A DNA stretch of 64,000 nt. Origin: Thauera sp. (GTDB lineage Bacteria; Pseudomonadota; Gammaproteobacteria; Burkholderiales; Rhodocyclaceae). The notes beneath the pieces are model-generated. The model was not told the origin of the DNA, searched no databases, and worked only from the letters and a program-made list of their open reading frames with translations. The stretch lies in NCBI GenBank assembly GCA_017302295.1, contig JAFLDS010000009.1, positions 1 through 64,000 on the forward strand, written 5' to 3'. A program made the position numbers and the translations under genes. Shown piece after piece: positions 1-64,000 of this stretch. Position 1 is the stretch's first letter, and every line of letters begins with the position of its first letter.

Positions 1-312
1 CGCGGCTTGCGCCGCTCCTACAGGCGCGGCGGTCGGGGCGGGGGCGGGCGCTGGTGCGGCCGCTGCGGCGCCCGCTGCCTCGACCTTGATCAGCACCGTG
101 CCTTCGGCCACCTTGTCGCCGATATTGACCAGCACCTCCTTGACCACGCCGGCGTGCGAGGACGGCACGTCCATCGTCGCCTTGTCCGACTCCAGCGTCG
201 CGATCGCATCATCGACCGCAATCGTGTCCCCGACCTTCACGAACAGCTCGATCACCGGCACCGCGTCGAAATCGCCGATGTCGGGCACCTTCACTTCAAT
301 GAGTTGGCTCAT
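1..312 (-). CDS. aceF: Dihydrolipoamide acetyltransferase (PDH E2), N-terminal part
   Basis: Only the first 104 residues are in the window; the gene continues past the left edge. E2 carries acetyl groups on a lipoyl-lysine between E1 (AceE) and CoA in the cytoplasmic pyruvate dehydrogenase complex. The N-terminus MSQLIEVKVPDIGDFD and the lipoylation motif ESDKATMDVPS (Lys about 44) mark a lipoyl domain, followed by the Ala/Pro-rich flexible linker usual in E2. A good ribosome site (AAGGAGA) lies just before the ATG, in the 21-bp gap after aceE, so the two genes are very probably one operon. The number of lipoyl domains and the catalytic core cannot be seen. Confidence 0.93.
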   Translation of the reverse strand, partial: MSQLIEVKVPDIGDFDAVPVIELFVKVGDTIAVDDAIATLESDKATMDVPSSHAGVVKEVLVNIGDKVAEGTVLIKVEAAGAAAAAPAPAPAPTAAPVGAAQAA

Positions 313-333
313 GTTCTCAGTCTCCTTGCGCGC

Positions 334-2997
<2,664 letters not shown>

Positions 2998-3100
2998 GTT
3001 GTCTCCTCTGATTGAATTGCCCGTCGGTGCTTCGCTGCCTTGCAGGGATGATTCCTGCGGTGGCGCGCCCCCTCCGGTATGCTCGGACTTCCGGCCTGCC

Positions 3101-3111
3101 TGGTCTGACCA
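3101..3111. promoter_or_regulatory. GntR/PdhR-type operator between aceE and its regulator
   Basis: TGGTCTGACCA is a perfect inverted repeat of the form TGGT-N3-ACCA, the core recognised by PdhR and related FadR-subfamily GntR regulators. It lies 104 bp upstream of the aceE start and about 160 bp upstream of the regulator start. A plausible sigma-70 promoter for the regulator, TTGATA (3119-3124), 17 bp, TATGGA (3142-3147), begins 7 bp downstream, so a bound regulator could control both directions. The repeat is seen directly; the binding protein is inferred from the adjacent gene. Confidence 0.7.
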
Positions 3112-3272
3112 AGAAATTTTGATAATGCTATCCTTAATATCTATGGAGCCGCAAGGGTCGCTGCTTGCACCTCTCAGGCGCGCTGCAGCGCAGCAATCAA
3201 GGACGTACAATCCGCGACTTCCGCCGCGTGCCTGGAGCGCGCTCAACTACCGATATCCAAGGAGGAGTCGCC

Positions 3273-4076
3273 ATGTCGTCGAGCTCATCATTCAGCGCCG
3301 TCGTGCAGCCGAGGCGTGCGCGCCTGTCCGATACCATTGCCGAGCAGATCGAGGGGCTGATTGCGAGTGGAGAACTCAAGCCTGGAGACAACTTGCCTCC
3401 CGAGCGAGATCTTTCCAAGCAACTGGACGTGTCTCGTCCCTCTTTGCGCGAGGCGCTGCTCGTCCTCGAAAGCAGGGGGTTGCTGCAGGCACGTCGCGGG
3501 GGTGGCTATTGCGTGACTGATGTGACCGCTCCGATCATTACCGATCCGCTGGTGCACCTGCTTCAGCGCCACCCCTCAACGGTTGATGACATCCTGGAAC
3601 TACGCCACGGTATCGAGTGCATCGCAGCTCAGTTCGCGGCTCTTCGCGCCACGGATACGGACATCAAGAAACTGAATGGGCTTGTGACGCGCATGCGAAA
3701 GCGGAAGGACGAATTTGATGCATTCGAAGATGCCGAGCGAGATGTCGAATTCCACATGGCAGTGGCCGAGGCATCTCACAACATCGCGCTGGTGCACGTG
3801 ACGCGCGGCATCTTCAACCTCATGCGTATGAACATGCTGCGCTCGCGGGAGGCGCTCTACCATCAACAGGACAATGTCGGACTGCTCGATGCGCAGCATG
3901 CGGAGATCGCCAAGGCAATCGCTATCCGGGATCCGGCTGCCGCACGAAAAGCGGCGAACCTGCACTTAAGCTTTGTCCAAGCCAGCTTGCGGGAGGTGGC
4001 GATGACGGACGTAGAGCAGCAAGGGGCACGCAGCAAGCGTGTGCGATCTCAACAGCGGGAAGCGGGTACAGACTAG
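3273..4076 (+). CDS. pdhR: PdhR-like GntR (FadR subfamily) regulator
   Basis: A 267-aa DNA-binding regulator with an N-terminal winged helix-turn-helix (residues about 14-80, containing GDNLPPERDLSKQLDVSRPSLREAL) and a C-terminal all-helical FCD ligand domain (about 95-240). This is the architecture of pyruvate-sensing PdhR and lactate-sensing LldR. The start was chosen at MSSSSSFSAVV because AAGGAGGAG sits 5 bp upstream; the open frame extends 36 codons further without a comparable site. Divergence from aceE and the shared TGGT-N3-ACCA operator argue for a PdhR role. The symbol is by analogy; the effector cannot be read from sequence. Confidence 0.85.
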   Translation: MSSSSSFSAVVQPRRARLSDTIAEQIEGLIASGELKPGDNLPPERDLSKQLDVSRPSLREALLVLESRGLLQARRGGGYCVTDVTAPIITDPLVHLLQRHPSTVDDILELRHGIECIAAQFAALRATDTDIKKLNGLVTRMRKRKDEFDAFEDAERDVEFHMAVAEASHNIALVHVTRGIFNLMRMNMLRSREALYHQQDNVGLLDAQHAEIAKAIAIRDPAAARKAANLHLSFVQASLREVAMTDVEQQGARSKRVRSQQREAGTD

Positions 4077-4097
4077 CGTTTCTCAAACGGCAACCGT

Positions 4098-4391
4098 CTA
4101 GTAGCGCGCCTTGTGGAAAGCTTTCCGTAAGGGGCGGCAGCTCTCGCTCACTGAACGCACAAGTTCTGACCAGTCGTCGAACGCATCGATATCCGGATTG
4201 CAGCCGACTGCTTAGGCAATGAACTTCTGGCCTCCATCGGGCCGCTGTTCGTCACGCTCGGCCAGGCAGTACACGCCCTGGTCCCTGACCAGGACGACGC
4301 GGCGTAGATTGGCTGCCGTCTCGGAAAGGACACGCTGCGGGTCGGCGCCCTCGAATCGAGCAGATATGGATGTGTCGCCAGCCAGCGGAAT
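4098..4391 (-). pseudogene. Broken ICE-associated hypothetical gene (internal stop)
   Basis: Read on the minus strand, a coherent peptide runs from IPLAGDTSISARFEGADP through VLVRDQGVYCLAERDEQRP to GGQKFIA. It meets TAA at 4212-4214, then continues in the same frame as AVGCNPDIDAFDDWSELVRS to a second stop at 4098-4100. A single base change (TAC to TAA) would explain the break. No ATG or GTG start is visible; the reading begins at an ATT six bases after GGAGG, so the start may also be damaged. It is the distal gene of the ICE module. I do not recognise the domain; a DUF3085-like protein is a guess. Confidence 0.45.
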
Positions 4392-4397
4392 GCGGAA

Positions 4398-4420
4398 CCT
4401 CCCGCCGGGTGAGCGGGAGG
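4398..4420. repeat. Hairpin between the two broken ICE genes
   Basis: CCTCCCGC (4398-4405) and GCGGGAGG (4413-4420) form a perfect 8-bp stem with a 7-base loop. There is no T tract on either strand, so it is not a typical intrinsic terminator. On the minus strand the GGAGG of the stem could act as the ribosome site of the following gene. Confidence 0.5.
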
Positions 4421-4431
4421 CTGCGCGGGGG

Positions 4432-5230
4432 TCAGTGCCGGACAGACTTGCGACCGGACAGGCAGTGCACGCGGATGCGCCGCCAACTCCCATCGTCGAT
4501 GAGGCGCTCAAGCGTCTCGCCAAGAGCATCAAAGAACACTTCATCGACCCGTTCGACCAGTTCTCGGTCACGGTGCAGTTCGACCGCGTAAAGGTCGAGG
4601 CCGCGCTTGTACTGGACAGCGACCCGCCCCTGGAACTTTGCCGTGACCACCGTGAAGGCGATGGTCGGCGGCGTCGCGATGATGTCCTTGGGCAGCGGAT
4701 CGATCCAGGTAAAGTCCCGCGCGCCGGCATCCACCAGCAGATGGGTGATACGCCGGAAACCGTCGGGAGCTGGCAACTCTTCCATCTGCTGGATAAGCGC
4801 CTGCAGCTCGGGGCAGCGAGGTACCGGGATCGGCAGCTTCGCCGGCGCGGAACCGAGCACGAACCGCTGCACCGTGTACGGCTTGCCGTCGGCGGTGAAC
4901 TCGGTGTGCTCCTCGGGCGTGTCCGCGCGCTGACCGTCGAAACGGCGTCTGACGTAGGGTTCGACCTGCACCTTGGCGCCCTCGTCGGGAACTTCGGTGA
5001 CAAGCGAGCGATCGAGCACCGCAAACTCGGCCCGTCCCGTCTTGACGACGATAGCCTCGTCGGTGGTGGCGATGACCCTGCCCTCGAAAGGGTTCGGGTC
5101 GATGTGAAAGCCCAGCGTCGAAATTCTTGGGCTCGCCGTCGAAGATGTTGAACTTGAACGAACGGACGTTGGACGGCACATGACCGACGACAAGCGTTCG
5201 CATCTGTGCACGGATGGCTTGGGTGTCCAT
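4432..5230 (-). pseudogene. Frameshifted ICE-conserved protein of unknown function
   Basis: The protein starts at 5230 as MDTQAIRAQMRTLVVGHVPS and reads to FNIFDGEPKNFDA. It then has to change frame near 5113-5118 to continue as LGFHIDPNPFEGRVIATTDEAIV and on to GRKSVRH at 4432. Without the frame change the first part soon loses family character. The restored product would be about 266 aa. The shift is consistent with loss of two bases from an original D-A-L-G coding stretch, or with a sequencing error. I know of no function; the gene lies downstream of topB in related elements. It is separated from topB here by about 750 bp without genes. Confidence 0.6.
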
Positions 5231-5982
5231 GGGGAGGCTCCTTGTGGCAACCAAGGGACTCCCGCCCGCAAGGGAGGTCGATCCCTTGAGGGTGAGGTGG
5301 ATGGACGCAGGTGCGCCCGGAGAACGAAACGACCAGCACGGTGATCCGCGCTGCAGTCTTGAAGGTCTCGACTGCCTGGGCATGGTGCTGACAACTGTCA
5401 GCAACGCATGGCCTGAGGATGGGCGCGCAGCATGGGTGCCGTCGTAGCGAAAACCGAATCGCAGACGGCCCGCTTTGGGGCAGTGGTCCGCATCAAGGAA
5501 CAAGGCCAGGACCAGGGCGCCGAAGGCCACGCGGGCCTTCGGCTGGAGAGGAAGAAGAACCACCTGTGGGCTGCGTCAGCGCTGGCCGTCGTCAAAGCCG
5601 TTCGCTGCGTCAGCAATCGCACCCGACCCGTTTCGTGGCTGGGGCCGGCAACCTCTGGCGTGCATCCACACACAAAGGGAGCCCGATGTTTCGCCGGCGG
5701 GCACCGGCACGGACTACCCTCGGCCCAAGGGGCCTCCTCACGGCTCGCTTGGCGGCAAGCCGTCGGGAAGCCCCTCATGGCCGAAGCAAGACACACCGAT
5801 CAAGGGAATGGCGGTGGGCGCGATTCGGGGAGCAGTGGCCTTCTCGCCCCGTTGTCCGATGGCGGGCAGACGGGGCGCGCGCACCGTTGCAGAAGGAGAC
5901 GTGCACTGGGGGTCCCGCGAAACGCGGGACGCTTGCCCCACCACCGGGGACGCGGCTGGCAAGGCAGAGGGATGCGTAGGCG
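5231..5982. other. 752-bp gene-free interval with strong hairpins
   Basis: No convincing coding frame was found: overlapping frames on both strands have the Arg/Ala/Pro-rich composition of shadow frames and none has a good ribosome site. Structure is visible. A perfect 9-bp stem CCGAAGGCC/GGCCTTCGG has a 5-base loop (5520-5542). A perfect 8-bp stem GTCCCGCG/CGCGGGAC has an AAA loop (5912-5930), 53 bp beyond the topB stop. An 11-bp direct repeat GCTGCGTCAGC occurs at 5570-5580 and 5604-5614. It could be a long untranslated leader or a non-coding RNA. Confidence 0.5.
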
Positions 5983-7998
5983 TCAGGTCGGCTTGGGTAC
6001 TGCGCGCCGCTTCCGTGGCCCTTCGCGCTTGCTTGCCGAGGACTCGAGCGGCAGCGTGCCCGTGCAGTCTGGATAACGGCTGCATGACCAGAACGCGCCA
6101 TTCCTTCCGGCACGCTGGTGCATCTGCGTGCCGCACTGCGGACAAGGCGGCGACGGCGGCAGCGGGATGGAAAGCGTCGTGCCCCGATGCTCCTGCACGA
6201 GCTGGGCCACCCAGGCGGATTGCTTGGCGATGAAGGTGTCCAGCGTCATCTGGCCGGCCTCGATCATGTCGAGCGCCTGCTCCCAGATGGCGGTCATGCC
6301 GGGATCGGCGATGGCGGCCGGGACAGCGTCGATGAGCGTGAAGGCCGCAGCCGACGCGCGGATGGTGCGGCCCTTCCTCAGCAGGTAGCCGCGATCGAGC
6401 AGGCCCGTGATCGTGCTGGCGCGCGTGGCCTCGGTGCCGATGCCCGTCGTCTCCTTCAGCTTCTGCTTCAGACGCGGGTCGTCCACCAACTTGGCCACGC
6501 CCTTCATCGCCTTGACAAGTTCGCCCTGGGTGTAGGGCTGGGGCGGCAGCGTTTTCAACGCCTTCAGCTCGACCTGCTCGACCCCACAGCGCAATCCGCT
6601 CGCCAGTGGCGGCAGCACCTGGCTGCGCTGCGCTTCCACACCATCGGCGGCGTCTGGCTCCGGTGTCGCCAGTACCTGGCGCCAGCCGATCACGGCGATC
6701 TGCTTGCCCACCGCCACGAGCGGCTGACCGCCGCAAGCGAGCTGCGCCACCGTGCGGTCGAACTCATGGTGCGGGAGGAACTGCGCGAGGTAATGGGCGC
6801 GGATCAGCCGGTAGACGGCCAGCTCCTTCGCGTTCATGGCCGACAGGTTGGCGGGCTCCAGCGTCGGAATGATGCCGTGGTGCGCCGTCACCTTGCCGTC
6901 GTTCCAGGCGCGCGAACGCTGGTTGCGGTCGAGTTCGCCGATCAAGGGTTTCAGGCTGGGATCGGTGGCGAGCAGTGCATCGAGCACCGTCGGCACTTCG
7001 GCAAGCATGCTTTCGGGCAAATATCCCGAGTCGCTGCGCGGATAGGTCGTCGCCTTGTGTGTCTCGTACAGCGCCTGCGCGATGTCGAGCGTCTCCTGCA
7101 CCTCGAGGCCGAGCTGACGCGAACACACTTCCTGCAAGGTGCCCAGATCGAACGGCAGCGGTGGTGCCTCGCGCATGCGTTCGGTGTCCACCGACACGAC
7201 CTGCGCATCGCGTACCGCGCGAAGGCGATCTGCAGCCTGCTGCGCCACCGTCTGTTGAAGGCAGCGATCCGCTGCATCCGTGCTGCCTTCGGGCGGCATC
7301 CAGCTCGCGGTGAAGGACTGGCCGGCATGGACAAGCAGCACATCCACGGTCCAATACGGCACGGAGACGAAGCGCGCGATCTCGCGATCACGATCCACGA
7401 CCAACTTCAGCGTCGGCGTCTGCACGCGGCCCACCGACAACACGCCGGTATAGCCAGCCTGGCGCCCCAGCAGTGTGAACAAGCGGCTCAGGTTCATCCC
7501 GATCAGCCAGTCGGCGCGCGATCGGGCGAGTGCGGAGAAATACAGTGGCAGCGTCTCGGCGGACGGCTTGAGCGCCCCCAGCGCCTTGCGGATCGACGCA
7601 TCGTTGAGCGCCGACAGCCAAAGGCGCTGAATCGGACCGCGGTAGCCGCATAGGTCGATGATCTCGCGGGCGATCATCTCGCCCTCGCGGTCGGCGTCGG
7701 TCGCAATAACCAGCTCGCCCGCCTTGGCCACGAGCTGCTGCACGAGCTTGAATTGCGCTGCGGTCGCCGCCTTGGGCTCGACACGCCAACGTTCAGGAAG
7801 AATGGGCAGTTGCTCGATGGCCCAGCGCTTGTATTGCTCGCCGTATCCTTCGGGCGGAACCGCCTCCACGAGATGACCGATGCACCAGGTCACGACGACA
7901 CCTGCGCCGCTGTAGCAGCCATTGCTGCGTTGACCGGCGCCCAGCACACGGGCGATGTCCTTGCCCTGGGAGGGCTTCTCGCACAGGAAAACGCGCAT
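5983..7998 (-). CDS. topB: DNA topoisomerase III, ICE type
   Basis: Type IA topoisomerase that relaxes or decatenates DNA through single-strand passage, here probably serving ICE replication. It is 671 aa. The Toprim domain carries DADREGE (residues 101-107), the catalytic tyrosine is in TTYPRSD (Tyr319, similar to Tyr328 of E. coli TopB), and the C-terminal zinc finger is CPQC...CSRYPDC. It is the last intact gene of the minus-strand ICE module; upstream lie a perfect palindrome at 8206-8228 and ssb. Host TopB enzymes have the same motifs, but the neighbours show that this is the element's copy. Confidence 0.93.
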   Translation of the reverse strand: MRVFLCEKPSQGKDIARVLGAGQRSNGCYSGAGVVVTWCIGHLVEAVPPEGYGEQYKRWAIEQLPILPERWRVEPKAATAAQFKLVQQLVAKAGELVIATDADREGEMIAREIIDLCGYRGPIQRLWLSALNDASIRKALGALKPSAETLPLYFSALARSRADWLIGMNLSRLFTLLGRQAGYTGVLSVGRVQTPTLKLVVDRDREIARFVSVPYWTVDVLLVHAGQSFTASWMPPEGSTDAADRCLQQTVAQQAADRLRAVRDAQVVSVDTERMREAPPLPFDLGTLQEVCSRQLGLEVQETLDIAQALYETHKATTYPRSDSGYLPESMLAEVPTVLDALLATDPSLKPLIGELDRNQRSRAWNDGKVTAHHGIIPTLEPANLSAMNAKELAVYRLIRAHYLAQFLPHHEFDRTVAQLACGGQPLVAVGKQIAVIGWRQVLATPEPDAADGVEAQRSQVLPPLASGLRCGVEQVELKALKTLPPQPYTQGELVKAMKGVAKLVDDPRLKQKLKETTGIGTEATRASTITGLLDRGYLLRKGRTIRASAAAFTLIDAVPAAIADPGMTAIWEQALDMIEAGQMTLDTFIAKQSAWVAQLVQEHRGTTLSIPLPPSPPCPQCGTQMHQRAGRNGAFWSCSRYPDCTGTLPLESSASKREGPRKRRAVPKPT

Positions 7999-8205
7999 GA
8001 AGCCCCCCGGGAAATGTGCGGTTCATCGGATGAGGGTCAGCATGGCGGGGCCAGGAGATGCCGGCAGCAAGGAAGTCGATTGGTGCGGACACCGCTTTGC
8101 GATTGGCAGGCGGTCCGTTGCTGCAGCGGTGCGGATAGACCGCGGGAGTTGGCACAGCAAGAGCGTCGTTTCGGGAGGGCGGCTGGAACTCCCTGGACAA
8201 CCTTG

Positions 8206-8228
8206 GAGCTATCCCCTGGGGATAGCTC
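8206..8228. repeat. Palindrome A, copy 1 (upstream of topB)
   Basis: A perfect 11-bp inverted repeat, GAGCTATCCCC / GGGGATAGCTC, around a single T. It lies in the 297-bp gap between the ssb stop (8296) and the topB start (7998). The same core occurs at 10128-10144 and 11187-11207. No T tract follows on either strand, so an operator or replication-protein site is more likely than a terminator. Confidence 0.75.
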
Positions 8229-8295
8229 GCTGGTGCATCGCGGGCGTACGACGGTTGCTACAGCCGCCCTCTGGGGAGCGGCGATGGGCGAATTA

Positions 8296-8676
8296 CTATC
8301 CGCCGACCGGCTTGGCACTGAGCGCCACCGACTCGATGCGGTATGGCAGGATGCCCACGCGCCGGGCCTCGACCTTGAACGTGACGCGCTCGTTCTCGTC
8401 GGCATCCTCCCACTCGTCGCGCACAGTGCGGCCCTCGACCAGCACCCGCATGCCCTTCTGGTACAGCGTCTTCCAGTGTTCGGCCTCGCGATGCCACAGT
8501 TCCACTGGCGCCCAGAAGCCGCCGCGATCTTCATAATCGCCGTCCTTCTTCGGGATCGGGTTGTCGAAATAGACGTTCAGTCGAAGCAGCCGGCGCGGCT
8601 CGTCGTTGCCGTTCTGGAATTCGCGGTAGTCCGGCGCCGAACCGATGTTGCCCTCGCCGACGAAGTGCGTGCTCAT
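8296..8676 (-). CDS. ssb: Single-stranded DNA-binding protein, ICE type
   Basis: A 126-aa single-stranded DNA-binding protein with an OB-fold core (for example GMRVLVEGRTVRDEWEDADE) but without the acidic DDDIPF-like tail of host SSB. This is usual for the SSB carried by this class of ICE. The start at MSTHFVGEGNIGSAPDYREF overlaps the stop of the preceding DUF3158 gene (8673-8676), indicating translational coupling. It probably protects element DNA during transfer or plasmid-like replication alongside TopB. Confidence 0.85.
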   Translation of the reverse strand: MSTHFVGEGNIGSAPDYREFQNGNDEPRRLLRLNVYFDNPIPKKDGDYEDRGGFWAPVELWHREAEHWKTLYQKGMRVLVEGRTVRDEWEDADENERVTFKVEARRVGILPYRIESVALSAKPVGG

Positions 8677-9221
8677 GGTGACTCCTTGGTGGTGGATGGA
8701 ACGGGCGCGGTATGCCCGTGGACACGGCGCAGGTAAGCCGCTTCGGCCTGCGCGGCCTTGCTGGCGCACGCCTGGGCTTGGCGAGCGATGCTGTGAGTCA
8801 GGCTGATCTGCATGTTCAGCACGATGCGCTGCAGCTCCATCGCATACAGCTCGTCAATCAGCGCGGCCGGCGTCGCGGAGTTGGCCAGCAGAGCCTCCCA
8901 CAACGCCACGCCCATTGAAGAACGGTCGAGATTGCGCCAGCGCAGGAAGGTCGTCCCTGCGCCAGTCGTCTGCTGGGCCAGTTGCACGCCGAGCAGGCTG
9001 AAGGGGTAGGCGCGAGCCTGGGGCAACACGCGTCGCTGTGCCAGGCCGATCACGCCATCACGCAGCGCCGTGCACTGGCTGGCCCAGTTCTCCAGACTCC
9101 CCTTACCCTTAAAAGGCTGTAAAAGGCCTTTTAGGTAGCCTGCGTGTTCCAGCCGCTGGAAGTCCGCCTGTTCCAGCGCCACGAAGCGCGTGGCGTGGCT
9201 GATGGGGGGCGATGCTGTCAT
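8673..9221 (-). CDS. DUF3158 family ICE protein
   Basis: A 182-aa protein of the DUF3158 family, found between the TIGR03761 protein and SSB in PFGI-1/PAGI-2-type elements. It starts at MTASPPISHATRFVALEQAD. No catalytic motif is visible; the C-terminal half is rich in Ala and Gln and probably helical. It overlaps both neighbours by 4 bp (ATGA at each end), so the three genes are translated as one unit. No experimental function is known to me; context suggests a part in ICE replication or maintenance. Confidence 0.75.
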   Translation of the reverse strand: MTASPPISHATRFVALEQADFQRLEHAGYLKGLLQPFKGKGSLENWASQCTALRDGVIGLAQRRVLPQARAYPFSLLGVQLAQQTTGAGTTFLRWRNLDRSSMGVALWEALLANSATPAALIDELYAMELQRIVLNMQISLTHSIARQAQACASKAAQAEAAYLRRVHGHTAPVPSTTKESP

Positions 9222-10006
9222 GCGGCGGCCCCCTCGTCACCTGCCCGACCATCGGAGGCGCCATCCGTGTGCACCGGGGCATCGGGCTCGAGGACGGGTG
9301 CAGCAGGCGGTGTGTCGTGCTTGCTCGTCCGCCGCGCGATCGGTGGCGCGAACCGCGAGCGGTGCATGCCTTCCAGCACCTGCTGTGGCAGCTCGCCGAA
9401 TTTCTCCAGCGCCGCTCGTGCCGCCGCGTTCTTCACCGCGAAGTCGGCGCGCGTCGTGCCCGAGTAGCGGTACTGCTGGGCCAGCGAGAACAGGCTGCGC
9501 AGCGCGTGTGCGCCCTCATTGAGCCAGCGCTCCAAGGTGCTGCGGTCGATCAGCGCCGTGTGGTGCGCCAGGATGAGCTTGCGTGCCAAGTCGTCGTAGT
9601 CGGCCAGCAGATACACCGCCATGAAGCCGAGCTGTGCATTCACGAACAGCGGCAGCTTCACCGGCTGCACATTCATGTTCTCGCCCAGCGACAGCGCCGG
9701 TGGCACGTCGGCCAGGGCCTGATCCACCTGTTCGCGCAGGGTCTCCAGGCGGGTCTTGGTGTCGGCGAGCTTGTCCTCGATCCGCAACATCCACCAGTCC
9801 GAGTACGGGTCGTCCTGCTCCGCGCCGCGCTTCATCTTGTTCATGGCGCCGATGAAACCGTTGAGACCGATGATGCCGGGACGCCCCTCGGTCGGTGCAC
9901 GGCCGTGCCAGATGCGAGAGGCGTGGTGCGTGTGCAGCGTCAGCGACATCGCGCTGCGCAACGATCCGAGATTCAGTTGCAGGGGTTCTGTGCGTTCGTT
10001 GGCCAT
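9218..10006 (-). CDS. TIGR03761 (PFL_4669) family ICE protein
   Basis: A 262-aa protein of the TIGR03761 integrating-conjugative-element family. Characteristic stretches are MSLTLHTHHASRIWHGRAP and GRPGIIGLNGFIGAMNKMKRG near the N-terminus. The last 45 residues are Pro/Ala-rich and probably disordered. No enzyme motif is visible. The stop overlaps the DUF3158 start. Upstream, within 140 bp of its start, is the second copy of palindrome A (10128-10144), placing this gene first in a TIGR03761-DUF3158-ssb-topB transcription unit. Confidence 0.8.
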   Translation of the reverse strand: MANERTEPLQLNLGSLRSAMSLTLHTHHASRIWHGRAPTEGRPGIIGLNGFIGAMNKMKRGAEQDDPYSDWWMLRIEDKLADTKTRLETLREQVDQALADVPPALSLGENMNVQPVKLPLFVNAQLGFMAVYLLADYDDLARKLILAHHTALIDRSTLERWLNEGAHALRSLFSLAQQYRYSGTTRADFAVKNAAARAALEKFGELPQQVLEGMHRSRFAPPIARRTSKHDTPPAAPVLEPDAPVHTDGASDGRAGDEGAAA

Positions 10007-10127
10007 CGGAGCGACTCGTGGTGAAGAAGCGAGTCGCCAGCATCGGCATCGGCCGGAAGGCTTTCAGTCAACAAACCGCAGCCCATGCGCGCCCGGTTTG
10101 ATCCGCACGGAAGGCTGTGTGTGCCGG

Positions 10128-10144
10128 CTATCCCCTGGGGATAG
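10128..10144. repeat. Palindrome A, copy 2 (upstream of TIGR03761 gene)
   Basis: CTATCCCC / GGGGATAG around a single T, perfect over 8 bp per arm. It is located 122 bp upstream of the TIGR03761 start and 46 bp beyond the RES toxin stop. It shares its core with 8206-8228 and 11187-11207. Confidence 0.75.
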
Positions 10145-10189
10145 GGTTCCGACCGGCAAGGGGCCGGAAGGTGAGACGGCGTTGCGTTG

Positions 10190-10717
10190 TCAGCGCTTCC
10201 AGCTGGATTGGTCGCGGGGTAACCGCCCGTCGGGATCATTGACCACGACGGAATTGCCGTCCTTGAGTCGATCCACGTACACGACGACATTGGTGCCGCC
10301 GTCGTTCGCCTGACTGGGGAACAGGATCCCCGCGTGGCCCTGGGCCAGCACCATGTCGCCCAGCACCCAAGTAGGCGGCTCGATGTGCAGGTCGAATTTC
10401 AGGTGGCGCCAGTCCTCACGCCAGTCGTGCCACAGCTCATCCCAAGAATCGCCCTGGTGGAGTTGCCGCAGATCGACCAGTCTGCGCAAAGTGACGGTGT
10501 ACGAACACATCGTGCAGGGCGACAGGAAGGGCGAGGTCTGCTGGTACTCGCGCAATGCGGTCACCTCCTCCAGCGACAGATACAGCGCCTCGATGCCCTC
10601 CCGGTTGAAGCGCCCACCCTTGGCCGCCGCACCGGCGCCGCTGGTGGGCCGGCTGGCCCACTGCGGGGTATGCGCGCGGAACAGTGTGGTGCCGGGCGGC
10701 AGGTCGTGGAGGATCAT
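10190..10717 (-). CDS. RES-domain toxin of a RES/Xre toxin-antitoxin pair
   Basis: A 175-aa RES-family protein. RES toxins act on NAD+ (degradation or ADP-ribosylation) and stop growth. The family's conserved Arg, Glu and Ser are represented by FRAH (Arg14), the segment ALYLSLEEVTALREY (Glu about 50-51) and later serines. The start overlaps the antitoxin stop as ATGA (10714-10717), the usual antitoxin-first arrangement. It lies inside the ICE replication module, between the STY4528 and TIGR03761 genes, so it may serve element maintenance. I infer activity from domain and context only. Confidence 0.85.
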   Translation of the reverse strand: MILHDLPPGTTLFRAHTPQWASRPTSGAGAAAKGGRFNREGIEALYLSLEEVTALREYQQTSPFLSPCTMCSYTVTLRRLVDLRQLHQGDSWDELWHDWREDWRHLKFDLHIEPPTWVLGDMVLAQGHAGILFPSQANDGGTNVVVYVDRLKDGNSVVVNDPDGRLPRDQSSWKR

Positions 10718-11085
10718 CCGGTGAACCCCGCACTGATCGACTCCAAGTAATCGATCGCATCGTCGGTGCGTCCTTCCTGCACCAACTGCAGCAGGGTCTT
10801 GTGGCGGAAAGCCGGGATGGGCTCGTTCTTGACCATGAAAAGCGCACGCGCGGTGTTCGGCTGCACTGCCGTGGCGGCCGACAGCACCCGCATGAGATCG
10901 CGCAGCGCGGCCTGCAGTCGCGGGGACTCAGGGTGAGTGCGCAGGGTGTTGCGGTGCACCCCGGCCAGCGTGGCCAAGTCCTGGTACTGCAGACCAAACG
11001 CATCGGCGACGCCCGTGGCGGAGATGTGGGACGTGCCGGCTTCACGCACCGACTCAAGCACGTCCGCGAAAGCGATAGAGGCCAT
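10714..11085 (-). CDS. Xre/MbcA/ParS-type antitoxin of the RES pair
   Basis: A 123-aa antitoxin. The N-terminal helix-turn-helix (about residues 20-60, with ATGVADAFGLQYQDLATLAG and VHRNTLRTHPESPRLQ) is followed by a C-terminal toxin-binding domain ending in TDDAIDYLESISAGF, as in antitoxins of RES toxins. The frame is open further upstream, but MASIAFADVLESVRE is the natural start. It is translationally coupled to the toxin. Copy 3 of palindrome A lies about 100 bp upstream, at the end of the preceding gene, and could belong to the promoter region. Confidence 0.85.
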   Translation of the reverse strand: MASIAFADVLESVREAGTSHISATGVADAFGLQYQDLATLAGVHRNTLRTHPESPRLQAALRDLMRVLSAATAVQPNTARALFMVKNEPIPAFRHKTLLQLVQEGRTDDAIDYLESISAGFTG

Positions 11086-11186
11086 GGCGCTGCTCCCATA
11101 GGCAAGGAATCGTGCGCATATTATACGCACAGTTAACGCACAGTGCAAAGCAGCTCTCCGTTCCCTGCCGGAAGACTCCCTGTCCC

Positions 11187-11207
11187 AGCTATCCCGTGGG
11201 GATAGCT
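11187..11207. repeat. Palindrome A, copy 3 (upstream of the RES antitoxin)
   Basis: AGCTATCCC / GGGATAGCT around GTG, perfect over 9 bp per arm. The last base is the first base of the STY4528 stop codon complement (11207-11209). It lies 101 bp upstream of the antitoxin start. The same core is found in the two other gaps of this module. Confidence 0.75.
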
Positions 11208-12409
11208 CAGGCGTCGCGCAAGGCTGAGCGCAGCCGTGCGAGGTAGGCGCGCGCCACGTCGGGGTCGGCCGGACGGGAAGCCGAAGGCGACGACGATGGC
11301 GCCGGCCCCGCGGCTCGCGGCGCGGGCGGCGCTGCTGCGTCGGTCCCCGCCCACGCCTTGAACTCCCCCCGCAGCGCCTTCTGGATGATGCCGAACAGGT
11401 AGCCCGCGGGATTGCGCACCGTGCTTCCGCCACAGCGCGCCGCCCACTCGTCGAGCACCGCCTGGCGCTGGGTTTCGTCCACCTGCTCCAGGGCCACCAG
11501 TGCGCCGGCCTGCTGCTCGTCCTTCAGGCGCAGGAAGCGCTCGGGCAGCCGGAGGTTCTGCATTGCCCTCACGCGCGGTACGGTACGTACTTCACTCATA
11601 CGATCAATACGTACTGTACGGTCCTCCTTCGGAATCCGAAGTGAGCCGTCCGATGCGGGTTTCGGCCCTGCTTCGGATTCCAAAGACGGGCGCGCGCCAT
11701 TCCGAAGCAGGGCTGCCTGGCCTTCTTCGGATTCGTGGTCCGCCCCCTCCTGTGGATAACCTGGGGTCGTCCAGCCATGCCGCGCCATGCGCTGTGCCAG
11801 TACCTGCAGGCGGGTCGGCAACATGCGGCCGCAGAGCAACGGGTCCTCGGCAATCTCCTTGAGCGTGTTCATGCCCACGATCTGTACCGCCTTGGCGGCA
11901 TGGGTCAGCGCTTGGCTCACCAGGCCGAGGTAGTCGGCATCGAGCTGCATCGCCTCGAAGGGCGACAGCGGTTCGTCGTGCAGTACGTAGAGATTGCCCT
12001 GGATGCGGCCGGTCCTGGGATCGCGTCGCCGCCGTACCAGGCTGAGCCAACGCGTCAGCCGCAGCAACGTCAGGGCGCGCGCCACGGTTTCGTGCGAGGC
12101 CTGCGCCGCACAGGGTACGGACGCCAGATAGGGGCGGATCTGGTCGTAGGTGGGAAAGGCGGTCACCCCATCGTCGTTGAGCTGAAGGCGGAACACCTGC
12201 CAGGCATTGCGCTCCAGCGGTGTCAGGCGACGATCGAGGAACAGCGCGCGCGGAACGCTCTCGTGCCGGTTGCCGCTGTACAGAAAACCATCTTGCCGCG
12301 GCCCCGCGCCCTCCCCCGATTCCCTCGGCTCAAGGTGCCGCAGCGCTTCGTCGAACAAGGCCGACAGCGCGACGGGGCCTTCGCGCCGTGGTACGTCGCC
12401 CTTGGTCAT
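11207..12409 (-). CDS. STY4528-family ICE replication protein
   Basis: A 400-aa protein of the STY4528 family, annotated as a pathogenicity-island replication protein. Residues about 55-150 (ALFLDRRLTPLERNAWQVFR ... YDQIRPYLASVPCAAQASHE) look like a winged-helix initiator or primosomal domain. The middle (about 215-280) is low-complexity and contains repeated DNA, described separately. The C-terminal part (about 290-360, FLRLKDEQQAGALVALEQVD and NPAGYLFGIIQKALRGEFK) resembles the C-termini of plasmid replication proteins. It is 3 bp from DUF2857 upstream. A replication-initiator role is inferred from family and context. Confidence 0.8.
   Translation of the reverse strand: MTKGDVPRREGPVALSALFDEALRHLEPRESGEGAGPRQDGFLYSGNRHESVPRALFLDRRLTPLERNAWQVFRLQLNDDGVTAFPTYDQIRPYLASVPCAAQASHETVARALTLLRLTRWLSLVRRRRDPRTGRIQGNLYVLHDEPLSPFEAMQLDADYLGLVSQALTHAAKAVQIVGMNTLKEIAEDPLLCGRMLPTRLQVLAQRMARHGWTTPGYPQEGADHESEEGQAALLRNGARPSLESEAGPKPASDGSLRIPKEDRTVRIDRMSEVRTVPRVRAMQNLRLPERFLRLKDEQQAGALVALEQVDETQRQAVLDEWAARCGGSTVRNPAGYLFGIIQKALRGEFKAWAGTDAAAPPAPRAAGPAPSSSPSASRPADPDVARAYLARLRSALRDA
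11577..11759. other. Candidate origin of replication inside the STY4528 gene
   Basis: Within 183 bp there are four elements. (a) An imperfect inverted repeat GGTACGGTACGTAC (11577-11590) / TACGTACTGTACGG (11608-11621). (b) Four copies of a CTTCGGA[A/T]TCC-type repeat at 11627-11641 (perfect palindrome CTTCGGA-A-TCCGAAG), 11671-11685, 11699-11707 (inverted) and 11725-11735. (c) TGTGGATAA at 11751-11759, a perfect match to the DnaA box TTATCCACA on the minus strand. (d) Position inside a replication-protein gene, as for the lambda origin inside gene O. Origin function is inferred. Confidence 0.45.
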
Positions 12410-12412
12410 GGC

Positions 12413-12973
12413 CTACACCAGTCCCTGGTCGATCCAGTTCCGTATCGCCGCCCACACCACGGACATCGGCAGGCTGAGCGCCTCGGCCAGGTCCATGGTC
12501 AGCGCCAGCATCGCCATGTCGTCGGTCAGGGCGACATGGCGCTCGGCGACGCCGGCCTTCCAGCGCTCCCACAAGGCCACGTCCTGCATCTCGTCGAGCA
12601 CCGGGTGCCGGCCCTTGCGCTTGGGCAACCCAAGGATGTCGCGGCGCAGCGCCACTTCCTGATGCGTGAGGCCGTAGAAGCTGCTGACCATCTCGGTGCT
12701 GGCTCCCAGACGCAGCATGCGGTCCACCGTGGCGATCTCCCGCTCCACATCGTGCACCTGGCTTAGCAGCCGCTTCAACACCTCCCGGTTCACCGATACC
12801 GAACACCACGACACCGTGGCATTCACCAGCATGCTCACGAGCTCGGGGTGCTTCAGCGCATCCAGCTCCTCCTCGCCGAAGCCCATCGCCTTGCAGCGAC
12901 GCAGTTGGCCGTTGTGAAGATCGTGCAGCGCCTGGGCAATGACTGCCTGATTGAGCGGATGCGGTGCCGACAT
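12413..12973 (-). CDS. DUF2857 (STY4526-like) ICE protein
   Basis: A 186-aa DUF2857 family protein. The open frame can begin seven codons earlier at a TTG, but the start at MSAPHPLNQAVIAQALHD has an ideal AGGAGG five bases upstream. The region GASTEMVSSFYGLTHQEVALRRDILGLP contains a helix-turn-helix-like segment (about residues 90-120), which suggests DNA binding. It lies between ParB and STY4528 in the minus-strand ICE operon, 3 bp before STY4528. No activity has been established to my knowledge. Confidence 0.8.
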   Translation of the reverse strand: MSAPHPLNQAVIAQALHDLHNGQLRRCKAMGFGEEELDALKHPELVSMLVNATVSWCSVSVNREVLKRLLSQVHDVEREIATVDRMLRLGASTEMVSSFYGLTHQEVALRRDILGLPKRKGRHPVLDEMQDVALWERWKAGVAERHVALTDDMAMLALTMDLAEALSLPMSVVWAAIRNWIDQGLV

Positions 12974-12990
12974 GGGAGCCTCCTGAACGC

Positions 12991-14649
12991 TCAAGACACG
13001 TGGCCTGGGTCACCGGCTTCCAGATCCAGCAGCCGGCGCGCCAGGCGCAGCAGACGGAACAGCTTTACCAGCCCGGCATCGCTCAGGCGCGTGGCCACGC
13101 CGCCGTGACCATGCAGTAGCCGGCCCAGGTCATCGGCCAGCCGCGCGCGATCCAGCCCGGTCGCGGGCGCGGATGCGGGGCTCAGCGCGTGCAGCAGGAT
13201 CAGAACCCCATGCGCGAATGCCGGCAAGGCCTTTGCCTCGTCCACGGCCGGCGTCACGCAGACGAAGCCGATGCCGCTGTCGCTGGCTTCAACGTGGTCG
13301 GCCACTGCCGCTTCGGCGGCGATTTCGCGAGCGAACTGCGCAATGTGCACGCGCAGACGATCCGGCACATCAAGGCTTGGCTCGATGTACCAGACGTCCG
13401 AAACGGGATAGAGCCCGCCGGCCTGCACCGGGATCGCGCGCAGCGCATCGCCCTCGAAGTCGGGCAGTTTGTCGCCGAGCTGGTCCGCGACCATCCGCTG
13501 GATGGACTGCAGGCGCTCGGTGGTCGGCGCCGGCGTCACGATGTGACCCCGCAGGCGCTCGTCGCGCTGGCCGTCCTGCTCCTCCGTCGCCTTGGGCGAT
13601 GCAGGCGGCGTCGCCTCTGGTGCCGGAGGCGCGGCCGACGTGGTGTCGCGCGGCGCAGACGAGACGCGTGGCTGCTGAGGCGCGGAGACAGGTAGGGGAG
13701 GAGGAGCAGGCACGGCAGGCGCTGCCAGCAGCGGCGACGGCGCGGGCTCGCTCGTCAACGCACGCTGGCGGCTTTCGCTATCGTTGATCTCCAACGCCAG
13801 CGTGTCGTAGTCCGCCTCCAGTAGCTCGGCGATCTGGCCCACCAGTTCGTCCTGCACGCGCTGTGGCGAGAAGCCCTCCGGCTGCATGTCGAACTGCGAC
13901 AGCACGTCCTGGAACAGCGAAGCGAAGTCCACAGCCAGCGGCCGGCCCAGCGCACGGCGTTCCCAAATCCGCTCGCACGCCTTGCGCAGCACCGCGAGCC
14001 GCTCTACCTGATGCCGGCCCAGCCCGCCGTAGAGCAGGCTCGGTATCGCCGGCAGCAGATAGCGCACGGCATCGTTCATCCGGCTGATGTGCGACTGCGG
14101 TACCGGATAGCCGTCGGCCGTCAGCCGCCGCGCGAGTTCGCTCTGCGACAACGCCTGCCCGCTTTCCTGCTCGTAGAACTCGCGCGCCTTTTCGATACCC
14201 AACGCGCGCTCGATGAAGGTCAGCCCACCGCGCAGCTCGTTCTCGGCCAGATGCCCTGTCAGCGCCACAATTTCGCCGCGCGCCGGCCATGGACGAAACA
14301 GGCACGCAATGCGGAAGAAGCGCTCCTCCCTGGTCTCGCTCCACAGTTCCCGCAGGATGGCCAGCCGCGTGTTGCCGCCATTGCGAATGATGTAGTGCGT
14401 CTCGCCCGGCCTGCGCGTGATCGCGGGAGGCGCGTCCAGCCCGCGTTCGCGGATGGAGGCCTTGATCTCCGAATAGGCCGGGTTGCGAGTCACGCGCGGG
14501 TCATGGTCGTAGGGCCGCAACTGGTCCAGCGTCACCACCATCGGCGTATCGGCGATGGGGTCGCTCAAGGCCGCGGCCGAAGGGCCGCTGCGCTCGAAGC
14601 CGGTGGTCAACAACTTGGCAGCCATGTCCTGGGGCGTCAGCTCAGCCAT
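12991..14649 (-). CDS. parB: ParB-family partition protein, ICE type
   Basis: A 552-aa ParB-family protein, longer than chromosomal ParB (about 280-300 aa). The N-terminal ParB/sulfiredoxin-like domain (about 35-140) contains VVTLDQLRPYDHDPRVTRNP and IRNGGNTRLAILRELW, where GGNTR replaces the usual GERR-type box. A helix-turn-helix follows (ALSQSELARRLTADGYPVPQSHISR). A Pro/Ala/Ser-rich linker (about 315-385) joins a C-terminal domain seen in ICE ParB proteins. The start at MAELTPQDMAAK overlaps the parA stop by 8 bp; the longer frame lacks a ribosome site. It probably loads ParA-dependent partition or stabilisation of the excised element. Confidence 0.87.
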   Translation of the reverse strand: MAELTPQDMAAKLLTTGFERSGPSAAALSDPIADTPMVVTLDQLRPYDHDPRVTRNPAYSEIKASIRERGLDAPPAITRRPGETHYIIRNGGNTRLAILRELWSETREERFFRIACLFRPWPARGEIVALTGHLAENELRGGLTFIERALGIEKAREFYEQESGQALSQSELARRLTADGYPVPQSHISRMNDAVRYLLPAIPSLLYGGLGRHQVERLAVLRKACERIWERRALGRPLAVDFASLFQDVLSQFDMQPEGFSPQRVQDELVGQIAELLEADYDTLALEINDSESRQRALTSEPAPSPLLAAPAVPAPPPLPVSAPQQPRVSSAPRDTTSAAPPAPEATPPASPKATEEQDGQRDERLRGHIVTPAPTTERLQSIQRMVADQLGDKLPDFEGDALRAIPVQAGGLYPVSDVWYIEPSLDVPDRLRVHIAQFAREIAAEAAVADHVEASDSGIGFVCVTPAVDEAKALPAFAHGVLILLHALSPASAPATGLDRARLADDLGRLLHGHGGVATRLSDAGLVKLFRLLRLARRLLDLEAGDPGHVS

Positions 14650-15628
14650 GGCCGATCTCCTGCGCCTGCCGGTCAGCGCGGCGAAGCTGCGCGCGGGCAT
14701 TGCGGTCGGCACGATGGTCGCTCGCCGTCGCGCTGGTGTAGATCGACGTGCAACCTGGTTTCGTGAATTTCAGGTGTCCACCGGACGTTCGCACCACGGG
14801 CCGGCCGGTGACCAGCGCAAAGCGCTCCCGCCAAGCGGGGAACAGCTCGCCGGCCAGCGTACGCATGGTCTCCAGTGCCGCGGGCGCCGTTCGCCCAGCC
14901 GGCTGCCGGTACTCCACCCGATGCACCGGCAATCCTCGTGTCGCAGCGCGTGGATAGGCTTCGATGGCCGGCACATCGGTGTCCAGCACCTGCACACCGG
15001 CCTGTTCCTGGAACACCTGTCGCAGCGCCTGCTGGACCATCCGCGCGTTCGACGACACCGGATGCACACGGTTGATGAGCAGGCGCAGCGGCGGCGGCTC
15101 GATGCCCAGGTGCCGATACGGCGCGATGTCCTCAATCAGTTGCAGCGTGCCGCGCCGCAGCTCGCGCGCCGCAAGGATTTCCGGTGTTACCGGCGACAGC
15201 GCGAGGTCAGACGCCAGCACTGCCATCTCCAGCAGCACACTGCGCGCGCCCTGCGTATCGATCAACAACAGGTCGTAGTGCGTGCGGAAAGTGGGAAGCA
15301 AATGCCGCAGTCGCAGACGCCCGTCCGGAGCGTGCAGCAGCAGCGTGCTCAGCTCACCGCGGTCGTCGTTGGAGAGCACCAGATCCAGGCCCACGATCGC
15401 GGTGCGCGACACCAGTTGCTCGATGCGCCGCTCGTTGAAGGCCAGCATCTCGTAGATGCCGCCGGGCGCGCGCACGCTCAGCATGAAATAGCTCGACAGC
15501 GTGGGCTGCACGTCCAGGTCCAGCAGCAGCACGCGTAGCCCCGCATCGGCGATGAAGCCGCCGAGGTTGGCTGCCGTCGTGGTCTTGCCGACGCCGCCCT
15601 TGGTCGAAATGATGGATACCACCTGCAT
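14642..15628 (-). CDS. parA: ParA-family partition ATPase, ICE type
   Basis: A 328-aa MinD/ParA-type ATPase. The deviant Walker A KGGVGKTTTA (residues 10-19) follows the start MQVVSIIST, and LLLIDTQGARSVLLEMAV forms the switch/Walker B region. The start is set by GAGGAG upstream of the ATG; the frame is open 38 codons further without support. The last 50 residues are basic and Arg-rich. It is homologous to ParA/Soj of ICEclc and PAGI-2, needed there for element maintenance. It is translationally coupled to parB and 40 bp after alpA. Confidence 0.92.
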   Translation of the reverse strand: MQVVSIISTKGGVGKTTTAANLGGFIADAGLRVLLLDLDVQPTLSSYFMLSVRAPGGIYEMLAFNERRIEQLVSRTAIVGLDLVLSNDDRGELSTLLLHAPDGRLRLRHLLPTFRTHYDLLLIDTQGARSVLLEMAVLASDLALSPVTPEILAARELRRGTLQLIEDIAPYRHLGIEPPPLRLLINRVHPVSSNARMVQQALRQVFQEQAGVQVLDTDVPAIEAYPRAATRGLPVHRVEYRQPAGRTAPAALETMRTLAGELFPAWRERFALVTGRPVVRTSGGHLKFTKPGCTSIYTSATASDHRADRNARAQLRRADRQAQEIGHG

Positions 15629-15668
15629 GCGCTTCTCCTCGTCGAATGGCATGAACCGCGAAGAAGCG

Positions 15669-15887
15669 TCAGGCGCGTTCTTTGAGACGATCGGAGATCC
15701 ACTGTTCGATCTCCACCGAATCCCAGCCCACTGCACGCACACCCAGGCGCAGCGCCTTGGGGAACTTGCCTTCCTTCATCAGGCTGTAGATGTGCGCGCG
15801 CTTGAAGCCGGTCTTGGCTTCGACCTCGGCGCGGCGCAGGATACGGTGCTCGGCCGTCGCCGCCGTGGCGGTGGTCTGCGAAGACAT
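15669..15887 (-). CDS. alpA: AlpA-family DNA-binding regulator
   Basis: A 72-aa protein with a MerR-like winged helix (ILRRAEVEAKTGFKRAHIYS, then MKEGKFPKALRLGVRAVGWD). This is the AlpA (Phage_AlpA) fold of small excision or operon regulators. The ATG at 15887 is preferred to a GTG three codons upstream because AGGAG is eight bases before it. It opens the alpA-parA-parB unit, just downstream of a tandem palindromic operator (15961-15995). It may be a regulator of that unit or an excision factor. Confidence 0.88.
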   Translation of the reverse strand: MSSQTTATAATAEHRILRRAEVEAKTGFKRAHIYSLMKEGKFPKALRLGVRAVGWDSVEIEQWISDRLKERA

Positions 15888-15960
15888 GAGAGTCACTCCT
15901 TAACGCTCTGTAGCGCTGATTGGCGTGACTCGAATTTGGAACGCCGCGTCGAGGAAAGAC

Positions 15961-15995
15961 ACCGTAAATGCGGTATCCGCGACCGCAGATGCGGT
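15961..15995. promoter_or_regulatory. Tandem palindromic operator upstream of alpA-parA-parB
   Basis: Two 14-bp units 21 bp apart start to start (two helical turns): ACCGTAAATGCGGT (15961-15974) and ACCGCAGATGCGGT (15982-15995). The second is a perfect inverted repeat ACCGC-N4-GCGGT and the first differs at one arm position. They lie 74-108 bp upstream of the alpA start, where an autoregulator such as AlpA or ParA/ParB would bind. A centromere-like site is the alternative. Confidence 0.6.
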
Positions 15996-16005
15996 CTGGC
16001 ATCGC

Positions 16006-16767
16006 TCAGAGAATCGTGCGCTGCAAATTGCGCCGAGCCATTGCGAACTTGGCCTGCAGGGTGCGTTCGTTGATGCCCATCGCGTTGCCGTGGTGCGCCA
16101 CCATCGCACTGATGATGGCCTCCTGCGTCAGGAAGCTGGAATACGGCATGCCGCTGGGCGCCTTGCCCAACAACAGCGTCAGTAATGCGCCAACGATGTT
16201 CAGGTAGGTCGATTCGCTGCGCGGCCCCGGCGTGTTCGCACGCTCGGCGTCAGCCGAACAGGCGGCGTGCTGCTTCAGCAGCGCCTCGTGCTCGACGCGC
16301 AACGTCTCGTGTGCGCTTAGAAATTCCGCCAACCGCACCTTGATCACTTCCCGCTCGGCCAGCAATGCGCCCACCGTGTCCAGACTGACCGCCGGGTGAA
16401 GCGCGCGCTCAACCTCGTCGAACAGAAACGCCGGCTTCTCGCCGGGGTAGTAGTGCGCCATCCAGGCTTTCAAGTCGACGTGCCGCACCGTCAGCGACGG
16501 ATCGTCCAGTTCCAGGCCCTGCGTGTCCCGCACCAAGCCCTCCTTGCCATAGGGCATCTCGCCGTGAGTGAGCGCATCGAAGACTCTTTCGGTGTTCAAG
16601 CGCAGCAACGGCCAGCGCGGAAACTCCGTTGCCTCCGGCAGAGGCCGCCGCCCCAAGGTCGCCAGGATGCGCCGCTCGAAGCGCAACAATCCGCTCCAGC
16701 GGATTGCTGCCTCGATCGGGCGGTAGTAGATCTTGGCGCCATCGACCAGCCTGCTCGACTTCGGCAT
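16006..16767 (-). CDS. Conserved ICE protein upstream of alpA-parA
   Basis: A 253-aa protein of unknown function, regularly found beside parA in this type of ICE and sometimes mislabelled as a kinase; I see no kinase motif. The start at MPKSSRLVDGAKIYYRPIEA is supported by GGAGG eight bases upstream. An ATG five codons earlier has no ribosome site. Residues about 140-180 form a likely coiled coil (REVIKVRLAEFLSAHETLRV). The C-terminal part has a conserved SESTYLNIVGALLTLLLGKA segment and ends in a basic helix. It ends 11 bp before the tandem operator. Confidence 0.7.
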   Translation of the reverse strand: MPKSSRLVDGAKIYYRPIEAAIRWSGLLRFERRILATLGRRPLPEATEFPRWPLLRLNTERVFDALTHGEMPYGKEGLVRDTQGLELDDPSLTVRHVDLKAWMAHYYPGEKPAFLFDEVERALHPAVSLDTVGALLAEREVIKVRLAEFLSAHETLRVEHEALLKQHAACSADAERANTPGPRSESTYLNIVGALLTLLLGKAPSGMPYSSFLTQEAIISAMVAHHGNAMGINERTLQAKFAMARRNLQRTIL

Positions 16768-17298
16768 ATCGCACGCCTCCATTCGTCATCACACCCGGGG
16801 CACGTACGCGCACCCGCCATACAGGCGGCGTGCGTGGACGTCCAGGACGTCTCGGGGCAAAACGAGCAGGTGAAGCAGCGGCGGAGTCTGTGGCATCGGT
16901 GATGCCGCCTTTACCAGCGCGGGATGTGCCCCTTGTCGTGCATGGCCCCATCACGCAAAATTCCTAAGCTGCGAAAACTGCCATAGACATACTTAGCCGC
17001 GGGCGCCGTGCTTGACCCGGAAAGCCAGGCCAAAGTCTTTGCAGGGAAATGCACCTCGTAAAGCGCGATCAACTCAACACCTCAGGACCGATACGCATAT
17101 CGCAAGCACTCTTGCGCTGCGCGTCTTTGCTGTGACGGGTCACGATATGCATGCGACTCTCATCGCAGAATGCCAACCGCAAGCGCAGACAAGGGCTGAG
17201 TAACTGCGCCAGCGGACCGCAGTAAGCAATTCCGGCCGTGGCAAAACAGGTCTGGCGCTTTGACCAAAATGGAATCGGCCAGCCCGCCTTCAACAGCC
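16768..17298. other. 531-bp interval between ICE module and LysR gene
   Basis: No well-supported gene was found. One minus-strand frame, 17069-17302 (77 codons, MRLLKAGWPIPFWSKRQT), begins by overlapping the LysR stop as ATGA but has no recognisable family or composition. I do not call it. The stretch must hold the promoter of the minus-strand ICE genes; the AT-richer part around 16955-16995 is the likeliest place, but no clear -35/-10 pair is visible. Confidence 0.4.
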
Positions 17299-18210
17299 TC
17301 ATGGGGTCCGTTGCGTATCCAGTGTCATATGGCCGACGCGCTGCGCACGGTCGATGAAGTGGCGCAGCGACTCCGACAAAGTGCCCTCGGGGTGCAGCAG
17401 GTAGGTCGTCAGCGTCGCCGACTCTTCATCAAGTGGCCGGAAGATCAATTCCGCCTGCCGGCATGTCGGCACGTGCGCCGCGCTGGAAAATCCGATGCCA
17501 TAGCCGGCCGCCACCAGAGCCAGCATCAGCGAGTGGGTCGTCACATACTCGGCCACGATCGGCAGCATCTCCGCCAAGCGCAGCAGGCGCTCAAATTGCC
17601 GGCTGCACTCTTCACACGCCTGCGGGTCGAACAGCACCAGCGGGTAGCGCACCACCTCTTCCAACGGCACCCGCTTGTGCTCCAGCAGGGGGTGCCGCGC
17701 AGGAATGACCACGACCAACGGGTCTTGCCACAGCGACAAGGCGACCACACCGGACTCCATCACGCTGGCCATCGCCAAGGCCCCGTCGTACAGGTCGTTT
17801 CCCAGCCCGCCCACCACCTGCGGCAGTGGTGCCTCGAACAGCCGAACACCCACTTCCGGCGCCTCCTCCCGCCACAGCGCGAGCAGCGCCGGCAATCGGA
17901 CCTGCCCAACACAGGCGGTCAGTGCGATCCGTAGGGTGCCTTGGAGTCCCGCCGCCACCGCCCGCGCCTTGGTCCGCGCTTGCTCAAGGGTCAGCAGCAC
18001 ACGCCGGGCCTCCTCCAGGAACACCTGCCCTGCTGGTGTCAGGCAGACGCTCCGTGGCATGCGCTCAAGCAGGGTCACGCCCAGGTCAGCCTCGAGTTGG
18101 CGAATCGTCCTCGACAGGGGCGACTGCTCCACATGCAGCCGCCGCGCCGCCCGGCCAAAGTGCAACTCCTCGCCCACCGCGATGAAACAGCGAAGGTGGC
18201 GCAAGTTCAT
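17299..18210 (-). CDS. LysR-type transcriptional regulator (ICE end, first)
   Basis: A 303-aa LysR regulator. The N-terminal winged helix (MNLRHLRCFIAVGEELHFGR ... VEQSPLSRTIRQLEADLG) is followed by a periplasmic-binding-protein-like effector domain (about 90-300) with VGQVRLPALLALWREEAPEV and VAAGYGIGFSSAAHVPT. The start at MNLRHLRCF is the family start; 17 additional upstream codons are ignored. It diverges from a second, related LysR gene at 18660. LysR genes next to parA recur in ICEs of this type. The effector and target are unknown. Confidence 0.9.
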   Translation of the reverse strand: MNLRHLRCFIAVGEELHFGRAARRLHVEQSPLSRTIRQLEADLGVTLLERMPRSVCLTPAGQVFLEEARRVLLTLEQARTKARAVAAGLQGTLRIALTACVGQVRLPALLALWREEAPEVGVRLFEAPLPQVVGGLGNDLYDGALAMASVMESGVVALSLWQDPLVVVIPARHPLLEHKRVPLEEVVRYPLVLFDPQACEECSRQFERLLRLAEMLPIVAEYVTTHSLMLALVAAGYGIGFSSAAHVPTCRQAELIFRPLDEESATLTTYLLHPEGTLSESLRHFIDRAQRVGHMTLDTQRTP

Positions 18211-18659
18211 CAATTCACCCCGGAACATGGAGTTCGTTCCTATGACCGCAGGGAACCGCATGAGTGCCTGCCTGTGGCGATGCCTGTCACAGAGGGTTTC
18301 CAGTCGCTGCCTCCCGGCCTTTCAGTTGTAGGCGCGCGGTGGCGCATGCCAGGGCAATCTTTTAATTCCAACGGTATTGTCTCGCCGAGGAAGAGCAAGC
18401 AGAATCAATGACAATTTCCATGAAGCAGCATTGACACGCTTGCCCTGACGTCGGCGCGTCGTCCTCGGCTGCGCCGATCACGAACTCCTGCACGCGTCAT
18501 GGCTGTGCGCCGGCCCGCTCCGCGGAAATCGGTGACGGACATGCTCCGAGCAAACATAAGCCCTTGAAGCGGTGTCATAGAGCGGGATGCTGTCGGGATC
18601 TGGATGGAAGTGCTGGCGCCGGAGACCCCGAACCAGACGAAGACAGACAGGAGGCGGCC
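18211..18659. promoter_or_regulatory. Divergent control region between two LysR genes
   Basis: 449 bp without a gene between two divergently transcribed LysR regulators, the usual site for autoregulatory LysR operators. The segment around 18355-18440 is markedly AT-richer than the surroundings and includes a TTGACA-like hexamer at about 18431. No unambiguous T-N11-A box or complete promoter can be assigned by eye. Confidence 0.4.
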
Positions 18660-19568
18660 ATGGATTTCAGATTGCTGCGTTACTTCGTCGCAGTTGCGGA
18701 AGAACTGCATCTGGCCCGTGCAGCCCAGCGCCTGGGCATCGAGCAATCGCCTCTGTCGCGTGCGATGCGCGAATTGGAAAACCAGCTCGGCGTGCAGTTG
18801 TTCGACCGCAGCACACGCCTGACGCGATTGACCTGGGCCGGCCAGGTGTTTCTCGGTGAATGCCGGCGCGTGCAGGCCACCGTTGACCAGGCACTGAGGA
18901 GCGCAAAGGCCGCGGCGCAGGGCTACCAGGGCCATCTACGCATCGCCCTCTGCGACAGCATGGTGCAGCCCCGGATCGCAACCCTGCTGGCTCGCAGCCG
19001 CGAGGATGAGCCCGAACTGGAGATTCGCGTCTTCGAGCTCCCGTTCGCGCAGCAGCTCAAGATGCTGCATGACGATCTGCTGGACATCGGCTTTGCGTTG
19101 TCAAGCGCAGTGCATGATGGCCTCGTCGCCGAGTCGGTGTGGACCGATCCGCTGGCGGTGATCGTGCCCGCACGCCATCCCTTGCTGGCGCACGTGGAAG
19201 TGCCGCTGGTTGAAGCGTTGAAATTCCCGCTGGTTCTGTGTCATCCCGAATCGGGATCGGGCTGCCGTCATCAAATTCAAGCGATGCTGCAGAACGCAAA
19301 GACGCCGCCCAGGGTGGTCGATGAAGTGACCACCCTGGGCGTGATGCTGACCCTGGTCGGCGCCGGTTACGGCATCGGCTTCGCCATCGCCTCGCAAGTG
19401 CAGACGCTACAGCGCCCGGACATCTCGATTCGTCCCCTGGCCGGCACCCCACCGATGCTCTCTACCTACCTGCTGCGCCGCAAAGGCGAACCCACGGAGC
19501 CCATGAAGCGGTTCATCGAGCGGGTGAAAGACGGGGCCGTACCGGCCCATGATGAGCCAGGCCTTTGA
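18660..19568 (+). CDS. LysR-type transcriptional regulator (ICE end, second)
   Basis: A 302-aa LysR regulator starting at MDFRLLRYFVAVAEELHLAR with AGGAGG six bases upstream (18649-18654). The winged helix contains IEQSPLSRAMRELENQLGVQ; the effector domain contains MVQPRIATLLARSREDEPEL and LVGAGYGIGFAIASQ. It shares the EQSPLSR recognition helix and the overall pattern of the divergent LysR at 17299-18210, so the two look like old duplicates. It is the last gene of the element before the attachment site. Targets are not evident. Confidence 0.9.
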   Translation: MDFRLLRYFVAVAEELHLARAAQRLGIEQSPLSRAMRELENQLGVQLFDRSTRLTRLTWAGQVFLGECRRVQATVDQALRSAKAAAQGYQGHLRIALCDSMVQPRIATLLARSREDEPELEIRVFELPFAQQLKMLHDDLLDIGFALSSAVHDGLVAESVWTDPLAVIVPARHPLLAHVEVPLVEALKFPLVLCHPESGSGCRHQIQAMLQNAKTPPRVVDEVTTLGVMLTLVGAGYGIGFAIASQVQTLQRPDISIRPLAGTPPMLSTYLLRRKGEPTEPMKRFIERVKDGAVPAHDEPGL

Positions 19569-19797
19569 GGACGCAGTTCACCTGTCCGTTGCCGCCTGTG
19601 GTTTGCCAGTACTACGATGGACTTCCGGATGAAATCCGACGCGCTGTGGCTTCGGGTGGATGTGCATGGCTCACTCTGGATCAACCGCAACGGCCTGCGT
19701 TGACCAGACCGAAGACTTGAGTCCACAATCGAGTCCATTCCGTGACGCTTGGATCGGAAAAGACGTTCGTAATAAACGAGTTAGCGAACGGGTGCTG

Positions 19798-19815
19798 TTC
19801 CCTTCACCCGCTCCA
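19798..19815 (+). other. Attachment site: 3' end of a tRNA-Gly gene
   Basis: TTCCCTTCACCCGCTCCA is what I expect for the last 18 bases of a bacterial tRNA-Gly gene: the 3' half of the T arm and the CCCGCTCCA acceptor end. The preceding bases (GGGTGCTG) resemble a damaged T-arm, and no complete cloverleaf precedes it. ICEclc-type elements recombine into the 3' end of tRNA-Gly genes with an 18-bp core, so this is the distal att site. The following terminator fits the original downstream end of the tRNA gene. Confidence 0.7.
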
Positions 19816-19832
19816 ATGAACTCAAGCGCCTG

Positions 19833-19858
19833 CGCCAATCCTCCGGGGTTGGCGTTTT
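19833..19858 (+). terminator. Intrinsic terminator downstream of the att site
   Basis: CGCCAA (19833-19838) pairs with TTGGCG (19849-19854) across a 10-base loop and is followed directly by TTTT. It lies 18 bp after the tRNA-Gly 3' end, where a tRNA gene terminator would be expected, so it probably belonged to the target tRNA gene. Confidence 0.65.
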
Positions 19859-19946
19859 GCTTTCTGCGGTCGTTGCTCACTCGTTTCAGCCCCGGCCAGT
19901 TGCGCCACCGGCTCGCCCTTTTTGAACGCCATCTCAGGATCCCCGC

Positions 19947-22142
19947 ATGGAAATCAAGGTCAATTTCCTCGACAAGCTTCGCCTTGAAGCCAAGTTCGAT
20001 GACTTCACGGTGATCGCCGATCAGCCGATCCGCTACAAGGGCGATGGCTCGGCGCCGGGGCCGTTCGATTACTTTCTGGCTTCATCGGCCCTGTGTGCGG
20101 CCTATTTCGTCAAGCTGTACTGCGATACGCGCAATCTCCCGACCGACAACATCCGCCTGTCGCAGAACAACATCGTCGATCCGGAGAACCGCTACAAGCA
20201 GATCTTCAAGATCCAGGTCGAACTGCCCGAGGACATTTCCGCTGCCGACCGCCAGGGCATCCTGCGCTCCATCGAGCGTTGCACGGTGAAGAAGGTGGTT
20301 CAGACCGGGCCGGAGTTCGTGATCGAGGAAGTGGAGAACCTGGATGCCGATGCCCAGGCCCTGCTGACGCTGAATCCGGACGCCGAGAAAAGCACCTACA
20401 TCCTCGGCAAGGATCTGCCGCTCGAGCAGACCATCGCCAACATGTCGCGCGTTCTGGCGGATCTGGGCATCAAGGTCGAAATCGCCTCGTGGCGCAATCT
20501 GGTTCCCAATGTGTGGTCGCTGCACATCCGCGATGCCCACTCGCCGATGTGCTTCACCAATGGCAAGGGCGCCAGCAAGGAGAGCGCGCTGGCCTCGGCG
20601 CTGGGCGAGTTCATCGAGCGGGCGAGCTGCAACCATTTCTACAACGACCAGTTCTGGGGCGAGGACATCGCCAACGCAGCCTTCGTGCATTACCCGGACG
20701 AGCGCTGGTTCAAGCCGGGCCGCAAGGATGCGCTGCCGGCCGGGCTGCTCGACGAGTACTGCCGGGGGATTTACGACCCCGATGGCGAGTTGCGGGGTTC
20801 GCACCTGTACGACACCAACTCGGGCAATGTGGCACGCGGCATCTGCGCGCTGCCTTATGTGCGCCACTCGGACGGCGCGGTGGTGTATTTCCCGTCCAAC
20901 CTGATCGACAACCTGTACCTCAGCAATGGCATGAGCGCCGGCAACACGCTGGCCGAGGCGCAGGTGCAATGCCTGTCGGAGATCTTCGAGCGGGCGGTGA
21001 AGCGCGAGATTCTCGAAGGCGAGATCGCCCTGCCCGATGTGCCGCCCGAGGTGCTGGCGAAATATCCCGAAATCGTGGCCGGGATTCAGGGCCTGGAAGC
21101 GCAGGGCTTTCCGGTGCTGGTGAAGGATGCGTCGCTGGGCGGGCGGTTTCCGGTGATGTGCGTCACCTTGATGAACCCGCGCACCGGCGGCGTGTTCGCC
21201 TCGTTCGGGGCGCACCCCAGCCTGGAGGTGGCGCTGGAGCGCAGCCTGACCGAGTTGCTGCAGGGCCGCAGTTTCGAAGGCCTGAACGATCTGCCCCGCC
21301 CCACGTTCGAAAGCAACGCGGTGACCGAGCCCAACAACTTCGTCGAGCACTTCATCGACTCCAGCGGCGTGGTGTCGTGGCGCTTCTTCAGCGCCAGGGC
21401 CGATCACGATTTCGTCGAGTGGGACTTTTCCGGCCACGGCGAGAACTCCAATGCCATCGAGGCCGCGACCCTGTTCGGCATTCTCGAAGACATGGGCAAG
21501 GAAGCGTACATGGCGGTGTACGACCAGCTCGGCGCGACGGCCTGCCGCATCCTGGTGCCGGGTTATTCCGAGGTCTATCCGGTGGAAGACCTGATCTGGG
21601 ACAACACCAACAAGGCGCTGGCCTTCCGCGCCGACATCCTGAACCTGCACCGCCTCGACGATGCCGCCCTCGAGGCCCTGCTCGAGCGCCTGGAAGACAG
21701 CGAGCTGGATGATTACACCGACATCATCACCCTGATCGGCGTCGAGTTCGACGAGAACACCGTGTGGGGCCAGCTGACGATTCTGGAACTGAAGCTGTTG
21801 ATCAATCTCGCCCTGCAGCAGTTCGAAGCGGCGAAGGAGCAGGTCGAGGCCCTCCTGCAGTACAACGAGAACACGGTCGAACGCGGCCTGTTCTACCAGG
21901 CGCTCGATGTGGTGCTGGAGGTGTTGCTGGACGACGAGCTGGAACTGGGCGACTACGAGGCCAACTTCCGCCGCATGTTCGGCAGCCCGCGCATGGATGC
22001 GGTGCTGGGTTCGGTGGACGGCAGCGTCCGCTTCTTCGGCCTGACGCCGACGAGCATGAAACTGGAAGGCCTGGACCGCCACCAGCGCCTGATCGACAGC
22101 TACAAGAAGCTGCACCGGGCACGGGCCAGAGTGGCGGCCTGA
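19947..22142 (+). CDS. ycaO: OsmC-YcaO two-domain protein
   Basis: A 731-aa protein. The N-terminal OsmC-like domain (about 1-140, FDYFLASSALCAAYFVKLYC) is fused to a YcaO domain (about 165-560) with GKGASKESALASALGEFIER and GNTLAEAQVQCLSEIFERAV, the ATP-binding signature of YcaO proteins. A C-terminal TPR-like helical region follows. YcaO enzymes activate backbone amides with ATP; the E. coli-type protein has been linked to RimO-dependent modification of ribosomal protein S12. No precursor peptide gene is adjacent, which fits the non-biosynthetic class. It is the first chromosomal gene after the ICE junction. Confidence 0.88.
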   Translation: MEIKVNFLDKLRLEAKFDDFTVIADQPIRYKGDGSAPGPFDYFLASSALCAAYFVKLYCDTRNLPTDNIRLSQNNIVDPENRYKQIFKIQVELPEDISAADRQGILRSIERCTVKKVVQTGPEFVIEEVENLDADAQALLTLNPDAEKSTYILGKDLPLEQTIANMSRVLADLGIKVEIASWRNLVPNVWSLHIRDAHSPMCFTNGKGASKESALASALGEFIERASCNHFYNDQFWGEDIANAAFVHYPDERWFKPGRKDALPAGLLDEYCRGIYDPDGELRGSHLYDTNSGNVARGICALPYVRHSDGAVVYFPSNLIDNLYLSNGMSAGNTLAEAQVQCLSEIFERAVKREILEGEIALPDVPPEVLAKYPEIVAGIQGLEAQGFPVLVKDASLGGRFPVMCVTLMNPRTGGVFASFGAHPSLEVALERSLTELLQGRSFEGLNDLPRPTFESNAVTEPNNFVEHFIDSSGVVSWRFFSARADHDFVEWDFSGHGENSNAIEAATLFGILEDMGKEAYMAVYDQLGATACRILVPGYSEVYPVEDLIWDNTNKALAFRADILNLHRLDDAALEALLERLEDSELDDYTDIITLIGVEFDENTVWGQLTILELKLLINLALQQFEAAKEQVEALLQYNENTVERGLFYQALDVVLEVLLDDELELGDYEANFRRMFGSPRMDAVLGSVDGSVRFFGLTPTSMKLEGLDRHQRLIDSYKKLHRARARVAA

Positions 22143-22208
22143 TCCCGTCACGCTCGTACGCGCCAGGAAAGCCGCGTGCTTGCGGCTGCGGCTGCCGCTG
22201 CCGCTGCC

Positions 22209-23039
22209 TCAGCCTTGCAGAAATCCCTCCTCGATCAGGGCGGCCGTGATCCCATGCAGCGCATCGCGGCCGGTCATCGCCAGGGACACGTTGTCGGACG
22301 TGGTCGCAGCCTCCCGCAGGTTGATGCGGATCAGCGGAGCGCCCTGGCTTTCGCCGAAGAAACGCACCGAGGGGACCGCCGTGCCGGCGCCGATCTCGAT
22401 CACGAGCAGCCGATCGACGCCGCGCCGCCACTGCGCGAAGCGCCACTGCTGAGCGGCGCTTCGCCGCGACAACCAGTCGTCGTCGCCGAACATGAGGATG
22501 TTCGGGCGCGCCAGACCGCCGCAGTGCGGACAGGCCGGCAGCTCGTTCAGCAGCCGGCAGGCGACTTCGTCCACCTGCGGCACGAAACCGCCGGCCAGCC
22601 AGATTGCGTCGGTGCACACGTCCAGGCATTGCAGGTGGCGGATGGAACCGTGGCATTCGACGATGCGTGCTGGATCGAAGCCCGCCTTCTGGAACTGGCC
22701 GTCGACGTTGGAGGTGAACACGAACGCGCCCGCGGGCAGCCGCTGTGCGATGCGCTGCAGCAGCCCGAACGCCGGCCCCGGCACGGTGTCGCGGTAAAGG
22801 CCGAGGCGGTGGCCGTAAAAGCCCCAGGCCAACCGCGGATCGTCGCGGAAGGCTTGCGGGTTCGCGATGTCGTGAAAGTCCATGCGCGCCGCGCCCAGGG
22901 CCGGGTAGGCGCGCCACAGGCCCTGGCTGCCGCGGAAGTCGGGCAGGCCGGAATCGACACCCAACCCGGCCCCCGCCGTCACCAGCAGGCCGTCGGCCTG
23001 CATCAGGAGCCGCGCGCAGCGGGCGAAGCGATCGTCCAT
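22209..23039 (-). CDS. Sir2-family NAD-dependent deacetylase
   Basis: A 276-aa sirtuin. The NAD-binding motif GAGLGVDSGLPDFRG (residues 23-37), TSNVDGQF, the catalytic histidine in ECHGS (His130) and a four-cysteine zinc site (CLDVC 138/142, CPHC 170/173) are all present. Sirtuins remove acyl groups from lysines using NAD+. The substrate cannot be predicted. It is convergent with the OsmC-YcaO gene, and a TerB-like gene lies 37 bp upstream on the same strand. Confidence 0.92.
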   Translation of the reverse strand: MDDRFARCARLLMQADGLLVTAGAGLGVDSGLPDFRGSQGLWRAYPALGAARMDFHDIANPQAFRDDPRLAWGFYGHRLGLYRDTVPGPAFGLLQRIAQRLPAGAFVFTSNVDGQFQKAGFDPARIVECHGSIRHLQCLDVCTDAIWLAGGFVPQVDEVACRLLNELPACPHCGGLARPNILMFGDDDWLSRRSAAQQWRFAQWRRGVDRLLVIEIGAGTAVPSVRFFGESQGAPLIRINLREAATTSDNVSLAMTGRDALHGITAALIEEGFLQG

Positions 23040-23076
23040 GCGAGTTCCTGTCGGCGCCGCCGGCAGCGTCGGCGAC

Positions 23077-23481
23077 TCAATCGGCGGCGACGCTTTCCAG
23101 CGTCATGCCCCAGCGCGTCAGCGCGTGGCGCAGCAGGGTCTGCTCGGCGAGCGAGATATGGCCATCGGCCTTGGCCAGCACCAGCATCGCGCGGCAGGTC
23201 AGCTTCTGCAGCAGCGGATCGACGATGCGGTCGAGCAGGCGTTCGGTCTGCTCCAGGTCGAGCACCCTGACCGCGCCCTGCGTCGCCTGGCTGGCGAGCA
23301 GTCCCTGACAATGATCGGCCACCGCCTGGACCAGCGTGTCGCGCGGCACCCCCAGCAGATCGGAAATGTGATGGCGGTCGATCGCGTCGATCTCGCGATT
23401 GGCGAGCTCGCCGTCGGCGACCAGCGTGAGCACCACGAGTTGCGCGGCAGTCAGGCGGGGGTCGTCAGTCTTGATGTTCAT
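23077..23481 (-). CDS. TerB-like protein
   Basis: A 134-aa all-helical protein starting at MNIKTDDPRLTAAQLVVLTL. The repeated pattern VLTLVADGELANREIDAIDR and LVLAKADGHISLAEQTLLRH is that of TerB/DjlA-type domains, which carry acidic putative metal-binding sites. The function is unknown; the TerB family is named for tellurite resistance, but isolated copies are not known to confer it. A long frame extends upstream, antisense to alr, and is not used. It may be cotranscribed with the downstream sirtuin gene. Confidence 0.65.
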   Translation of the reverse strand: MNIKTDDPRLTAAQLVVLTLVADGELANREIDAIDRHHISDLLGVPRDTLVQAVADHCQGLLASQATQGAVRVLDLEQTERLLDRIVDPLLQKLTCRAMLVLAKADGHISLAEQTLLRHALTRWGMTLESVAAD

Positions 23482-23634
23482 GTCCGTTCTCGGCTGTGAT
23501 GGAAGATGCATGACTATGGCAAAGGCCGCGCGGCGCTTGTCGAACGCATTCGAAACACGATGCAACGGGCCGATTGCAGCGCCGCCGCGTTGGCTGCAAC
23601 ATGATGCCCTGCCTTGGCCTTCCACGTCCGCTCC

Positions 23635-24696
23635 ATGCGCCCCGCCCGTGCCCTGATCGACTTCGCCGCCCTGAGACACAATTATCGCCTGGCCCGCAGC
23701 CGCCATGGAGGGCGCGCGCTCGCGGTAGTGAAGGCCAATGCCTATGGCCATGGGGCGAGGCAGTGCGCGCGCGCGCTGGCCGACATCGCCGACGGTTTTG
23801 CCGTCGCCTGCCTGGAAGAGGCGCTCGAGCTGCGCGCGGCCGGGATCAGGCAGCCCATCCTGCTGCTCGAGGGCCTGTTTGCCCCCGACGAGATCGCCGA
23901 AGCGCTGCGGCACGACTTGTGGATCGTCGTGCACCACGAAGCGCAGATCCGCATGATCGAAACCACGGAGCTGACGCAGCCGCTGACCGTATGGCTGAAG
24001 GTGAACAGCGGCATGAACCGGGCAGGCTTCCTGCCGCAGGCGGTCGATGCCGCCTGGCAGCGGCTCAAGGCCAGCGGCAAGGTCGGCGACATCACGCTGA
24101 TGACGCATTTCGCACGCGCGGACGAACCCCATGTCATCACCACCTCGGCGCAGATCGAACGTTTCGACGCCGCGACCGCGCACCTGCCCGGGGCGCGCAG
24201 CCTCGCCAACTCCGGCGGGGTGCTGGGCTGGCAGGCAGCGCATCGCGACTGGGCACGCCCGGGCATCCTGCTCTACGGCGCGGACCCGATGCCGGGCAAT
24301 GGCAACGGCCTGAAGCCGGTGATGACGCTGGAGAGCCGGGTGATCGCGGTGCGCGAGATCGAGACCGGCGAGCCGCTGGGCTATGGGGCGCGCTTCGTCG
24401 CCGAGCGGCCGACCCGCGTCGGCCTGGTGGCGATGGGCTATGCCGACGGCTACCCGCGGGTCGTGCCGGACGGCACCCCGGTGGCGGTCGACGACATCTG
24501 CACCCGCCTGATCGGCCGCGTGTCGATGGACATGCTCACCGTCGACCTCACCGATCTGCCCGATGCCGGCCTCGACAGCCGGGTGGAGCTATGGGGCAGC
24601 AGCATCCCGGTCAATCGCATCGCCGAGGCCGCCGGCACCATCGCTTACGAACTGCTGTGCAACGTCAAGCGTGTGCGCTTCGAGTACCGCGACTGA
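23635..24696 (+). CDS. alr: Alanine racemase
   Basis: A 353-aa PLP-dependent racemase that interconverts L- and D-alanine for peptidoglycan. The PLP lysine is in VVKANAYGHG (Lys33) and the second catalytic base tyrosine in GYGARF (Tyr250). The C-terminal beta domain contains GYADGYPR and IGRVSMDMLTVDL. The start at MRPARALIDFAALRHNY fits the family; a seven-codon extension is possible. It stands alone, convergent with the ccm cluster. Whether it is the biosynthetic Alr or the catabolic DadX cannot be decided, since no dadA lies nearby. Confidence 0.93.
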   Translation: MRPARALIDFAALRHNYRLARSRHGGRALAVVKANAYGHGARQCARALADIADGFAVACLEEALELRAAGIRQPILLLEGLFAPDEIAEALRHDLWIVVHHEAQIRMIETTELTQPLTVWLKVNSGMNRAGFLPQAVDAAWQRLKASGKVGDITLMTHFARADEPHVITTSAQIERFDAATAHLPGARSLANSGGVLGWQAAHRDWARPGILLYGADPMPGNGNGLKPVMTLESRVIAVREIETGEPLGYGARFVAERPTRVGLVAMGYADGYPRVVPDGTPVAVDDICTRLIGRVSMDMLTVDLTDLPDAGLDSRVELWGSSIPVNRIAEAAGTIAYELLCNVKRVRFEYRD

Positions 24697-24752
24697 AGAC
24701 CGCGGCGGCCTGCGACGGCTGAAACCGGCCCCGTCTGGGGGGACGGCCGTGC

Positions 24753-25976
24753 TCAGCGCTGCGTGTCGATCACCAGCTTGAGGCCGGCGGCATCCGCCGC
24801 AACGGCGGCCAGGCGACCCTCGAGATCGCCGGGCGCGGCAGCGACGTTGCCGCTCTTGGACACCCGCGCCGCCACCGCGACGCGCACAGGCACCGGCGCA
24901 TCGCCACTCATCAGCGGCACGCCGTCGAAGCTGAAGTCGCGCGGCAGTTCGCTGCCCTTGAATTTCAGGGCTGCCAGCGGCGGGCCGCCGCCCTCGCCAC
25001 GCACGAAGACGAACACCGTATCTTCCGGCGCCAGCTTGTCACGCAGCGCCGCATCGACTTCGAGCCGCCCCGAGAGCGTCAGCGCGGCGGCTCCGGCGGC
25101 AGGAGCGGGCGGCAGCTCGGCTTGTGCCAGCGGCGGCAACCCGGCCTTGGTACGCGCATCGTTGACCCCCGCACGCACGTTGCGCGCCATCTCGTCGCCG
25201 GGCGGGATGCGGGCGAGGATCTTCTCCCAGTGCCCGGCGGCTGTGGCGAAATCCTTGCGCTGATACGCCGCGGTACCGGCCAGCGCGAGCGCCTTCGGGT
25301 GCTCGGGCGCCAGCTCCAGGGCCTTCAAGGCGAGCGCCTCTGCCGGGCCGACCACCGACTGCGTCTGCGCCGCGACCACGTCGGCCCAGTCCGCATACAC
25401 GTCGGGCTCGCCCGGCGCCAGCTTCGCCAGACGCTCGTACGTCGCCGCCGCCTTCGGGAAATCCTCGAGCACGGTGTACGAACGCGCGAGCATCATCCAG
25501 CCCTCGACGTTGTCGGGCTCCTGCTCCAGCCGCGCCTCCAGCTTGCCCACCATGTCGGCGATCTGCGCCGGGGTGAAGCCTTGCCGGCTGGCGATCTTTT
25601 CCGGATCCAGGCCGTCCGGATTGCCGAGCGCGAAGTAGCCCACCGCCGCGAGCAGCGGCACGCAAACGGCCATCCCGAGCGCCCAGCGCTTCGCCGGTTT
25701 CAGCTCGGCACCGGCGATGGAAGCGGCCGACGCCTCGCCTTCCTCGAGCGCGCGTCGCTCCAGCTCGTCGCGGCTGCGCGCGTGGGTGGCGGCATCGATG
25801 CGGCCGGCGGCAAGCTCGGCATCGAGGTCGGCAAGGTGCTCGCGCAGCACCTTGAGGGCGATGGCGGCCTGTTCGGGCTCGACGTCGCGGCGGCTGCGGC
25901 TGCGCAGCAGCGGTGGCAACAGCAACAGCAGGGCACCGGCCACGAGCAGGCCGGCGAAAAATACGAATGTGATCAC
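24753..25976 (-). CDS. ccmI: Cytochrome c maturation protein CcmI
   Basis: A 407-aa protein that presents apocytochrome c to the heme ligation complex. It has an N-terminal membrane segment (ITFVFFAGLLVAGALLLLLP), a cytoplasmic helix, a second membrane segment (about 94-112), a TPR domain (about 130-285, with NVEGWMMLARSYTVLEDFPK) and a C-terminal beta domain. The start is a GTG at 25976 preceded by GGAG and overlapping the ccmH stop as GTGA. It is the last gene of the ccm operon, convergent with alr. Confidence 0.92.
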   Translation of the reverse strand: MITFVFFAGLLVAGALLLLLPPLLRSRSRRDVEPEQAAIALKVLREHLADLDAELAAGRIDAATHARSRDELERRALEEGEASAASIAGAELKPAKRWALGMAVCVPLLAAVGYFALGNPDGLDPEKIASRQGFTPAQIADMVGKLEARLEQEPDNVEGWMMLARSYTVLEDFPKAAATYERLAKLAPGEPDVYADWADVVAAQTQSVVGPAEALALKALELAPEHPKALALAGTAAYQRKDFATAAGHWEKILARIPPGDEMARNVRAGVNDARTKAGLPPLAQAELPPAPAAGAAALTLSGRLEVDAALRDKLAPEDTVFVFVRGEGGGPPLAALKFKGSELPRDFSFDGVPLMSGDAPVPVRVAVAARVSKSGNVAAAPGDLEGRLAAVAADAAGLKLVIDTQR

Positions 25977-26539
25977 GAACGGGACTCCCGGGATTCGGAT
26001 GGCGACGGTGCGACATCGGCCTGTGCCGTACCGGCCAGCAGGGCGCGCGCCCGCGCATGCTCGGCCTCGCTGAGCGCGCCGACGGCCGCGGACTCCACCG
26101 CGCGGCGACGCACGCGCCAGGCCAGCCAGCCCAAGCCCCCCAGCAGCAGCACCGCAGGCCCGCCCCACAGCAGCAGGGTGATGCCCTTCACCGGCGGCTC
26201 GTACAGCACGAAGTCGCCGTAGCGGGCGACGAGATAATCGACCACGTCGTCCTTGCTGCGACCGGCGGCGAGTTGCTCGCGCACCTGGTTGCGCAGGTCG
26301 AGCGCGAGCGGCGCGTTGGATTCGGCGATCGACTGGTTCTGGCAGACGAGGCAGCGCAGCTTGTGCGACAGCTCCTGCACGTCGGCCTCGAGCTTGGGGT
26401 CTGCCGCCACGGTGGGGGCGCTGCCGGCTGCCGCGCTTGCCGGCGCATCCGCAGCGCTCAGCGGCGAGGCCCACAACGCCGCGCTGCATGCCGCGGCGAA
26501 CGCAAGGGCACGCAGACGTACGACTCGGTCAGCCCGCAC
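25973..26539 (-). CDS. ccmH: Cytochrome c maturation protein CcmH
   Basis: A 188-aa thiol-disulfide component of heme ligation that keeps the apocytochrome CXXCH cysteines reduced. It has a signal peptide, the redox motif LRCLVCQNQS (Cys63, Cys66), and a membrane helix (about 120-142, GITLLLWGGPAVLLLGGLGW). This is the short, CcmL-type form, with CcmI as a separate gene. The start is GTG at 26539, overlapping ccmG by 11 bp; no better start is present before the signal peptide. Confidence 0.93.
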   Translation of the reverse strand: MRADRVVRLRALAFAAACSAALWASPLSAADAPASAAAGSAPTVAADPKLEADVQELSHKLRCLVCQNQSIAESNAPLALDLRNQVREQLAAGRSKDDVVDYLVARYGDFVLYEPPVKGITLLLWGGPAVLLLGGLGWLAWRVRRRAVESAAVGALSEAEHARARALLAGTAQADVAPSPSESRESRS

Positions 26540-27122
26540 GGCGTACCTCCTCGACCTTGGGCAGGATCACCTTCTGCAGGTTTTCCGGCGTGATCGGGCC
26601 GATGTGCTTGTAGCGGATCTTGCCGTTGCCGTCGATCAGGAAAGTCTCCGGCACGCCATACACGCCGAAGTCGATGCCGACGCGGCCGTCGATGTCGAGC
26701 ACCGACAGCGCATACGGATCGCCATGCTCGCCCAGCCAGCGGCGCGCGCGCTGTACCGCCAGCCCGGTCTCGGCCTCCAGGGCCATGCCGCGCGCGTCGA
26801 GCTCGCCGTCGCCGCGGACTTCCTTGTAGTTGAGGCCGACGATGGGCACCACGTTCTGCTTCGCCAGCGCCACCAGCACCGGGTGTTCCTGGCGGCAGGC
26901 CACGCACCACGACGCCCACACGTTCAGCAGCCACACCTTGCCGCGCATGTCGGCGAGAGAAAACTGCTGCCCGGGGTCATCGACCCGCGCCAGCGTGAAG
27001 GCCGGCGCGGGCTTGTCGATCAGCGGCGAAGGCACTTCGCGCGGATTCAGCGTGAGGCCGAAAGCGAGAAAGCCCGCCAGGCCAAGGAACAGGAACAGCG
27101 GGACGAGAAACTTTGCTTTCAT
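26529..27122 (-). CDS. ccmG: Thiol:disulfide interchange protein CcmG/DsbE
   Basis: A 197-aa membrane-anchored thioredoxin-like protein facing the periplasm. It passes electrons from DsbD/CcdA to CcmH and apocytochrome c. An N-terminal anchor (KFLVPLFLFLGLAGFLAFGL) precedes the thioredoxin fold with the active site WCVAC (Cys73, Cys76) and the cis-proline region GVPETFLID. It starts 38 bp after ccmF ends, the largest gap in the cluster apart from ccmC-ccmB. Confidence 0.94.
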   Translation of the reverse strand: MKAKFLVPLFLFLGLAGFLAFGLTLNPREVPSPLIDKPAPAFTLARVDDPGQQFSLADMRGKVWLLNVWASWCVACRQEHPVLVALAKQNVVPIVGLNYKEVRGDGELDARGMALEAETGLAVQRARRWLGEHGDPYALSVLDIDGRVGIDFGVYGVPETFLIDGNGKIRYKHIGPITPENLQKVILPKVEEVRRAG

Positions 27123-27160
27123 TCGACAGGAAACCTCTGGAAACCGGGCATGGGCCGCAC

Positions 27161-29134
27161 TCAGGCGGCCTGCTGTGTAGCGCCGGCCGGCGCGCTGCGC
27201 TCGGCCAGCCGGCGGTAGCGACGGTCGGACGCGGCGAAGATGCCGCCCAGCACCATCAGCACGCAGCCCAGCCAGATCCAGCTGATGAAGGGCTTGAAGT
27301 ACAGGCTGACGATCCAGCTGCCATCGGGGAGTCGTTCGCCGAGCGACACATAGACGTCGCGGAACGGTCCGATGTCGAGGTCGGCCTCGGTCATCGGCAT
27401 GCCCTGCGCGCGGTACAGGCGCTTCTCCGGGTGCAGCGTGGCGATCGCCATGCCGCCACGACTCACGTCCAGCGTGGCGCGCGACGCATCGTAGTTGGGA
27501 CCGGGCACGTCCTGGACGCCGCGGAACAGGAAGCGGTAGCCGGCGAGCTCGGCGTGCTGGCCTTCCTTCATCTTCACGTCCAGGCTCTGGTTCAGGCTGC
27601 CGACCAGCGCCACGCCGATGATGAAGATGCCGATGCCGAAGTGGGCCAGCCACATGCCCCACCACGCCGACGGGATGCCACGCAGGCGCGCCGACGACGA
27701 CGCCCCGGCACGCTCGCGCAGGCGCGCGGCGAGTTGCTGGAAGCTGGAGAGCACCACCCAGGCGGCCAGCGCGAGGCCGAGCACCGTACGCGGCGTGACA
27801 TGGTCGATGGCGAAGGCCGCCGCGACACCGATGACGACGCTCGCCACCAGGGCCGGCGCAACCCGGCGCACGACCGGGCCAAGGGAGTCGCCCTTCCAGC
27901 GCAGGAAGGGGCCGAACATCATCAGCACCACCACCGGCGTCATCAGCGGCACGAACACCGCCTCGAAGTACGGCGGGCCGACCGAGATCTTGCCCATGCC
28001 GAGCGCATCGAGGAAGAGCGGATACAGCGTGCCGAGCAGCACCGACGCGGAAGCCACCGACAGCAGCACGTTGTTGCCCAGCAGCGCCGTCTCGCGCGAC
28101 ACGAAGGCGAAGCTGCCGCCGCCCGACAGCCTGGGCGCACGCCAGGCGTACAGCAGCAGCGACACGCCGATCACGATGACGAGCAGGAACAGGATGAACA
28201 GGCCGCGCTTCGGGTCGGTGGCGAAGGCATGCACGCTGGTGATGACGCCCGAACGCACGAGGAAGGTGCCGAGTAGCGACAGCGAGAATGCGCCGATCGC
28301 CAGCAGCACCGTCCAGCTGCGGAAGGCGCCGCGCTTCTCGGTGACGGCGAGCGAGTGGATCAGCGCGGTGCCGAGCAGCCAGGGCATGAAGGAGGCGTTC
28401 TCGACCGGATCCCAGAACCACCAGCCGCCCCAGCCCAGCTCGTAGTAGGCCCAGCCCGAGCCGACCGCGATGCCCGCGGTGAGGAACACCCAGGCCACCG
28501 TCGTCCACGGGCGCGACCAGCGCGCCCAGGCCGCGTCCATGCGCCCGGACAGCAGCGCGGCGATGGCGAAGGCGAAGGCCACCGAGAAGCCCACGTAGCC
28601 CATGTAGAGCAGCGGCGGGTGGATGATCATCCCCGGGTCCTGCAGCAGCGGATTCAGGTCGCGGCCTTCGGGCGCGCCCGGCAGCAGGCGTTCGAAGGGG
28701 TTGGAAGTGACGAGCAGGAAAGCGAGGAAGCCGACGCTCACCCAGCCCAGCACGCCGAGCACGCGGGCGAGGAAGACATCGGGCAGATGGCGCGAGAACA
28801 CCGTGACCGCCACCGTCCACAAGGCCAGCACCAGCGCCCACAGCAGCAGCGAGCCCTCGTGGCTGCCCCACACGCCGGTGATGCGGTAGTACATCGGTGT
28901 GGCGGTGTTGGAATGCAGCGCCACGTACTCGACCGAGAAGTCGCTGGTGATGAAGGCCCAGGTCAGGCAGGCGAAGGAAAACGCGACGAAGAGGAACTGC
29001 CCCTGCGCCGCCGGGCGACCCACCGCCATCAGCGCCAGGCGGTTGCGGCTGGCGCCGATCATCGGCACCACCGCCTGAACGAGGGCGAGGACGAAGGCAA
29101 GAACGAGGGCGAAATGACCGAGTTCGGGGATCAT
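27161..29134 (-). CDS. ccmF: Heme lyase subunit CcmF
   Basis: A 657-aa polytopic inner membrane protein that joins heme from holo-CcmE to apocytochrome c, working with CcmH and CcmI. The tryptophan-rich heme-handling motif [20 protein letters not shown] is at about residues 230-249. About 14-15 membrane segments and a large periplasmic domain near the C-terminus are visible. It overlaps ccmE by 4 bp (ATGA). Confidence 0.96.
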
Positions 29135-29577
29135 TGCTTCACCGTGGCGCCAGCCTTGTGCGCCTGCTCGACGGCGTGCGCAGCCTCGGGCGGCATGTAG
29201 TTCTCGTCGTGCTTGGCCAGCACCTCGGTGGCGCGGAAGGTGCCATCGGACTCCAGCCGGCCCTGCACCACCGCGCCCTTGCCTTCCTTGAACAGGTCGG
29301 GCAGCGTGCCCTTGTAGGACACGGGGATCGTCTTCGCCGTGTCGGTGACGGCGAAGCGCACGGTGACGCCATCGGCCTCGCGCTGGATGGAGCCGGACTC
29401 GACCAGGCCGCCGATGCGGAAGGTCTTGCCCGTGGGCGCCTTGCCGGCGGCGACTTCGGTAGGGGTATGGAAGAACACCAGGTTTTCCTGGAAGGCGCTC
29501 AGCACCAGGGCGACGGCCGCCACCAGCAGGGCGACGCCGCCACCGACCAGGATCAGACGCTTGCTACGGGGTTTCAT
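29131..29577 (-). CDS. ccmE: Periplasmic heme chaperone CcmE
   Basis: A 148-aa membrane-anchored OB-fold protein that covalently binds heme on a histidine before handing it to CcmF. An N-terminal anchor (about 7-27) is followed by the beta barrel and the heme-binding motif [12 protein letters not shown] (His123, Tyr127). It overlaps ccmF and ccmD by 4 bp on each side. Confidence 0.96.
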
Positions 29578-29804
29578 TCGATTGCCACTCCATTCGGGCC
29601 GGCAGCGGCCCTCTGTTCATTCCCGCGACCGTTCCTGCCCACCGCCTTGCGCCAGCGCAGCAGCCGATTCACGGTGTCCTTCCGACGCTGGAACACGAGC
29701 ACGAGTTCCAGCGCGATCAGCGCAAAAGTGAGGCAATAGCTGCCCCAGACGTAGAACGCCGCGCCGCCCATGTTCCAGAATGCGGACCAGCTCTCCCACT
29801 GCAT
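29574..29804 (-). CDS. ccmD: Heme exporter accessory protein CcmD
   Basis: A 76-aa small membrane protein with one central helix ([20 protein letters not shown]) and a basic cytoplasmic tail, needed to release holo-CcmE from CcmABC. The start at [14 protein letters not shown] shares one base with the ccmC stop (TGATG); the longer open frame inside ccmC is not used. It overlaps ccmE by 4 bp. Confidence 0.88.
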
Positions 29805-30580
29805 CAGGCGCGCCCTCCCTGGCGCAGCGCTTCGCGCATCAGTTCGGCGCCCACCCATTCGGTGTGGCGCTCACGCTCGAGGATCATCGGCCGCACGCGC
29901 CACAGCACGACTGCCAGCGTGTAGGCCCACGACGCGATCGCCATCACCAGCATGCCGGCGAGCATGGTCGTCGCCATAGACGGCGCTTTGGTCAGGCTCA
30001 CCGAGGCGCCCTGGTGCAGGGTGTTCCACCACTTCACCGAGAAGTAGATCACCGGCACGTTGACCGCCCCGACCAGGGCGATGATGGCGCCGGCACGGTC
30101 GGCGCGGCGCGGATCTTCGATCGCGCGCGTGAGCGCGATGAAGCCCAGGTACAGGAACAGCAGCAGGGCCTGCGAGGTCAGGCGGGCGTCCCACACCCAG
30201 TAGGCGCCCCAGGTCGGCTTGCCCCACAGCGCGCCGGTCCACAGCGCGACGACGCAGAACATCGCACCAGTCGGCGCCAGCGCCTGGCTCATCAGGAAGG
30301 ACAAACGGGTGTTCATCACCAGCCCGACGGCCGACCAGAAGGCCATTACCAGATAGATGAACATCGACATCCAGGCCGCCGGCACGTGGATGAAGATCAC
30401 GCGATAGACCTCGCCCTGGGTGGCGTCGGTGGGCGCCACGACAAAGCCCAGCCACAGGCCGACCAGGGTCAGCACCACGGCGAGGCCGGCGAACCACGGC
30501 GCGAGACGGCCGGCGAGGGGATAGAAGTTCTGCGGGGCGGCGAAACGCAGGATGCTGGGGCCGCGGTCGGGTCTGCTCAT
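29804..30580 (-). CDS. ccmC: Heme exporter subunit CcmC
   Basis: A 258-aa inner membrane protein with six predicted helices that loads heme onto CcmE. The WWD heme-binding motif is WGAYWVWDARLTSQALLLFL (about 127-146), flanked by conserved histidines (IFIHVPAAW and TLHQGAS). It is 24 bp after ccmB and coupled to ccmD. Confidence 0.95.
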   Translation of the reverse strand: MSRPDRGPSILRFAAPQNFYPLAGRLAPWFAGLAVVLTLVGLWLGFVVAPTDATQGEVYRVIFIHVPAAWMSMFIYLVMAFWSAVGLVMNTRLSFLMSQALAPTGAMFCVVALWTGALWGKPTWGAYWVWDARLTSQALLLFLYLGFIALTRAIEDPRRADRAGAIIALVGAVNVPVIYFSVKWWNTLHQGASVSLTKAPSMATTMLAGMLVMAIASWAYTLAVVLWRVRPMILERERHTEWVGAELMREALRQGGRA

Positions 30581-30604
30581 TCAGGTCGGTTCAAAAGCAC
30601 AACA

Positions 30605-31273
30605 TCATTCGGTCGATACCCGCAGCGCCGCGGCGCAGCCCCACGGTGCCAGAGCAAGCGCACCGGCCAGCCCGCCACCCAACAGCAGCAGGTGCGCCGC
30701 GGCGCCGGTGCCGGACAGCTCCGCCTCCACCGCGCCCGCGCCGAAAATCAGCACCGGCACGAACAGCGGCAGCACCAGCAGCGCCAGCAACATGCCGCCG
30801 CCACGCAGGCCCAAAGTGAGCGCCGCGCCCACCGCGCCGAGCAGCGCGAGGATGGGGGTTCCGAGCAGCAAACTTATTACCAGCACCGGCAAACCGCCTT
30901 GTTCGAGGTCAAGCAATAGCGCCAGCACCGGGGCCACGGCCACCACCGGCAGGCCGGTGGTGAGCCAGAAGGCGAGCACCTTCGCCGTCACCCACAGCAC
31001 TGCAGGTTCGCTAGACAGGAGAAGCTGCTCGAGGGTTCCGTCCACATGGTCCTGCGCGAACAGGCGGTGCAGCGACAGCAGGCAGGCAAGCAGCGCCGCA
31101 ACCCACAGCACACCGGGCGCGATCGCGCGCAACTGGTTGGGCTCGGCGCCGACGCCGAACGGAAACAGGCACACGACGATGACGAAGAAGGCCAGTGTCA
31201 CCAGCACGTCGGCCCGCCCGCGCCAGGCCAGCAGCAGGTCGCGCCGTAGCACCGCGAAGAAGGTGCTCAGCAT
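30605..31273 (-). CDS. ccmB: Heme exporter subunit CcmB
   Basis: A 222-aa ABC-transporter membrane subunit with six predicted helices, forming the CcmA2-CcmB-CcmC-CcmD complex. The cytoplasmic loop HRLFAQDHVDGTLEQLLLSS, which contacts CcmA, is clearly conserved. It overlaps ccmA by 7 bp. Confidence 0.94.
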   Translation of the reverse strand: MLSTFFAVLRRDLLLAWRGRADVLVTLAFFVIVVCLFPFGVGAEPNQLRAIAPGVLWVAALLACLLSLHRLFAQDHVDGTLEQLLLSSEPAVLWVTAKVLAFWLTTGLPVVAVAPVLALLLDLEQGGLPVLVISLLLGTPILALLGAVGAALTLGLRGGGMLLALLVLPLFVPVLIFGAGAVEAELSGTGAAAHLLLLGGGLAGALALAPWGCAAALRVSTE

Positions 31274-31893
31274 GCGTAGACTCCGACGTCGAGCACCGCC
31301 GGCGCGCGGGCGAAGGGCGCGTCCTGATGGGTGGTGAGCATCACCATGCCGCCCGCCTCACAGTGGTCGGACAGGGTCGCTGCCAGATCGGCCACTGCAG
31401 TGACGTCGAGCGCGGTGAAGGGTTCGTCCAGCACCCACAGCGGTCTCTGCCCGGCGAGGAACAGCCGCGCCAGCCCCACCCGCCGGCGCTGCCCCTGCGA
31501 CAGCACGCGCGCCGGCAGGTCGAGCTGGTTCTCGAGGCCGATGCGCGCCAGCGCGGTGATGCAGCTTTGCTCGTCGATGTCGTCACCCGCCGCGGCACAG
31601 GCAAAGCGCAGGTTCTCGAGCGGGGTCAGCAGATCGTTCAGTGCCGGCGCATGGCCGAGGAAAAGCAGCTCGCGGTGGAAGGCCTCGCGGTCGCGGCGGA
31701 TCGGCGTGCCGCGCCAGCGCACCTCGCCCGCCTCGGCCAGCGCCAGGCCGGTCACCAGGCGCAGCAGACTGGTCTTGCCCACGCCGTTGGGCCCCGCCAC
31801 GCGCAGCAACCCGCCAGCCTCCAGACGGAGGGCGAGGCCGCGAAAAAGCAGGCGGTCGCCCTTCAGGCAGGCGAGATCATGGGCTTCAAGCAT
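31267..31893 (-). CDS. ccmA: Heme exporter ATPase CcmA
   Basis: A 208-aa ABC ATPase whose ATP hydrolysis drives release of holo-CcmE. Walker A is GPNGVGKTSL (about 34-43), the signature LSQGQRRRVGLARLFL, Walker B LWVLDEPFTALD, and the switch histidine is in TTHQD. It is the first gene of the minus-strand ccmABCDEFGHI cluster. The 63-bp gap upstream, before the Wzz-like gene, is short for a promoter region, so part of the promoter may lie inside the preceding reading frame. Confidence 0.95.
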   Translation of the reverse strand: MLEAHDLACLKGDRLLFRGLALRLEAGGLLRVAGPNGVGKTSLLRLVTGLALAEAGEVRWRGTPIRRDREAFHRELLFLGHAPALNDLLTPLENLRFACAAAGDDIDEQSCITALARIGLENQLDLPARVLSQGQRRRVGLARLFLAGQRPLWVLDEPFTALDVTAVADLAATLSDHCEAGGMVMLTTHQDAPFARAPAVLDVGVYAC

Positions 31894-31956
31894 GGGGACG
31901 GATTATAGCCGCGAACCTCCCCGCGCCGCCGCGGATGCGATGCGCGCCGCAGAGCT

Positions 31957-33999
31957 TCAGGCCGGCGCGCTCAGGTCCTCCAGAGCGGGCATCCAGGGCG
32001 ACACCTGATCGATCGAGCGCCGCACGCCGGCAGGCGCAAGGCCGGCGTAAGCGGCCAGCACATCGGCCGCGAGCGCGCCGACCACACGGTCGAGGTCGCT
32101 GAAACGCAGGCCCTGGCGCACCAGATGTGCGATGCAGGCGTGACGCAGCGCCTGCGTGGTGACGCCCGCGGGGTCGTCCAGCCCGGCATCGTGCGCCGCA
32201 CACAGCAGCCGGCGCGACAGTTCGGCGTCGGCCGCGGTCAGGCCGATCGGCTTGTCGCCGTCTTGCGGCGCGCGCGCGAGTGCTCCTGCCAGCCTTGCGT
32301 ACAGGCCGGAAGGCAGGCGCAGGGTGCGCGCACACGGCCCCGCGAGGCGGACGCCCGCTGCTTCGGCGTCGAGGTCGGTCGCGGCGATGGCGCGGATCTC
32401 GTCCACTGTCGCGCCGCACGCCAGCAGCCCGGCCCACACCACATCATCCGCGCTCAGGTTGTGCAGCAGCGCCGCGAGTTCAGGTTGCGACAGTTCCCGC
32501 GGCTGTTCGGCGGCCGACGGCAGGAGCGCCGCCGCATGCGCTGCCTTGGGCAGCGGGCGCAGGGTCGCCGCGCCGTTCAGGGCCGGCGGCAGCTCCTGCC
32601 CGATCGCGATCCAGGGCTGCGGCACGATCACCGGCGCGTTGGAGCGCGCGGGCGGGCGATTGAACAGTTCGACCAGCCCCATGGCCGCGAAGGCGAGCCC
32701 CAGCGCGGCACCGACGCTGATCCAGGCGTCGCGCACGTAGTCGGGCCGCCATGGCGTGGCCGGCACGGTCGCCGCCTCGATGAGATTCACCGCCGGCGCG
32801 CGCGAGCGCTCGCTTGCCTCGGTGCGCAGCAGACGCTCGGACAGCGCGCTGCGGCTGGTTTCGATCTGCGTCAGCTCCTCCTGCATCGACTTGAAGGTGC
32901 TGAAGCTGCGCGAGAATGCATGCACGGCACCGCGATCGCGGGCGATCTGCGCTTGCAGGGTCTGCTGCTCCTCGCGTGCGGTGGCGAGTTCCTCTTCGGC
33001 TTCGGCGAGCGAAGTGCGGCCGGCGCTGGCGCGCTGCTCGGTGATCTGCGCCTCGAGCTCCACCAGGCGGGTGCGCATGCCGCGCGCCGTCGGGTCCATG
33101 TCCATGAACTGCGGCGTGTGCGTGCGCTCCATCTCGCGCAAGGATTCGCGCAATTGCGAGGCCCGCGATTCGAGGCCGGCCAGGGTGGGATCGTCGCGTG
33201 CCCGCGCCACCGGCTTGCCGCCCGCCATCGACTCGCGCAGCGAACGCACGCGGCCCTCGGCCTTCGCGACCTTCTCATTGACCAGGTTCAGCGACGCGGA
33301 CAGACCCTTGACCCGAGCAAGGATCTGGTTCTCGTCCCGCTCGCCGGAGACGATGTCCGCCGACTGGCGAAAGTCCTCGAGCGCCTTGCGCTTTTCATCG
33401 AGCCGACGGTTGAGCTGTTGCAGTTCCTCGCGCAGGGTCTCGCTCTCGGCCGACGCGGAACTGACGTAGCTGTCGACCATCCGCCGGGTGTAGGCATCGA
33501 CCAGCGCGTTGAGGAGGGCCGCCAGTTGGCGGGGGCGCTCGCCGGTCAGGGTCAGGGTGACGATGTTGCTGTCGGCCACCACTTCCGCCGACAGGGCGGA
33601 CTGAATCCCCTGCACCGGGCTGTCGCCGAACTCCGCCGGCTCGATGCCCTGCGCACGCAGGCTGGCCAGCGCAAGTTCGATCAGCGGCCGGCTCGTCAGC
33701 ACGCCCGCCTCGGCCTGCAGGCTATTCACGCCGGAGCCGCTCGCCGCGGTGGTGACGGTCGCCGCGTTCGATGCAGAGGACGGCAGCTCGGCCACCACAC
33801 CCGCGGGCCTGACCGCGATCCGCGCCTGGGCACGATACTCGGCGGGGCGCAGGAAGGTGTAGGCCAGACCGGCCAGCAGCACCACGCCGAAGACGCTCAG
33901 GAACACCTTCAGGCGCCGCCGGTTGCCACGGGCGGCCAGGTCGGCCGCCGATAGGGTATCGAGCTCTCCGGGACCGATCAGGGTATTGAAGCCGGACAT
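31957..33999 (-). CDS. Wzz/GumC-type protein fused to a recombinase-like domain
   Basis: A 680-aa protein. An N-terminal membrane helix (about 30-50) and Wzz region, a long coiled coil (about 180-400) with GNVR-like character, and a second membrane helix (about 420-445) are the usual plan of polysaccharide chain-length determinants. Residues about 500-680 look like the catalytic domain of a tyrosine recombinase: VVWAGLLACGATVDEIRAIA, then TLRLPSGLYARLAG, then ALRHACIAHLVRQG and a C-terminal AAYAGL. The box I arginine appears replaced (GATVDEI), so catalysis is unlikely. No glycan genes adjoin; it stands between ccmA and the nap operon. Confidence 0.7.
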   Translation of the reverse strand: MSGFNTLIGPGELDTLSAADLAARGNRRRLKVFLSVFGVVLLAGLAYTFLRPAEYRAQARIAVRPAGVVAELPSSASNAATVTTAASGSGVNSLQAEAGVLTSRPLIELALASLRAQGIEPAEFGDSPVQGIQSALSAEVVADSNIVTLTLTGERPRQLAALLNALVDAYTRRMVDSYVSSASAESETLREELQQLNRRLDEKRKALEDFRQSADIVSGERDENQILARVKGLSASLNLVNEKVAKAEGRVRSLRESMAGGKPVARARDDPTLAGLESRASQLRESLREMERTHTPQFMDMDPTARGMRTRLVELEAQITEQRASAGRTSLAEAEEELATAREEQQTLQAQIARDRGAVHAFSRSFSTFKSMQEELTQIETSRSALSERLLRTEASERSRAPAVNLIEAATVPATPWRPDYVRDAWISVGAALGLAFAAMGLVELFNRPPARSNAPVIVPQPWIAIGQELPPALNGAATLRPLPKAAHAAALLPSAAEQPRELSQPELAALLHNLSADDVVWAGLLACGATVDEIRAIAATDLDAEAAGVRLAGPCARTLRLPSGLYARLAGALARAPQDGDKPIGLTAADAELSRRLLCAAHDAGLDDPAGVTTQALRHACIAHLVRQGLRFSDLDRVVGALAADVLAAYAGLAPAGVRRSIDQVSPWMPALEDLSAPA

Positions 34000-34037
34000 C
34001 GGGGGACTCCCAGTTCAGCGCAGCACCACCATTGACG

Positions 34038-34087
34038 CACGGCGGCGGACCGGCGGTCAATTCTTCGACCGCGGGCCCGCCGCCGTG
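34038..34087. repeat. Large hairpin downstream of the nap operon
   Basis: A 21-bp arm (34038-34058) pairs with 34067-34087 with two mismatches, one of them a possible G-U pair, around the loop AATTCTTC. It starts 18 bp beyond the napC stop. No T tract follows on the minus strand, so it is more likely a transcript-stabilising or Rho-associated structure than an intrinsic terminator. Confidence 0.65.
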
Positions 34088-34105
34088 CCGGACAGCTCGG
34101 AAGGC

Positions 34106-34732
34106 TCAGGGTTGCGCTTTCGGCGGCGTCGGGTGCATCACCTCGGGCGCCACGCCACCGTGCGGAGCGCCAATGGCCTGGTCAACCGGCGGCAGCTGGT
34201 GGGCGATACCCTTGTGGCAGTCGATGCAGGTCTTGCCTTCGGCGAGGCCCGCCTGGTGCATCTGGTTCGAGCGGCGGCCCTGCACCGAGTAGTCGAAGTA
34301 CTCGTAGTTGTGACAGTTGCGGCATTCCTGCGAGTTGTTCGCCTTCATGCGGCGCCATTCGTTCTGCGCCAGGCGCAGGCGCTCGGCCTGGAACTTCTCG
34401 GGCGTGTCGATGGTGCCCATGACCTTGCCGTAAACCTCCTTCGACGCCTGGATCTTGCGGATGATCTTGGGCACCCACTCCTTGGGCACGTGGCAGTCCG
34501 GGCAGGTCGCGCGCACGCCGGTGCGGTTCTGGTAGTGGATGGTGTTGCGGTATTCCTTGAACACGTTCACTTCCATCTCGTGACAGGAGATGCAGAACTG
34601 TTCCCTGTTCGTCATCTCCAGCGCCCAGTTGAAGCCGCCCCAGAAGACGACGCCGGCCGCGAACAGGATGATGATCGCGCTCCACCCTGCGCCGCGGATC
34701 TTCTGCCACACGCTCTTGTTGTTATCGCTCAT
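34106..34732 (-). CDS. napC: Tetraheme quinol dehydrogenase NapC
   Basis: A 208-aa membrane-anchored tetraheme cytochrome c of the NapC/NirT family that carries electrons from quinol to NapAB. An N-terminal membrane helix ([20 protein letters not shown]) is followed by four CXXCH sites: CISCH, CPDCH, CRNCH and CIDCH. It is the last gene of napFDAGHBC, 23 bp after napB. Its hemes need the ccm machinery encoded just downstream. Confidence 0.96.
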
Positions 34733-34755
34733 GACTTATCCCCGTTCTTTCGAGC

Positions 34756-35208
34756 CTAGCGCAGGCCCTCGGCGCGCTGGAACTTGTTCCCCACCAGCGC
34801 TTTTGCATCGGTCTGCGGCACATGGCACTGCATGCAGAAGTAGCGCCGCGGCGACACGTTGGACAGTTCGCCGCCGTCGCGGTCCTTGAAGTGCGTCAGG
34901 CTGACCTTGGTCGCGCCCGATTCCTTGTAGCGGCTCCACGCATGACAATCCATGCACTTGTTGAAGTTCTTGGTGACCTCATAGCCCTCGACCTTGTGCG
35001 GGATGAGGGGCGGCTGCTGCACGTAGTCACGCGGGATCGGCGCCTGGTCCGGAATCGGCTTGAAGCCACCCGGCGCCGATTCGGGGGCGGAGACGTCGGT
35101 ACCGCGGATGCTGGTCACCGCCTGGGCGCTCGCGGACGGGGGTAGCGCCGCGGCGAGTCCAAGCGCGGCCGCCAGCGCGATCACGAGATTGCGGGATTGT
35201 TTCTTCAT
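34756..35208 (-). CDS. napB: Diheme cytochrome NapB
   Basis: A 150-aa periplasmic electron-transfer subunit of the nitrate reductase. A cleavable signal peptide ([20 protein letters not shown] ... ASAQA) precedes two heme sites, CMDCH and CMQCH, plus the distal histidines in QQPPLIPHKVEGY and SLTHFKD typical of NapB. The start overlaps the napH stop as ATGA. It receives electrons from NapC and passes them to NapA. Confidence 0.96.
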   Translation of the reverse strand: MKKQSRNLVIALAAALGLAAALPPSASAQAVTSIRGTDVSAPESAPGGFKPIPDQAPIPRDYVQQPPLIPHKVEGYEVTKNFNKCMDCHAWSRYKESGATKVSLTHFKDRDGGELSNVSPRRYFCMQCHVPQTDAKALVGNKFQRAEGLR

Positions 35209-36128
35209 GACTCGCTCCTGTTGAATCGGGTCGTAATACGGAAAACGTCCTTGCCGCAGACATCGACACAGCGGCCGCAGGTCGTGCAGTCGCCATCGAG
35301 GATCAACGGGTGGTCCTGGCCGACGCCCTTCAGCGCCGGACGGATGACCTGGGGTTCGGGACAGACCGCAAAGCAGTCCATGCAGTCGTTGCAGGCGGCG
35401 CGGCGCGCGGCGGATACGCGCATCACCGCCGTGCGGCCGAGCAGACCGTAGAAAGCGCCCTGCGGGCACAGATGGCCGCACCAGCCGCGCGGTGCGATCA
35501 GCAGATCGTAGAAGAAGATGCCGCCGACGATGCCCCAGGCCAGGCCGAAGCCGAAGATCAGCCCGCGGTGGAACATCGACACCGGATTGACCCACTCCCA
35601 GGCGAGCGAGCCGCTTGCCGCCGCGGCGATGAGCACGAAGCCGAGCAGCCAGTAGCGCGTGTTGCCTGCGGGCGCCTTGCCGCCCTTCAGCCCCAGGCGG
35701 CGGCGCAGCCAGGCAGCGGCGTCGGTGACCAGATTCACCGGGCACACCCAGGAACAGAACAGGCGGCCGCCGAACAGCAGGTAGAACGCAAGCACGATGC
35801 CGCCGCCGATCAGCGCCTCACGGAACGGCATGTGCCCGGCAGCCAGCTGCTGCGCGATCAGGAAGGGATCGGTGAGCGGCAGCACGCCGAGCGTCAGGCT
35901 GGACGACAGGTTGCCCTTCACGAGCCACGCGCCGAACCAGGGGCCGACGAGGAACAGGGCGAGGATGCCGAACTGCGACAGGCGGCGCAGCAGCAGCCAC
36001 TTGTGCGCGCGCAGCCAGCCCTTGGACTCGATCGCTTCCCGTCCGGGACGCGCGATCACGCCGCGCTGCGCGGCGCCGCGGATGCTGGTGGGCGGCACCT
36101 TGCCGGCGGCCGGCGTCTGCGCGCTCAT
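35205..36128 (-). CDS. napH: Ferredoxin-type membrane protein NapH
   Basis: A 307-aa quinol dehydrogenase membrane component with four predicted helices. It carries CXXXCP motifs (FCSWVCPVN and WCGHLCPQG) and two C-terminal 4Fe-4S ferredoxin motifs ([14 protein letters not shown] and [14 protein letters not shown]; in the latter the final proline is replaced by glycine). With NapG it forms a quinol-oxidising route alternative to NapC. It overlaps napG and napB by 4 bp each. Confidence 0.94.
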
Positions 36129-37015
36129 GGCTTCCACCCCGAGTCGACGCCGCCCGGCCGGGCGGAGGGTTTGTAGTCGGGCACCGCGTCGGCGGCCGGC
36201 CCTTCGCCCGGCCGGACGCGGGTGTCGCCGTAGGCCTTGCCTTCGAGACCGCGCACCGGCAGCTCGACCTGTTCGCCGATCAGCGACTCGCCCGCTGCCT
36301 TCTTCTCTTCCCAGCCGCGGCGGTAATGCTCGGCCTTCGAGCCCTGCGCGAGCTTGATCGGCAATACCTTGATCGCCGACTCGCCCGGCAGCACGCAGGA
36401 CTTCTCGCACTTGCCGCAACCGGTGCAGTACTCGGAGTGCACCGTGGGCAGCAGCATCGCATGGCGGTCGGAGCGCGGATTGTGGATGCGCTCGAGGGTG
36501 ATCGCCTTGTCGATCACCGGGCACACCCGGTAGCACACGTCGCAGCGCAGGCCGAGGAAGTTGAGGCAGTTCTCCTGGTCGATGAGGACCGCGAGCCCCA
36601 TCTTCGCCTTGCCGATGTCGGTGAGCCCGCGATCGAGCGCGCCGGTCGGACAGGCGGCGACGCAGGGGATGTCGTCGCACATCTCGCACGGAATCTTGCG
36701 CGCCTCGAAATAAGGCGTGCCGGTGGCAACGCCGTCCCCGAGCTCGGCGAGCTTCAGCGTGTCGTAGGGACAGTCGCGCACGCACAGGCCGCAGCGCACG
36801 CAGGCGGCGAGGAAATCCGGCTCGGCCAGCGCACCCGGCGGACGGATCGCCGTCGCCGGCAAGGCCGAGGCCTGCCGGGCATACAGCCCGGCACCGAGCG
36901 CGAGCAGACCGGCCCCGCCCGCCACGCCGGCCGCATCCTTCAGGAAGCGGCGGCGTGAAACGGGCGCGGCGGTCGTCGCGGCGCGGGCCGGCGAACGGGT
37001 GTCCTTGTCGCTCAT
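36125..37015 (-). CDS. napG: Ferredoxin-type protein NapG
   Basis: A 296-aa periplasmic iron-sulfur protein exported by the Tat pathway ([20 protein letters not shown]). It has four 4Fe-4S motifs: [35 protein letters not shown] and [11 protein letters not shown]. It partners with NapH in electron delivery. It lies 80 bp after napA, the one sizeable gap in the operon. Confidence 0.95.
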
Positions 37016-37095
37016 GATCCAGGTTCAAGCGCTATGTGCGATCGGGCGCAGGGCGGAGGGGCTCGGGCCCCCGCACGCCTGCGTCCGGCCCGTGC

Positions 37096-39642
37096 TCAGG
37101 CCTTCATCACCTTGACGGCGCACTTCTTGTAGTCGGTTTCCTTCGAGATCGGGCAGGTGGCGTCCAGCGTGAGCTTGTTGACCAGCCGGCCTTCGTCGAA
37201 GAAGGGCACGAAGATCAGCCCGACCGGCGGCTTGTTGCGGCCGCGGGTTTCCAGCCGGGCGACGATCTCGCCGCGACGCGAGGCGACTTTCACCGTCATG
37301 CCGCGCTGCAGGCCGCGCTTGGTGGCGTCGTCCGGATGCATGAAGACCTGGGCCTCGGGCACCGCCTTGTGCAATTCGGGCACGCGGCGGGTCATCGAGC
37401 CGGTGTGCCAGTGCTCCAGCACGCGGCCGGTGCACAACCACATGTCGAACTCGGCGTCGGGTTTCTCGGGCGGATCCTGGTAGGGGAGCGCGAACACCAC
37501 CGCCTTGTTGTCCTTGTGGCCGTAGAACTTCACGCCTTCGCCGGTCTTGACGTACGGGTCGTAGCCCTCGCGGAAGCGCCACAGGGTTTCCTTGCCTTCG
37601 ACCACCGGCCAGCGCAAGCCGCGCGCCTTGTGGTACATGTCGAAGTCGGCGAGGTCGTGGCCATGGCCGCGGCCGAACATCGCGTATTCCTCGAACAGGC
37701 CCTTCTGCAGGTAGTAGCCGAGCGCCTTCGACTCGTCGTTCATGTAGCCCTTGATGGCGTGGGCGTTGGCCTTCTCGACGTCGGCCAGCGGGTACTTGTT
37801 CACCTGGCCGTTGGCATACAGGATGTCGTACAAGGTCTTGCCCTTGTACTCGGGCTTTTTGGCGATCAGTTCCGCCGGCCACACTTCCTCGACCTTGAAG
37901 CGCTTCGAGAACTCGATGTACTGCCACAGGTCGGACTTCGCCTCCCCCGGTGCCGCCACCTGCTGGCGCCAGAACTGGGTGCGGCGCTCGGCGTTGCCGA
38001 AGGCGCCTTCCTTCTCGGCCCACATCGCGCACGGCAGGATCAGGTCGGCCGACAGCGCGGACACCGTCGGATAGACGTCGGACACGACGACGAAGGCTTC
38101 CGGATTGCGCCAGCCGGGGTAGATCTCGTCATTGACGTTGGGCCCCGCCTGCATGTTGTTGGTGGTCGAGGTCCAGTAGCACTTGATCTTGCCGTCCTTC
38201 AGCGCGCGGCTCTGCGCCACCGCATGCAGGCCGATCTTGTCAGGGATCGTGCCATCGGGCAGCTTCCAGATCTCTTCGGTGTGCGCGCGGTGCACCGGGT
38301 TGGTGACCACCATGTCCGCCGGCAGGCGGTGGGCGAAGGTGCCGACCTCGCGCGCGGTGCCGCAGGCCGAAGGCTGGCCGGTGAGGGAGAACGGGCTGTT
38401 GCCGGGCTCGCTGATCTTGCCCACCAGCAGGTGGACGTTGTAGATCATGTTGTTCACCCAGGTGCCGCGGGTGTGCTGGTTGAAGCCCATCGTCCAGAAC
38501 GACACCACCTTGCGGTTGGGGTCGGCATAGACCTCGGCCAGGCGCTTGAGCTTGTCGACCGGCACACCGGAGAGCTTGGAGGTGTACTCGGCGGTGTAGG
38601 TCGATACGAACTTGGCGAACTCGTCGAAGCTGATGTCCTTCGCCGCGCCGGTATCGCCCTTGGGCTTGCCGTCCGCGCCAGGGTAGCCGTTGCTGGTAGC
38701 CTTGGCTTCCAGTACGTGGTTGGGGCGCAGACCGAAACCGATGTCGCCCTCGCCCATCTTGAACTTCACGTTGCGGTTCACGAACGCGGTGTTGACCCGC
38801 TTCGTCTGGATGATGTGGTTGCAGATGTAGTTCAGGATCGCCAGATCGGTCTGCGGCACGAAGATCATCGGGTTGTCGGCGAGCTCGTATGAACGATGCT
38901 CGAAGGTCGACAGCACATGCACCTCGGTCCCTTCCTTGGACAGCCGGCGGTCGGTGATGCGGCTCCACAGGATGGGGTGCATCTCGGCCATGTTCGAGCC
39001 CCACAACACGAAGGTGTCGGTGTTCTCGATGTCGTCGTAGCAGCCCATCGGCTCGTCGATGCCGAAAGTGCGCATGAAGCCGGCCACCGCGGAGGCCATG
39101 CAGTGGCGCGCGTTCGGGTCGAGGTTGTTGGTGCGGAAACCGGCCTTGTAGAGCTTGGAAGCGGCATAGCCCTCCCAGATCGTCCACTGGCCGGAGCCGA
39201 ACATCGCGATCGAGTTCGGGCCATGCGCCTTGATCGCGGCCTTCCACTTCTCGGCCATGATGTCGAACGCCTGATTCCAGGTGATCGGCGTGAACTCGCC
39301 GTTCTTGTCGTACTTGCCGTTCTTCATGCGCAGCAAGGGCTTGGTCAGGCGGTCCTCGCCGTACATGATCTTGGACAGGAAGTAGCCCTTGATACAGTTC
39401 AGGCCGCGGTTGACCGGCGAATCCGGGTCGCCCTGGGTGGCCACGACGCGGCCGTTCTGCACGCCGACCAGCACCGAACAGCCGGTGCCGCAGAAACGGC
39501 AGGCGGCCTTGTCCCAACGCACCTTGGTGCCGTCGGGCCCCTGGGTCTGTGCCTCAGCCACGACCGGAATGCCGATGCCGGCGGTCGCCGCGGCGGCGGC
39601 GATCGCATTGGTCTTGATGAATTCGCGTCGATCCATGCTCAT
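37096..39642 (-). CDS. napA: Periplasmic nitrate reductase catalytic subunit NapA
   Basis: An 848-aa molybdenum bis-MGD enzyme that reduces nitrate to nitrite in the periplasm. The Tat signal is [20 protein letters not shown]. The 4Fe-4S cluster is bound by Cys48, Cys51, Cys55 and Cys83 ([10 protein letters not shown] ... LNCIKG), and the Mo ligand is Cys181 in [10 protein letters not shown]. The length is slightly above E. coli NapA (828 aa). It is preceded at 1 bp by its chaperone gene napD. Confidence 0.97.
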
Positions 39643-39643
39643 T

Positions 39644-39898
39644 TCATGCCTCCAGATGTTCGAGACCTTCGTCGGTGTATTCGTAGGCGAGCGTCACGCC
39701 GTGGATTCTCGGGGCCATATTCACGGCGATGATCGAATCGGCAACCGACCAGCCTTCACCGTCTTCCACGGTGAGGATGATCTTGCCGGTCTCGACCGAC
39801 GCGCCATGCAGCTCGACGCCGGGAATGCTGCGCAGGCTTTGCTGCACCTCGGGAAAGTCGGCGGGCAGCGCCCGCACGACCAGACTCGCGATCTTCAT
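39644..39898 (-). CDS. napD: NapA signal-peptide chaperone NapD
   Basis: An 84-aa cytoplasmic ferredoxin-fold chaperone that binds the NapA Tat signal until cofactor insertion is complete. It starts at [20 protein letters not shown]. The family pattern I-x-S-L-V-V and [12 protein letters not shown] is clear. The start overlaps the napF stop as ATGA and the stop is 1 bp from napA. Confidence 0.92.
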
Positions 39899-40413
39899 TG
39901 CTTGACCTCCGTGGGGACCGTCGTCGCCTCGCTCCAGGCGGACTGCAGGGTGATGGCGCGCGTCGGGCACGGCGCAAAACAGGCGCCGCAGCCATTGCAC
40001 GCGTCCAGCGTCAGCGCCGGCAGCGCCACCCCGCCGAGACGGGGGCGGAAGCGGATCGCCGAAGTCGGGCAGCTCTCGCCGCAGACCCGGCACTCGACTC
40101 CCTGCCGGGCGAGACAGGCGTCGCCGATGGCGGCACGCAGGCCCCAGGGCGCGCTGTCGGCGTGCTCGCGGTGCAGGGCCTTCGGCGCGCAAGGGCTCAC
40201 GCACTCTGCACAGAAGGTGCACTCGCCGGCGGCAAAATCCACTGCGGGATAGCCGCCTTCGGCGCGCACCAGAATGTGGGTCGGACAGGCTTCGATGCAG
40301 GCGTTGCATCGGGTGCACAGCTCGAGAAAGCGAGCCTCCTCCTGCGCCCAGGGGGGACGTTGGGCGGGAGCGACGGGATTGACGCGTCCGCGCAGAAAAC
40401 CGCGGCGCGACAT
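39895..40413 (-). CDS. napF: Ferredoxin-type protein NapF
   Basis: A 172-aa cytoplasmic iron-sulfur protein thought to help mature NapA. Three 4Fe-4S motifs are visible: CTRCNACIEACP, CTFCAECVSPCAP and CNGCGACFAPCP, plus a CRVCGESCP pair. The start at MSRRGFLRGRVNPVAPAQRP matches the family N-terminus; an upstream GTG (VNSASMSRRG) is also possible, as neither has a strong ribosome site. It is the first gene of the operon, behind an FNR-type box. Confidence 0.9.
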   Translation of the reverse strand: MSRRGFLRGRVNPVAPAQRPPWAQEEARFLELCTRCNACIEACPTHILVRAEGGYPAVDFAAGECTFCAECVSPCAPKALHREHADSAPWGLRAAIGDACLARQGVECRVCGESCPTSAIRFRPRLGGVALPALTLDACNGCGACFAPCPTRAITLQSAWSEATTVPTEVKQ

Positions 40414-40456
40414 TGAGGCGGAATTCACGAACTTTTCCAATTGATTGACCAACTGG

Positions 40457-40498
40457 ATTAAAGCCCCTGCCTCAATCACGGACATTGACGGTGATCAA
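40457..40498 (-). promoter_or_regulatory. FNR-type promoter of the nap operon
   Basis: TTGATCACCGTCAA on the minus strand (40498-40485) matches the FNR/ANR/DNR consensus TTGAT-N4-ATCAA at 9 of 10 positions. A -10-like TTTAAT lies at 40462-40457. The box centre is then at about -41.5 relative to a start near 40450, the class II activator position. The napF start is about 37 bp further on. The box is seen directly; the promoter is inferred. Confidence 0.7.
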
Positions 40499-40558
40499 GG
40501 GCACGGGCACGGCCTCACCCGTTTCCGTCGGATTCCTGGCGAGGCCGGCCGATCCGCC

Positions 40559-41200
40559 TCAACCGCGCAGGTTTTCAACCGCCCAAACGGCCGCTTCGAC
40601 TCGCGATCGCAGTTCGAGCTTGCGCAGGATGTGCTTCACATGGACCTTCACCGTGCCCTCGGCAATGTCCAGCTCGCGGCCGATGAGCTTGTTCGACAGC
40701 CCGGCGGCGATCTTCTCGAGAATGCGCAGCTCCTGCTCGGTGAGCCCTGCCGCCGCGCGGGCCGGTCGCGCGCCGCCGCGCAGCACCGCGGCCAGCACGT
40801 GCGTGAGCTGTTCGGAGACGACGATGCGCCCGCCGGCGATGTCGCGCAACGCGGCCAGCATCGCCTCGGGCTCCATGTCCTTCAGCAGGTAGCCGTCGGC
40901 GCCCGCCTGCAGCGCAGCGACCAGGTCCGAGGCGCGATCGGACACGGTGATCATCACCACGCGTGCCTCGTTGCCGGCCGCGCGCAGCGCGCGCAACACC
41001 TCATGGCCCGTCATGTCGCGCATGTTCAGGTCGAGCAGGATCAAGTCGGGCTGCAGCGCGCCCGCCAGCGCCAGCCCCTCGACACCGCCTGCGGCCTCGC
41101 CCACCAGCGCGACCCCGGGGATCATCTGCAGCAGTTGCGCCAGCCCCTTGCGGAACAGGGGGTGGTCATCGACGATCAGGACGCGTTGTATTTCGTTCAT
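40559..41200 (-). CDS. narL: NarL-family response regulator
   Basis: A 213-aa two-component regulator. The receiver domain (VLIVDDHPLFRKGL, phospho-acceptor Asp57 in LILLDLNM) is followed by a LuxR-type helix-turn-helix (LTEQELRILEKIAAGLSNKL, then IGRELDIAEGTVKVHVKHIL). It is coupled by ATGA overlap to the upstream sensor gene. The pairing with a NarX-like sensor and the adjacent nap operon indicate nitrate/nitrite control. NarL and NarP cannot be told apart by sequence alone. Confidence 0.9.
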   Translation of the reverse strand: MNEIQRVLIVDDHPLFRKGLAQLLQMIPGVALVGEAAGGVEGLALAGALQPDLILLDLNMRDMTGHEVLRALRAAGNEARVVMITVSDRASDLVAALQAGADGYLLKDMEPEAMLAALRDIAGGRIVVSEQLTHVLAAVLRGGARPARAAAGLTEQELRILEKIAAGLSNKLIGRELDIAEGTVKVHVKHILRKLELRSRVEAAVWAVENLRG

Positions 41201-43104
41201 GAATCCTTGCTCTCGTTCAGGGTCGTGGCGCCGGCCGCCGGCGGTGGCTGCGTCCCGAAGCGCAGCAATACGCGGGTGCCGCCGCCCGGGCGTTGGCCGA
41301 TCTCGAGCGTGCCGCCGAGACCGCGCGCGCGCTCGCGCATGATCGTCAGGCCATGGTGCTGCCAGGCGTCGGCGGGCGGCATGCCGAGCCCGACACCATC
41401 GTCCTCGATGCAGACCCGGACCCCGCCGGCCCCCTCGCAGCTCAGGCTGACCGAAGCAGCGCGGGCGCAGGCGTGGCGCACCATGTTCGACAGCGCCTCC
41501 CGCACGATCTGCAGCACATGCACTTCCTGGTTGGGGCTCAATGCACAGTCGGCAAGGCGGGCATCCAGCGCCACAGACACGCCGCTGCGTTCCGCGCACT
41601 CATCGACGGCCACGCGCAGCAGGTCGGGAAAGTCGCCGTCGAGCTCGATCCTGAACGACACCAGCAACTCACGCAGCTGGCGATACGCCGCGTTGATGCC
41701 CTCGCGCAGATCGGCCAGCACCGGCGCGGCGCTGGCCGCCTTCTCCGGATCGGCCAGCAGCGGCTGCATCAGGCTGACCTGGATCTTCATGTAGGAAAGC
41801 GCCTGCGCCAGCGAGTCGTGCAGTTCGCGGGCGATGACCGAACGCTCCTCCTGCAGCGCGAGCAGCCGCTCCTGTTCGCTGCGACGTGCCGCGCCCAGGG
41901 CCATGCCCATGTGCCGGGTCAGCGCCTCGACGAGCTGGAACTGCCAGTCGGCCAGCCGGCCGCCCGGCGGCAGGGCCAGCCGCAGCATGCCGTAGTGGTG
42001 CTCGCGATCACGCAGCGGGATGCGCAGCAGCTCGCCGTCGCGGGCGTCCTGCGACGACGCGAGCGGATGCGCCCGGCACCGGGCGCACGCCTCGTCGCCC
42101 GACGCCAGACGGTCGGGACAGCCGCCCAGGGTGCTCGCGATGATCGCCGCCGGCCCGTCATGGCGCGGCTCGATGCAGACGAAGCTGCCCGACAGGCCCG
42201 CGATCTGGTCGATGTCGCGCAACGTCGCCTCGTAAGCCTTGGCGGCCGTCGGCGCCTGGTACAGGCGGGCAATCGCGTGATAGAGCAGCTCGAGCGAGCG
42301 GTTCGAGCGCTGCAGCTCGGCGGTCTTGGCCGCAACGCGCTGCTCCAGCGTCTGGTACTGCCGCGAGATCTCGCTCGCCATCAGGTTGAAGGTGGCGCCG
42401 ACGCGGCCCAGCTCGTCATGGCCGACATGGGCGACGCGCGCGCTGAAATCGCCGCGGGCGATCGCGCGCGCCGCCCCCAGCAGGCCGGCCAGCGGCCGGT
42501 GCAGCGAGCGGCGCAGCATCCACAGGCACAGGACGATGACCAGCAAGGTCGCGGCGATGGCCGCCGCCAGAATCTCCTGCAGGTCGCTCATGCGCGCTTC
42601 AGTGCCCTGCTCGAGCACAGTCACCAGGGTGTCGAGCTGGTCCACGAAGGCATCGACATCGACGAAGAGCGCCTCGACGCGCTCGGCCCGCAGCGGCGCA
42701 GGCTCGCCTGCGTCCTGCAGCAGCGCGGGCTTCATGCGCAGATTCCAGGCCGACTCCACGCCACGGTGCGTCGCCGCGAACAGTCCGCCGGGTTCGCGCT
42801 GGGCGATGCGGAGCAAGGCCGGATGGCTCAGCGTGCGCTCGAAATCGGCGATCACCCGGTCAACCCGCTCACCCGGCAGGCCGCCGCTCAATGCATTGGC
42901 CGCCACCAGACCGGCCGCGCGGTACGTCTGCCGGCGCAGGCTCGCCGCAATGTTGATCGCGCTGGCGCTGCCCTGCACGCTCTCCACGACCATCGCCGAC
43001 AGGCTCATGCCCGCCAGCCCGATCGCGCCGAGCGCGAGCATCGTGAGCGCAACCAGCAGCAGGATCGAATGCCTGACCAGCACGCGCAGCCATCGCAGTG
43101 TCAT
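41197..43104 (-). CDS. narX: NarX-like nitrate/nitrite sensor kinase
   Basis: A 635-aa sensor. Two membrane helices (about 11-33 and about 175-195) flank a periplasmic sensory region with a P-box-like SLRRQTYRAAGLVA. A HAMP segment and a central Cys-bearing GAF-like domain follow, then HisKA_3 with the phospho-acceptor in IARELHDSLAQALSYMKIQ (His429) and a HATPase domain (EALSNMVRHA, EDDGVGLG). The start at MTLRWLRVLVRHS was chosen just before the first helix; 54 upstream codons are discarded. Four bp overlap with narL. Confidence 0.9.
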   Translation of the reverse strand: MTLRWLRVLVRHSILLLVALTMLALGAIGLAGMSLSAMVVESVQGSASAINIAASLRRQTYRAAGLVAANALSGGLPGERVDRVIADFERTLSHPALLRIAQREPGGLFAATHRGVESAWNLRMKPALLQDAGEPAPLRAERVEALFVDVDAFVDQLDTLVTVLEQGTEARMSDLQEILAAAIAATLLVIVLCLWMLRRSLHRPLAGLLGAARAIARGDFSARVAHVGHDELGRVGATFNLMASEISRQYQTLEQRVAAKTAELQRSNRSLELLYHAIARLYQAPTAAKAYEATLRDIDQIAGLSGSFVCIEPRHDGPAAIIASTLGGCPDRLASGDEACARCRAHPLASSQDARDGELLRIPLRDREHHYGMLRLALPPGGRLADWQFQLVEALTRHMGMALGAARRSEQERLLALQEERSVIARELHDSLAQALSYMKIQVSLMQPLLADPEKAASAAPVLADLREGINAAYRQLRELLVSFRIELDGDFPDLLRVAVDECAERSGVSVALDARLADCALSPNQEVHVLQIVREALSNMVRHACARAASVSLSCEGAGGVRVCIEDDGVGLGMPPADAWQHHGLTIMRERARGLGGTLEIGQRPGGGTRVLLRFGTQPPPAAGATTLNESKDS

Positions 43105-43354
43105 TACTTCCCCCGCCTCATCCTGTGGTGCGAAATGCCGGCAAAACGTCTTTCGGGCAGCCGCACGCAGCGGCCGCCTAACCATGCATCCGCCCGGATT
43201 GCGATGACGGGCGGCTGAATTTCGTCTCGCATACCTCCAAGGAGGTAGCGTGTGCCTCGAATGCACCGCTCCGGCTTATTGGGCGATCCCCCCGCCGCAT
43301 CTAGACTGCGGGCTGAGAGACCCGTCTTTGCTCTCTTCCACGGAGGACTGCCGG

Positions 43355-44047
43355 ATGCAATGTGAAATTCCGACACCGACGATCCCAAGCCTGCGCGGAA
43401 TCGCTCCTTTCGACCTGCTCGACGAACCCGTCCTGCGCCACATGATTTCCGGCTCGAGACTGATCCGCGCCAGCCGCGGCGAGATTCTCGCACAGGCTCA
43501 CGGGATCGCGACCGACGTGCACGTAGTGCTCGACGGCGAGGTCAAGCGCTACTTGCTGTCCTCGTCCGGCAACGAGAAGCTGATCCAGATCGCGACCGCG
43601 GGCGACATGTTCGGCGAGGAATTCGCCCTGCTCGGCCGCCCCTGCATGACGACGTTGCAGGCCCTGTGCAACGTGCGCTTGCTGACACTGCCTGTCGAGG
43701 CGATCCGTGCGGCGATGGCCGCCTCGCCCGCCTTCTGCGCCGCGATCACCTGTCGGCTTGCAGCCACCGCCTGCGAGCTGATCGCCCAGCTGCAGCTTTG
43801 CGTGCAGCTCAACAGCACGCAGCGGGTCGCCCAGTACCTCACGCAGCTTGCGCCGGACGATGCCGAGCACTGCGAGATCCGCCTCGACAACGACAAGCAG
43901 ACGATCGCCGCGCAGCTCAACCTCACCCCGGAAACCTTCTCCCGCGTGCTGTCGCGCTTCGCCCGCGAGGGCCTCATCCGCACCCAGGGACGTCGCGGCC
44001 TGGTGCTCGACCAGCTGTCCCGCCTGCGCCGCGCCGCGGCGAACTAG
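43355..44047 (+). CDS. Crp/Fnr-family transcriptional regulator
   Basis: A 230-aa regulator with a cyclic-nucleotide-binding-like sensor domain (about 20-135, with GDMFGEEFALLGRPCMTTLQ) and a C-terminal helix-turn-helix (LDNDKQTIAAQLNLTPETFS). The N-terminal cysteine cluster of oxygen-sensing FNR is absent (only one Cys near the N-terminus), so a DNR/NNR-type nitric oxide or redox regulator is more likely. GGAGGA precedes the ATG. It diverges from narX and could act on the FNR-type box before napF. It ends in a 4-bp overlap with the convergent exonuclease gene. Confidence 0.85.
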   Translation: MQCEIPTPTIPSLRGIAPFDLLDEPVLRHMISGSRLIRASRGEILAQAHGIATDVHVVLDGEVKRYLLSSSGNEKLIQIATAGDMFGEEFALLGRPCMTTLQALCNVRLLTLPVEAIRAAMAASPAFCAAITCRLAATACELIAQLQLCVQLNSTQRVAQYLTQLAPDDAEHCEIRLDNDKQTIAAQLNLTPETFSRVLSRFAREGLIRTQGRRGLVLDQLSRLRRAAAN

Positions 44048-45507
44048 GCCGCGCCGTCGACGCGCTCGACACGCGCGGCGTTGGCCGGCACCCCCAGCCA
44101 GCGGCTGAGCAGGCGCCACACATCGACATCGAAGCGGCGTTCGGCGCGCACGCGCAGCTCGGGTAGCGCATCGCGGCTGTCCACGTAACCCAGGTGGCAC
44201 CAGCGGTCGAGCAGATGGAAGGCCTGCCGCCCGCTCGCCGGGTGATGCTCTGCCACCACCACCTCGCCCGGCCAGGGCCAGGGCTTGAGGCGCGCCGCGG
44301 CAAGGGCGCCCTCCAGCCGGGCATCATGTTCGGCAGGCGTCTCGCGGCGCGCGCACACCCCCGCGCAGCGCTTGGCGAGATGCGCCGTGCACGCGCCGCT
44401 GGTACCGGGTTCGAGTCCCAGCCGGCGCGGACACAGGCGGTACAGCAGCGCCAGCTCGCGCAGCAGGTTGTCGGCCTCGCGGGGATTGCGGAACACGCCG
44501 TACAGGCCCTCCCAGGCCTGCGGGTCGGTGCCGGCGATCGGCACCCGCTCATAGATCGGCGCGCGCTTGCGGCCGGGGACCAGGCGCAGCGCAAAGGCGT
44601 CCTCGGCCGCTTCGGGCGGGCGGTTGTAGGGCGGCTTCAGCGCGCGCACGAGTTCGGCCTCGAGCAGCAGCGCACCCAGCTCGCCGGCAGTTTCCAGCCA
44701 GTCGACGCGCCGCACCCGGGTGGCGAGTTCGGCATCGCGGCCCTTCACCCGGCCCTCGGCGAAGTGCTCCCGCACCCGCCCGCGCAAGCTGGTGCCGCGC
44801 CCCACGTAAAGGGGGCGTTCGCGGCCCGACGAGGGCGGCTCGGGCTCGGCGAGCAGCAGATACACGCCGGGTGCATCGGGCACGGCTTCCAGCGTGCCCT
44901 CGGCCAGGCCCGGCGGTCGGGCGGGTGCCTTCATCGCGCGCTCGGCGGCGCGCGCCAGCACCTCGGCGTCGAAACGCTCGGCGGCCAGCCGGGCGAACTG
45001 CCACAGCACCTCGGTGTCGCCCATCGCGCGGTGGCGCGCCTCGCACTGCAGGCCGTGGCGCTCGATCAGCGCATCCAGGCCGTGGCGGTGGTGCTCCGGA
45101 TAGAGTGCGCGCGACAGCTTGACGGTGCACAGCACGGGCGCGTCGAAACCGCGGCCGATACGCTCGAACGCGTTCTTGACGAAGCCGTAGTCGAAGCGCG
45201 CGTTGTGCGCGACGAAGACGCAGCCCTCGAGCAGCGTGCCCACCGTGTCGGCGATGTCGGCGAAGGACGGCGCCTCGGCCACCATGTCGTCGGTGATGCC
45301 GATGAGATCCTGGATCATGCGCGGAATGGACACGCCCGGATTGACCAGGCTTTCCCAGCGCGCGACAACCTCGCCCCGCTCCACGCGCAGGATCGCGATC
45401 TCGGTGACGCGATCGCGCACCGGATGCGCGCCGGTGGTCTCGACGTCGATGAAGGCCAGCCGAGGCGGCAGTCCGTGCAACGGGGCGTGCTGCAAAGGGC
45501 TATTCAC
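44044..45507 (-). CDS. DnaQ-like exonuclease fused to a UvrC-type GIY-YIG domain
   Basis: A 487-aa two-domain nuclease. The N-terminal DEDD exonuclease domain (about 15-175) has FIDVETTGAHP (ExoI), HNARFDYGF (ExoII) and HRAMGDTE (ExoIII). The GIY-YIG domain (about 205-290) has DAPGVYLLLAEP and PLYVGRGTSLRGRVREHF. The C-terminal region resembles the Cho/UvrC accessory part, with a cysteine cluster around TSGACTAHLAKRCAGVCARR. Such fusions are annotated as a DNA polymerase III epsilon-like/excinuclease Cho protein; a repair role is inferred. Confidence 0.88.
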   Translation of the reverse strand: MNSPLQHAPLHGLPPRLAFIDVETTGAHPVRDRVTEIAILRVERGEVVARWESLVNPGVSIPRMIQDLIGITDDMVAEAPSFADIADTVGTLLEGCVFVAHNARFDYGFVKNAFERIGRGFDAPVLCTVKLSRALYPEHHRHGLDALIERHGLQCEARHRAMGDTEVLWQFARLAAERFDAEVLARAAERAMKAPARPPGLAEGTLEAVPDAPGVYLLLAEPEPPSSGRERPLYVGRGTSLRGRVREHFAEGRVKGRDAELATRVRRVDWLETAGELGALLLEAELVRALKPPYNRPPEAAEDAFALRLVPGRKRAPIYERVPIAGTDPQAWEGLYGVFRNPREADNLLRELALLYRLCPRRLGLEPGTSGACTAHLAKRCAGVCARRETPAEHDARLEGALAAARLKPWPWPGEVVVAEHHPASGRQAFHLLDRWCHLGYVDSRDALPELRVRAERRFDVDVWRLLSRWLGVPANAARVERVDGAA

Positions 45508-45573
45508 CCGCGCCGCTCCCCGTGGCGCCGCGCATCGCGGTGACGTGGCGCGCGGGCCGGCGCGACGGCGCGC

Positions 45574-45762
45574 TCAGTGATTGGCGTCGTAGTAGTACGC
45601 CTTGACCGGCACGCGGCTTTCCTGGAAACGCTGCTGCTCTTCCAGCGTCTGCGGCTTGTCCCACCACAGCGCGCGGCCCTTCTTCTGCTCGACGGCTTCC
45701 TGCGGATGCTTCTGCATCCACTCGCGCATGAACTTGGTGTGCTCGGATTCGTAAATCGCCAT
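45574..45762 (-). CDS. DUF3460 family protein
   Basis: A 62-aa protein, MAIYESEHTKFMREWMQKHP to the end KAYYYDANH. DUF3460 proteins are typical of betaproteobacteria, and this one is full length. The charged, helical N-terminal half and the conserved RALWWDKP segment are visible. Function unknown. It lies 51 bp after spoT on the same strand. Confidence 0.85.
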   Translation of the reverse strand: MAIYESEHTKFMREWMQKHPQEAVEQKKGRALWWDKPQTLEEQQRFQESRVPVKAYYYDANH

Positions 45763-45813
45763 ATCGGCCCATCTCCCTGAAAAACCTGTTGTTCAATCGG
45801 TGAGGCGCCTCGT

Positions 45814-48018
45814 TCAGCCGACGCGCCCGTCGCCCCGCACGCGGCCGATGCGGACCACCTCGGGGATGCGGCGGATGCCGCGCATCACCCGGGCGAGGTG
45901 CATGCGGTCGCGCACCTGCAGGGTGAGATTCAGCGCGGTGTAGTCGCCCTGTTCATTGTCCATGTTGACCGTCTGGATGTTGCACTCTTCTTCCGAGATG
46001 GCCCCCGCCACTTTCGCCAGCACGCCGCGCTGGTTGTGGGTCAGCACGCGGATGCGCACGTCGAACTGGCGCTCGCCGCCCGGTTCCCACTCGACGTCCA
46101 CCCAGCGCCCGCGGTCCCCGCGCAGCTTGGAGACGGTCGGGCAGTCGTGCAGATGCACCTCCAGCCCCTGGCCCTTGCGGATCATGCCGATGATCGGGTC
46201 GCCCGGGATCGGATTGCAGCAGCGCGCCAGCTGCACGGCGATGCCTTCCGAGCCGCGAATGCTGATCGCGCCGGCCGGCTTGGGCTTGACCACGTCGGGC
46301 CGCCCGGACTCCATGTCCTGCGCCTGCGACAGGCGGCGCGCCACGATCGCGGGCAGGCGCTTGCCCAGCCCGATGTCGGCGAACACCTCCTTCTTGTAGC
46401 GCACGCCGCGGTCGCGCAGGAAGCGATCCCAGGCGAAGGTGGAGATCTGCCCGATCGTGAGCCCGTGCGGACGCAGGGCCTGGTTGAGCAGGCGCTCGCC
46501 CAGCGCCACGGATTCGTCCTGCTGCGCGCTCTTCATGAAGTGGCGGATCTGCGCGCGCGCCTTGCCGGTGCGGACGTAGGACAGCCACGCCGGATTCGGG
46601 TTGGCATGCGCGGCGGTGATGATCTCGACCTGGTCGCCGTTGTGCAGTTCGCTGCGCAGCGGCATCAGGTCGCCGTTGATGCGGCAGGCCACGCAGCGGT
46701 TGCCGACGTCGGTGTGCACCGCGTAGGCGAAATCGACCGGTGTCGACCCCTTGGGCAGCGAGAAGATCTTGCCCTTGGGCGAGAAGGCATAGACCTCGCC
46801 CGGGAAGAGGTCGATCTTGACGTGCTCGAGGAACTCGGTCGCCTCGCCCGAGGCCGACTGCAACTCGAGCAGCGACTGCAGCCAGCTGTGCGTCTTCTGC
46901 TGCAGCTCGGTGAGCGTCTTCTCGTCTTCCTTGTACAGCCAGTGCGAGGCCACGCCGGCCTCGGCGATGTGGTGCATCTCGCGGGTGCGGATCTGCACTT
47001 CGACCGGCATGCCGAAGGGGCCGATGAGGGTGGTGTGCAGGCTCTGGTAGCCGTTCGCCTTGGGGATGGCGAGGTAATCCTTGAACTTGCCCGGCACCGG
47101 CTTGTACATCGAGTGCAGCGCACCCAGCGCCAGGTAGCAGCTCGGCACGTCCTTGACGATGACGCGGAAGCCGTAGATGTCGAGCACCTGCGAGAAGCTC
47201 AGGTGCTTCTCCACCATCTTGCGGTAGATGCCGTACAGATGCTTCTCGCGGCCCTGCACCTCGGCTTCGATGCCCCATTGCGGCAGTCGGTCCTCGATCG
47301 CGGCGAGAACCTTGCCCACCACCTCGCGGCGGTTGCCGCGCGCGGCGCGGATCGCCCTCGCCAGCACGCGGAAGCGCAGCGGATACTTGCGCTCGAACGA
47401 CAGCTCCTGCAATTCGCGGAACAGGTCGTTGAGCCCGAGGCGGTTGGCGATCGGCGCGTAGATCTCCAGCGTCTCGCTGGCGATGCGGCGCTGCTTGGCC
47501 GGGCGCACGCAGTCCAGCGTGCGCATGTTGTGCAGGCGGTCGGCGAGCTTGATCAGGATCACGCGCAAGTCGCTCGCCATCGCCAGCAGCATCTTGCGGA
47601 AGTTCTCGGCCTGCGCCTCTTCCTGCGAGCGGAACTCGATCTTGTCGAGCTTGGACAGCCCGTCGACGAGCTCGGCGGACACCTTGCCGAAACGCTCCGC
47701 GATCTCCGCCTTGGAGATGTGGGTGTCCTCCATCACGTCGTGGAGGAGCGCGGCGATCAACGCCTGCGGATCGAGATGCCAGTCGGCAACGATCGAGGCG
47801 ACCGCGACCGGATGCGAGATGTAGGGGTCGCCGCTGATGCGCAGCTGGCCCTGATGCGCGTCGGCCGAGAAGTGGTAGGCCGCCTCGACGCGGCCCACGT
47901 CCTCGGGCCTGAGGTAGCCGGAGATCTTTTCCTTCAGCCGCGCGAAATCGAGCGCCAGGACGGGCGAGGCCGGCGGCTGGAAAACAGGCAGGGGAGCAGA
48001 CACATCGCCGTCGGACAT
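45814..48018 (-). CDS. spoT: Bifunctional (p)ppGpp synthetase/hydrolase
   Basis: A 734-aa RelA/SpoT homologue. The hydrolase HD domain is intact (ISHPVAVASI and ALLHDVMEDT, His93-Asp94). The synthetase domain (about 240-360) has DIYGFRVIVKDV and GYQSLHTTLIGPFGMPVEVQ, then TGS (about 400-460) and a C-terminal ACT domain. Both activities are probably present, as in SpoT/Rel. It follows rpoZ by 21 bp, and the gmk-rpoZ-spoT order is the usual proteobacterial one. Confidence 0.96.
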   Translation of the reverse strand: MSDGDVSAPLPVFQPPASPVLALDFARLKEKISGYLRPEDVGRVEAAYHFSADAHQGQLRISGDPYISHPVAVASIVADWHLDPQALIAALLHDVMEDTHISKAEIAERFGKVSAELVDGLSKLDKIEFRSQEEAQAENFRKMLLAMASDLRVILIKLADRLHNMRTLDCVRPAKQRRIASETLEIYAPIANRLGLNDLFRELQELSFERKYPLRFRVLARAIRAARGNRREVVGKVLAAIEDRLPQWGIEAEVQGREKHLYGIYRKMVEKHLSFSQVLDIYGFRVIVKDVPSCYLALGALHSMYKPVPGKFKDYLAIPKANGYQSLHTTLIGPFGMPVEVQIRTREMHHIAEAGVASHWLYKEDEKTLTELQQKTHSWLQSLLELQSASGEATEFLEHVKIDLFPGEVYAFSPKGKIFSLPKGSTPVDFAYAVHTDVGNRCVACRINGDLMPLRSELHNGDQVEIITAAHANPNPAWLSYVRTGKARAQIRHFMKSAQQDESVALGERLLNQALRPHGLTIGQISTFAWDRFLRDRGVRYKKEVFADIGLGKRLPAIVARRLSQAQDMESGRPDVVKPKPAGAISIRGSEGIAVQLARCCNPIPGDPIIGMIRKGQGLEVHLHDCPTVSKLRGDRGRWVDVEWEPGGERQFDVRIRVLTHNQRGVLAKVAGAISEEECNIQTVNMDNEQGDYTALNLTLQVRDRMHLARVMRGIRRIPEVVRIGRVRGDGRVG

Positions 48019-48039
48019 GAAGGCTCCCCTGGCGGCAGG

Positions 48040-48255
48040 TCAGGCCTGCCCGCGGTTGAGCATCTCGAGCCCGACCTTGCCGGCAGCCACTTCGCGCAGC
48101 GCGATGACTGTGGGCTTGTCCTTGTCGTGCGGGTCGAGCTCAATCTGCGGCGTGCTGCCGATGGTCAGCTGACGTGCGCGGTAGGTCGCTGCGAGCGTGA
48201 GCTGAAAACGGTTCGGGATCCTTTTCAGGCAGTCTTCGACGGTAATGCGAGCCAT
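48040..48255 (-). CDS. rpoZ: RNA polymerase omega subunit
   Basis: A 71-aa omega subunit: [20 protein letters not shown] ... [14 protein letters not shown]. The ATG at 48255 is chosen because AGGA stands six bases before it; an ATG two codons upstream is too close to it. It ends 21 bp before spoT and begins 2 bp after the gmk stop. Omega binds the beta' subunit and ppGpp, which fits its linkage to spoT. Confidence 0.95.
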
Positions 48256-48257
48256 GT

Positions 48258-48872
48258 TCAATCCTGTTCGAGAAAGTCGAAATAATGCGGCTGGCGCAGC
48301 TGCTGATTGGCATAACGCAGCCGCGCGGCACGCACGACGGCAACCAGATCATCCACTGCAACCTGCAACTCGTTGTTAATTATAACGTAGTCGAACTCCC
48401 CCACGTGCCGCATCTCGCCACGCGCGCCCAGCACGCGGCGCTGTATGACATCTTCGCTATCGGTATTGCGACCGCGCAGCCGCCGCTCCAGTTCCTCCAG
48501 CGAAGGCGGCAGGACGAACACGCCCACCGCATCGGGGAAAGACTTGCGCACCTGCTGCGCGCCCTGCCAGTCGATCTCGAGCAAGGTGTCGCGCCCGGCG
48601 GCGATCTGCTCCTTCAGCCAGACCTTCGACGTGGCGTAGTAATTGCCGTGCACCTCGGCCCACTCCAGAAACTCGCCGCGGTCGCGCAGGGTGCGGAAAG
48701 TCTGGCTATCGACGAAATGGTATTCGCGCCCGTCCTGCTCGCCGGGCCGCGGCGCGCGCGTGGTGTAGGAGATCGACAGCTGCACGCGCGGATCGCGCTC
48801 GAGCAGGCCGCGCACCAGCGTGGTCTTGCCCGCACCCGAGGGCGCGGTGACGATGAAGAGGGTTCCCGGCAT
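48258..48872 (-). CDS. gmk: Guanylate kinase
   Basis: A 204-aa enzyme that phosphorylates GMP to GDP. The P-loop is [10 protein letters not shown] (residues 10-19) and GMP-binding residues lie in [20 protein letters not shown]. It is immediately upstream of rpoZ. Only 12 bp upstream lies a stop codon preceded by codons for HNIE, matching the end of YicC, the gene normally found before gmk; yicC itself is now about 10 kb away. Confidence 0.96.
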
Positions 48873-48886
48873 CCTGGGCTGTCCTT

Positions 48887-48900
48887 ACTCGATGTTGTGC
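48887..48900. repeat. Left direct repeat flanking the restriction island (old yicC end)
   Basis: ACTCGATGTTGTGC here and ACTCGATGTTCTGC at 58844-58857 agree at 13 of 14 bases. On the minus strand both encode the final residues NIE of YicC before the stop (TAA here, TGA there). This copy sits 14 bp upstream of gmk, at the position where the yicC stop would be in an undisturbed yicC-gmk operon. Confidence 0.6.
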
Positions 48901-49099
48901 GACTGGCCGGTGAAACAGGCTTGCGCTGTCTCGCCGGATTGTACGCGGCCGTCACAGCGATAAGAACCCGCGGCGAGTCGATCCGGTCCGCCTTGCCGCG
49001 CTCCCTGCCGCCGGACCTCGGCATTGGCCCCGTCCGGCTGCGCTTCGCCGCCGGCTTGGCCCATAATCCGGCGGCCACCCCGCTCAACCATCCCGTCAT

Positions 49100-50935
49100 A
49101 TGAACCAGCAAGCCCTCTCCGCCCTGATCTGGTCGGTTGCCGACCTTTTGCGCGGCGACTTCAAGCAGTCCGAGTACGGCCGCGTGATCCTGCCCTTCAC
49201 CGTGCTGCGCCGGCTCGACTGTGTGCTGGCGCCGACCAAGGCGGCGGTGCTTGCCGAGCACCGCGACAAGCAGCAGGCCGGGCTGCCCTTCGAGCCCTTC
49301 GTGCTGAAGAAGTCGGGCGTGCCCTTCTACAACATCAGCGCGCTCGACCTGCCCACGCTGGCCGGCGACCCGGACCACCTGCGCGCCAACCTGCACGCCT
49401 ACATCCAGGGCTTCGCGCCCGACGTGCGCGACATCTTCGATCACTTCGACTTCGCCAACACCGTCGAGCGCCTGCACAAGGCCGGGCTGCTCTACCTGGT
49501 GGTGGAGAAGTTCGCCCACATCGAGCTGCACCCGAAGCGGGTCGACAACGTGCGCATGGGCCTGGTGTTCGAGGAGCTGATCCGCAAGTTCGCCGAGATC
49601 TCCAACGAAACCGCCGGCGAGCACTTCACCCCGCGCGAAGTCATCCGCCTGATGGTGAGCCTGCTCTTCATCGAGGACGACGACGCGCTCGCCAAGCCCG
49701 GCATCGTGCGCACCCTCTACGACCCCACCGCCGGCACCGGCGGCATGCTGTCGGTGGCGGGCGAGCACCTGCACGACATCAACCCCGGCGCGCGCCTCAC
49801 CATGTTCGGCCAGGAGCTCAACCCCGAGTCCTACGCCATCTGCAAGGCCGACATGCTGATCAAGGGCCAGGACGTGCGCAACATCGTGCTCGGCAACACG
49901 CTGTCCGAGGACGGCCTGCTCGGCAAGCTGTTCGACTACATGCTCAGCAACCCGCCCTTCGGCGTGGAATGGAAGAAGGTCGAGAAGGAGGTGCGCCGCG
50001 AGGCCGAGGACAAAGGCTACGCCGGCCGCTTCGGCCCCGGCCTGCCGCGCGTCTCCGACGGCTCGCTGCTGTTCCTGCTGCACCTGATCTCCAAGATGCG
50101 TCCGTTTGAGCAGGGCGGCAGCCGCATCGGCATCGTGCTCAACGGCTCGCCGCTGTTCACCGGCGGCGCCGGGTCGGGCGAGTCCGAGATCCGCCGCTAC
50201 CTGCTCGAGAACGACCTGGTCGAGGCCATCGTCGGCCTGCCCACCGACATGTTCTACAACACCGGCATCAGCACCTATGTGTGGATCCTCACCAACCGCA
50301 AGGTCGAGGACCGCCGCGGCTGGGTGCAGCTGATCGACGCCTCCAGCTTCTGGCAGAAGATGCGGAAGAGCCTCGGCTCCAAGCGCAAGGAGCTGTCCGA
50401 GGCTCACATCGCCGAGATCACCCGCATCTTCGGCGAGTTTCTGGAAGTGGAGCAGGCGGTGGTCGTCGACGCCCAGGGCAAGGAGATCGAGCGCGCCACC
50501 CTCTTCCCCGGCGTGAAGCTGCCGACAGCACCCGAAGGCGGCAAGGTGAAGCGCGTGCCCATCGCCCGCGTCTTTCGCAACGCGGACTTCGGCTACCGCA
50601 CGATCACCATCGAGCGCCCGCTGCGCGACGCCGCCGGCAAGGTCGTGCTCGGCGAGCGCGGCAAGCAGAAAGGCAAGCCCCAGCCCGACACCGCGCTGCG
50701 CGACACCGAGAACGTGCCCTTGTCGGAAGACGTGCAGGCCTACTTCGAGCGCGAGGTCCTGCCCCACGCCCCCGACGCCTGGATCGACCACGACAAGACC
50801 AAGGTCGGCTACGAGATCCCCTTCAACCGCCACTTCTACGTCTTCGAGCCCCCGCGGCCGCTGGCGGAGATCGACGCCGACCTCAAGCGCTCGATGGACC
50901 GGATCAAGCAGATGATCGAGGGGCTGGCGGGATGA
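49100..50935 (+). CDS. hsdM: Type I restriction-modification methyltransferase subunit
   Basis: A 611-aa N6-adenine methyltransferase subunit. The HsdM N-terminal helical domain (about 1-140) is followed by the SAM-binding motif DPTAGTGGM and the catalytic NPPF in [13 protein letters not shown]. The C-terminal region runs to about 611 with a helical tail. It starts at [20 protein letters not shown], the family start. hsdS follows only after 406 bp that hold terminator-like hairpins, which is unusual, and hsdR is 4.7 kb away. Confidence 0.94.
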
Positions 50936-51070
50936 GGCATCGACCGAGTCGAAAGCAGGACGGAATTGTCTCGGCGGTGATGAGACAAATGCCGCAGGAC
51001 GGCGCGCGCGAGGTGCCCGTTGCGGGAAAGTTGCCGGGCCACGACCGAGCCGCAGGCGCTAGAATCGAGC

Positions 51071-51140
51071 GCAACAAAACCCCCAATGCCTCTGCCGACG
51101 CGCGAGCGCGGCACGCACAAACCTGGGGGTTACTTTTTTT
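51071..51140 (+). ncRNA. Candidate small RNA ending in an intrinsic terminator
   Basis: An outer stem AACCCCCA (51078-51085) / TGGGGGTT (51124-51131) is followed after two bases by seven T. Inside it an inner stem GCCG-A-CGC (51094-51101) / GCG-CGGC (51106-51112) closes on a GCGA tetraloop of the GNRA class. A -10-like TAGAAT at 51060-51065 would start a transcript near 51072, giving about 70 nt; no good -35 is visible. It may equally be a terminator at the end of hsdM. Confidence 0.45.
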
Positions 51141-51171
51141 CCGGGACGTGCCCATCGTCCTGGGCAATACA

Positions 51172-51213
51172 CCCGCCATGCCGCTCGAAGAAGCGCTCTT
51201 TGGCGGGTTTTTT
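51172..51213 (+). terminator. Second intrinsic terminator between hsdM and hsdS
   Basis: CCCGCCA (51172-51178) pairs with TGGCGGG (51201-51207) and is followed directly by six T (51208-51213). The 22-base loop can form a short inner CGCT/AGCG pair. Together with the upstream hairpin it should largely uncouple hsdS transcription from hsdM. Confidence 0.65.
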
Positions 51214-51341
51214 GCGCCCTTGGTTCTTAATTGTGCTGGCGCTGCTGACACAATTTCGCCGGTCGCGCCGCGTAGAAAAGTCGCACCGCCGGTGCGACAA
51301 AACGACCTGGCCGTGGTGGTGACGCGGGAGGGACTGGCACG

Positions 51342-52685
51342 ATGAGCTTCCCACGTTATCCGGCGTACAAGGACTCGGGCGTCGAGTGGCTGGGGGAGGT
51401 GCCGGGGCATTGGGAGATCTCCCAACTGAAGCATGCCTACTCCGTGATCGGTGGTTCAACGCCGTCGTCGGGTGTGCCCCAGTTCTGGGATGGCGATATC
51501 GTCTGGGTTACACCAGCCGATTTGTCTCGACTGAAGTCCTTCAAGATCGTTTCCTCGTTACGCACGATCACGGACGCAGGACTAGCGTCTTGCGGAACCA
51601 ATCTGCTGCCTGTCGGAAGCATCGTACTTTCGACGCGTGCCCCAATTGGATCACTCGGTGTCGCCGGAACGGAGCTCTGCACGAATCAGGGGTGCAAGGG
51701 GCTGGTACCCAAATCCGAGCAATGCAGCGGCTTCGGTGCTTATCTCCTTGCTGTAATGGGTGGTGAGCTAAATATTCGGGGGCGAGGCACCACTTTCCTA
51801 GAGCTGTCGAGCGAAGCTCTCTGCGAGGTCAAGATCCCTCTGCCGCCTGAACCGGAGCAAGGGGCCATCGCCGCCTTCCTCGACCGCGAAACCGCCAAGA
51901 TCGACGCCCTCGTCGCCGAGCAGCAGGACCTGATCGCGCTGCTGAAGGAAAAGCGCCAGGCGCTGATCTCGCACGCGGTCACCAAGGGGCTGGATCCGGA
52001 TGTGCCGATGAAGGATTCCGGGGTGGCGTGGCTGGGGGAGGTGCCGGCGCATTGGCTCGTCACTCCACTCAAATATCTTGCAAGTTCAATCAAGGCGGGC
52101 CCTTTCGGTTCTGCTCTCACGAAGGATATGTATGTCGCGGCCGGCTATCGGGTGTATGGCCAGGAGCAGGTAATACCCGGGGACTTCACCGTTGGCGACT
52201 ACTACATTTCGGACGGTGTCTTTGACGAACTGAGCCAATACGCTGTTGCGCCGGGCGACCTTTTGATCAGTTGCGTCGGCACATTCGGAAAGATTGCGAT
52301 CGTTCCCGACGACGTCGAGCCTGGAATCATCAACCCGCGGCTCATTCGTCTGCGGGTGCGCTCCGATGTCAAGGCGGGCTTTCTCTGCGAAGTGCTGCGG
52401 AGCCAAGTCGTGTTCGAGCAGTTCGCGGTGCTTAGCCGTGGTGGCACCATGGACGTGATCAATATCGGCACGCTCAGCAACATCTATGTCCCTTGCCCGC
52501 CTCTTGAGGAGCAGCAGCGGATTCTCAGCTTCCTTGCCAAGAGTCTTTTGGGAATCGACTCCCTCGTCGCTGAGGCCGACGCCACCATCGCCCTCCTCCA
52601 GGAACGCCGCACCGCCCTGATCTCCGCCGCCGTCACCGGCAAGATCGACGTCCGCCACCTCGCCCCCACCCCGGAGCCCGCATGA
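51342..52685 (+). CDS. hsdS: Type I restriction specificity subunit
   Basis: A 447-aa specificity subunit with two target recognition domains (about 20-160 and 230-380), each followed by a conserved helical spacer (FLDRETAKIDALVAEQQDLI and FLAKSLLGIDSLVAEADATI). The two halves begin alike: KDSGVEWLGEVPGHW and KDSGVAWLGEVPAHW. These are encoded by an identical 19-bp stretch at 51387-51405 and 52029-52047, a possible domain-shuffling site. Base composition of the recognition domains is more AT-rich than the flanks, as usual for hsdS. The start has GGGAGGGA upstream. Confidence 0.94.
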   Translation: MSFPRYPAYKDSGVEWLGEVPGHWEISQLKHAYSVIGGSTPSSGVPQFWDGDIVWVTPADLSRLKSFKIVSSLRTITDAGLASCGTNLLPVGSIVLSTRAPIGSLGVAGTELCTNQGCKGLVPKSEQCSGFGAYLLAVMGGELNIRGRGTTFLELSSEALCEVKIPLPPEPEQGAIAAFLDRETAKIDALVAEQQDLIALLKEKRQALISHAVTKGLDPDVPMKDSGVAWLGEVPAHWLVTPLKYLASSIKAGPFGSALTKDMYVAAGYRVYGQEQVIPGDFTVGDYYISDGVFDELSQYAVAPGDLLISCVGTFGKIAIVPDDVEPGIINPRLIRLRVRSDVKAGFLCEVLRSQVVFEQFAVLSRGGTMDVINIGTLSNIYVPCPPLEEQQRILSFLAKSLLGIDSLVAEADATIALLQERRTALISAAVTGKIDVRHLAPTPEPA

Positions 52686-52876
52686 CCCCCGCCGCGCGCC
52701 CGCAGACCAACCAGATCTTCCTGCCGCTCGGCGACCCGCGCGGCAGCCGCATCGCCGAGATCACCACCCGCATCGTGCAGCTCATCCAGGTGCCGCGCCC
52801 GCAGCTCGACATCTTTCCCGCCATGCCCGAGCGCTTCTGCAAAGACACCGTCGCGACTCAGGTCCGGCGCGTTTGA
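52682..52876 (+). pseudogene. Truncated N-terminus of a GIY-YIG-type protein
   Basis: A 64-codon frame whose ATG overlaps the hsdS stop. Residues about 10-45 (NQIFLPLGDPRGSRIAEITT, then RIVQLIQVPRPQLD) resemble the start of the GIY-YIG nuclease family proteins often found in type I loci. Similarity then stops, and the frame ends after an unrelated KDTVATQVRRV, just before the mqsR promoter region. It looks like a gene cut off by insertion of the mqsRA segment. The family call is from memory of the N-terminal pattern. Confidence 0.45.
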
Positions 52877-52923
52877 TCGTACCTGCCGGTTGGAATCACG
52901 TTACATTAACCAACTTGCCAAAT

Positions 52924-52938
52924 TAACCAAGAAGGTTA
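52924..52938. promoter_or_regulatory. Putative MqsA operator before mqsR
   Basis: TAACC-AAGAA-GGTTA is a perfect 5-bp inverted repeat with a 5-bp spacer, resembling the AACCT/AGGTT-type palindromes bound by E. coli MqsA. It ends 10 bp before the mqsR start. A direct repeat ATTAACCAA at 52905-52913 and 52922-52930 overlaps it. Confidence 0.6.
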
Positions 52939-52948
52939 CCATTCCACC

Positions 52949-53245
52949 ATGGAAAAACGAAGCCCGCACTGCCGCTTGCCGGTGGTCAAGGCCCTTGTCG
53001 AGGCTGGCAAGGTGCGCACCACGCTGTCGGCACGCGCGGGCGCGATCGAACTGGGGCTCGAACTCGCGGATATGTTGGCAGTGGTCTTGGACCTGAGGCC
53101 TGCGGATTTCTACAAGAGCATGACCACGCACGGCGACCACACCATCTGGCAGGACGTGTATCGACCGCGGACCTCGGCAGGTGACGTGTATCTGAAGCTG
53201 ACGGTAATCGACGACGTGCTGATCGTCTCGTTCAAGGAGTTGTGA
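52949..53245 (+). CDS. mqsR: MqsR-type toxin (mRNA interferase)
   Basis: A 98-aa RelE-fold ribonuclease toxin. MEKRSPHCRLPVVKALVEAG and the C-terminal VYLKLTVIDDVLIVSFKEL match the MqsR family, whose E. coli member cleaves mRNA at GCU. It precedes its antitoxin (toxin-first order, as in E. coli mqsRA), with 2 bp between stop and antitoxin ATG. The upstream palindrome suggests autoregulation by MqsA. Confidence 0.88.
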   Translation: MEKRSPHCRLPVVKALVEAGKVRTTLSARAGAIELGLELADMLAVVLDLRPADFYKSMTTHGDHTIWQDVYRPRTSAGDVYLKLTVIDDVLIVSFKEL

Positions 53246-53247
53246 CC

Positions 53248-53649
53248 ATGAAATGTCCGGTATGCGGTGAAGCGGAGTTGATTCGCGATACCCGCGATAT
53301 TCCATACACCTACAAAGGCGAGACAACGGTGATCGCCGGCGTGACCGGAGACTTCTGCCCGGCGTGCGCGGAGTCGATTCTGGATATCGCAGAGTCGGAG
53401 CGCGTGATGCGCGAGATGAGGATGTTCTCGAAGCAGGTCAATGCCGCGACTGTCGATCCGGCATTCATCGCCAGCGTGCGCAAGAAGCTGGCGCTCGATC
53501 AGCGCGAGGCGGCGGAGATTTTCGGTGGCGGGGTCAATGCGTTTTCGCGGTACGAGAATGGCAAGACCCGTCCACCGCTGGCACTGGTAAAGCTGCTGAA
53601 GGTGCTCGATCGCCACCCCGATCTGCTCGACGAGGTGCGGGCGGCATGA
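53248..53649 (+). CDS. mqsA: MqsA-type antitoxin
   Basis: A 133-aa two-domain antitoxin. The N-terminal zinc domain has Cys3, Cys6, Cys37 and Cys40 (MKCPVCG ... GDFCPACAES), exactly the E. coli MqsA spacing. The C-terminal Xre-type helix-turn-helix (LALDQREAAEIFGGGVNAFS, then RYENGKTRPP) binds the operator. AGGAG precedes the ATG at 53248; a GTG two codons earlier is not preferred. Confidence 0.9.
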   Translation: MKCPVCGEAELIRDTRDIPYTYKGETTVIAGVTGDFCPACAESILDIAESERVMREMRMFSKQVNAATVDPAFIASVRKKLALDQREAAEIFGGGVNAFSRYENGKTRPPLALVKLLKVLDRHPDLLDEVRAA

Positions 53650-53655
53650 TCTCGA

Positions 53656-53905
53656 ATGCGTAGTCGCGAGGTCGTCATGGCGCTGCATCCGTGTCAGGAA
53701 GTTCTGGCGCGCGAGGTCAACCCGGTGGTGTATGCCGAGGCGGAGTGGCGGGCACGCATTGAACGCGACGATCCATTCGTTGGGAATATCTTGCACAATC
53801 CGGTCATGCTCTTGCTGGGAGTGGTCTGGGAAGGTATTGGATGCTTGCGGGCGCTGGCGCGCCAGCGCGATCTCGCAGCAATCCTCAACATGAAAGGCAG
53901 CAAGC
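53656..53905 (+). pseudogene. Remnant of a nucleotidyltransferase-like gene
   Basis: The frame encodes ALHPCQEVLAREVNPVVYAE followed by AEWRARIERDDPFVGNILHNP. This resembles the C-terminal part of small MNT-type nucleotidyltransferase proteins, which often read A-x-x-x-LGREVNPVVY. No N-terminal GSRARG catalytic motif is present, and the frame runs on, without family character, into the next gene. I read it as a fragment left by recombination; the family assignment is tentative. Confidence 0.4.
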
Positions 53906-54943
53906 ATGTCGCTACAAGACCTCCTTGGTATCGAGCTTCCCATCCTCCAGGCGCCGATGGCCGGGGTGCAGGACAGCGCACTGGCGATCGCCGTGTCGAA
54001 TGCGGGCGGGCTGGGTGCGCTGCCGTGCGCGATGCTCGACGCCCATGCCGTGCGCAAGCAGGTCGAGATGCTGCGCGCAGGGACGAGCCGCCCCTTCAAC
54101 CTCAACTTCTTCAGCCATACGCCGCCCGTGCCCGACGAGGACAAGGCGCAGGCGTGGCGGGCGCTGTTTGCCGGCTATTACGCCGAATTCGGCCTCGATG
54201 CGGGTGCGCAGCCTGCCGGGCCGGCACGGCTGCCGTTCGATGAGGCGATGGCCGATCTGGTCTGCGAGTTGCGCCCGGCCGTGGTCAGCTTCCACTTCGG
54301 CCTGCCTGCGCCCGCGTTGCTCAAGCGGGTGCGCGATGCCGGCGCCCGGATCCTGGCCTCGGCGACGACGGTGGACGAGGCGCGCTGGCTGGAGGCGCAG
54401 GGCGTCGACGCGGTCATCGCGCAAGGACTGGAGGCCGGCGGGCATCGCGGGATGTTCCTGAGCGATGACATCGCCACCCAGGTCGGCACCTTCGCGCTGG
54501 TGCCGCAGGTGGTCCAGGCGCTGCGGGTGCCGGTGATCGCCGCGGGCGGGGTCGCGGATGCGCAAGGCGTGCGCGCCGCGCTCGACCTGGGCGCGGCCGG
54601 CGTGCAGGTGGGGACGGCCTACCTGCTGTGTCCGGAAGCGACGACCAGCGCAATCCATCGCGCCGCGCTGAAGCACGAGTCGGCCCGCGTCACTGCGCTG
54701 ACCAATCTCTTCACCGGCCGGCCCGCGCGCGGCATCGTCAATCGCCTGATGCGCGAGCTCGGCCCGATGAATGCGCAGGCGCCGCAGTTTCCGCTTGCCG
54801 CGGCCGTGGCGGCGCCCTTGCGCGCGCACGCCGAGCGCCTGGGAAGCGGGGACTTCTCGCCCTTGTGGGCGGGGCAGAACGTAGGCGGCTGCAGGGAGAT
54901 CGGCGCCGGTGAGCTGACGCGGGCGCTGGCGCGGCTAACTTAG
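53906..54943 (+). CDS. Nitronate monooxygenase family protein
   Basis: A 345-aa FMN-dependent TIM-barrel protein of the 2-nitropropane dioxygenase/nitronate monooxygenase family. The N-terminal PILQAPMAGVQDSALAIAVS, the FMN region QGLEAGGHRGMFLSDD (with the catalytic-type His) and VIAAGGVADAQGVRAALDLG are family hallmarks. These enzymes oxidise alkyl nitronates such as propionate-3-nitronate. It lies between the mqsRA and vapBC pairs in the island, with no obvious partner, so it may be cargo. Confidence 0.88.
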   Translation: MSLQDLLGIELPILQAPMAGVQDSALAIAVSNAGGLGALPCAMLDAHAVRKQVEMLRAGTSRPFNLNFFSHTPPVPDEDKAQAWRALFAGYYAEFGLDAGAQPAGPARLPFDEAMADLVCELRPAVVSFHFGLPAPALLKRVRDAGARILASATTVDEARWLEAQGVDAVIAQGLEAGGHRGMFLSDDIATQVGTFALVPQVVQALRVPVIAAGGVADAQGVRAALDLGAAGVQVGTAYLLCPEATTSAIHRAALKHESARVTALTNLFTGRPARGIVNRLMRELGPMNAQAPQFPLAAAVAAPLRAHAERLGSGDFSPLWAGQNVGGCREIGAGELTRALARLT

Positions 54944-55109
54944 GGCGATCGTCAATATCGAGCCGGTGCACGCCCGTAACGCTGTTCGGGGGTGAACACA
55001 TGAAAGGCCTGCCCCCCGCCTCTTTTCTCATCGCTTGAAGGCTTTGAAGGCACGGATAAACGCATCAAGTGGTGCTAGTCTTGAAGCCAGCCACCTCATG
55101 GAGTCCATC

Positions 55110-55310
55110 ATGCGCACCACCCTCGCGCTCGATGACGAGCTGCTTGCCAAGGCCCAGGCGCTGACCGGGCTGACCGAGAAATCCGCCCTGGTGAGGGAAG
55201 CCCTGCGCGCGCTGATCCAGCGCGAAAGCGCCCGGCGCCTCGCCCTGCTGGGCGGCTCGGAACCTCAACTGGATGACATCCCACGGCGGCAGCCGGAACC
55301 CGCTGCATGA
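55110..55310 (+). CDS. vapB: VapB-type antitoxin
   Basis: A 66-aa antitoxin, MRTTLALDDELLAKAQALTG, with an N-terminal ribbon-helix-helix-like segment and a proline-rich toxin-binding tail. It starts at 55110, after GGAG; an ATG four codons earlier is possible. It overlaps vapC by 4 bp (ATGA). Confidence 0.85.
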   Translation: MRTTLALDDELLAKAQALTGLTEKSALVREALRALIQRESARRLALLGGSEPQLDDIPRRQPEPAA

Positions 55311-55678
55311 TCCTCGTCGATACCACGGTCTGGATCGATCACCTGCGTGGCGCGGATGAGCACCTCTCCGCCCTTCTGGCAGCGGGGCGGGTCGTGATGC
55401 ATCCGTCTGTGCTGGGCGAAGTCGCACTCGGCAGCCTGAAGAACCGTGCCGCCGTGTTGGGTGCGATGCGCGATCTCCCGCGCGCGGTGGCGGCGACGGA
55501 CGACGAGGTGCTGCGCTTCATCGACGCGCAGGGGCTTTTCGGGCTGGGCATCGGGTACATCGATGCGCATCTGCTGGCCGCCGTGATGCTGGCGCCCGGA
55601 ACGCGGCTGTGGACGCGCGACCGGCGCCTGAGCGCTGCAAGCGCTCGCCTCGGCCTGGCCTATGCGCTGGCACACTGA
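55307..55678 (+). CDS. vapC: VapC-type PIN-domain toxin
   Basis: A 123-aa PIN-domain ribonuclease. The acidic residues of the active site are visible: VDTTVWIDHLRG (first Asp), SVLGEVALG (Glu), IGYIDAHLLAAVML and LWTRDRRLS (last Asp). VapC toxins cleave tRNA or rRNA. It is coupled to vapB and ends 14 bp before the hsdR start, so the pair sits within the restriction locus. Confidence 0.9.
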   Translation: MILVDTTVWIDHLRGADEHLSALLAAGRVVMHPSVLGEVALGSLKNRAAVLGAMRDLPRAVAATDDEVLRFIDAQGLFGLGIGYIDAHLLAAVMLAPGTRLWTRDRRLSAASARLGLAYALAH

Positions 55679-55691
55679 TTCGAGCAGCGGA

Positions 55692-58600
55692 ATGACGACG
55701 ATGCCCCTTCACACCGAAAAAGCCCTCGAAGACGAGATCTGCCGCGACCTCGCCGCTGCCGGCTGGCTGCATGACGGCGCCGACGCCGCGCGCTATGACC
55801 GCGCGCTGGCGCTGTTCCCCGACGACGTCGCGGGCTGGATCCAGGACACGCAACCGGAGGCCTGGGCGACGATCGAGCAGACCCACGGCGCCAACGCGCG
55901 CAAGGTGGTGTGCGAGCGCCTGCGGCGCTCGCTCGCCGATCACGGCACGCTGCACGTGTTGCGCCACGGCTTCGAAATGCTCGGCCTGCGGCGGCCGCTG
56001 GCGGTGGCGCAGTTTCGCCCGGCGCTGGCGATGAACGCCGAACTGCAAACGAAGTACGCCGCCAACCGGCTGCGCGTGGTGCGCCAGCTGCGCTACTCGC
56101 TGCACAACGAGAACTGCCTCGACCTCGGGCTGTTCGTGAACGGCGTCCCCGTCGCCACCTGCGAGATCAAGACCGACTACACCCAGGCGGTGGACAACGC
56201 CGTCCATCAGTACCGCCAGGACCGCCCGCCGCGCGTGGCGGGCAGCAACGCGGTGGAGCCGCTGCTGGCCTTTCCGCAGGGCGCGCTGGTGCATTTCGCG
56301 TTGAGCAACTCGGCGGTGCGGATGACGACGAAGCTGAACGGCTTCGTCACCGTCTTCCTGCCCTTCGACAAGGGCGACGCCGGCGCGGCCGGCAACCCGC
56401 CCAACCCGGACGGCTACGCCACCGACTACCTGTGGAAAGCGGTGTGGGCGCGCGATTCGTGGCTGGAGATCCTCGGCCGCTACATCGTGCCGCGCAAGGA
56501 CGACGCCCGCCGACTGGTGAACACGATCTTCCCGCGCTACCACCAGCTCGACGCCACCCGCGCCCTGCTGGCCGCGGTGCGCCGCGACGGGCCGGGCGAG
56601 CGCTATCTGATCCAGCATTCGGCGGGCTCGGGCAAGACGAACTCGATCGCGTGGACCGCGCACTTCCTCGCCGACCTGCACGACGACGCCAACCGCAAGG
56701 TGTTCGACACGGTGGTGGTGGTGTCGGACCGCACCGTGCTCGACGACCAGTTGCAGGAAGCCCTCATGGGCTTCGAACGCACGCAGGGCGTGGTTGCGGT
56801 GGTGAACGGCGAAAGCGCGAGCAAGAGCCAGGAGCTGGCCGAGGCGCTGGCGGCGGGCAAGAAGATCGTGGTGTGCACGCTGCAGACCTTTCCCTTCGCC
56901 CTCGAAAAGGTGCGCGAGCTGGCGGCGACCAGCGGCAAGCGCTTCGCGGTGATCGCCGACGAGGGGCATTCCTCGCAGACGAACGAGACCGCGGCCAGGC
57001 TGAAGGAGGTGCTGTCGCCCGCCGAACTGGCCGAGCTGGCCGACGGCGGCGAGTTCGACACCGAAGACCTCCTCGCCGCGCAGATGGCGGCCAAGGCGGC
57101 GGGCAAGGAATTGGGCATCACCTTCGTCGCCTTCACCGCCACGCCCAAGGACCGGACGCTGCAGCTCTTCGGCACCCGGCCCGACCCCGCGCGCCCGCCT
57201 GCCGATGACAACCTGCCCGCGCCCTTCCATGTGTATTCGATGCGGCAGGCGATCGAGGAGGGCTTCATCCTCGACGTGCTGCAGAACTACACCAGCTACA
57301 AGGTGGCGTTCAAGCTGGCGCATGAGGGCAGCGCGCAGGGACGGGGGCTCTCCGAGGTCGATCGCGACACGGCGATGAAGGGCATCATGGGCTGGGTGCG
57401 GCTGCACGAGTACAACATCGCGCAGCGGGTGCAGATCGTGGTCGAGCATTTCTGCGCGCACGTGGCGCCGCTGCTCGGCGGCCTGGCCAAGGCGATGGTG
57501 GTGACCGCCAGCCGCAAGGAGGCGGTGCGCTGGCAGCTGGCGATGCGCAAGTACATCGCCGAGCACGGCTACCGCATCGAGACCCTGGTGGCGTTCTCGG
57601 GCGAGGTAGACGACCCCGAATCCGCGCCCGAGCCGCTTGCCGAGACCGCGCCGCTGATGAACCCGCGCCTGCGCGGGCGCGGCATCCGCGAGGCCTTCAA
57701 GGGTGGCGAATACGCCATCCTGCTGGTGGCCAACAAGTTCCAGACCGGCTTCGACGAGCCGCTGCTGTGCGGCATGTACGTGGACAAGCGCCTCGCCGGC
57801 ATCCAGGCGGTGCAGACGCTGTCGCGCCTGAACCGCGCGCATCCGGGCAAGGACACGACCTACGTGGTGGACTTCGTCAACGATGCGGAAGAGATCCTCG
57901 CCGCTTTCCGCAGCTACCACGCCACCGCCGAGCTGGCCGGCGTGAGCGACCCCGAGCAGGTCTACACCCTGCGCGCCAAGCTCGACGGGATGGGCTTCTA
58001 CGACAGCTTCGAGGTCGATCGCGTGGTGGAGGCAGCGCTGCGCGGGCGCAGCCAGTCGGAACTCGACCGCGCCCTGGTGCCGGTGGCCGACCGCCTGCTG
58101 AAACGCTACGCCGCCGCCCGGCGCCGCCTGCGCGACGCCGACGAAGGCAGCGCCGACGCGCGCGCCGCCAAGCTCGAACTCGACGCGCTCGTCCTCTTCA
58201 AGCGCGACCTCGCCACCTATGTGCGGCTGTATGGCTTTCTGTCGCAGATCTTCAACTACGGCAACACCGACATCGAGAAGCGCGCGATCTTCTTCCGCCT
58301 GCTTCACAAGCTGCTCGACTTCGGCCGCGACAGCGAGACGGTCGACCTGTCCTCGCTGGCGCTGACCCACTACACGCTGAAGAACCTCGGCACCCGCCGC
58401 CTGGCGCTGGATACGGCGCAAGGCGAGTACAAGCTGAAACCCAGCGGCCCCGGCGGCGGCGAAGTGCGCGACAAGGAGAAGGCAGCGCTCGACGAGATCA
58501 TCGCGCGGGTGAACCAGCTCTTCGTCGGCGAGCTCACCGAAGGGGACAAGCTGCTATACGTGAACAACGCGATCAAGGGCAAGCTGCTCGAGTGCGAGAC

Positions 58601-58826
58601 GCTGATCGAGCAGGCGGTGAACAACACCAAGGAGCAGTTCGGCAACTCGCCCGACCTCGACGCCCGCATCCTCGACGCGGTGATGGACGCGCTGTCGGCC
58701 TTCACCTCGATGAGCCGGCAGGCGCTTGAATCCGAGCGCCTGCGGGCCGAGATCAAGAGCATCCTGCTCGGGCCGGGGCGCCTGTACGAGCTGCTGCGCG
58801 CGCAGGCAAAGGACGTGCGCCGATAG
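55692..58826 (+). CDS. hsdR: Type I restriction endonuclease subunit
   Basis: A 1044-aa translocase/nuclease. The N-terminal nuclease region (about 100-200) contains VPVATCEIKTDYTQAVDNAV, a PD-(D/E)XK-like site with E-x-K. The SF2 motor follows with Walker A QHSAGSGKTNSIAW, motif II VIADEGHSSQ (DEGH instead of the usual DEAH), FVAFTATPKD, and motif VI TLSRLNRAHPGKDT. The C-terminus carries the helical coupling domain. The start is uncertain between 55662, 55692 and 55701. It should form the complete enzyme with HsdM and HsdS. Confidence 0.92.
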   Translation: MTTMPLHTEKALEDEICRDLAAAGWLHDGADAARYDRALALFPDDVAGWIQDTQPEAWATIEQTHGANARKVVCERLRRSLADHGTLHVLRHGFEMLGLRRPLAVAQFRPALAMNAELQTKYAANRLRVVRQLRYSLHNENCLDLGLFVNGVPVATCEIKTDYTQAVDNAVHQYRQDRPPRVAGSNAVEPLLAFPQGALVHFALSNSAVRMTTKLNGFVTVFLPFDKGDAGAAGNPPNPDGYATDYLWKAVWARDSWLEILGRYIVPRKDDARRLVNTIFPRYHQLDATRALLAAVRRDGPGERYLIQHSAGSGKTNSIAWTAHFLADLHDDANRKVFDTVVVVSDRTVLDDQLQEALMGFERTQGVVAVVNGESASKSQELAEALAAGKKIVVCTLQTFPFALEKVRELAATSGKRFAVIADEGHSSQTNETAARLKEVLSPAELAELADGGEFDTEDLLAAQMAAKAAGKELGITFVAFTATPKDRTLQLFGTRPDPARPPADDNLPAPFHVYSMRQAIEEGFILDVLQNYTSYKVAFKLAHEGSAQGRGLSEVDRDTAMKGIMGWVRLHEYNIAQRVQIVVEHFCAHVAPLLGGLAKAMVVTASRKEAVRWQLAMRKYIAEHGYRIETLVAFSGEVDDPESAPEPLAETAPLMNPRLRGRGIREAFKGGEYAILLVANKFQTGFDEPLLCGMYVDKRLAGIQAVQTLSRLNRAHPGKDTTYVVDFVNDAEEILAAFRSYHATAELAGVSDPEQVYTLRAKLDGMGFYDSFEVDRVVEAALRGRSQSELDRALVPVADRLLKRYAAARRRLRDADEGSADARAAKLELDALVLFKRDLATYVRLYGFLSQIFNYGNTDIEKRAIFFRLLHKLLDFGRDSETVDLSSLALTHYTLKNLGTRRLALDTAQGEYKLKPSGPGGGEVRDKEKAALDEIIARVNQLFVGELTEGDKLLYVNNAIKGKLLECETLIEQAVNNTKEQFGNSPDLDARILDAVMDALSAFTSMSRQALESERLRAEIKSILLGPGRLYELLRAQAKDVRR

Positions 58827-58841
58827 GCTGCGCGCGCGGCC

Positions 58842-59708
58842 TCACTCGATGTTCTGCACCTGCTCGCGGATCTGCTCGATCAGCACCTTCATCTCCATCG
58901 CGATGCCGGTGATGTCGGTGGCGGGCGACTTCGACGCCAGCGTGTTGGCCTCGCGGTTGAGCTCCTGCATGAGGAAATCCAGGCGCTTGCCGGCCGAGCC
59001 GCCCGCTTTCAGGATGCGCTCGACTTCGTCGAGGTGGGTGGTGAGGCGCGTCAGTTCCTCGGCGACGTCGATGCGCTGGGCGTAGAGCGCGACTTCCTGG
59101 CGGATGCGGTCTTCGTCGAGCGCGGCGACGGCCTCGCGCAGGCGGGCGGTGAGCCTGTCCTGGTATTCGGCGACGACGAGCGGCATGCGCGGCGCGGCGG
59201 TAGCGACGAGCTCGCGCATGCGCGCGACGCGCTCGCGGATCATGTCGGCGAGCTTGTCGCCTTCGCGCCGGCGGGTGGCGATCAGCTCGCCGAGCGCGGT
59301 GTCGATCAGCTCGGCGATCACCGGCTGCATCTGCTCGAAGGCGAGGCTGTCGTCGGCGAGCATGCCGGGCCAGCGCAGCACGTCCGACACCGACAGCGGC
59401 CGGGCATCGGGCATGCGCTCGCGCACCGCGGCCTGCGCGTCGGCGAGCTGGGCGATGAGCGCGCCGTTGATGGCGAGGCTGCGCGGCGCGGCATCGTTGC
59501 TCTGCAGGTTGAGGCGGCACTCGACCTTGCCGCGCGTCAGCCGCGCGGTGATGCGCTCGCGGATCGCTGGCTCGGCCTGGCGCAGATCCTCGACGACGCG
59601 GAAAGACAGGTCGAGGTAGCGCGAATTGACGCTGCGCAGCTCCAGATGAAGCGTAACGGAGCCGAGGTCGCGGTTCTGCACCGCGAAGCCGGTCATGCTG
59701 TGGACCAT
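58842..59708 (-). CDS. yicC: YicC family endoribonuclease
   Basis: A 288-aa YicC protein. MVHSMTGFAVQNRDLGSVTL and the C-terminal GKRLDFLMQELNREANTLAS, KSPATDI are the family signatures; the E. coli protein is an RNase linked to small RNA turnover. It is intact and ends REQVQNIE. It is normally followed directly by gmk; here the restriction island begins at its stop codon. It diverges from the kinase gene. Confidence 0.93.
   Translation of the reverse strand: MVHSMTGFAVQNRDLGSVTLHLELRSVNSRYLDLSFRVVEDLRQAEPAIRERITARLTRGKVECRLNLQSNDAAPRSLAINGALIAQLADAQAAVRERMPDARPLSVSDVLRWPGMLADDSLAFEQMQPVIAELIDTALGELIATRRREGDKLADMIRERVARMRELVATAAPRMPLVVAEYQDRLTARLREAVAALDEDRIRQEVALYAQRIDVAEELTRLTTHLDEVERILKAGGSAGKRLDFLMQELNREANTLASKSPATDITGIAMEMKVLIEQIREQVQNIE
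58844..58857. repeat. Right direct repeat flanking the restriction island (yicC end)
   Basis: ACTCGATGTTCTGC, partner of 48887-48900 (13 of 14 bases), is part of the functional yicC gene and encodes its last residues on the minus strand. Confidence 0.6.
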
Positions 59709-59809
59709 GGGAATCTCCGGGCCGCTGCAGCGATCGCAGTGCTATCGATTAAACTGCAGGACCCAATCAGGAATAAGCGTCGGAAAGCCGAATCTTATCC
59801 CCGCCGAAG

Positions 59810-60757
59810 ATGCCCCCTCAAGCCAACTGCGCGCTGCCCCCGGGTTATCAGCTCGATCGCTACCGGATCGAGCGGCAGCTTTCGGTCGGCGGATTCTCGA
59901 TCGTCTATCTGGCCGTCGACGACGATGGCACCGCGGTGGCCCTGAAGGAGTACCTGCCGAACTCGCTCGCCCTGCGCAAGGAGGGGGAGATCGAGCCGCA
60001 GGTGCCGGAGGACAACCTGCCGGCGTTTCGCTATGGCATGAAGTGCTTCTTCGAGGAGGGGCGCGCGCTCGCCAAGCTGATGCACCCGAACGTGGTGCGG
60101 GTGCTGAACTTCTTCCGCGCCAACGGCACCGTTTACATGGTGATGCAGTTCGAACGCGGCCGCACGCTGCACGACTACATCCAGAAGCACCGCGGCGAAC
60201 TGCGCGAGAACCTCATCCGCGCGGTGTTCGCGCGCATGCTGAACGGCCTGCGCGAGGTGCACGCGCACAAGCTGCTGCACCTCGACATCAAGCCCTCGAA
60301 CATCTATCTGCGCAACGACGGCACGCCGGTGCTGCTCGACTTCGGCGCCGCGCGCCAGACGCTGATGAACGACCAGCCCTTCCTGAAGCCGATGTACACC
60401 CCGGGCTTCGCGTCGCCCGAACAGTACGAAGGGCGCAACGGCCTCGGCCCCTGGAGCGACATCTACAGCGTGGGGGCGAGCCTGCATGCCTGCATCGTCG
60501 GCACCGCGCCGCCGCGCGCCGACGACAGGGTCAAGGGCGACACGCTGCAGCCCTTGACGAAGACGCACGCCAGTCGCTATTCGAATCAATTGCTCGGGCT
60601 GGTGGACTGGTGCCTGCAGCTGGATGCACTCAAGCGTCCGCAGAGTGTCTATGCCTTGCAGAAGGCGCTGATGCAGAAGGAGGCCGGCGATCCGATGCCG
60701 GCATCGTGGTTCACGGACATCGGCTCGCGTCTGCGGTCATTCATCGGCCGTGCTTGA
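59810..60757 (+). CDS. Hanks-type serine/threonine protein kinase
   Basis: A 315-aa soluble kinase without membrane segment. The glycine loop is SVGGFSIVYLA, the ATP lysine is Lys46 in VALKEYLPNS, the catalytic loop reads HLDIKPSNIYL (HLD in place of HRD) and the metal loop is DFGAAR; TPGFASPEQYEG is the activation/APE segment. It ends 10 bp before a PP2C phosphatase gene, so the pair probably acts on common targets. Substrates are unknown. Confidence 0.93.
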   Translation: MPPQANCALPPGYQLDRYRIERQLSVGGFSIVYLAVDDDGTAVALKEYLPNSLALRKEGEIEPQVPEDNLPAFRYGMKCFFEEGRALAKLMHPNVVRVLNFFRANGTVYMVMQFERGRTLHDYIQKHRGELRENLIRAVFARMLNGLREVHAHKLLHLDIKPSNIYLRNDGTPVLLDFGAARQTLMNDQPFLKPMYTPGFASPEQYEGRNGLGPWSDIYSVGASLHACIVGTAPPRADDRVKGDTLQPLTKTHASRYSNQLLGLVDWCLQLDALKRPQSVYALQKALMQKEAGDPMPASWFTDIGSRLRSFIGRA

Positions 60758-60767
60758 AGGGGAATCC

Positions 60768-61697
60768 ATGCGTTTCACGATCTACCAGGAAAGTCGCGTC
60801 GGCCAGCGCAAGACGAACCAGGATCGCATCGCCTACTGCTATTCGCGCGACGCCCTGCTGATGCTGGTGGCCGACGGGATGGGCGGACACCTGTATGGCG
60901 AGGTCGCCGCCCAGCTTGCGGCCCAGCTCATCGCCAAGGCTTTCCAGCGCGAGGCCAAACCGGCGCTGGCCGAGCCGGCGCTGTTCCTGTCGCGCGCGCT
61001 GACCAATGCGCATCACGCCATCCTCGACTATGCGTTCGACAAGGACCTGCCGGAATCGCCGCGCACCACCATCGTCGCCTGCGTGGTGCAGAACGGCGTC
61101 GCGCACTGGGCGCACGCCGGGGATTCGCGCCTGTACCTGCTGCGGCACGGCAAGATCCTGACGCATACGCGCGACCACTCGCGGGTGCAGCTGATGATGG
61201 ACCAGGGGCTGCTTGACGCGCGCGAAGCGGCAAACCACCCGGGGCGCAACCGCATATACTCCTGCCTCGGCGGCAATCAGACGCCACAGATCGAGTTCTC
61301 ACGCGGCGTGACGCTGCATAACGGCGACGTCATCGCCCTGTGCAGCGACGGCGTGTGGGGGCCGCTGAACGACGACGCCATGCTGCTCGGCCTTGTCGCC
61401 GGGCCGGTCATGCAGGCGGTGCCGCAGGTGCTCGACCGCGCCGAAGCGGCGGCCGGCGCGACCGCCGACAATCTCTCGCTGGTCGCCATGTGCTGGCAGG
61501 ACGAATCCGCGCCGCCGGGTGTCGACTCGATCTCGACCCGCACCATGGCGCTCGACGACCACACGACACGGATCGACCTGTTTCCCGGCAGCCGCAGCGC
61601 GGGCGCAACGTCCGCCGCCAGCATCGACCTGACCGAGGAAGAGATCGAGCGTGCGATCGCCGAGATCAATGCTGCCATCACCAAATTCGACCGATAG
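60768..61697 (+). CDS. PP2C-family serine/threonine phosphatase
   Basis: A 309-aa PPM phosphatase. Metal-binding motifs are visible: [45 protein letters not shown] and [13 protein letters not shown], then ATADNLSLV. The tail (about 260-309) ends in an acidic helix, [18 protein letters not shown]. The start at [15 protein letters not shown] has AAGGGGAA upstream. It forms an operon with the kinase and probably with rph, 7 bp downstream. Confidence 0.93.
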
Positions 61698-61704
61698 GAC
61701 TCCC

Positions 61705-62424
61705 ATGCGCCCCAGCCAACGCCAGCCCGACGAACTCCGCCCGGTCCGCCTCACACGCGGCTTCACCCGCCACGCCGAAGGTTCGGTGCTGGTGGAATTC
61801 GGCGATACCCGGGTGCTGTGCACCGCCAGCGTGGAGGACAGCGTGCCCGGCTTTCTGCGCGGCAAGGGCCAGGGCTGGCTCACCGCCGAGTACGGCATGT
61901 TGCCGCGCGCCACCCATACGCGCAGCGCGCGCGAAGCGGCCAAGGGCAAGCAGAGCGGACGCACCCAGGAGATCCAGCGCCTGATCGGCCGCAGCCTGCG
62001 CGCGGTGGTCGATCTGAAGGCCCTGGGCGAGCGCCAGATCGTGATCGATTGCGATGTGCTTCAGGCCGACGGCGGCACCCGCACCGCAGCCATCACCGGT
62101 GCCTGCGTGGCGGTGCACGATGCGCTGCAGACCCTGGTGGCGGCCGGCAAGCTCGAGCGCAGCCCGATGAGCGACTTCGTCGCCGCCGTGTCGGTGGGCA
62201 TCCACCAGGGCGTGCCGGTGCTCGATCTCGACTATGCTGAAGACTCGGACTGCGATACCGACATGAATGTGGTGATGACGGGCAGCGGCGGCCTCATCGA
62301 GGTGCAGGGCACCGCCGAGGGCGCCGCCTTCTCGCGCGCCGAACTGAACGCCCTGCTCGACCTCGCCGAGGCCGGCATCGGCCAGTTGAATGCCGCGCAA
62401 CGCAGCGCCATCGCCGGAGGCTGA
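61705..62424 (+). CDS. rph: Ribonuclease PH
   Basis: A 239-aa phosphorolytic 3'-5' exoribonuclease that trims tRNA 3' ends. [20 protein letters not shown], the phosphate-binding segment [20 protein letters not shown] and [20 protein letters not shown] are diagnostic. The start is the family start 7 bp after the phosphatase; the longer frame overlaps that gene. rdgB follows 3 bp downstream. Confidence 0.96.
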
Positions 62425-62427
62425 TCC

Positions 62428-63024
62428 ATGAGCAAGCGACTCGTCCTCGCCAGCAACAACGCCAAGAAGGCCGTCGAGATGCAGGCCCTGCTCGCGCCGC
62501 TGGGCATCGAGGTCATCCCGCAGTCGGCGCTGGGCGTGAGCGAGGCCGAGGAGCCGCACGCCACCTTCGTCGAGAACGCGCTCGCCAAGGCGCGGCATGC
62601 CGCGGCGGCCACCGGCCTGCCCGCCATCGCCGACGACTCCGGCCTGTGCGTGGAGGCGCTGGGCGGCGCGCCCGGCGTGCAGTCGGCGCGCTTCGCCGGG
62701 GAGCCGAAATCCGACGCGCGCAACAACGCGCTGCTGCTGCAGAAGCTCGCCGGCGTCGCGGACCGTCGCGCCTACTTCTACTCGACCGTGGTGCTGGTGC
62801 GCCATGCGGAAGATCCGCGCCCGCTGATCGCCGACGGCGAATGGCACGGCACCATCCTCGAGGCCGAGCGCGGCACGGGCGGCTTCGGCTACGACCCGCT
62901 GTTCTGGCTGCCCGATCTCGAGCAGACCGCCGCCGAGCTCGACGCCGGGCTGAAGAACAAGCTCAGCCATCGCGGCGCAGCGATGCGCCACCTGCTCGAC
63001 AGCCTCGCCCACCACCCGCTCTGA
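62428..63024 (+). CDS. rdgB: XTP/dITP diphosphatase
   Basis: A 198-aa house-cleaning pyrophosphatase that removes non-canonical purine triphosphates. LVLASNNAKKAVEMQALLAP (SNN-x-KK motif), IADDSGLCVEALGGAPGVQS and GFGYDPLFWLPD are the family motifs. It sits between rph and hemW, a common betaproteobacterial order. Confidence 0.96.
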   Translation: MSKRLVLASNNAKKAVEMQALLAPLGIEVIPQSALGVSEAEEPHATFVENALAKARHAAAATGLPAIADDSGLCVEALGGAPGVQSARFAGEPKSDARNNALLLQKLAGVADRRAYFYSTVVLVRHAEDPRPLIADGEWHGTILEAERGTGGFGYDPLFWLPDLEQTAAELDAGLKNKLSHRGAAMRHLLDSLAHHPL

Positions 63025-63059
63025 GCCGGCGGCGCACCTTGTCGCGCGCCTCATACCCC

Positions 63060-64000
63060 ATGACCGAACGCCGCATCATCCCCTTGCAACCGGCCTCGCC
63101 GCTGCAGCGCGCCGTCGCGCTCCCCGAGCGGCCGCAGCTTGCCGTGCCGCCGCCCCTGTCGCTGTATGTGCATTTCCCGTGGTGCGTGCGCAAGTGCCCT
63201 TACTGCGACTTCAACTCGCACACCACTCGCGGCGCCGACGCCGCCATTCCTGAGGCGGCGTGGATCGACGCCGTCATCGCCGACCTGCAGGCCGCGCTGC
63301 CCCAGGTGTGGGGGCGCCGGGTGCACAGCGTGTTCTTCGGTGGCGGCACGCCCAGCCTGATGTCGGCCGCCGGGCTGGACCGCCTGCTGACCGCGATCCG
63401 CATGCTGCTGCCGCTCGACCCGCTGGCCGAGATCACCCTCGAGGCCAACCCGGGCACCGTCGAGGCCGCGCGCTTTCGCGACTTCCGTGCGGCCGGGGTG
63501 AATCGGCTGTCGCTGGGCATCCAGAGCTTCGACGATGCGATGCTCGCGCGCATCGGCCGCATCCACGGCGGGGACGAGGCAAGGCGCGCGATCGACATCG
63601 CGCAGACCCATTTCGAGCGGGTGAACCTCGACCTGATGTACGCCCTGCCGGAGCAGACGCTGCCGATGGCGCTTGCGGATCTGGAGACGGCGCTCGGCTT
63701 CGGCACCGAGCACCTGTCGTGCTATCACCTGACGCTCGAGCCCAACACGCCTTTCGCCCACAGCCCGCCGCCGCTGCCCGACGAGGACGCCGCCGCCGAC
63801 ATGCAGGAGGGGATCGAGCACCGGCTCGCGGAGGCGGGATTCGAGCACTACGAGACCTCCGCCTTCGCCCGCCCGGGCCGGCGCAGCGTGCACAACCTGA
63901 ACTACTGGACTTTCGGCGACTACCTCGGCATCGGCCCCGGCGCACACGGCAAGCTCTCCAGCCACGAAGGCATCCGCCGCGAGATGCGCCACAAGCACCC
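63060..64000 (+). CDS. hemW: HemW-like radical SAM heme chaperone (partial)
   Basis: The first 313 residues are present; the gene runs past the right edge. The radical-SAM cluster motif is CVRKCPYC (Cys42, Cys46, Cys49), with the HemW-specific YVHFPWC and CYHLTLEPNTPF. An HNLNYWTFGDYLGIGPGAHG segment follows. HemW is a heme-binding protein related to coproporphyrinogen dehydrogenase HemN, which has CXXXCXXC plus an extra Cys; HemW lacks HemN activity. It starts at MTERRIIPLQPASP, 35 bp after rdgB. Confidence 0.93.
   Translation, partial: MTERRIIPLQPASPLQRAVALPERPQLAVPPPLSLYVHFPWCVRKCPYCDFNSHTTRGADAAIPEAAWIDAVIADLQAALPQVWGRRVHSVFFGGGTPSLMSAAGLDRLLTAIRMLLPLDPLAEITLEANPGTVEAARFRDFRAAGVNRLSLGIQSFDDAMLARIGRIHGGDEARRAIDIAQTHFERVNLDLMYALPEQTLPMALADLETALGFGTEHLSCYHLTLEPNTPFAHSPPPLPDEDAAADMQEGIEHRLAEAGFEHYETSAFARPGRRSVHNLNYWTFGDYLGIGPGAHGKLSSHEGIRREMRHKH

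Follow-up and report, generated by a model that had tools for sequence, protein, structure and literature searches.

A candidate replication origin inside the STY4528 gene, the proposed initiator gene of an ICE and plasmid family, in a Thauera genome

Genes for catabolism and resistance travel among Proteobacteria on ICEs of the ICEclc/PAGI-2/pKLC102/SPI-7 group, and how their excised form replicates beyond the relaxase is unsettled. The stretch of Thauera sp. DNA examined here (64,000 nucleotides of contig JAFLDS010000009.1, hereafter the window) raises this question at a single gene of the STY4528 family, the middle of which holds a cluster of short repeats: could this gene contain the origin at which its own product initiates replication? 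Based on comparison of sequences, we consider it probable (roughly 0.7) that an ICE/plasmid replicon family uses STY4528 as its initiator and that the origin lies within the gene for this protein. Naming a candidate initiator, together with spaced sites and the residues that would read them, makes the replication question directly testable. The features concerned are listed below (positions in the window, strand where there is one).

5983-7998, minus strand: topoisomerase III gene (topB) of the module (PRK07726, 868.8 bits)
9218-10006, minus strand: PFL_4669 family gene (TIGR03761, 284.6 bits)
11207-12409, minus strand: STY4528-family gene, proposed initiator, 400 amino acids (NF040582, 396.4 bits, cut-off 130, residues 40-352)
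11369-11566, minus strand: C-terminal helical domain, residues 282-347 (structure model; weak RP-C_C matches in some relatives)
11564-11776, minus strand: linker-encoding segment, residues 212-282, proposed origin (pLDDT <50; synonymous identity)
11578-11619: inverted repeat GTACGGTACGTA (11578-11589) / TACGTACTGTAC (11608-11619), candidate unwinding region (sequence and A+T content)
11627-11641: perfect 15-bp palindrome CTTCGGAATCCGAAG (sequence)
11671-11685: one-mismatch palindrome CTTCGGATTCCAAAG, 44 bp from the perfect palindrome (sequence)
11701-11707: half-site TCCGAAG, in opposite orientation to the CTTCGGA half-site
11725-11731: half-site CTTCGGA (sequence)
11751-11759, minus strand: DnaA box TTATCCACA, the sole exact DnaA box within the window
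12056-12094, minus strand: recognition helix, residues 106-118 (structure model, pLDDT blocks 68 and 90; co-variation)
12413-12994, minus strand: DUF2857 gene (PF11198, E 3.5e-63), bisC in ICEclc according to the available text of PMC7423338
12991-14712, minus strand: ICE-type ParB gene (TIGR03764, 399 bits), bisD in ICEclc according to the same text
14642-15742, minus strand: ParA-like gene (PF13614, E 4.4e-26), open reading frame as listed, start approximate

The window protein clearly exceeds the curated cut-off of NF040582, a family that NCBI names 'replication protein'. In ICEclc the corresponding position is taken by orf96323, presumably a homologue. A sequence-only reading of this DNA had placed four CTTCGGA-type copies, an inverted GTACGTAC-type repeat and a perfect DnaA box together in the middle of the gene, and all of them are present (11577-11759). 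The four copies resolve into one perfect palindrome, one palindrome with a single mismatch and two opposed half-sites, whose successive centre-to-centre distances (the two palindromes, then the two half-sites) are 44, 22 and 32 bp, and the two palindromes lie in different reading frames. An A+T-rich stretch adjoins the sites (A+T 0.52 at 11577-11640 vs 0.32 in the whole gene), and the lowest G+C of the gene, 0.50-0.52, is reached in the 60-base windows covering 11560-11649, compared with 0.68 for the whole gene. The inverted repeat GTACGGTACGTA/TACGTACTGTAC is 12 nt long and 92% complementary, and its stretch is conserved in relatives.

Judged from the window sequence alone, these repeats are just moderately unusual. 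The 4.1-Mb genome holds a single exact copy of the palindrome; at up to two mismatches it was matched at 11 places vs 18 for a control pattern, which is no excess. Within the window, palindromes with up to three mismatches numbered 2 vs 1.54 expected (44 of 100 shuffles reached 2), and GTACGTAC with at most one mismatch was found 9 times vs 5.06 expected (8 of 100 shuffles reached 9). Synonymous-codon shuffling of the window gene (L020) gave an equally good pair of palindromes in 3 of 200 trials, and the gene holds 51 exact 9-mer pairs vs a shuffle mean of 21.7, above all 100 shuffles. The decisive evidence is comparison with relatives, by which the repeats are judged to be real and far beyond chance.

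The closest relatives were taken as the best 80 of 294 contig stretches encoding a relative. Among these best 80 of 294, both palindromes were exact in 73, always 44 bp apart, at least one exact palindrome was found in all 80, and both half-sites were kept in register in 79. The exact DnaA box TTATCCACA was kept in 76 of the same 80, where it lay 74 bp from the first exact palindrome in 75 cases and 118 bp in one. Synonymous sites were then compared in 11-codon windows among 39 non-redundant genes (<95% nucleotide identity, all of the window's clade), L023, L024 and L020 having been removed beforehand. Synonymous codon identity was 0.80-0.93 within 11567-11779 vs 0.40-0.82 in the other windows of these 39 genes, and amino-acid identity of the same segment was 0.59-0.86, which is lower than in most windows of both domains and exceeds that of the variable C-terminal tail. 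Such a peak of synonymous conservation together with lower protein identity indicates that the constraint acts on DNA. Comparison of nucleotide and protein conservation across homologues puts the peak of DNA constraint at 11567-11779. The poor conservation noted in the sequence-only reading for this part of the protein is confined to the protein; at synonymous sites, the segment is the best-conserved stretch of the gene.

To characterize the family as a whole, 1,182 genome searches were carried out (199, 369, 398, 197, 11 and 8 genomes, some of them repeated), and sampling was extended by 499 genome searches around two other families, by plasmid records (33 with a match) and by viral contigs, which gave 4, 2 and 1 loci, in part from identical contigs. 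After 24 of 297 loci with an STY4528 match shorter than 250 amino acids were dropped, the remaining 273 were reduced to 128 non-redundant genes, and a blind scan compared the best pair of 17-bp palindromes in each gene with 200 synonymous-codon shuffles of that gene. All 200 shuffles were beaten by 90 of the 128 genes, and 98 had at most two equally good shuffles. The other 30 failed the palindrome test; 10 of them were enriched in exact 9-mer pairs, to a level reached by no more than 1 of 100 shuffles, and 20 were not, so that the sites have been lost or replaced in some branches. In or near the linker of loci without palindromes, inverted repeats of other kinds were seen: repeats containing GTACGTA in L023, L024 and L246, and repeats of the AGTAGTAGT type in L135, L138, L154 and L268.

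Repeated palindromes were found in the same place in pKLC102, pSGI4, ICEHin1056 and elements of Klebsiella, Pantoea and Stutzerimonas, and their letters drift across relatives from GTTCGGA-TCCGAAC to GTTCCAA-type. Repeats at the same place in homologues, which had been proposed as a check, were present down to the 22.6% identity between the ICEHin1056 protein and the window protein, and DnaA boxes proved to be enriched beside them. Spacings and DnaA boxes were counted in 97 genes, namely those that had passed the palindrome test, minus L129; the 30 failing genes were left out. The 254 spacings between neighbouring sites in these genes were mainly 44 bp (92), 45 bp (24), 22 bp (30), 32-33 bp (49), 54 bp (20) and 66 bp (4). 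The best-fitting period was about 11 bp, with a peak of 0.89 (a weaker 0.56 from distinct distances alone), which suggests that the sites may lie on one face of the helix. Spacings of 44 and 22 bp are no multiples of 3. DnaA boxes near the palindromes numbered 50 vs 5.8 in shuffles, the 50 not being independent because many of the 97 genes share the window's clade, and elsewhere in these genes there were 2 vs 2.8 in shuffles. Repeats in the amino-acid sequence were also considered as a cause and ruled out, since the sites lie in different frames and the shuffles preserve the protein.

Which protein would read these sites? Prediction from the single sequence was unusable (pLDDT 36.5), and a structure model was built from an alignment of 25 sequences, with moderate quality (mean pLDDT 62.9, pTM 0.55). 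In this model, helices 64-75, 88-96 and 106-118 together with two strands form a predicted winged helix whose recognition helix starts at residue 106, and the linker at 212-282 is disordered (pLDDT <50) and coincides with the site DNA. A Foldseek search of PDB folds with the model found no significant match (best E 1.4), the same search against viral models gave weak matches (best a phage helix-turn-helix protein, E 0.0045; a RepA-like initiator, E 0.27), and a sequence search of solved structures gave no match.

The letters of the half-sites were compared with protein residues in 96 rows, with L129 and L143 left out because their best pairs belong to the 3' array or to an atypical palindrome. 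At half-site base 2, residue 106 (encoded with residue 107 by 12089-12094) paired as R-G in 52 rows, H-C in 37, K-G in 3, E-C in 1 and N-C in 1, and two rows, one N-G and one T-T, fell outside this rule. At base 6, G was present in all 66 rows with glutamate at residue 107 and C in all 15 rows with lysine, and the base varied in rows with other residues. Arginine or lysine with G, and glutamate opposite C on the other strand, are plausible chemistry. Columns were ranked with those of the linker set aside, as the sites themselves encode that part, and residue 106 (H106) then gave base 2 with the lowest number of errors (1 of 96); F151, R128 and G302 came close with 2 errors of 96 each, and for base 6 W353 was as good as E107. 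Near-equal columns of this kind are what clade structure would give. On a quick tree built without the recognition helix and linker, in which long branches meet, independent switches agreed in 2 of 2 pairs for base 2 and in 2 of 2 for K107-C6, and for E107-G6 one pair agreed and one did not differ, pair numbers that are too small for significance. The best reading is that STY4528 itself putatively binds the palindromes, whose letters follow residues 106 and 107 with few independent switches. The linker palindrome of L129, ACTTCAAAATTTGAAGT, occurs with E106; it would fit the code and was left uncounted.

What the computation shows is constraint on the DNA, sites throughout the family with preferred spacings, enrichment of DnaA boxes, co-variation with recognition-helix residues and a linker predicted to be disordered. 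Binding, melting, helicase loading and a theta mode of replication are inferred, and might proceed as follows. Two N-terminal winged helices, supplied by an STY4528 dimer, would bind each palindrome, a number derived from the symmetry of the palindrome, and several sites about whole helical turns apart would support assembly of a nucleoprotein complex along one side of the DNA. In many clades DnaA may assist at its own box, and the A+T-rich inverted-repeat stretch at one edge would melt. The C-terminal domain might then recruit a helicase, either the element-borne DnaB of several relatives (a dnaB gene lies in the same cluster in 6 of the fetched plasmid/ICE stretches) or that of the host. Because translation runs through the site DNA as well, the protein segment encoded there would be a tolerant, unstructured linker.

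The record of plasmid A252, the gene table of which is incomplete, lists STY4528 and no other annotated initiator, and a Pantoea plasmid has another initiator gene besides STY4528. GC skew in two plasmid records was not decisive: one showed a weak detrended minimum at the gene, and the second, which has a second initiator gene, showed no minimum at its STY4528 gene. Among PHROGs, single relatives matched a primosomal family (E 2.5e-5) and a replication initiation family (E 0.0057). In a separate observation, several identical protein accessions occur at both ends of the circular plasmid NZ_CP076684.1 (1766-9094 and 108351-115678), as if the assembly were untrimmed.

An in-gene origin would help to explain the plasmid lifestyle of some elements. 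A broader proposition, that STY4528 represents a distinct initiator family of theta replicons with a RepABC-like par-rep module, in which the residue pair is a readable origin code that predicts compatibility groups, is in our view about evenly balanced between right and wrong; if true, the code would give a basis for predicting which elements coexist.

The likeness to phage lambda, on which the first proposal had been modelled, is partial. The lambda O gene contains iterons, nearly adjacent to one another, beside an A+T-rich stretch, whereas the sites described here are 22-54 bp apart and partition genes are linked to them. The sites, DnaA boxes and co-variation in relatives lend good support to an in-gene origin of this general kind, but the window protein had no match to O-like PHROGs. 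Weak O-like matches were seen in 2 of 8 relatives of one set, in which two matched phrog_391 (best E 0.0036) and two phrog_678 (best E 0.03), and O-like families were absent from the matches listed for another set of 9. RepABC replicons are similar in having par genes beside the initiator gene and the origin in the middle of the latter, and the available text of PMC3155836 reports an oriV in mid-repC where silent changes abolished replication. They differ in that iterons and DnaA boxes both occur here, whereas p42d repC is described in that text as having neither iterons nor DnaA boxes (PMC3155836), and in that a DUF2857 gene lies here between parB and the initiator gene. The window protein had no Pfam match to RepC or RepA_N domains, and RP-C_C was seen in 5 of 10 relatives at 14.2-15.3 bits over 24-36 residues, against a cut-off of 32.6. 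The rep gene of pSK41 offers a further parallel: as far as its available text goes, PMC5703833 describes four Rep boxes located centrally in the gene, an encoded linker that is dispensable for replication and a winged-helix N-terminus. Its hosts are Gram-positive, however, the C-terminal domain of pSK41 Rep binds DnaG, and no sequence match to it was found. Taken together, the proposed origin appears functionally analogous to those of repC, pSK41 rep and lambda O, and by sequence it is a member of none of these groups.

Such palindromes also lie inside the STY4528 gene of pKLC102, as in the window, and the pKLC102 paper reportedly claims an oriV. The remark in the sequence-only reading that no origin had been described at this place in the family did not survive: the accessible part of PMC2647930 already gives a putative oriV for PFGI-1 of P. 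fluorescens Pf-5, with four CTGAGTTCGGAATCCGAACTCAGT palindromes of the same family next to PFL_4669, and says that PFGI-1 encodes no Rep protein. As far as this part of the paper goes, that oriV was identified in silico only, includes an additional G+C-rich repeat half and is not given as lying in an initiator gene (PMC2647930). Putative oriVs are also noted for ICEHin1056, pKLC102, SPI-7 and PAPI in the available part of PMC2258188, which does not state their place. A text search of the open-licence literature matched the palindrome letters in PMC2647930 only, and STY4528 is mentioned by name in two papers. The available portions of that literature contain no statement placing the palindromes within the initiator gene or naming STY4528 as the protein that binds them.

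The alternatives were weighed with rough confidence figures that were not forced to total one. First, the real origin might lie elsewhere, in a 3' array or at oriT with the relaxase, and the role of the in-gene sites would then be limited to loading an accessory factor, a reading that we regard as unlikely. The copy number of ICEclc depends on the relaxase TraI and oriT1 (PMC6561031, available text), repeat arrays are present at the 3' end of the gene in pKLC102 and other relatives, and the published putative PFGI-1 oriV takes in such a repeat half (PMC2647930, accessible part). However, a search of positions 9900-12500 in the window turned up no tandem array, nearly all members of its clade retain the in-gene sites (best 80 of 294 relatives), and relaxase-type and plasmid-type origins may coexist.

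Second, the palindromes might be a parS-like partition site, the target of the ParB-family protein whose gene lies two genes upstream, and be located in the STY4528 gene through mere proximity. ParA and ParB genes do adjoin the region, and parS sites are often clustered palindromes. This is nevertheless improbable, as the letters follow the recognition helix of STY4528 (co-variation having been computed for STY4528 residues only), DnaA boxes are concentrated beside the palindromes, and in several relatives a separate array beside the gene, with 57-bp or 36-bp units and palindromes of its own, has the stronger claim to be a centromere.

Third, the sites might be an operator by which the operon is controlled, either by STY4528 or by the BisDC activator (ParB/DUF2857). 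This is no more probable than a partition site: the sites lie deep within the gene, in most cases at a distance of 600-880 bp from where it begins, the genome of the window holds no second exact copy of the palindrome, and a separate palindrome, TATCCC-GGGGATA, occupies three intergenic gaps of the module. In ICEclc itself, a 27-bp motif of eight transfer promoters had no other significant match, according to the available text of PMC9286271. Finally, coding constraint or chance alone has a negligible probability, for although 3 of 200 shuffles matched the window gene and simple pattern counts in the window were not significant, the family-wide shuffles that preserve the protein, the different frames and the synonymous conservation all speak against it.

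The preferred reading, an initiator with a candidate origin in its own gene, applies to a family of elements; the window copy calls for some caution. The module (5983-16782) is flanked on one side by aceE (TIGR00759, 1518.5 bits) and a PdhR-like regulator gene (below cut-off) and on the other by genes such as ycaO, ccm-type genes, napA and spoT, surroundings that look chromosome-like. No integrase or transfer gene was seen among the window ORFs tested, the sole TIGR03744 transfer ATPase gene of the genome is on contig C27, a contig other than the window's, and the second palindrome of the window is mismatched. The window copy may be a remnant, or the element may be split.

Several minor observations concern the neighbourhood of the gene. 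Between STY4528 and PFL_4669 (10190-11096) lies what is probably a toxin-antitoxin pair, made up of a RES-domain gene and a small ORF, and in P. veronii (L117) the same slot holds a RelE/ParE-type gene. The separate palindrome, TATCCC[CG]NGGGGATA, was found at 8210-8224, 10129-10143 and 11190-11204, that is, in front of topB and of the PFL_4669 group and immediately after STY4528, and nowhere else in the genome at up to one mismatch; the latter two copies lie within a 37-nt repeat. In the best 80 of 294 relatives, three copies were present in 55, two in 18 and one in 7, and the palindrome is a candidate operator of a transfer regulon. A 6,062-base record named 'Bacteriophage sp.' (MT837871.1) encodes an STY4528 relative at 3209-4189, with 42.0% identity over 78% of the query, and represents a small element or a fragment. 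In L111 (7278-8318), L119 (5066-5624) and L120 (5217-5412), tandem arrays of 57-bp and 36-bp units reach into the 3' end of STY4528 or lie next to it; they look like either a sopC-type centromere or a second part of the origin.
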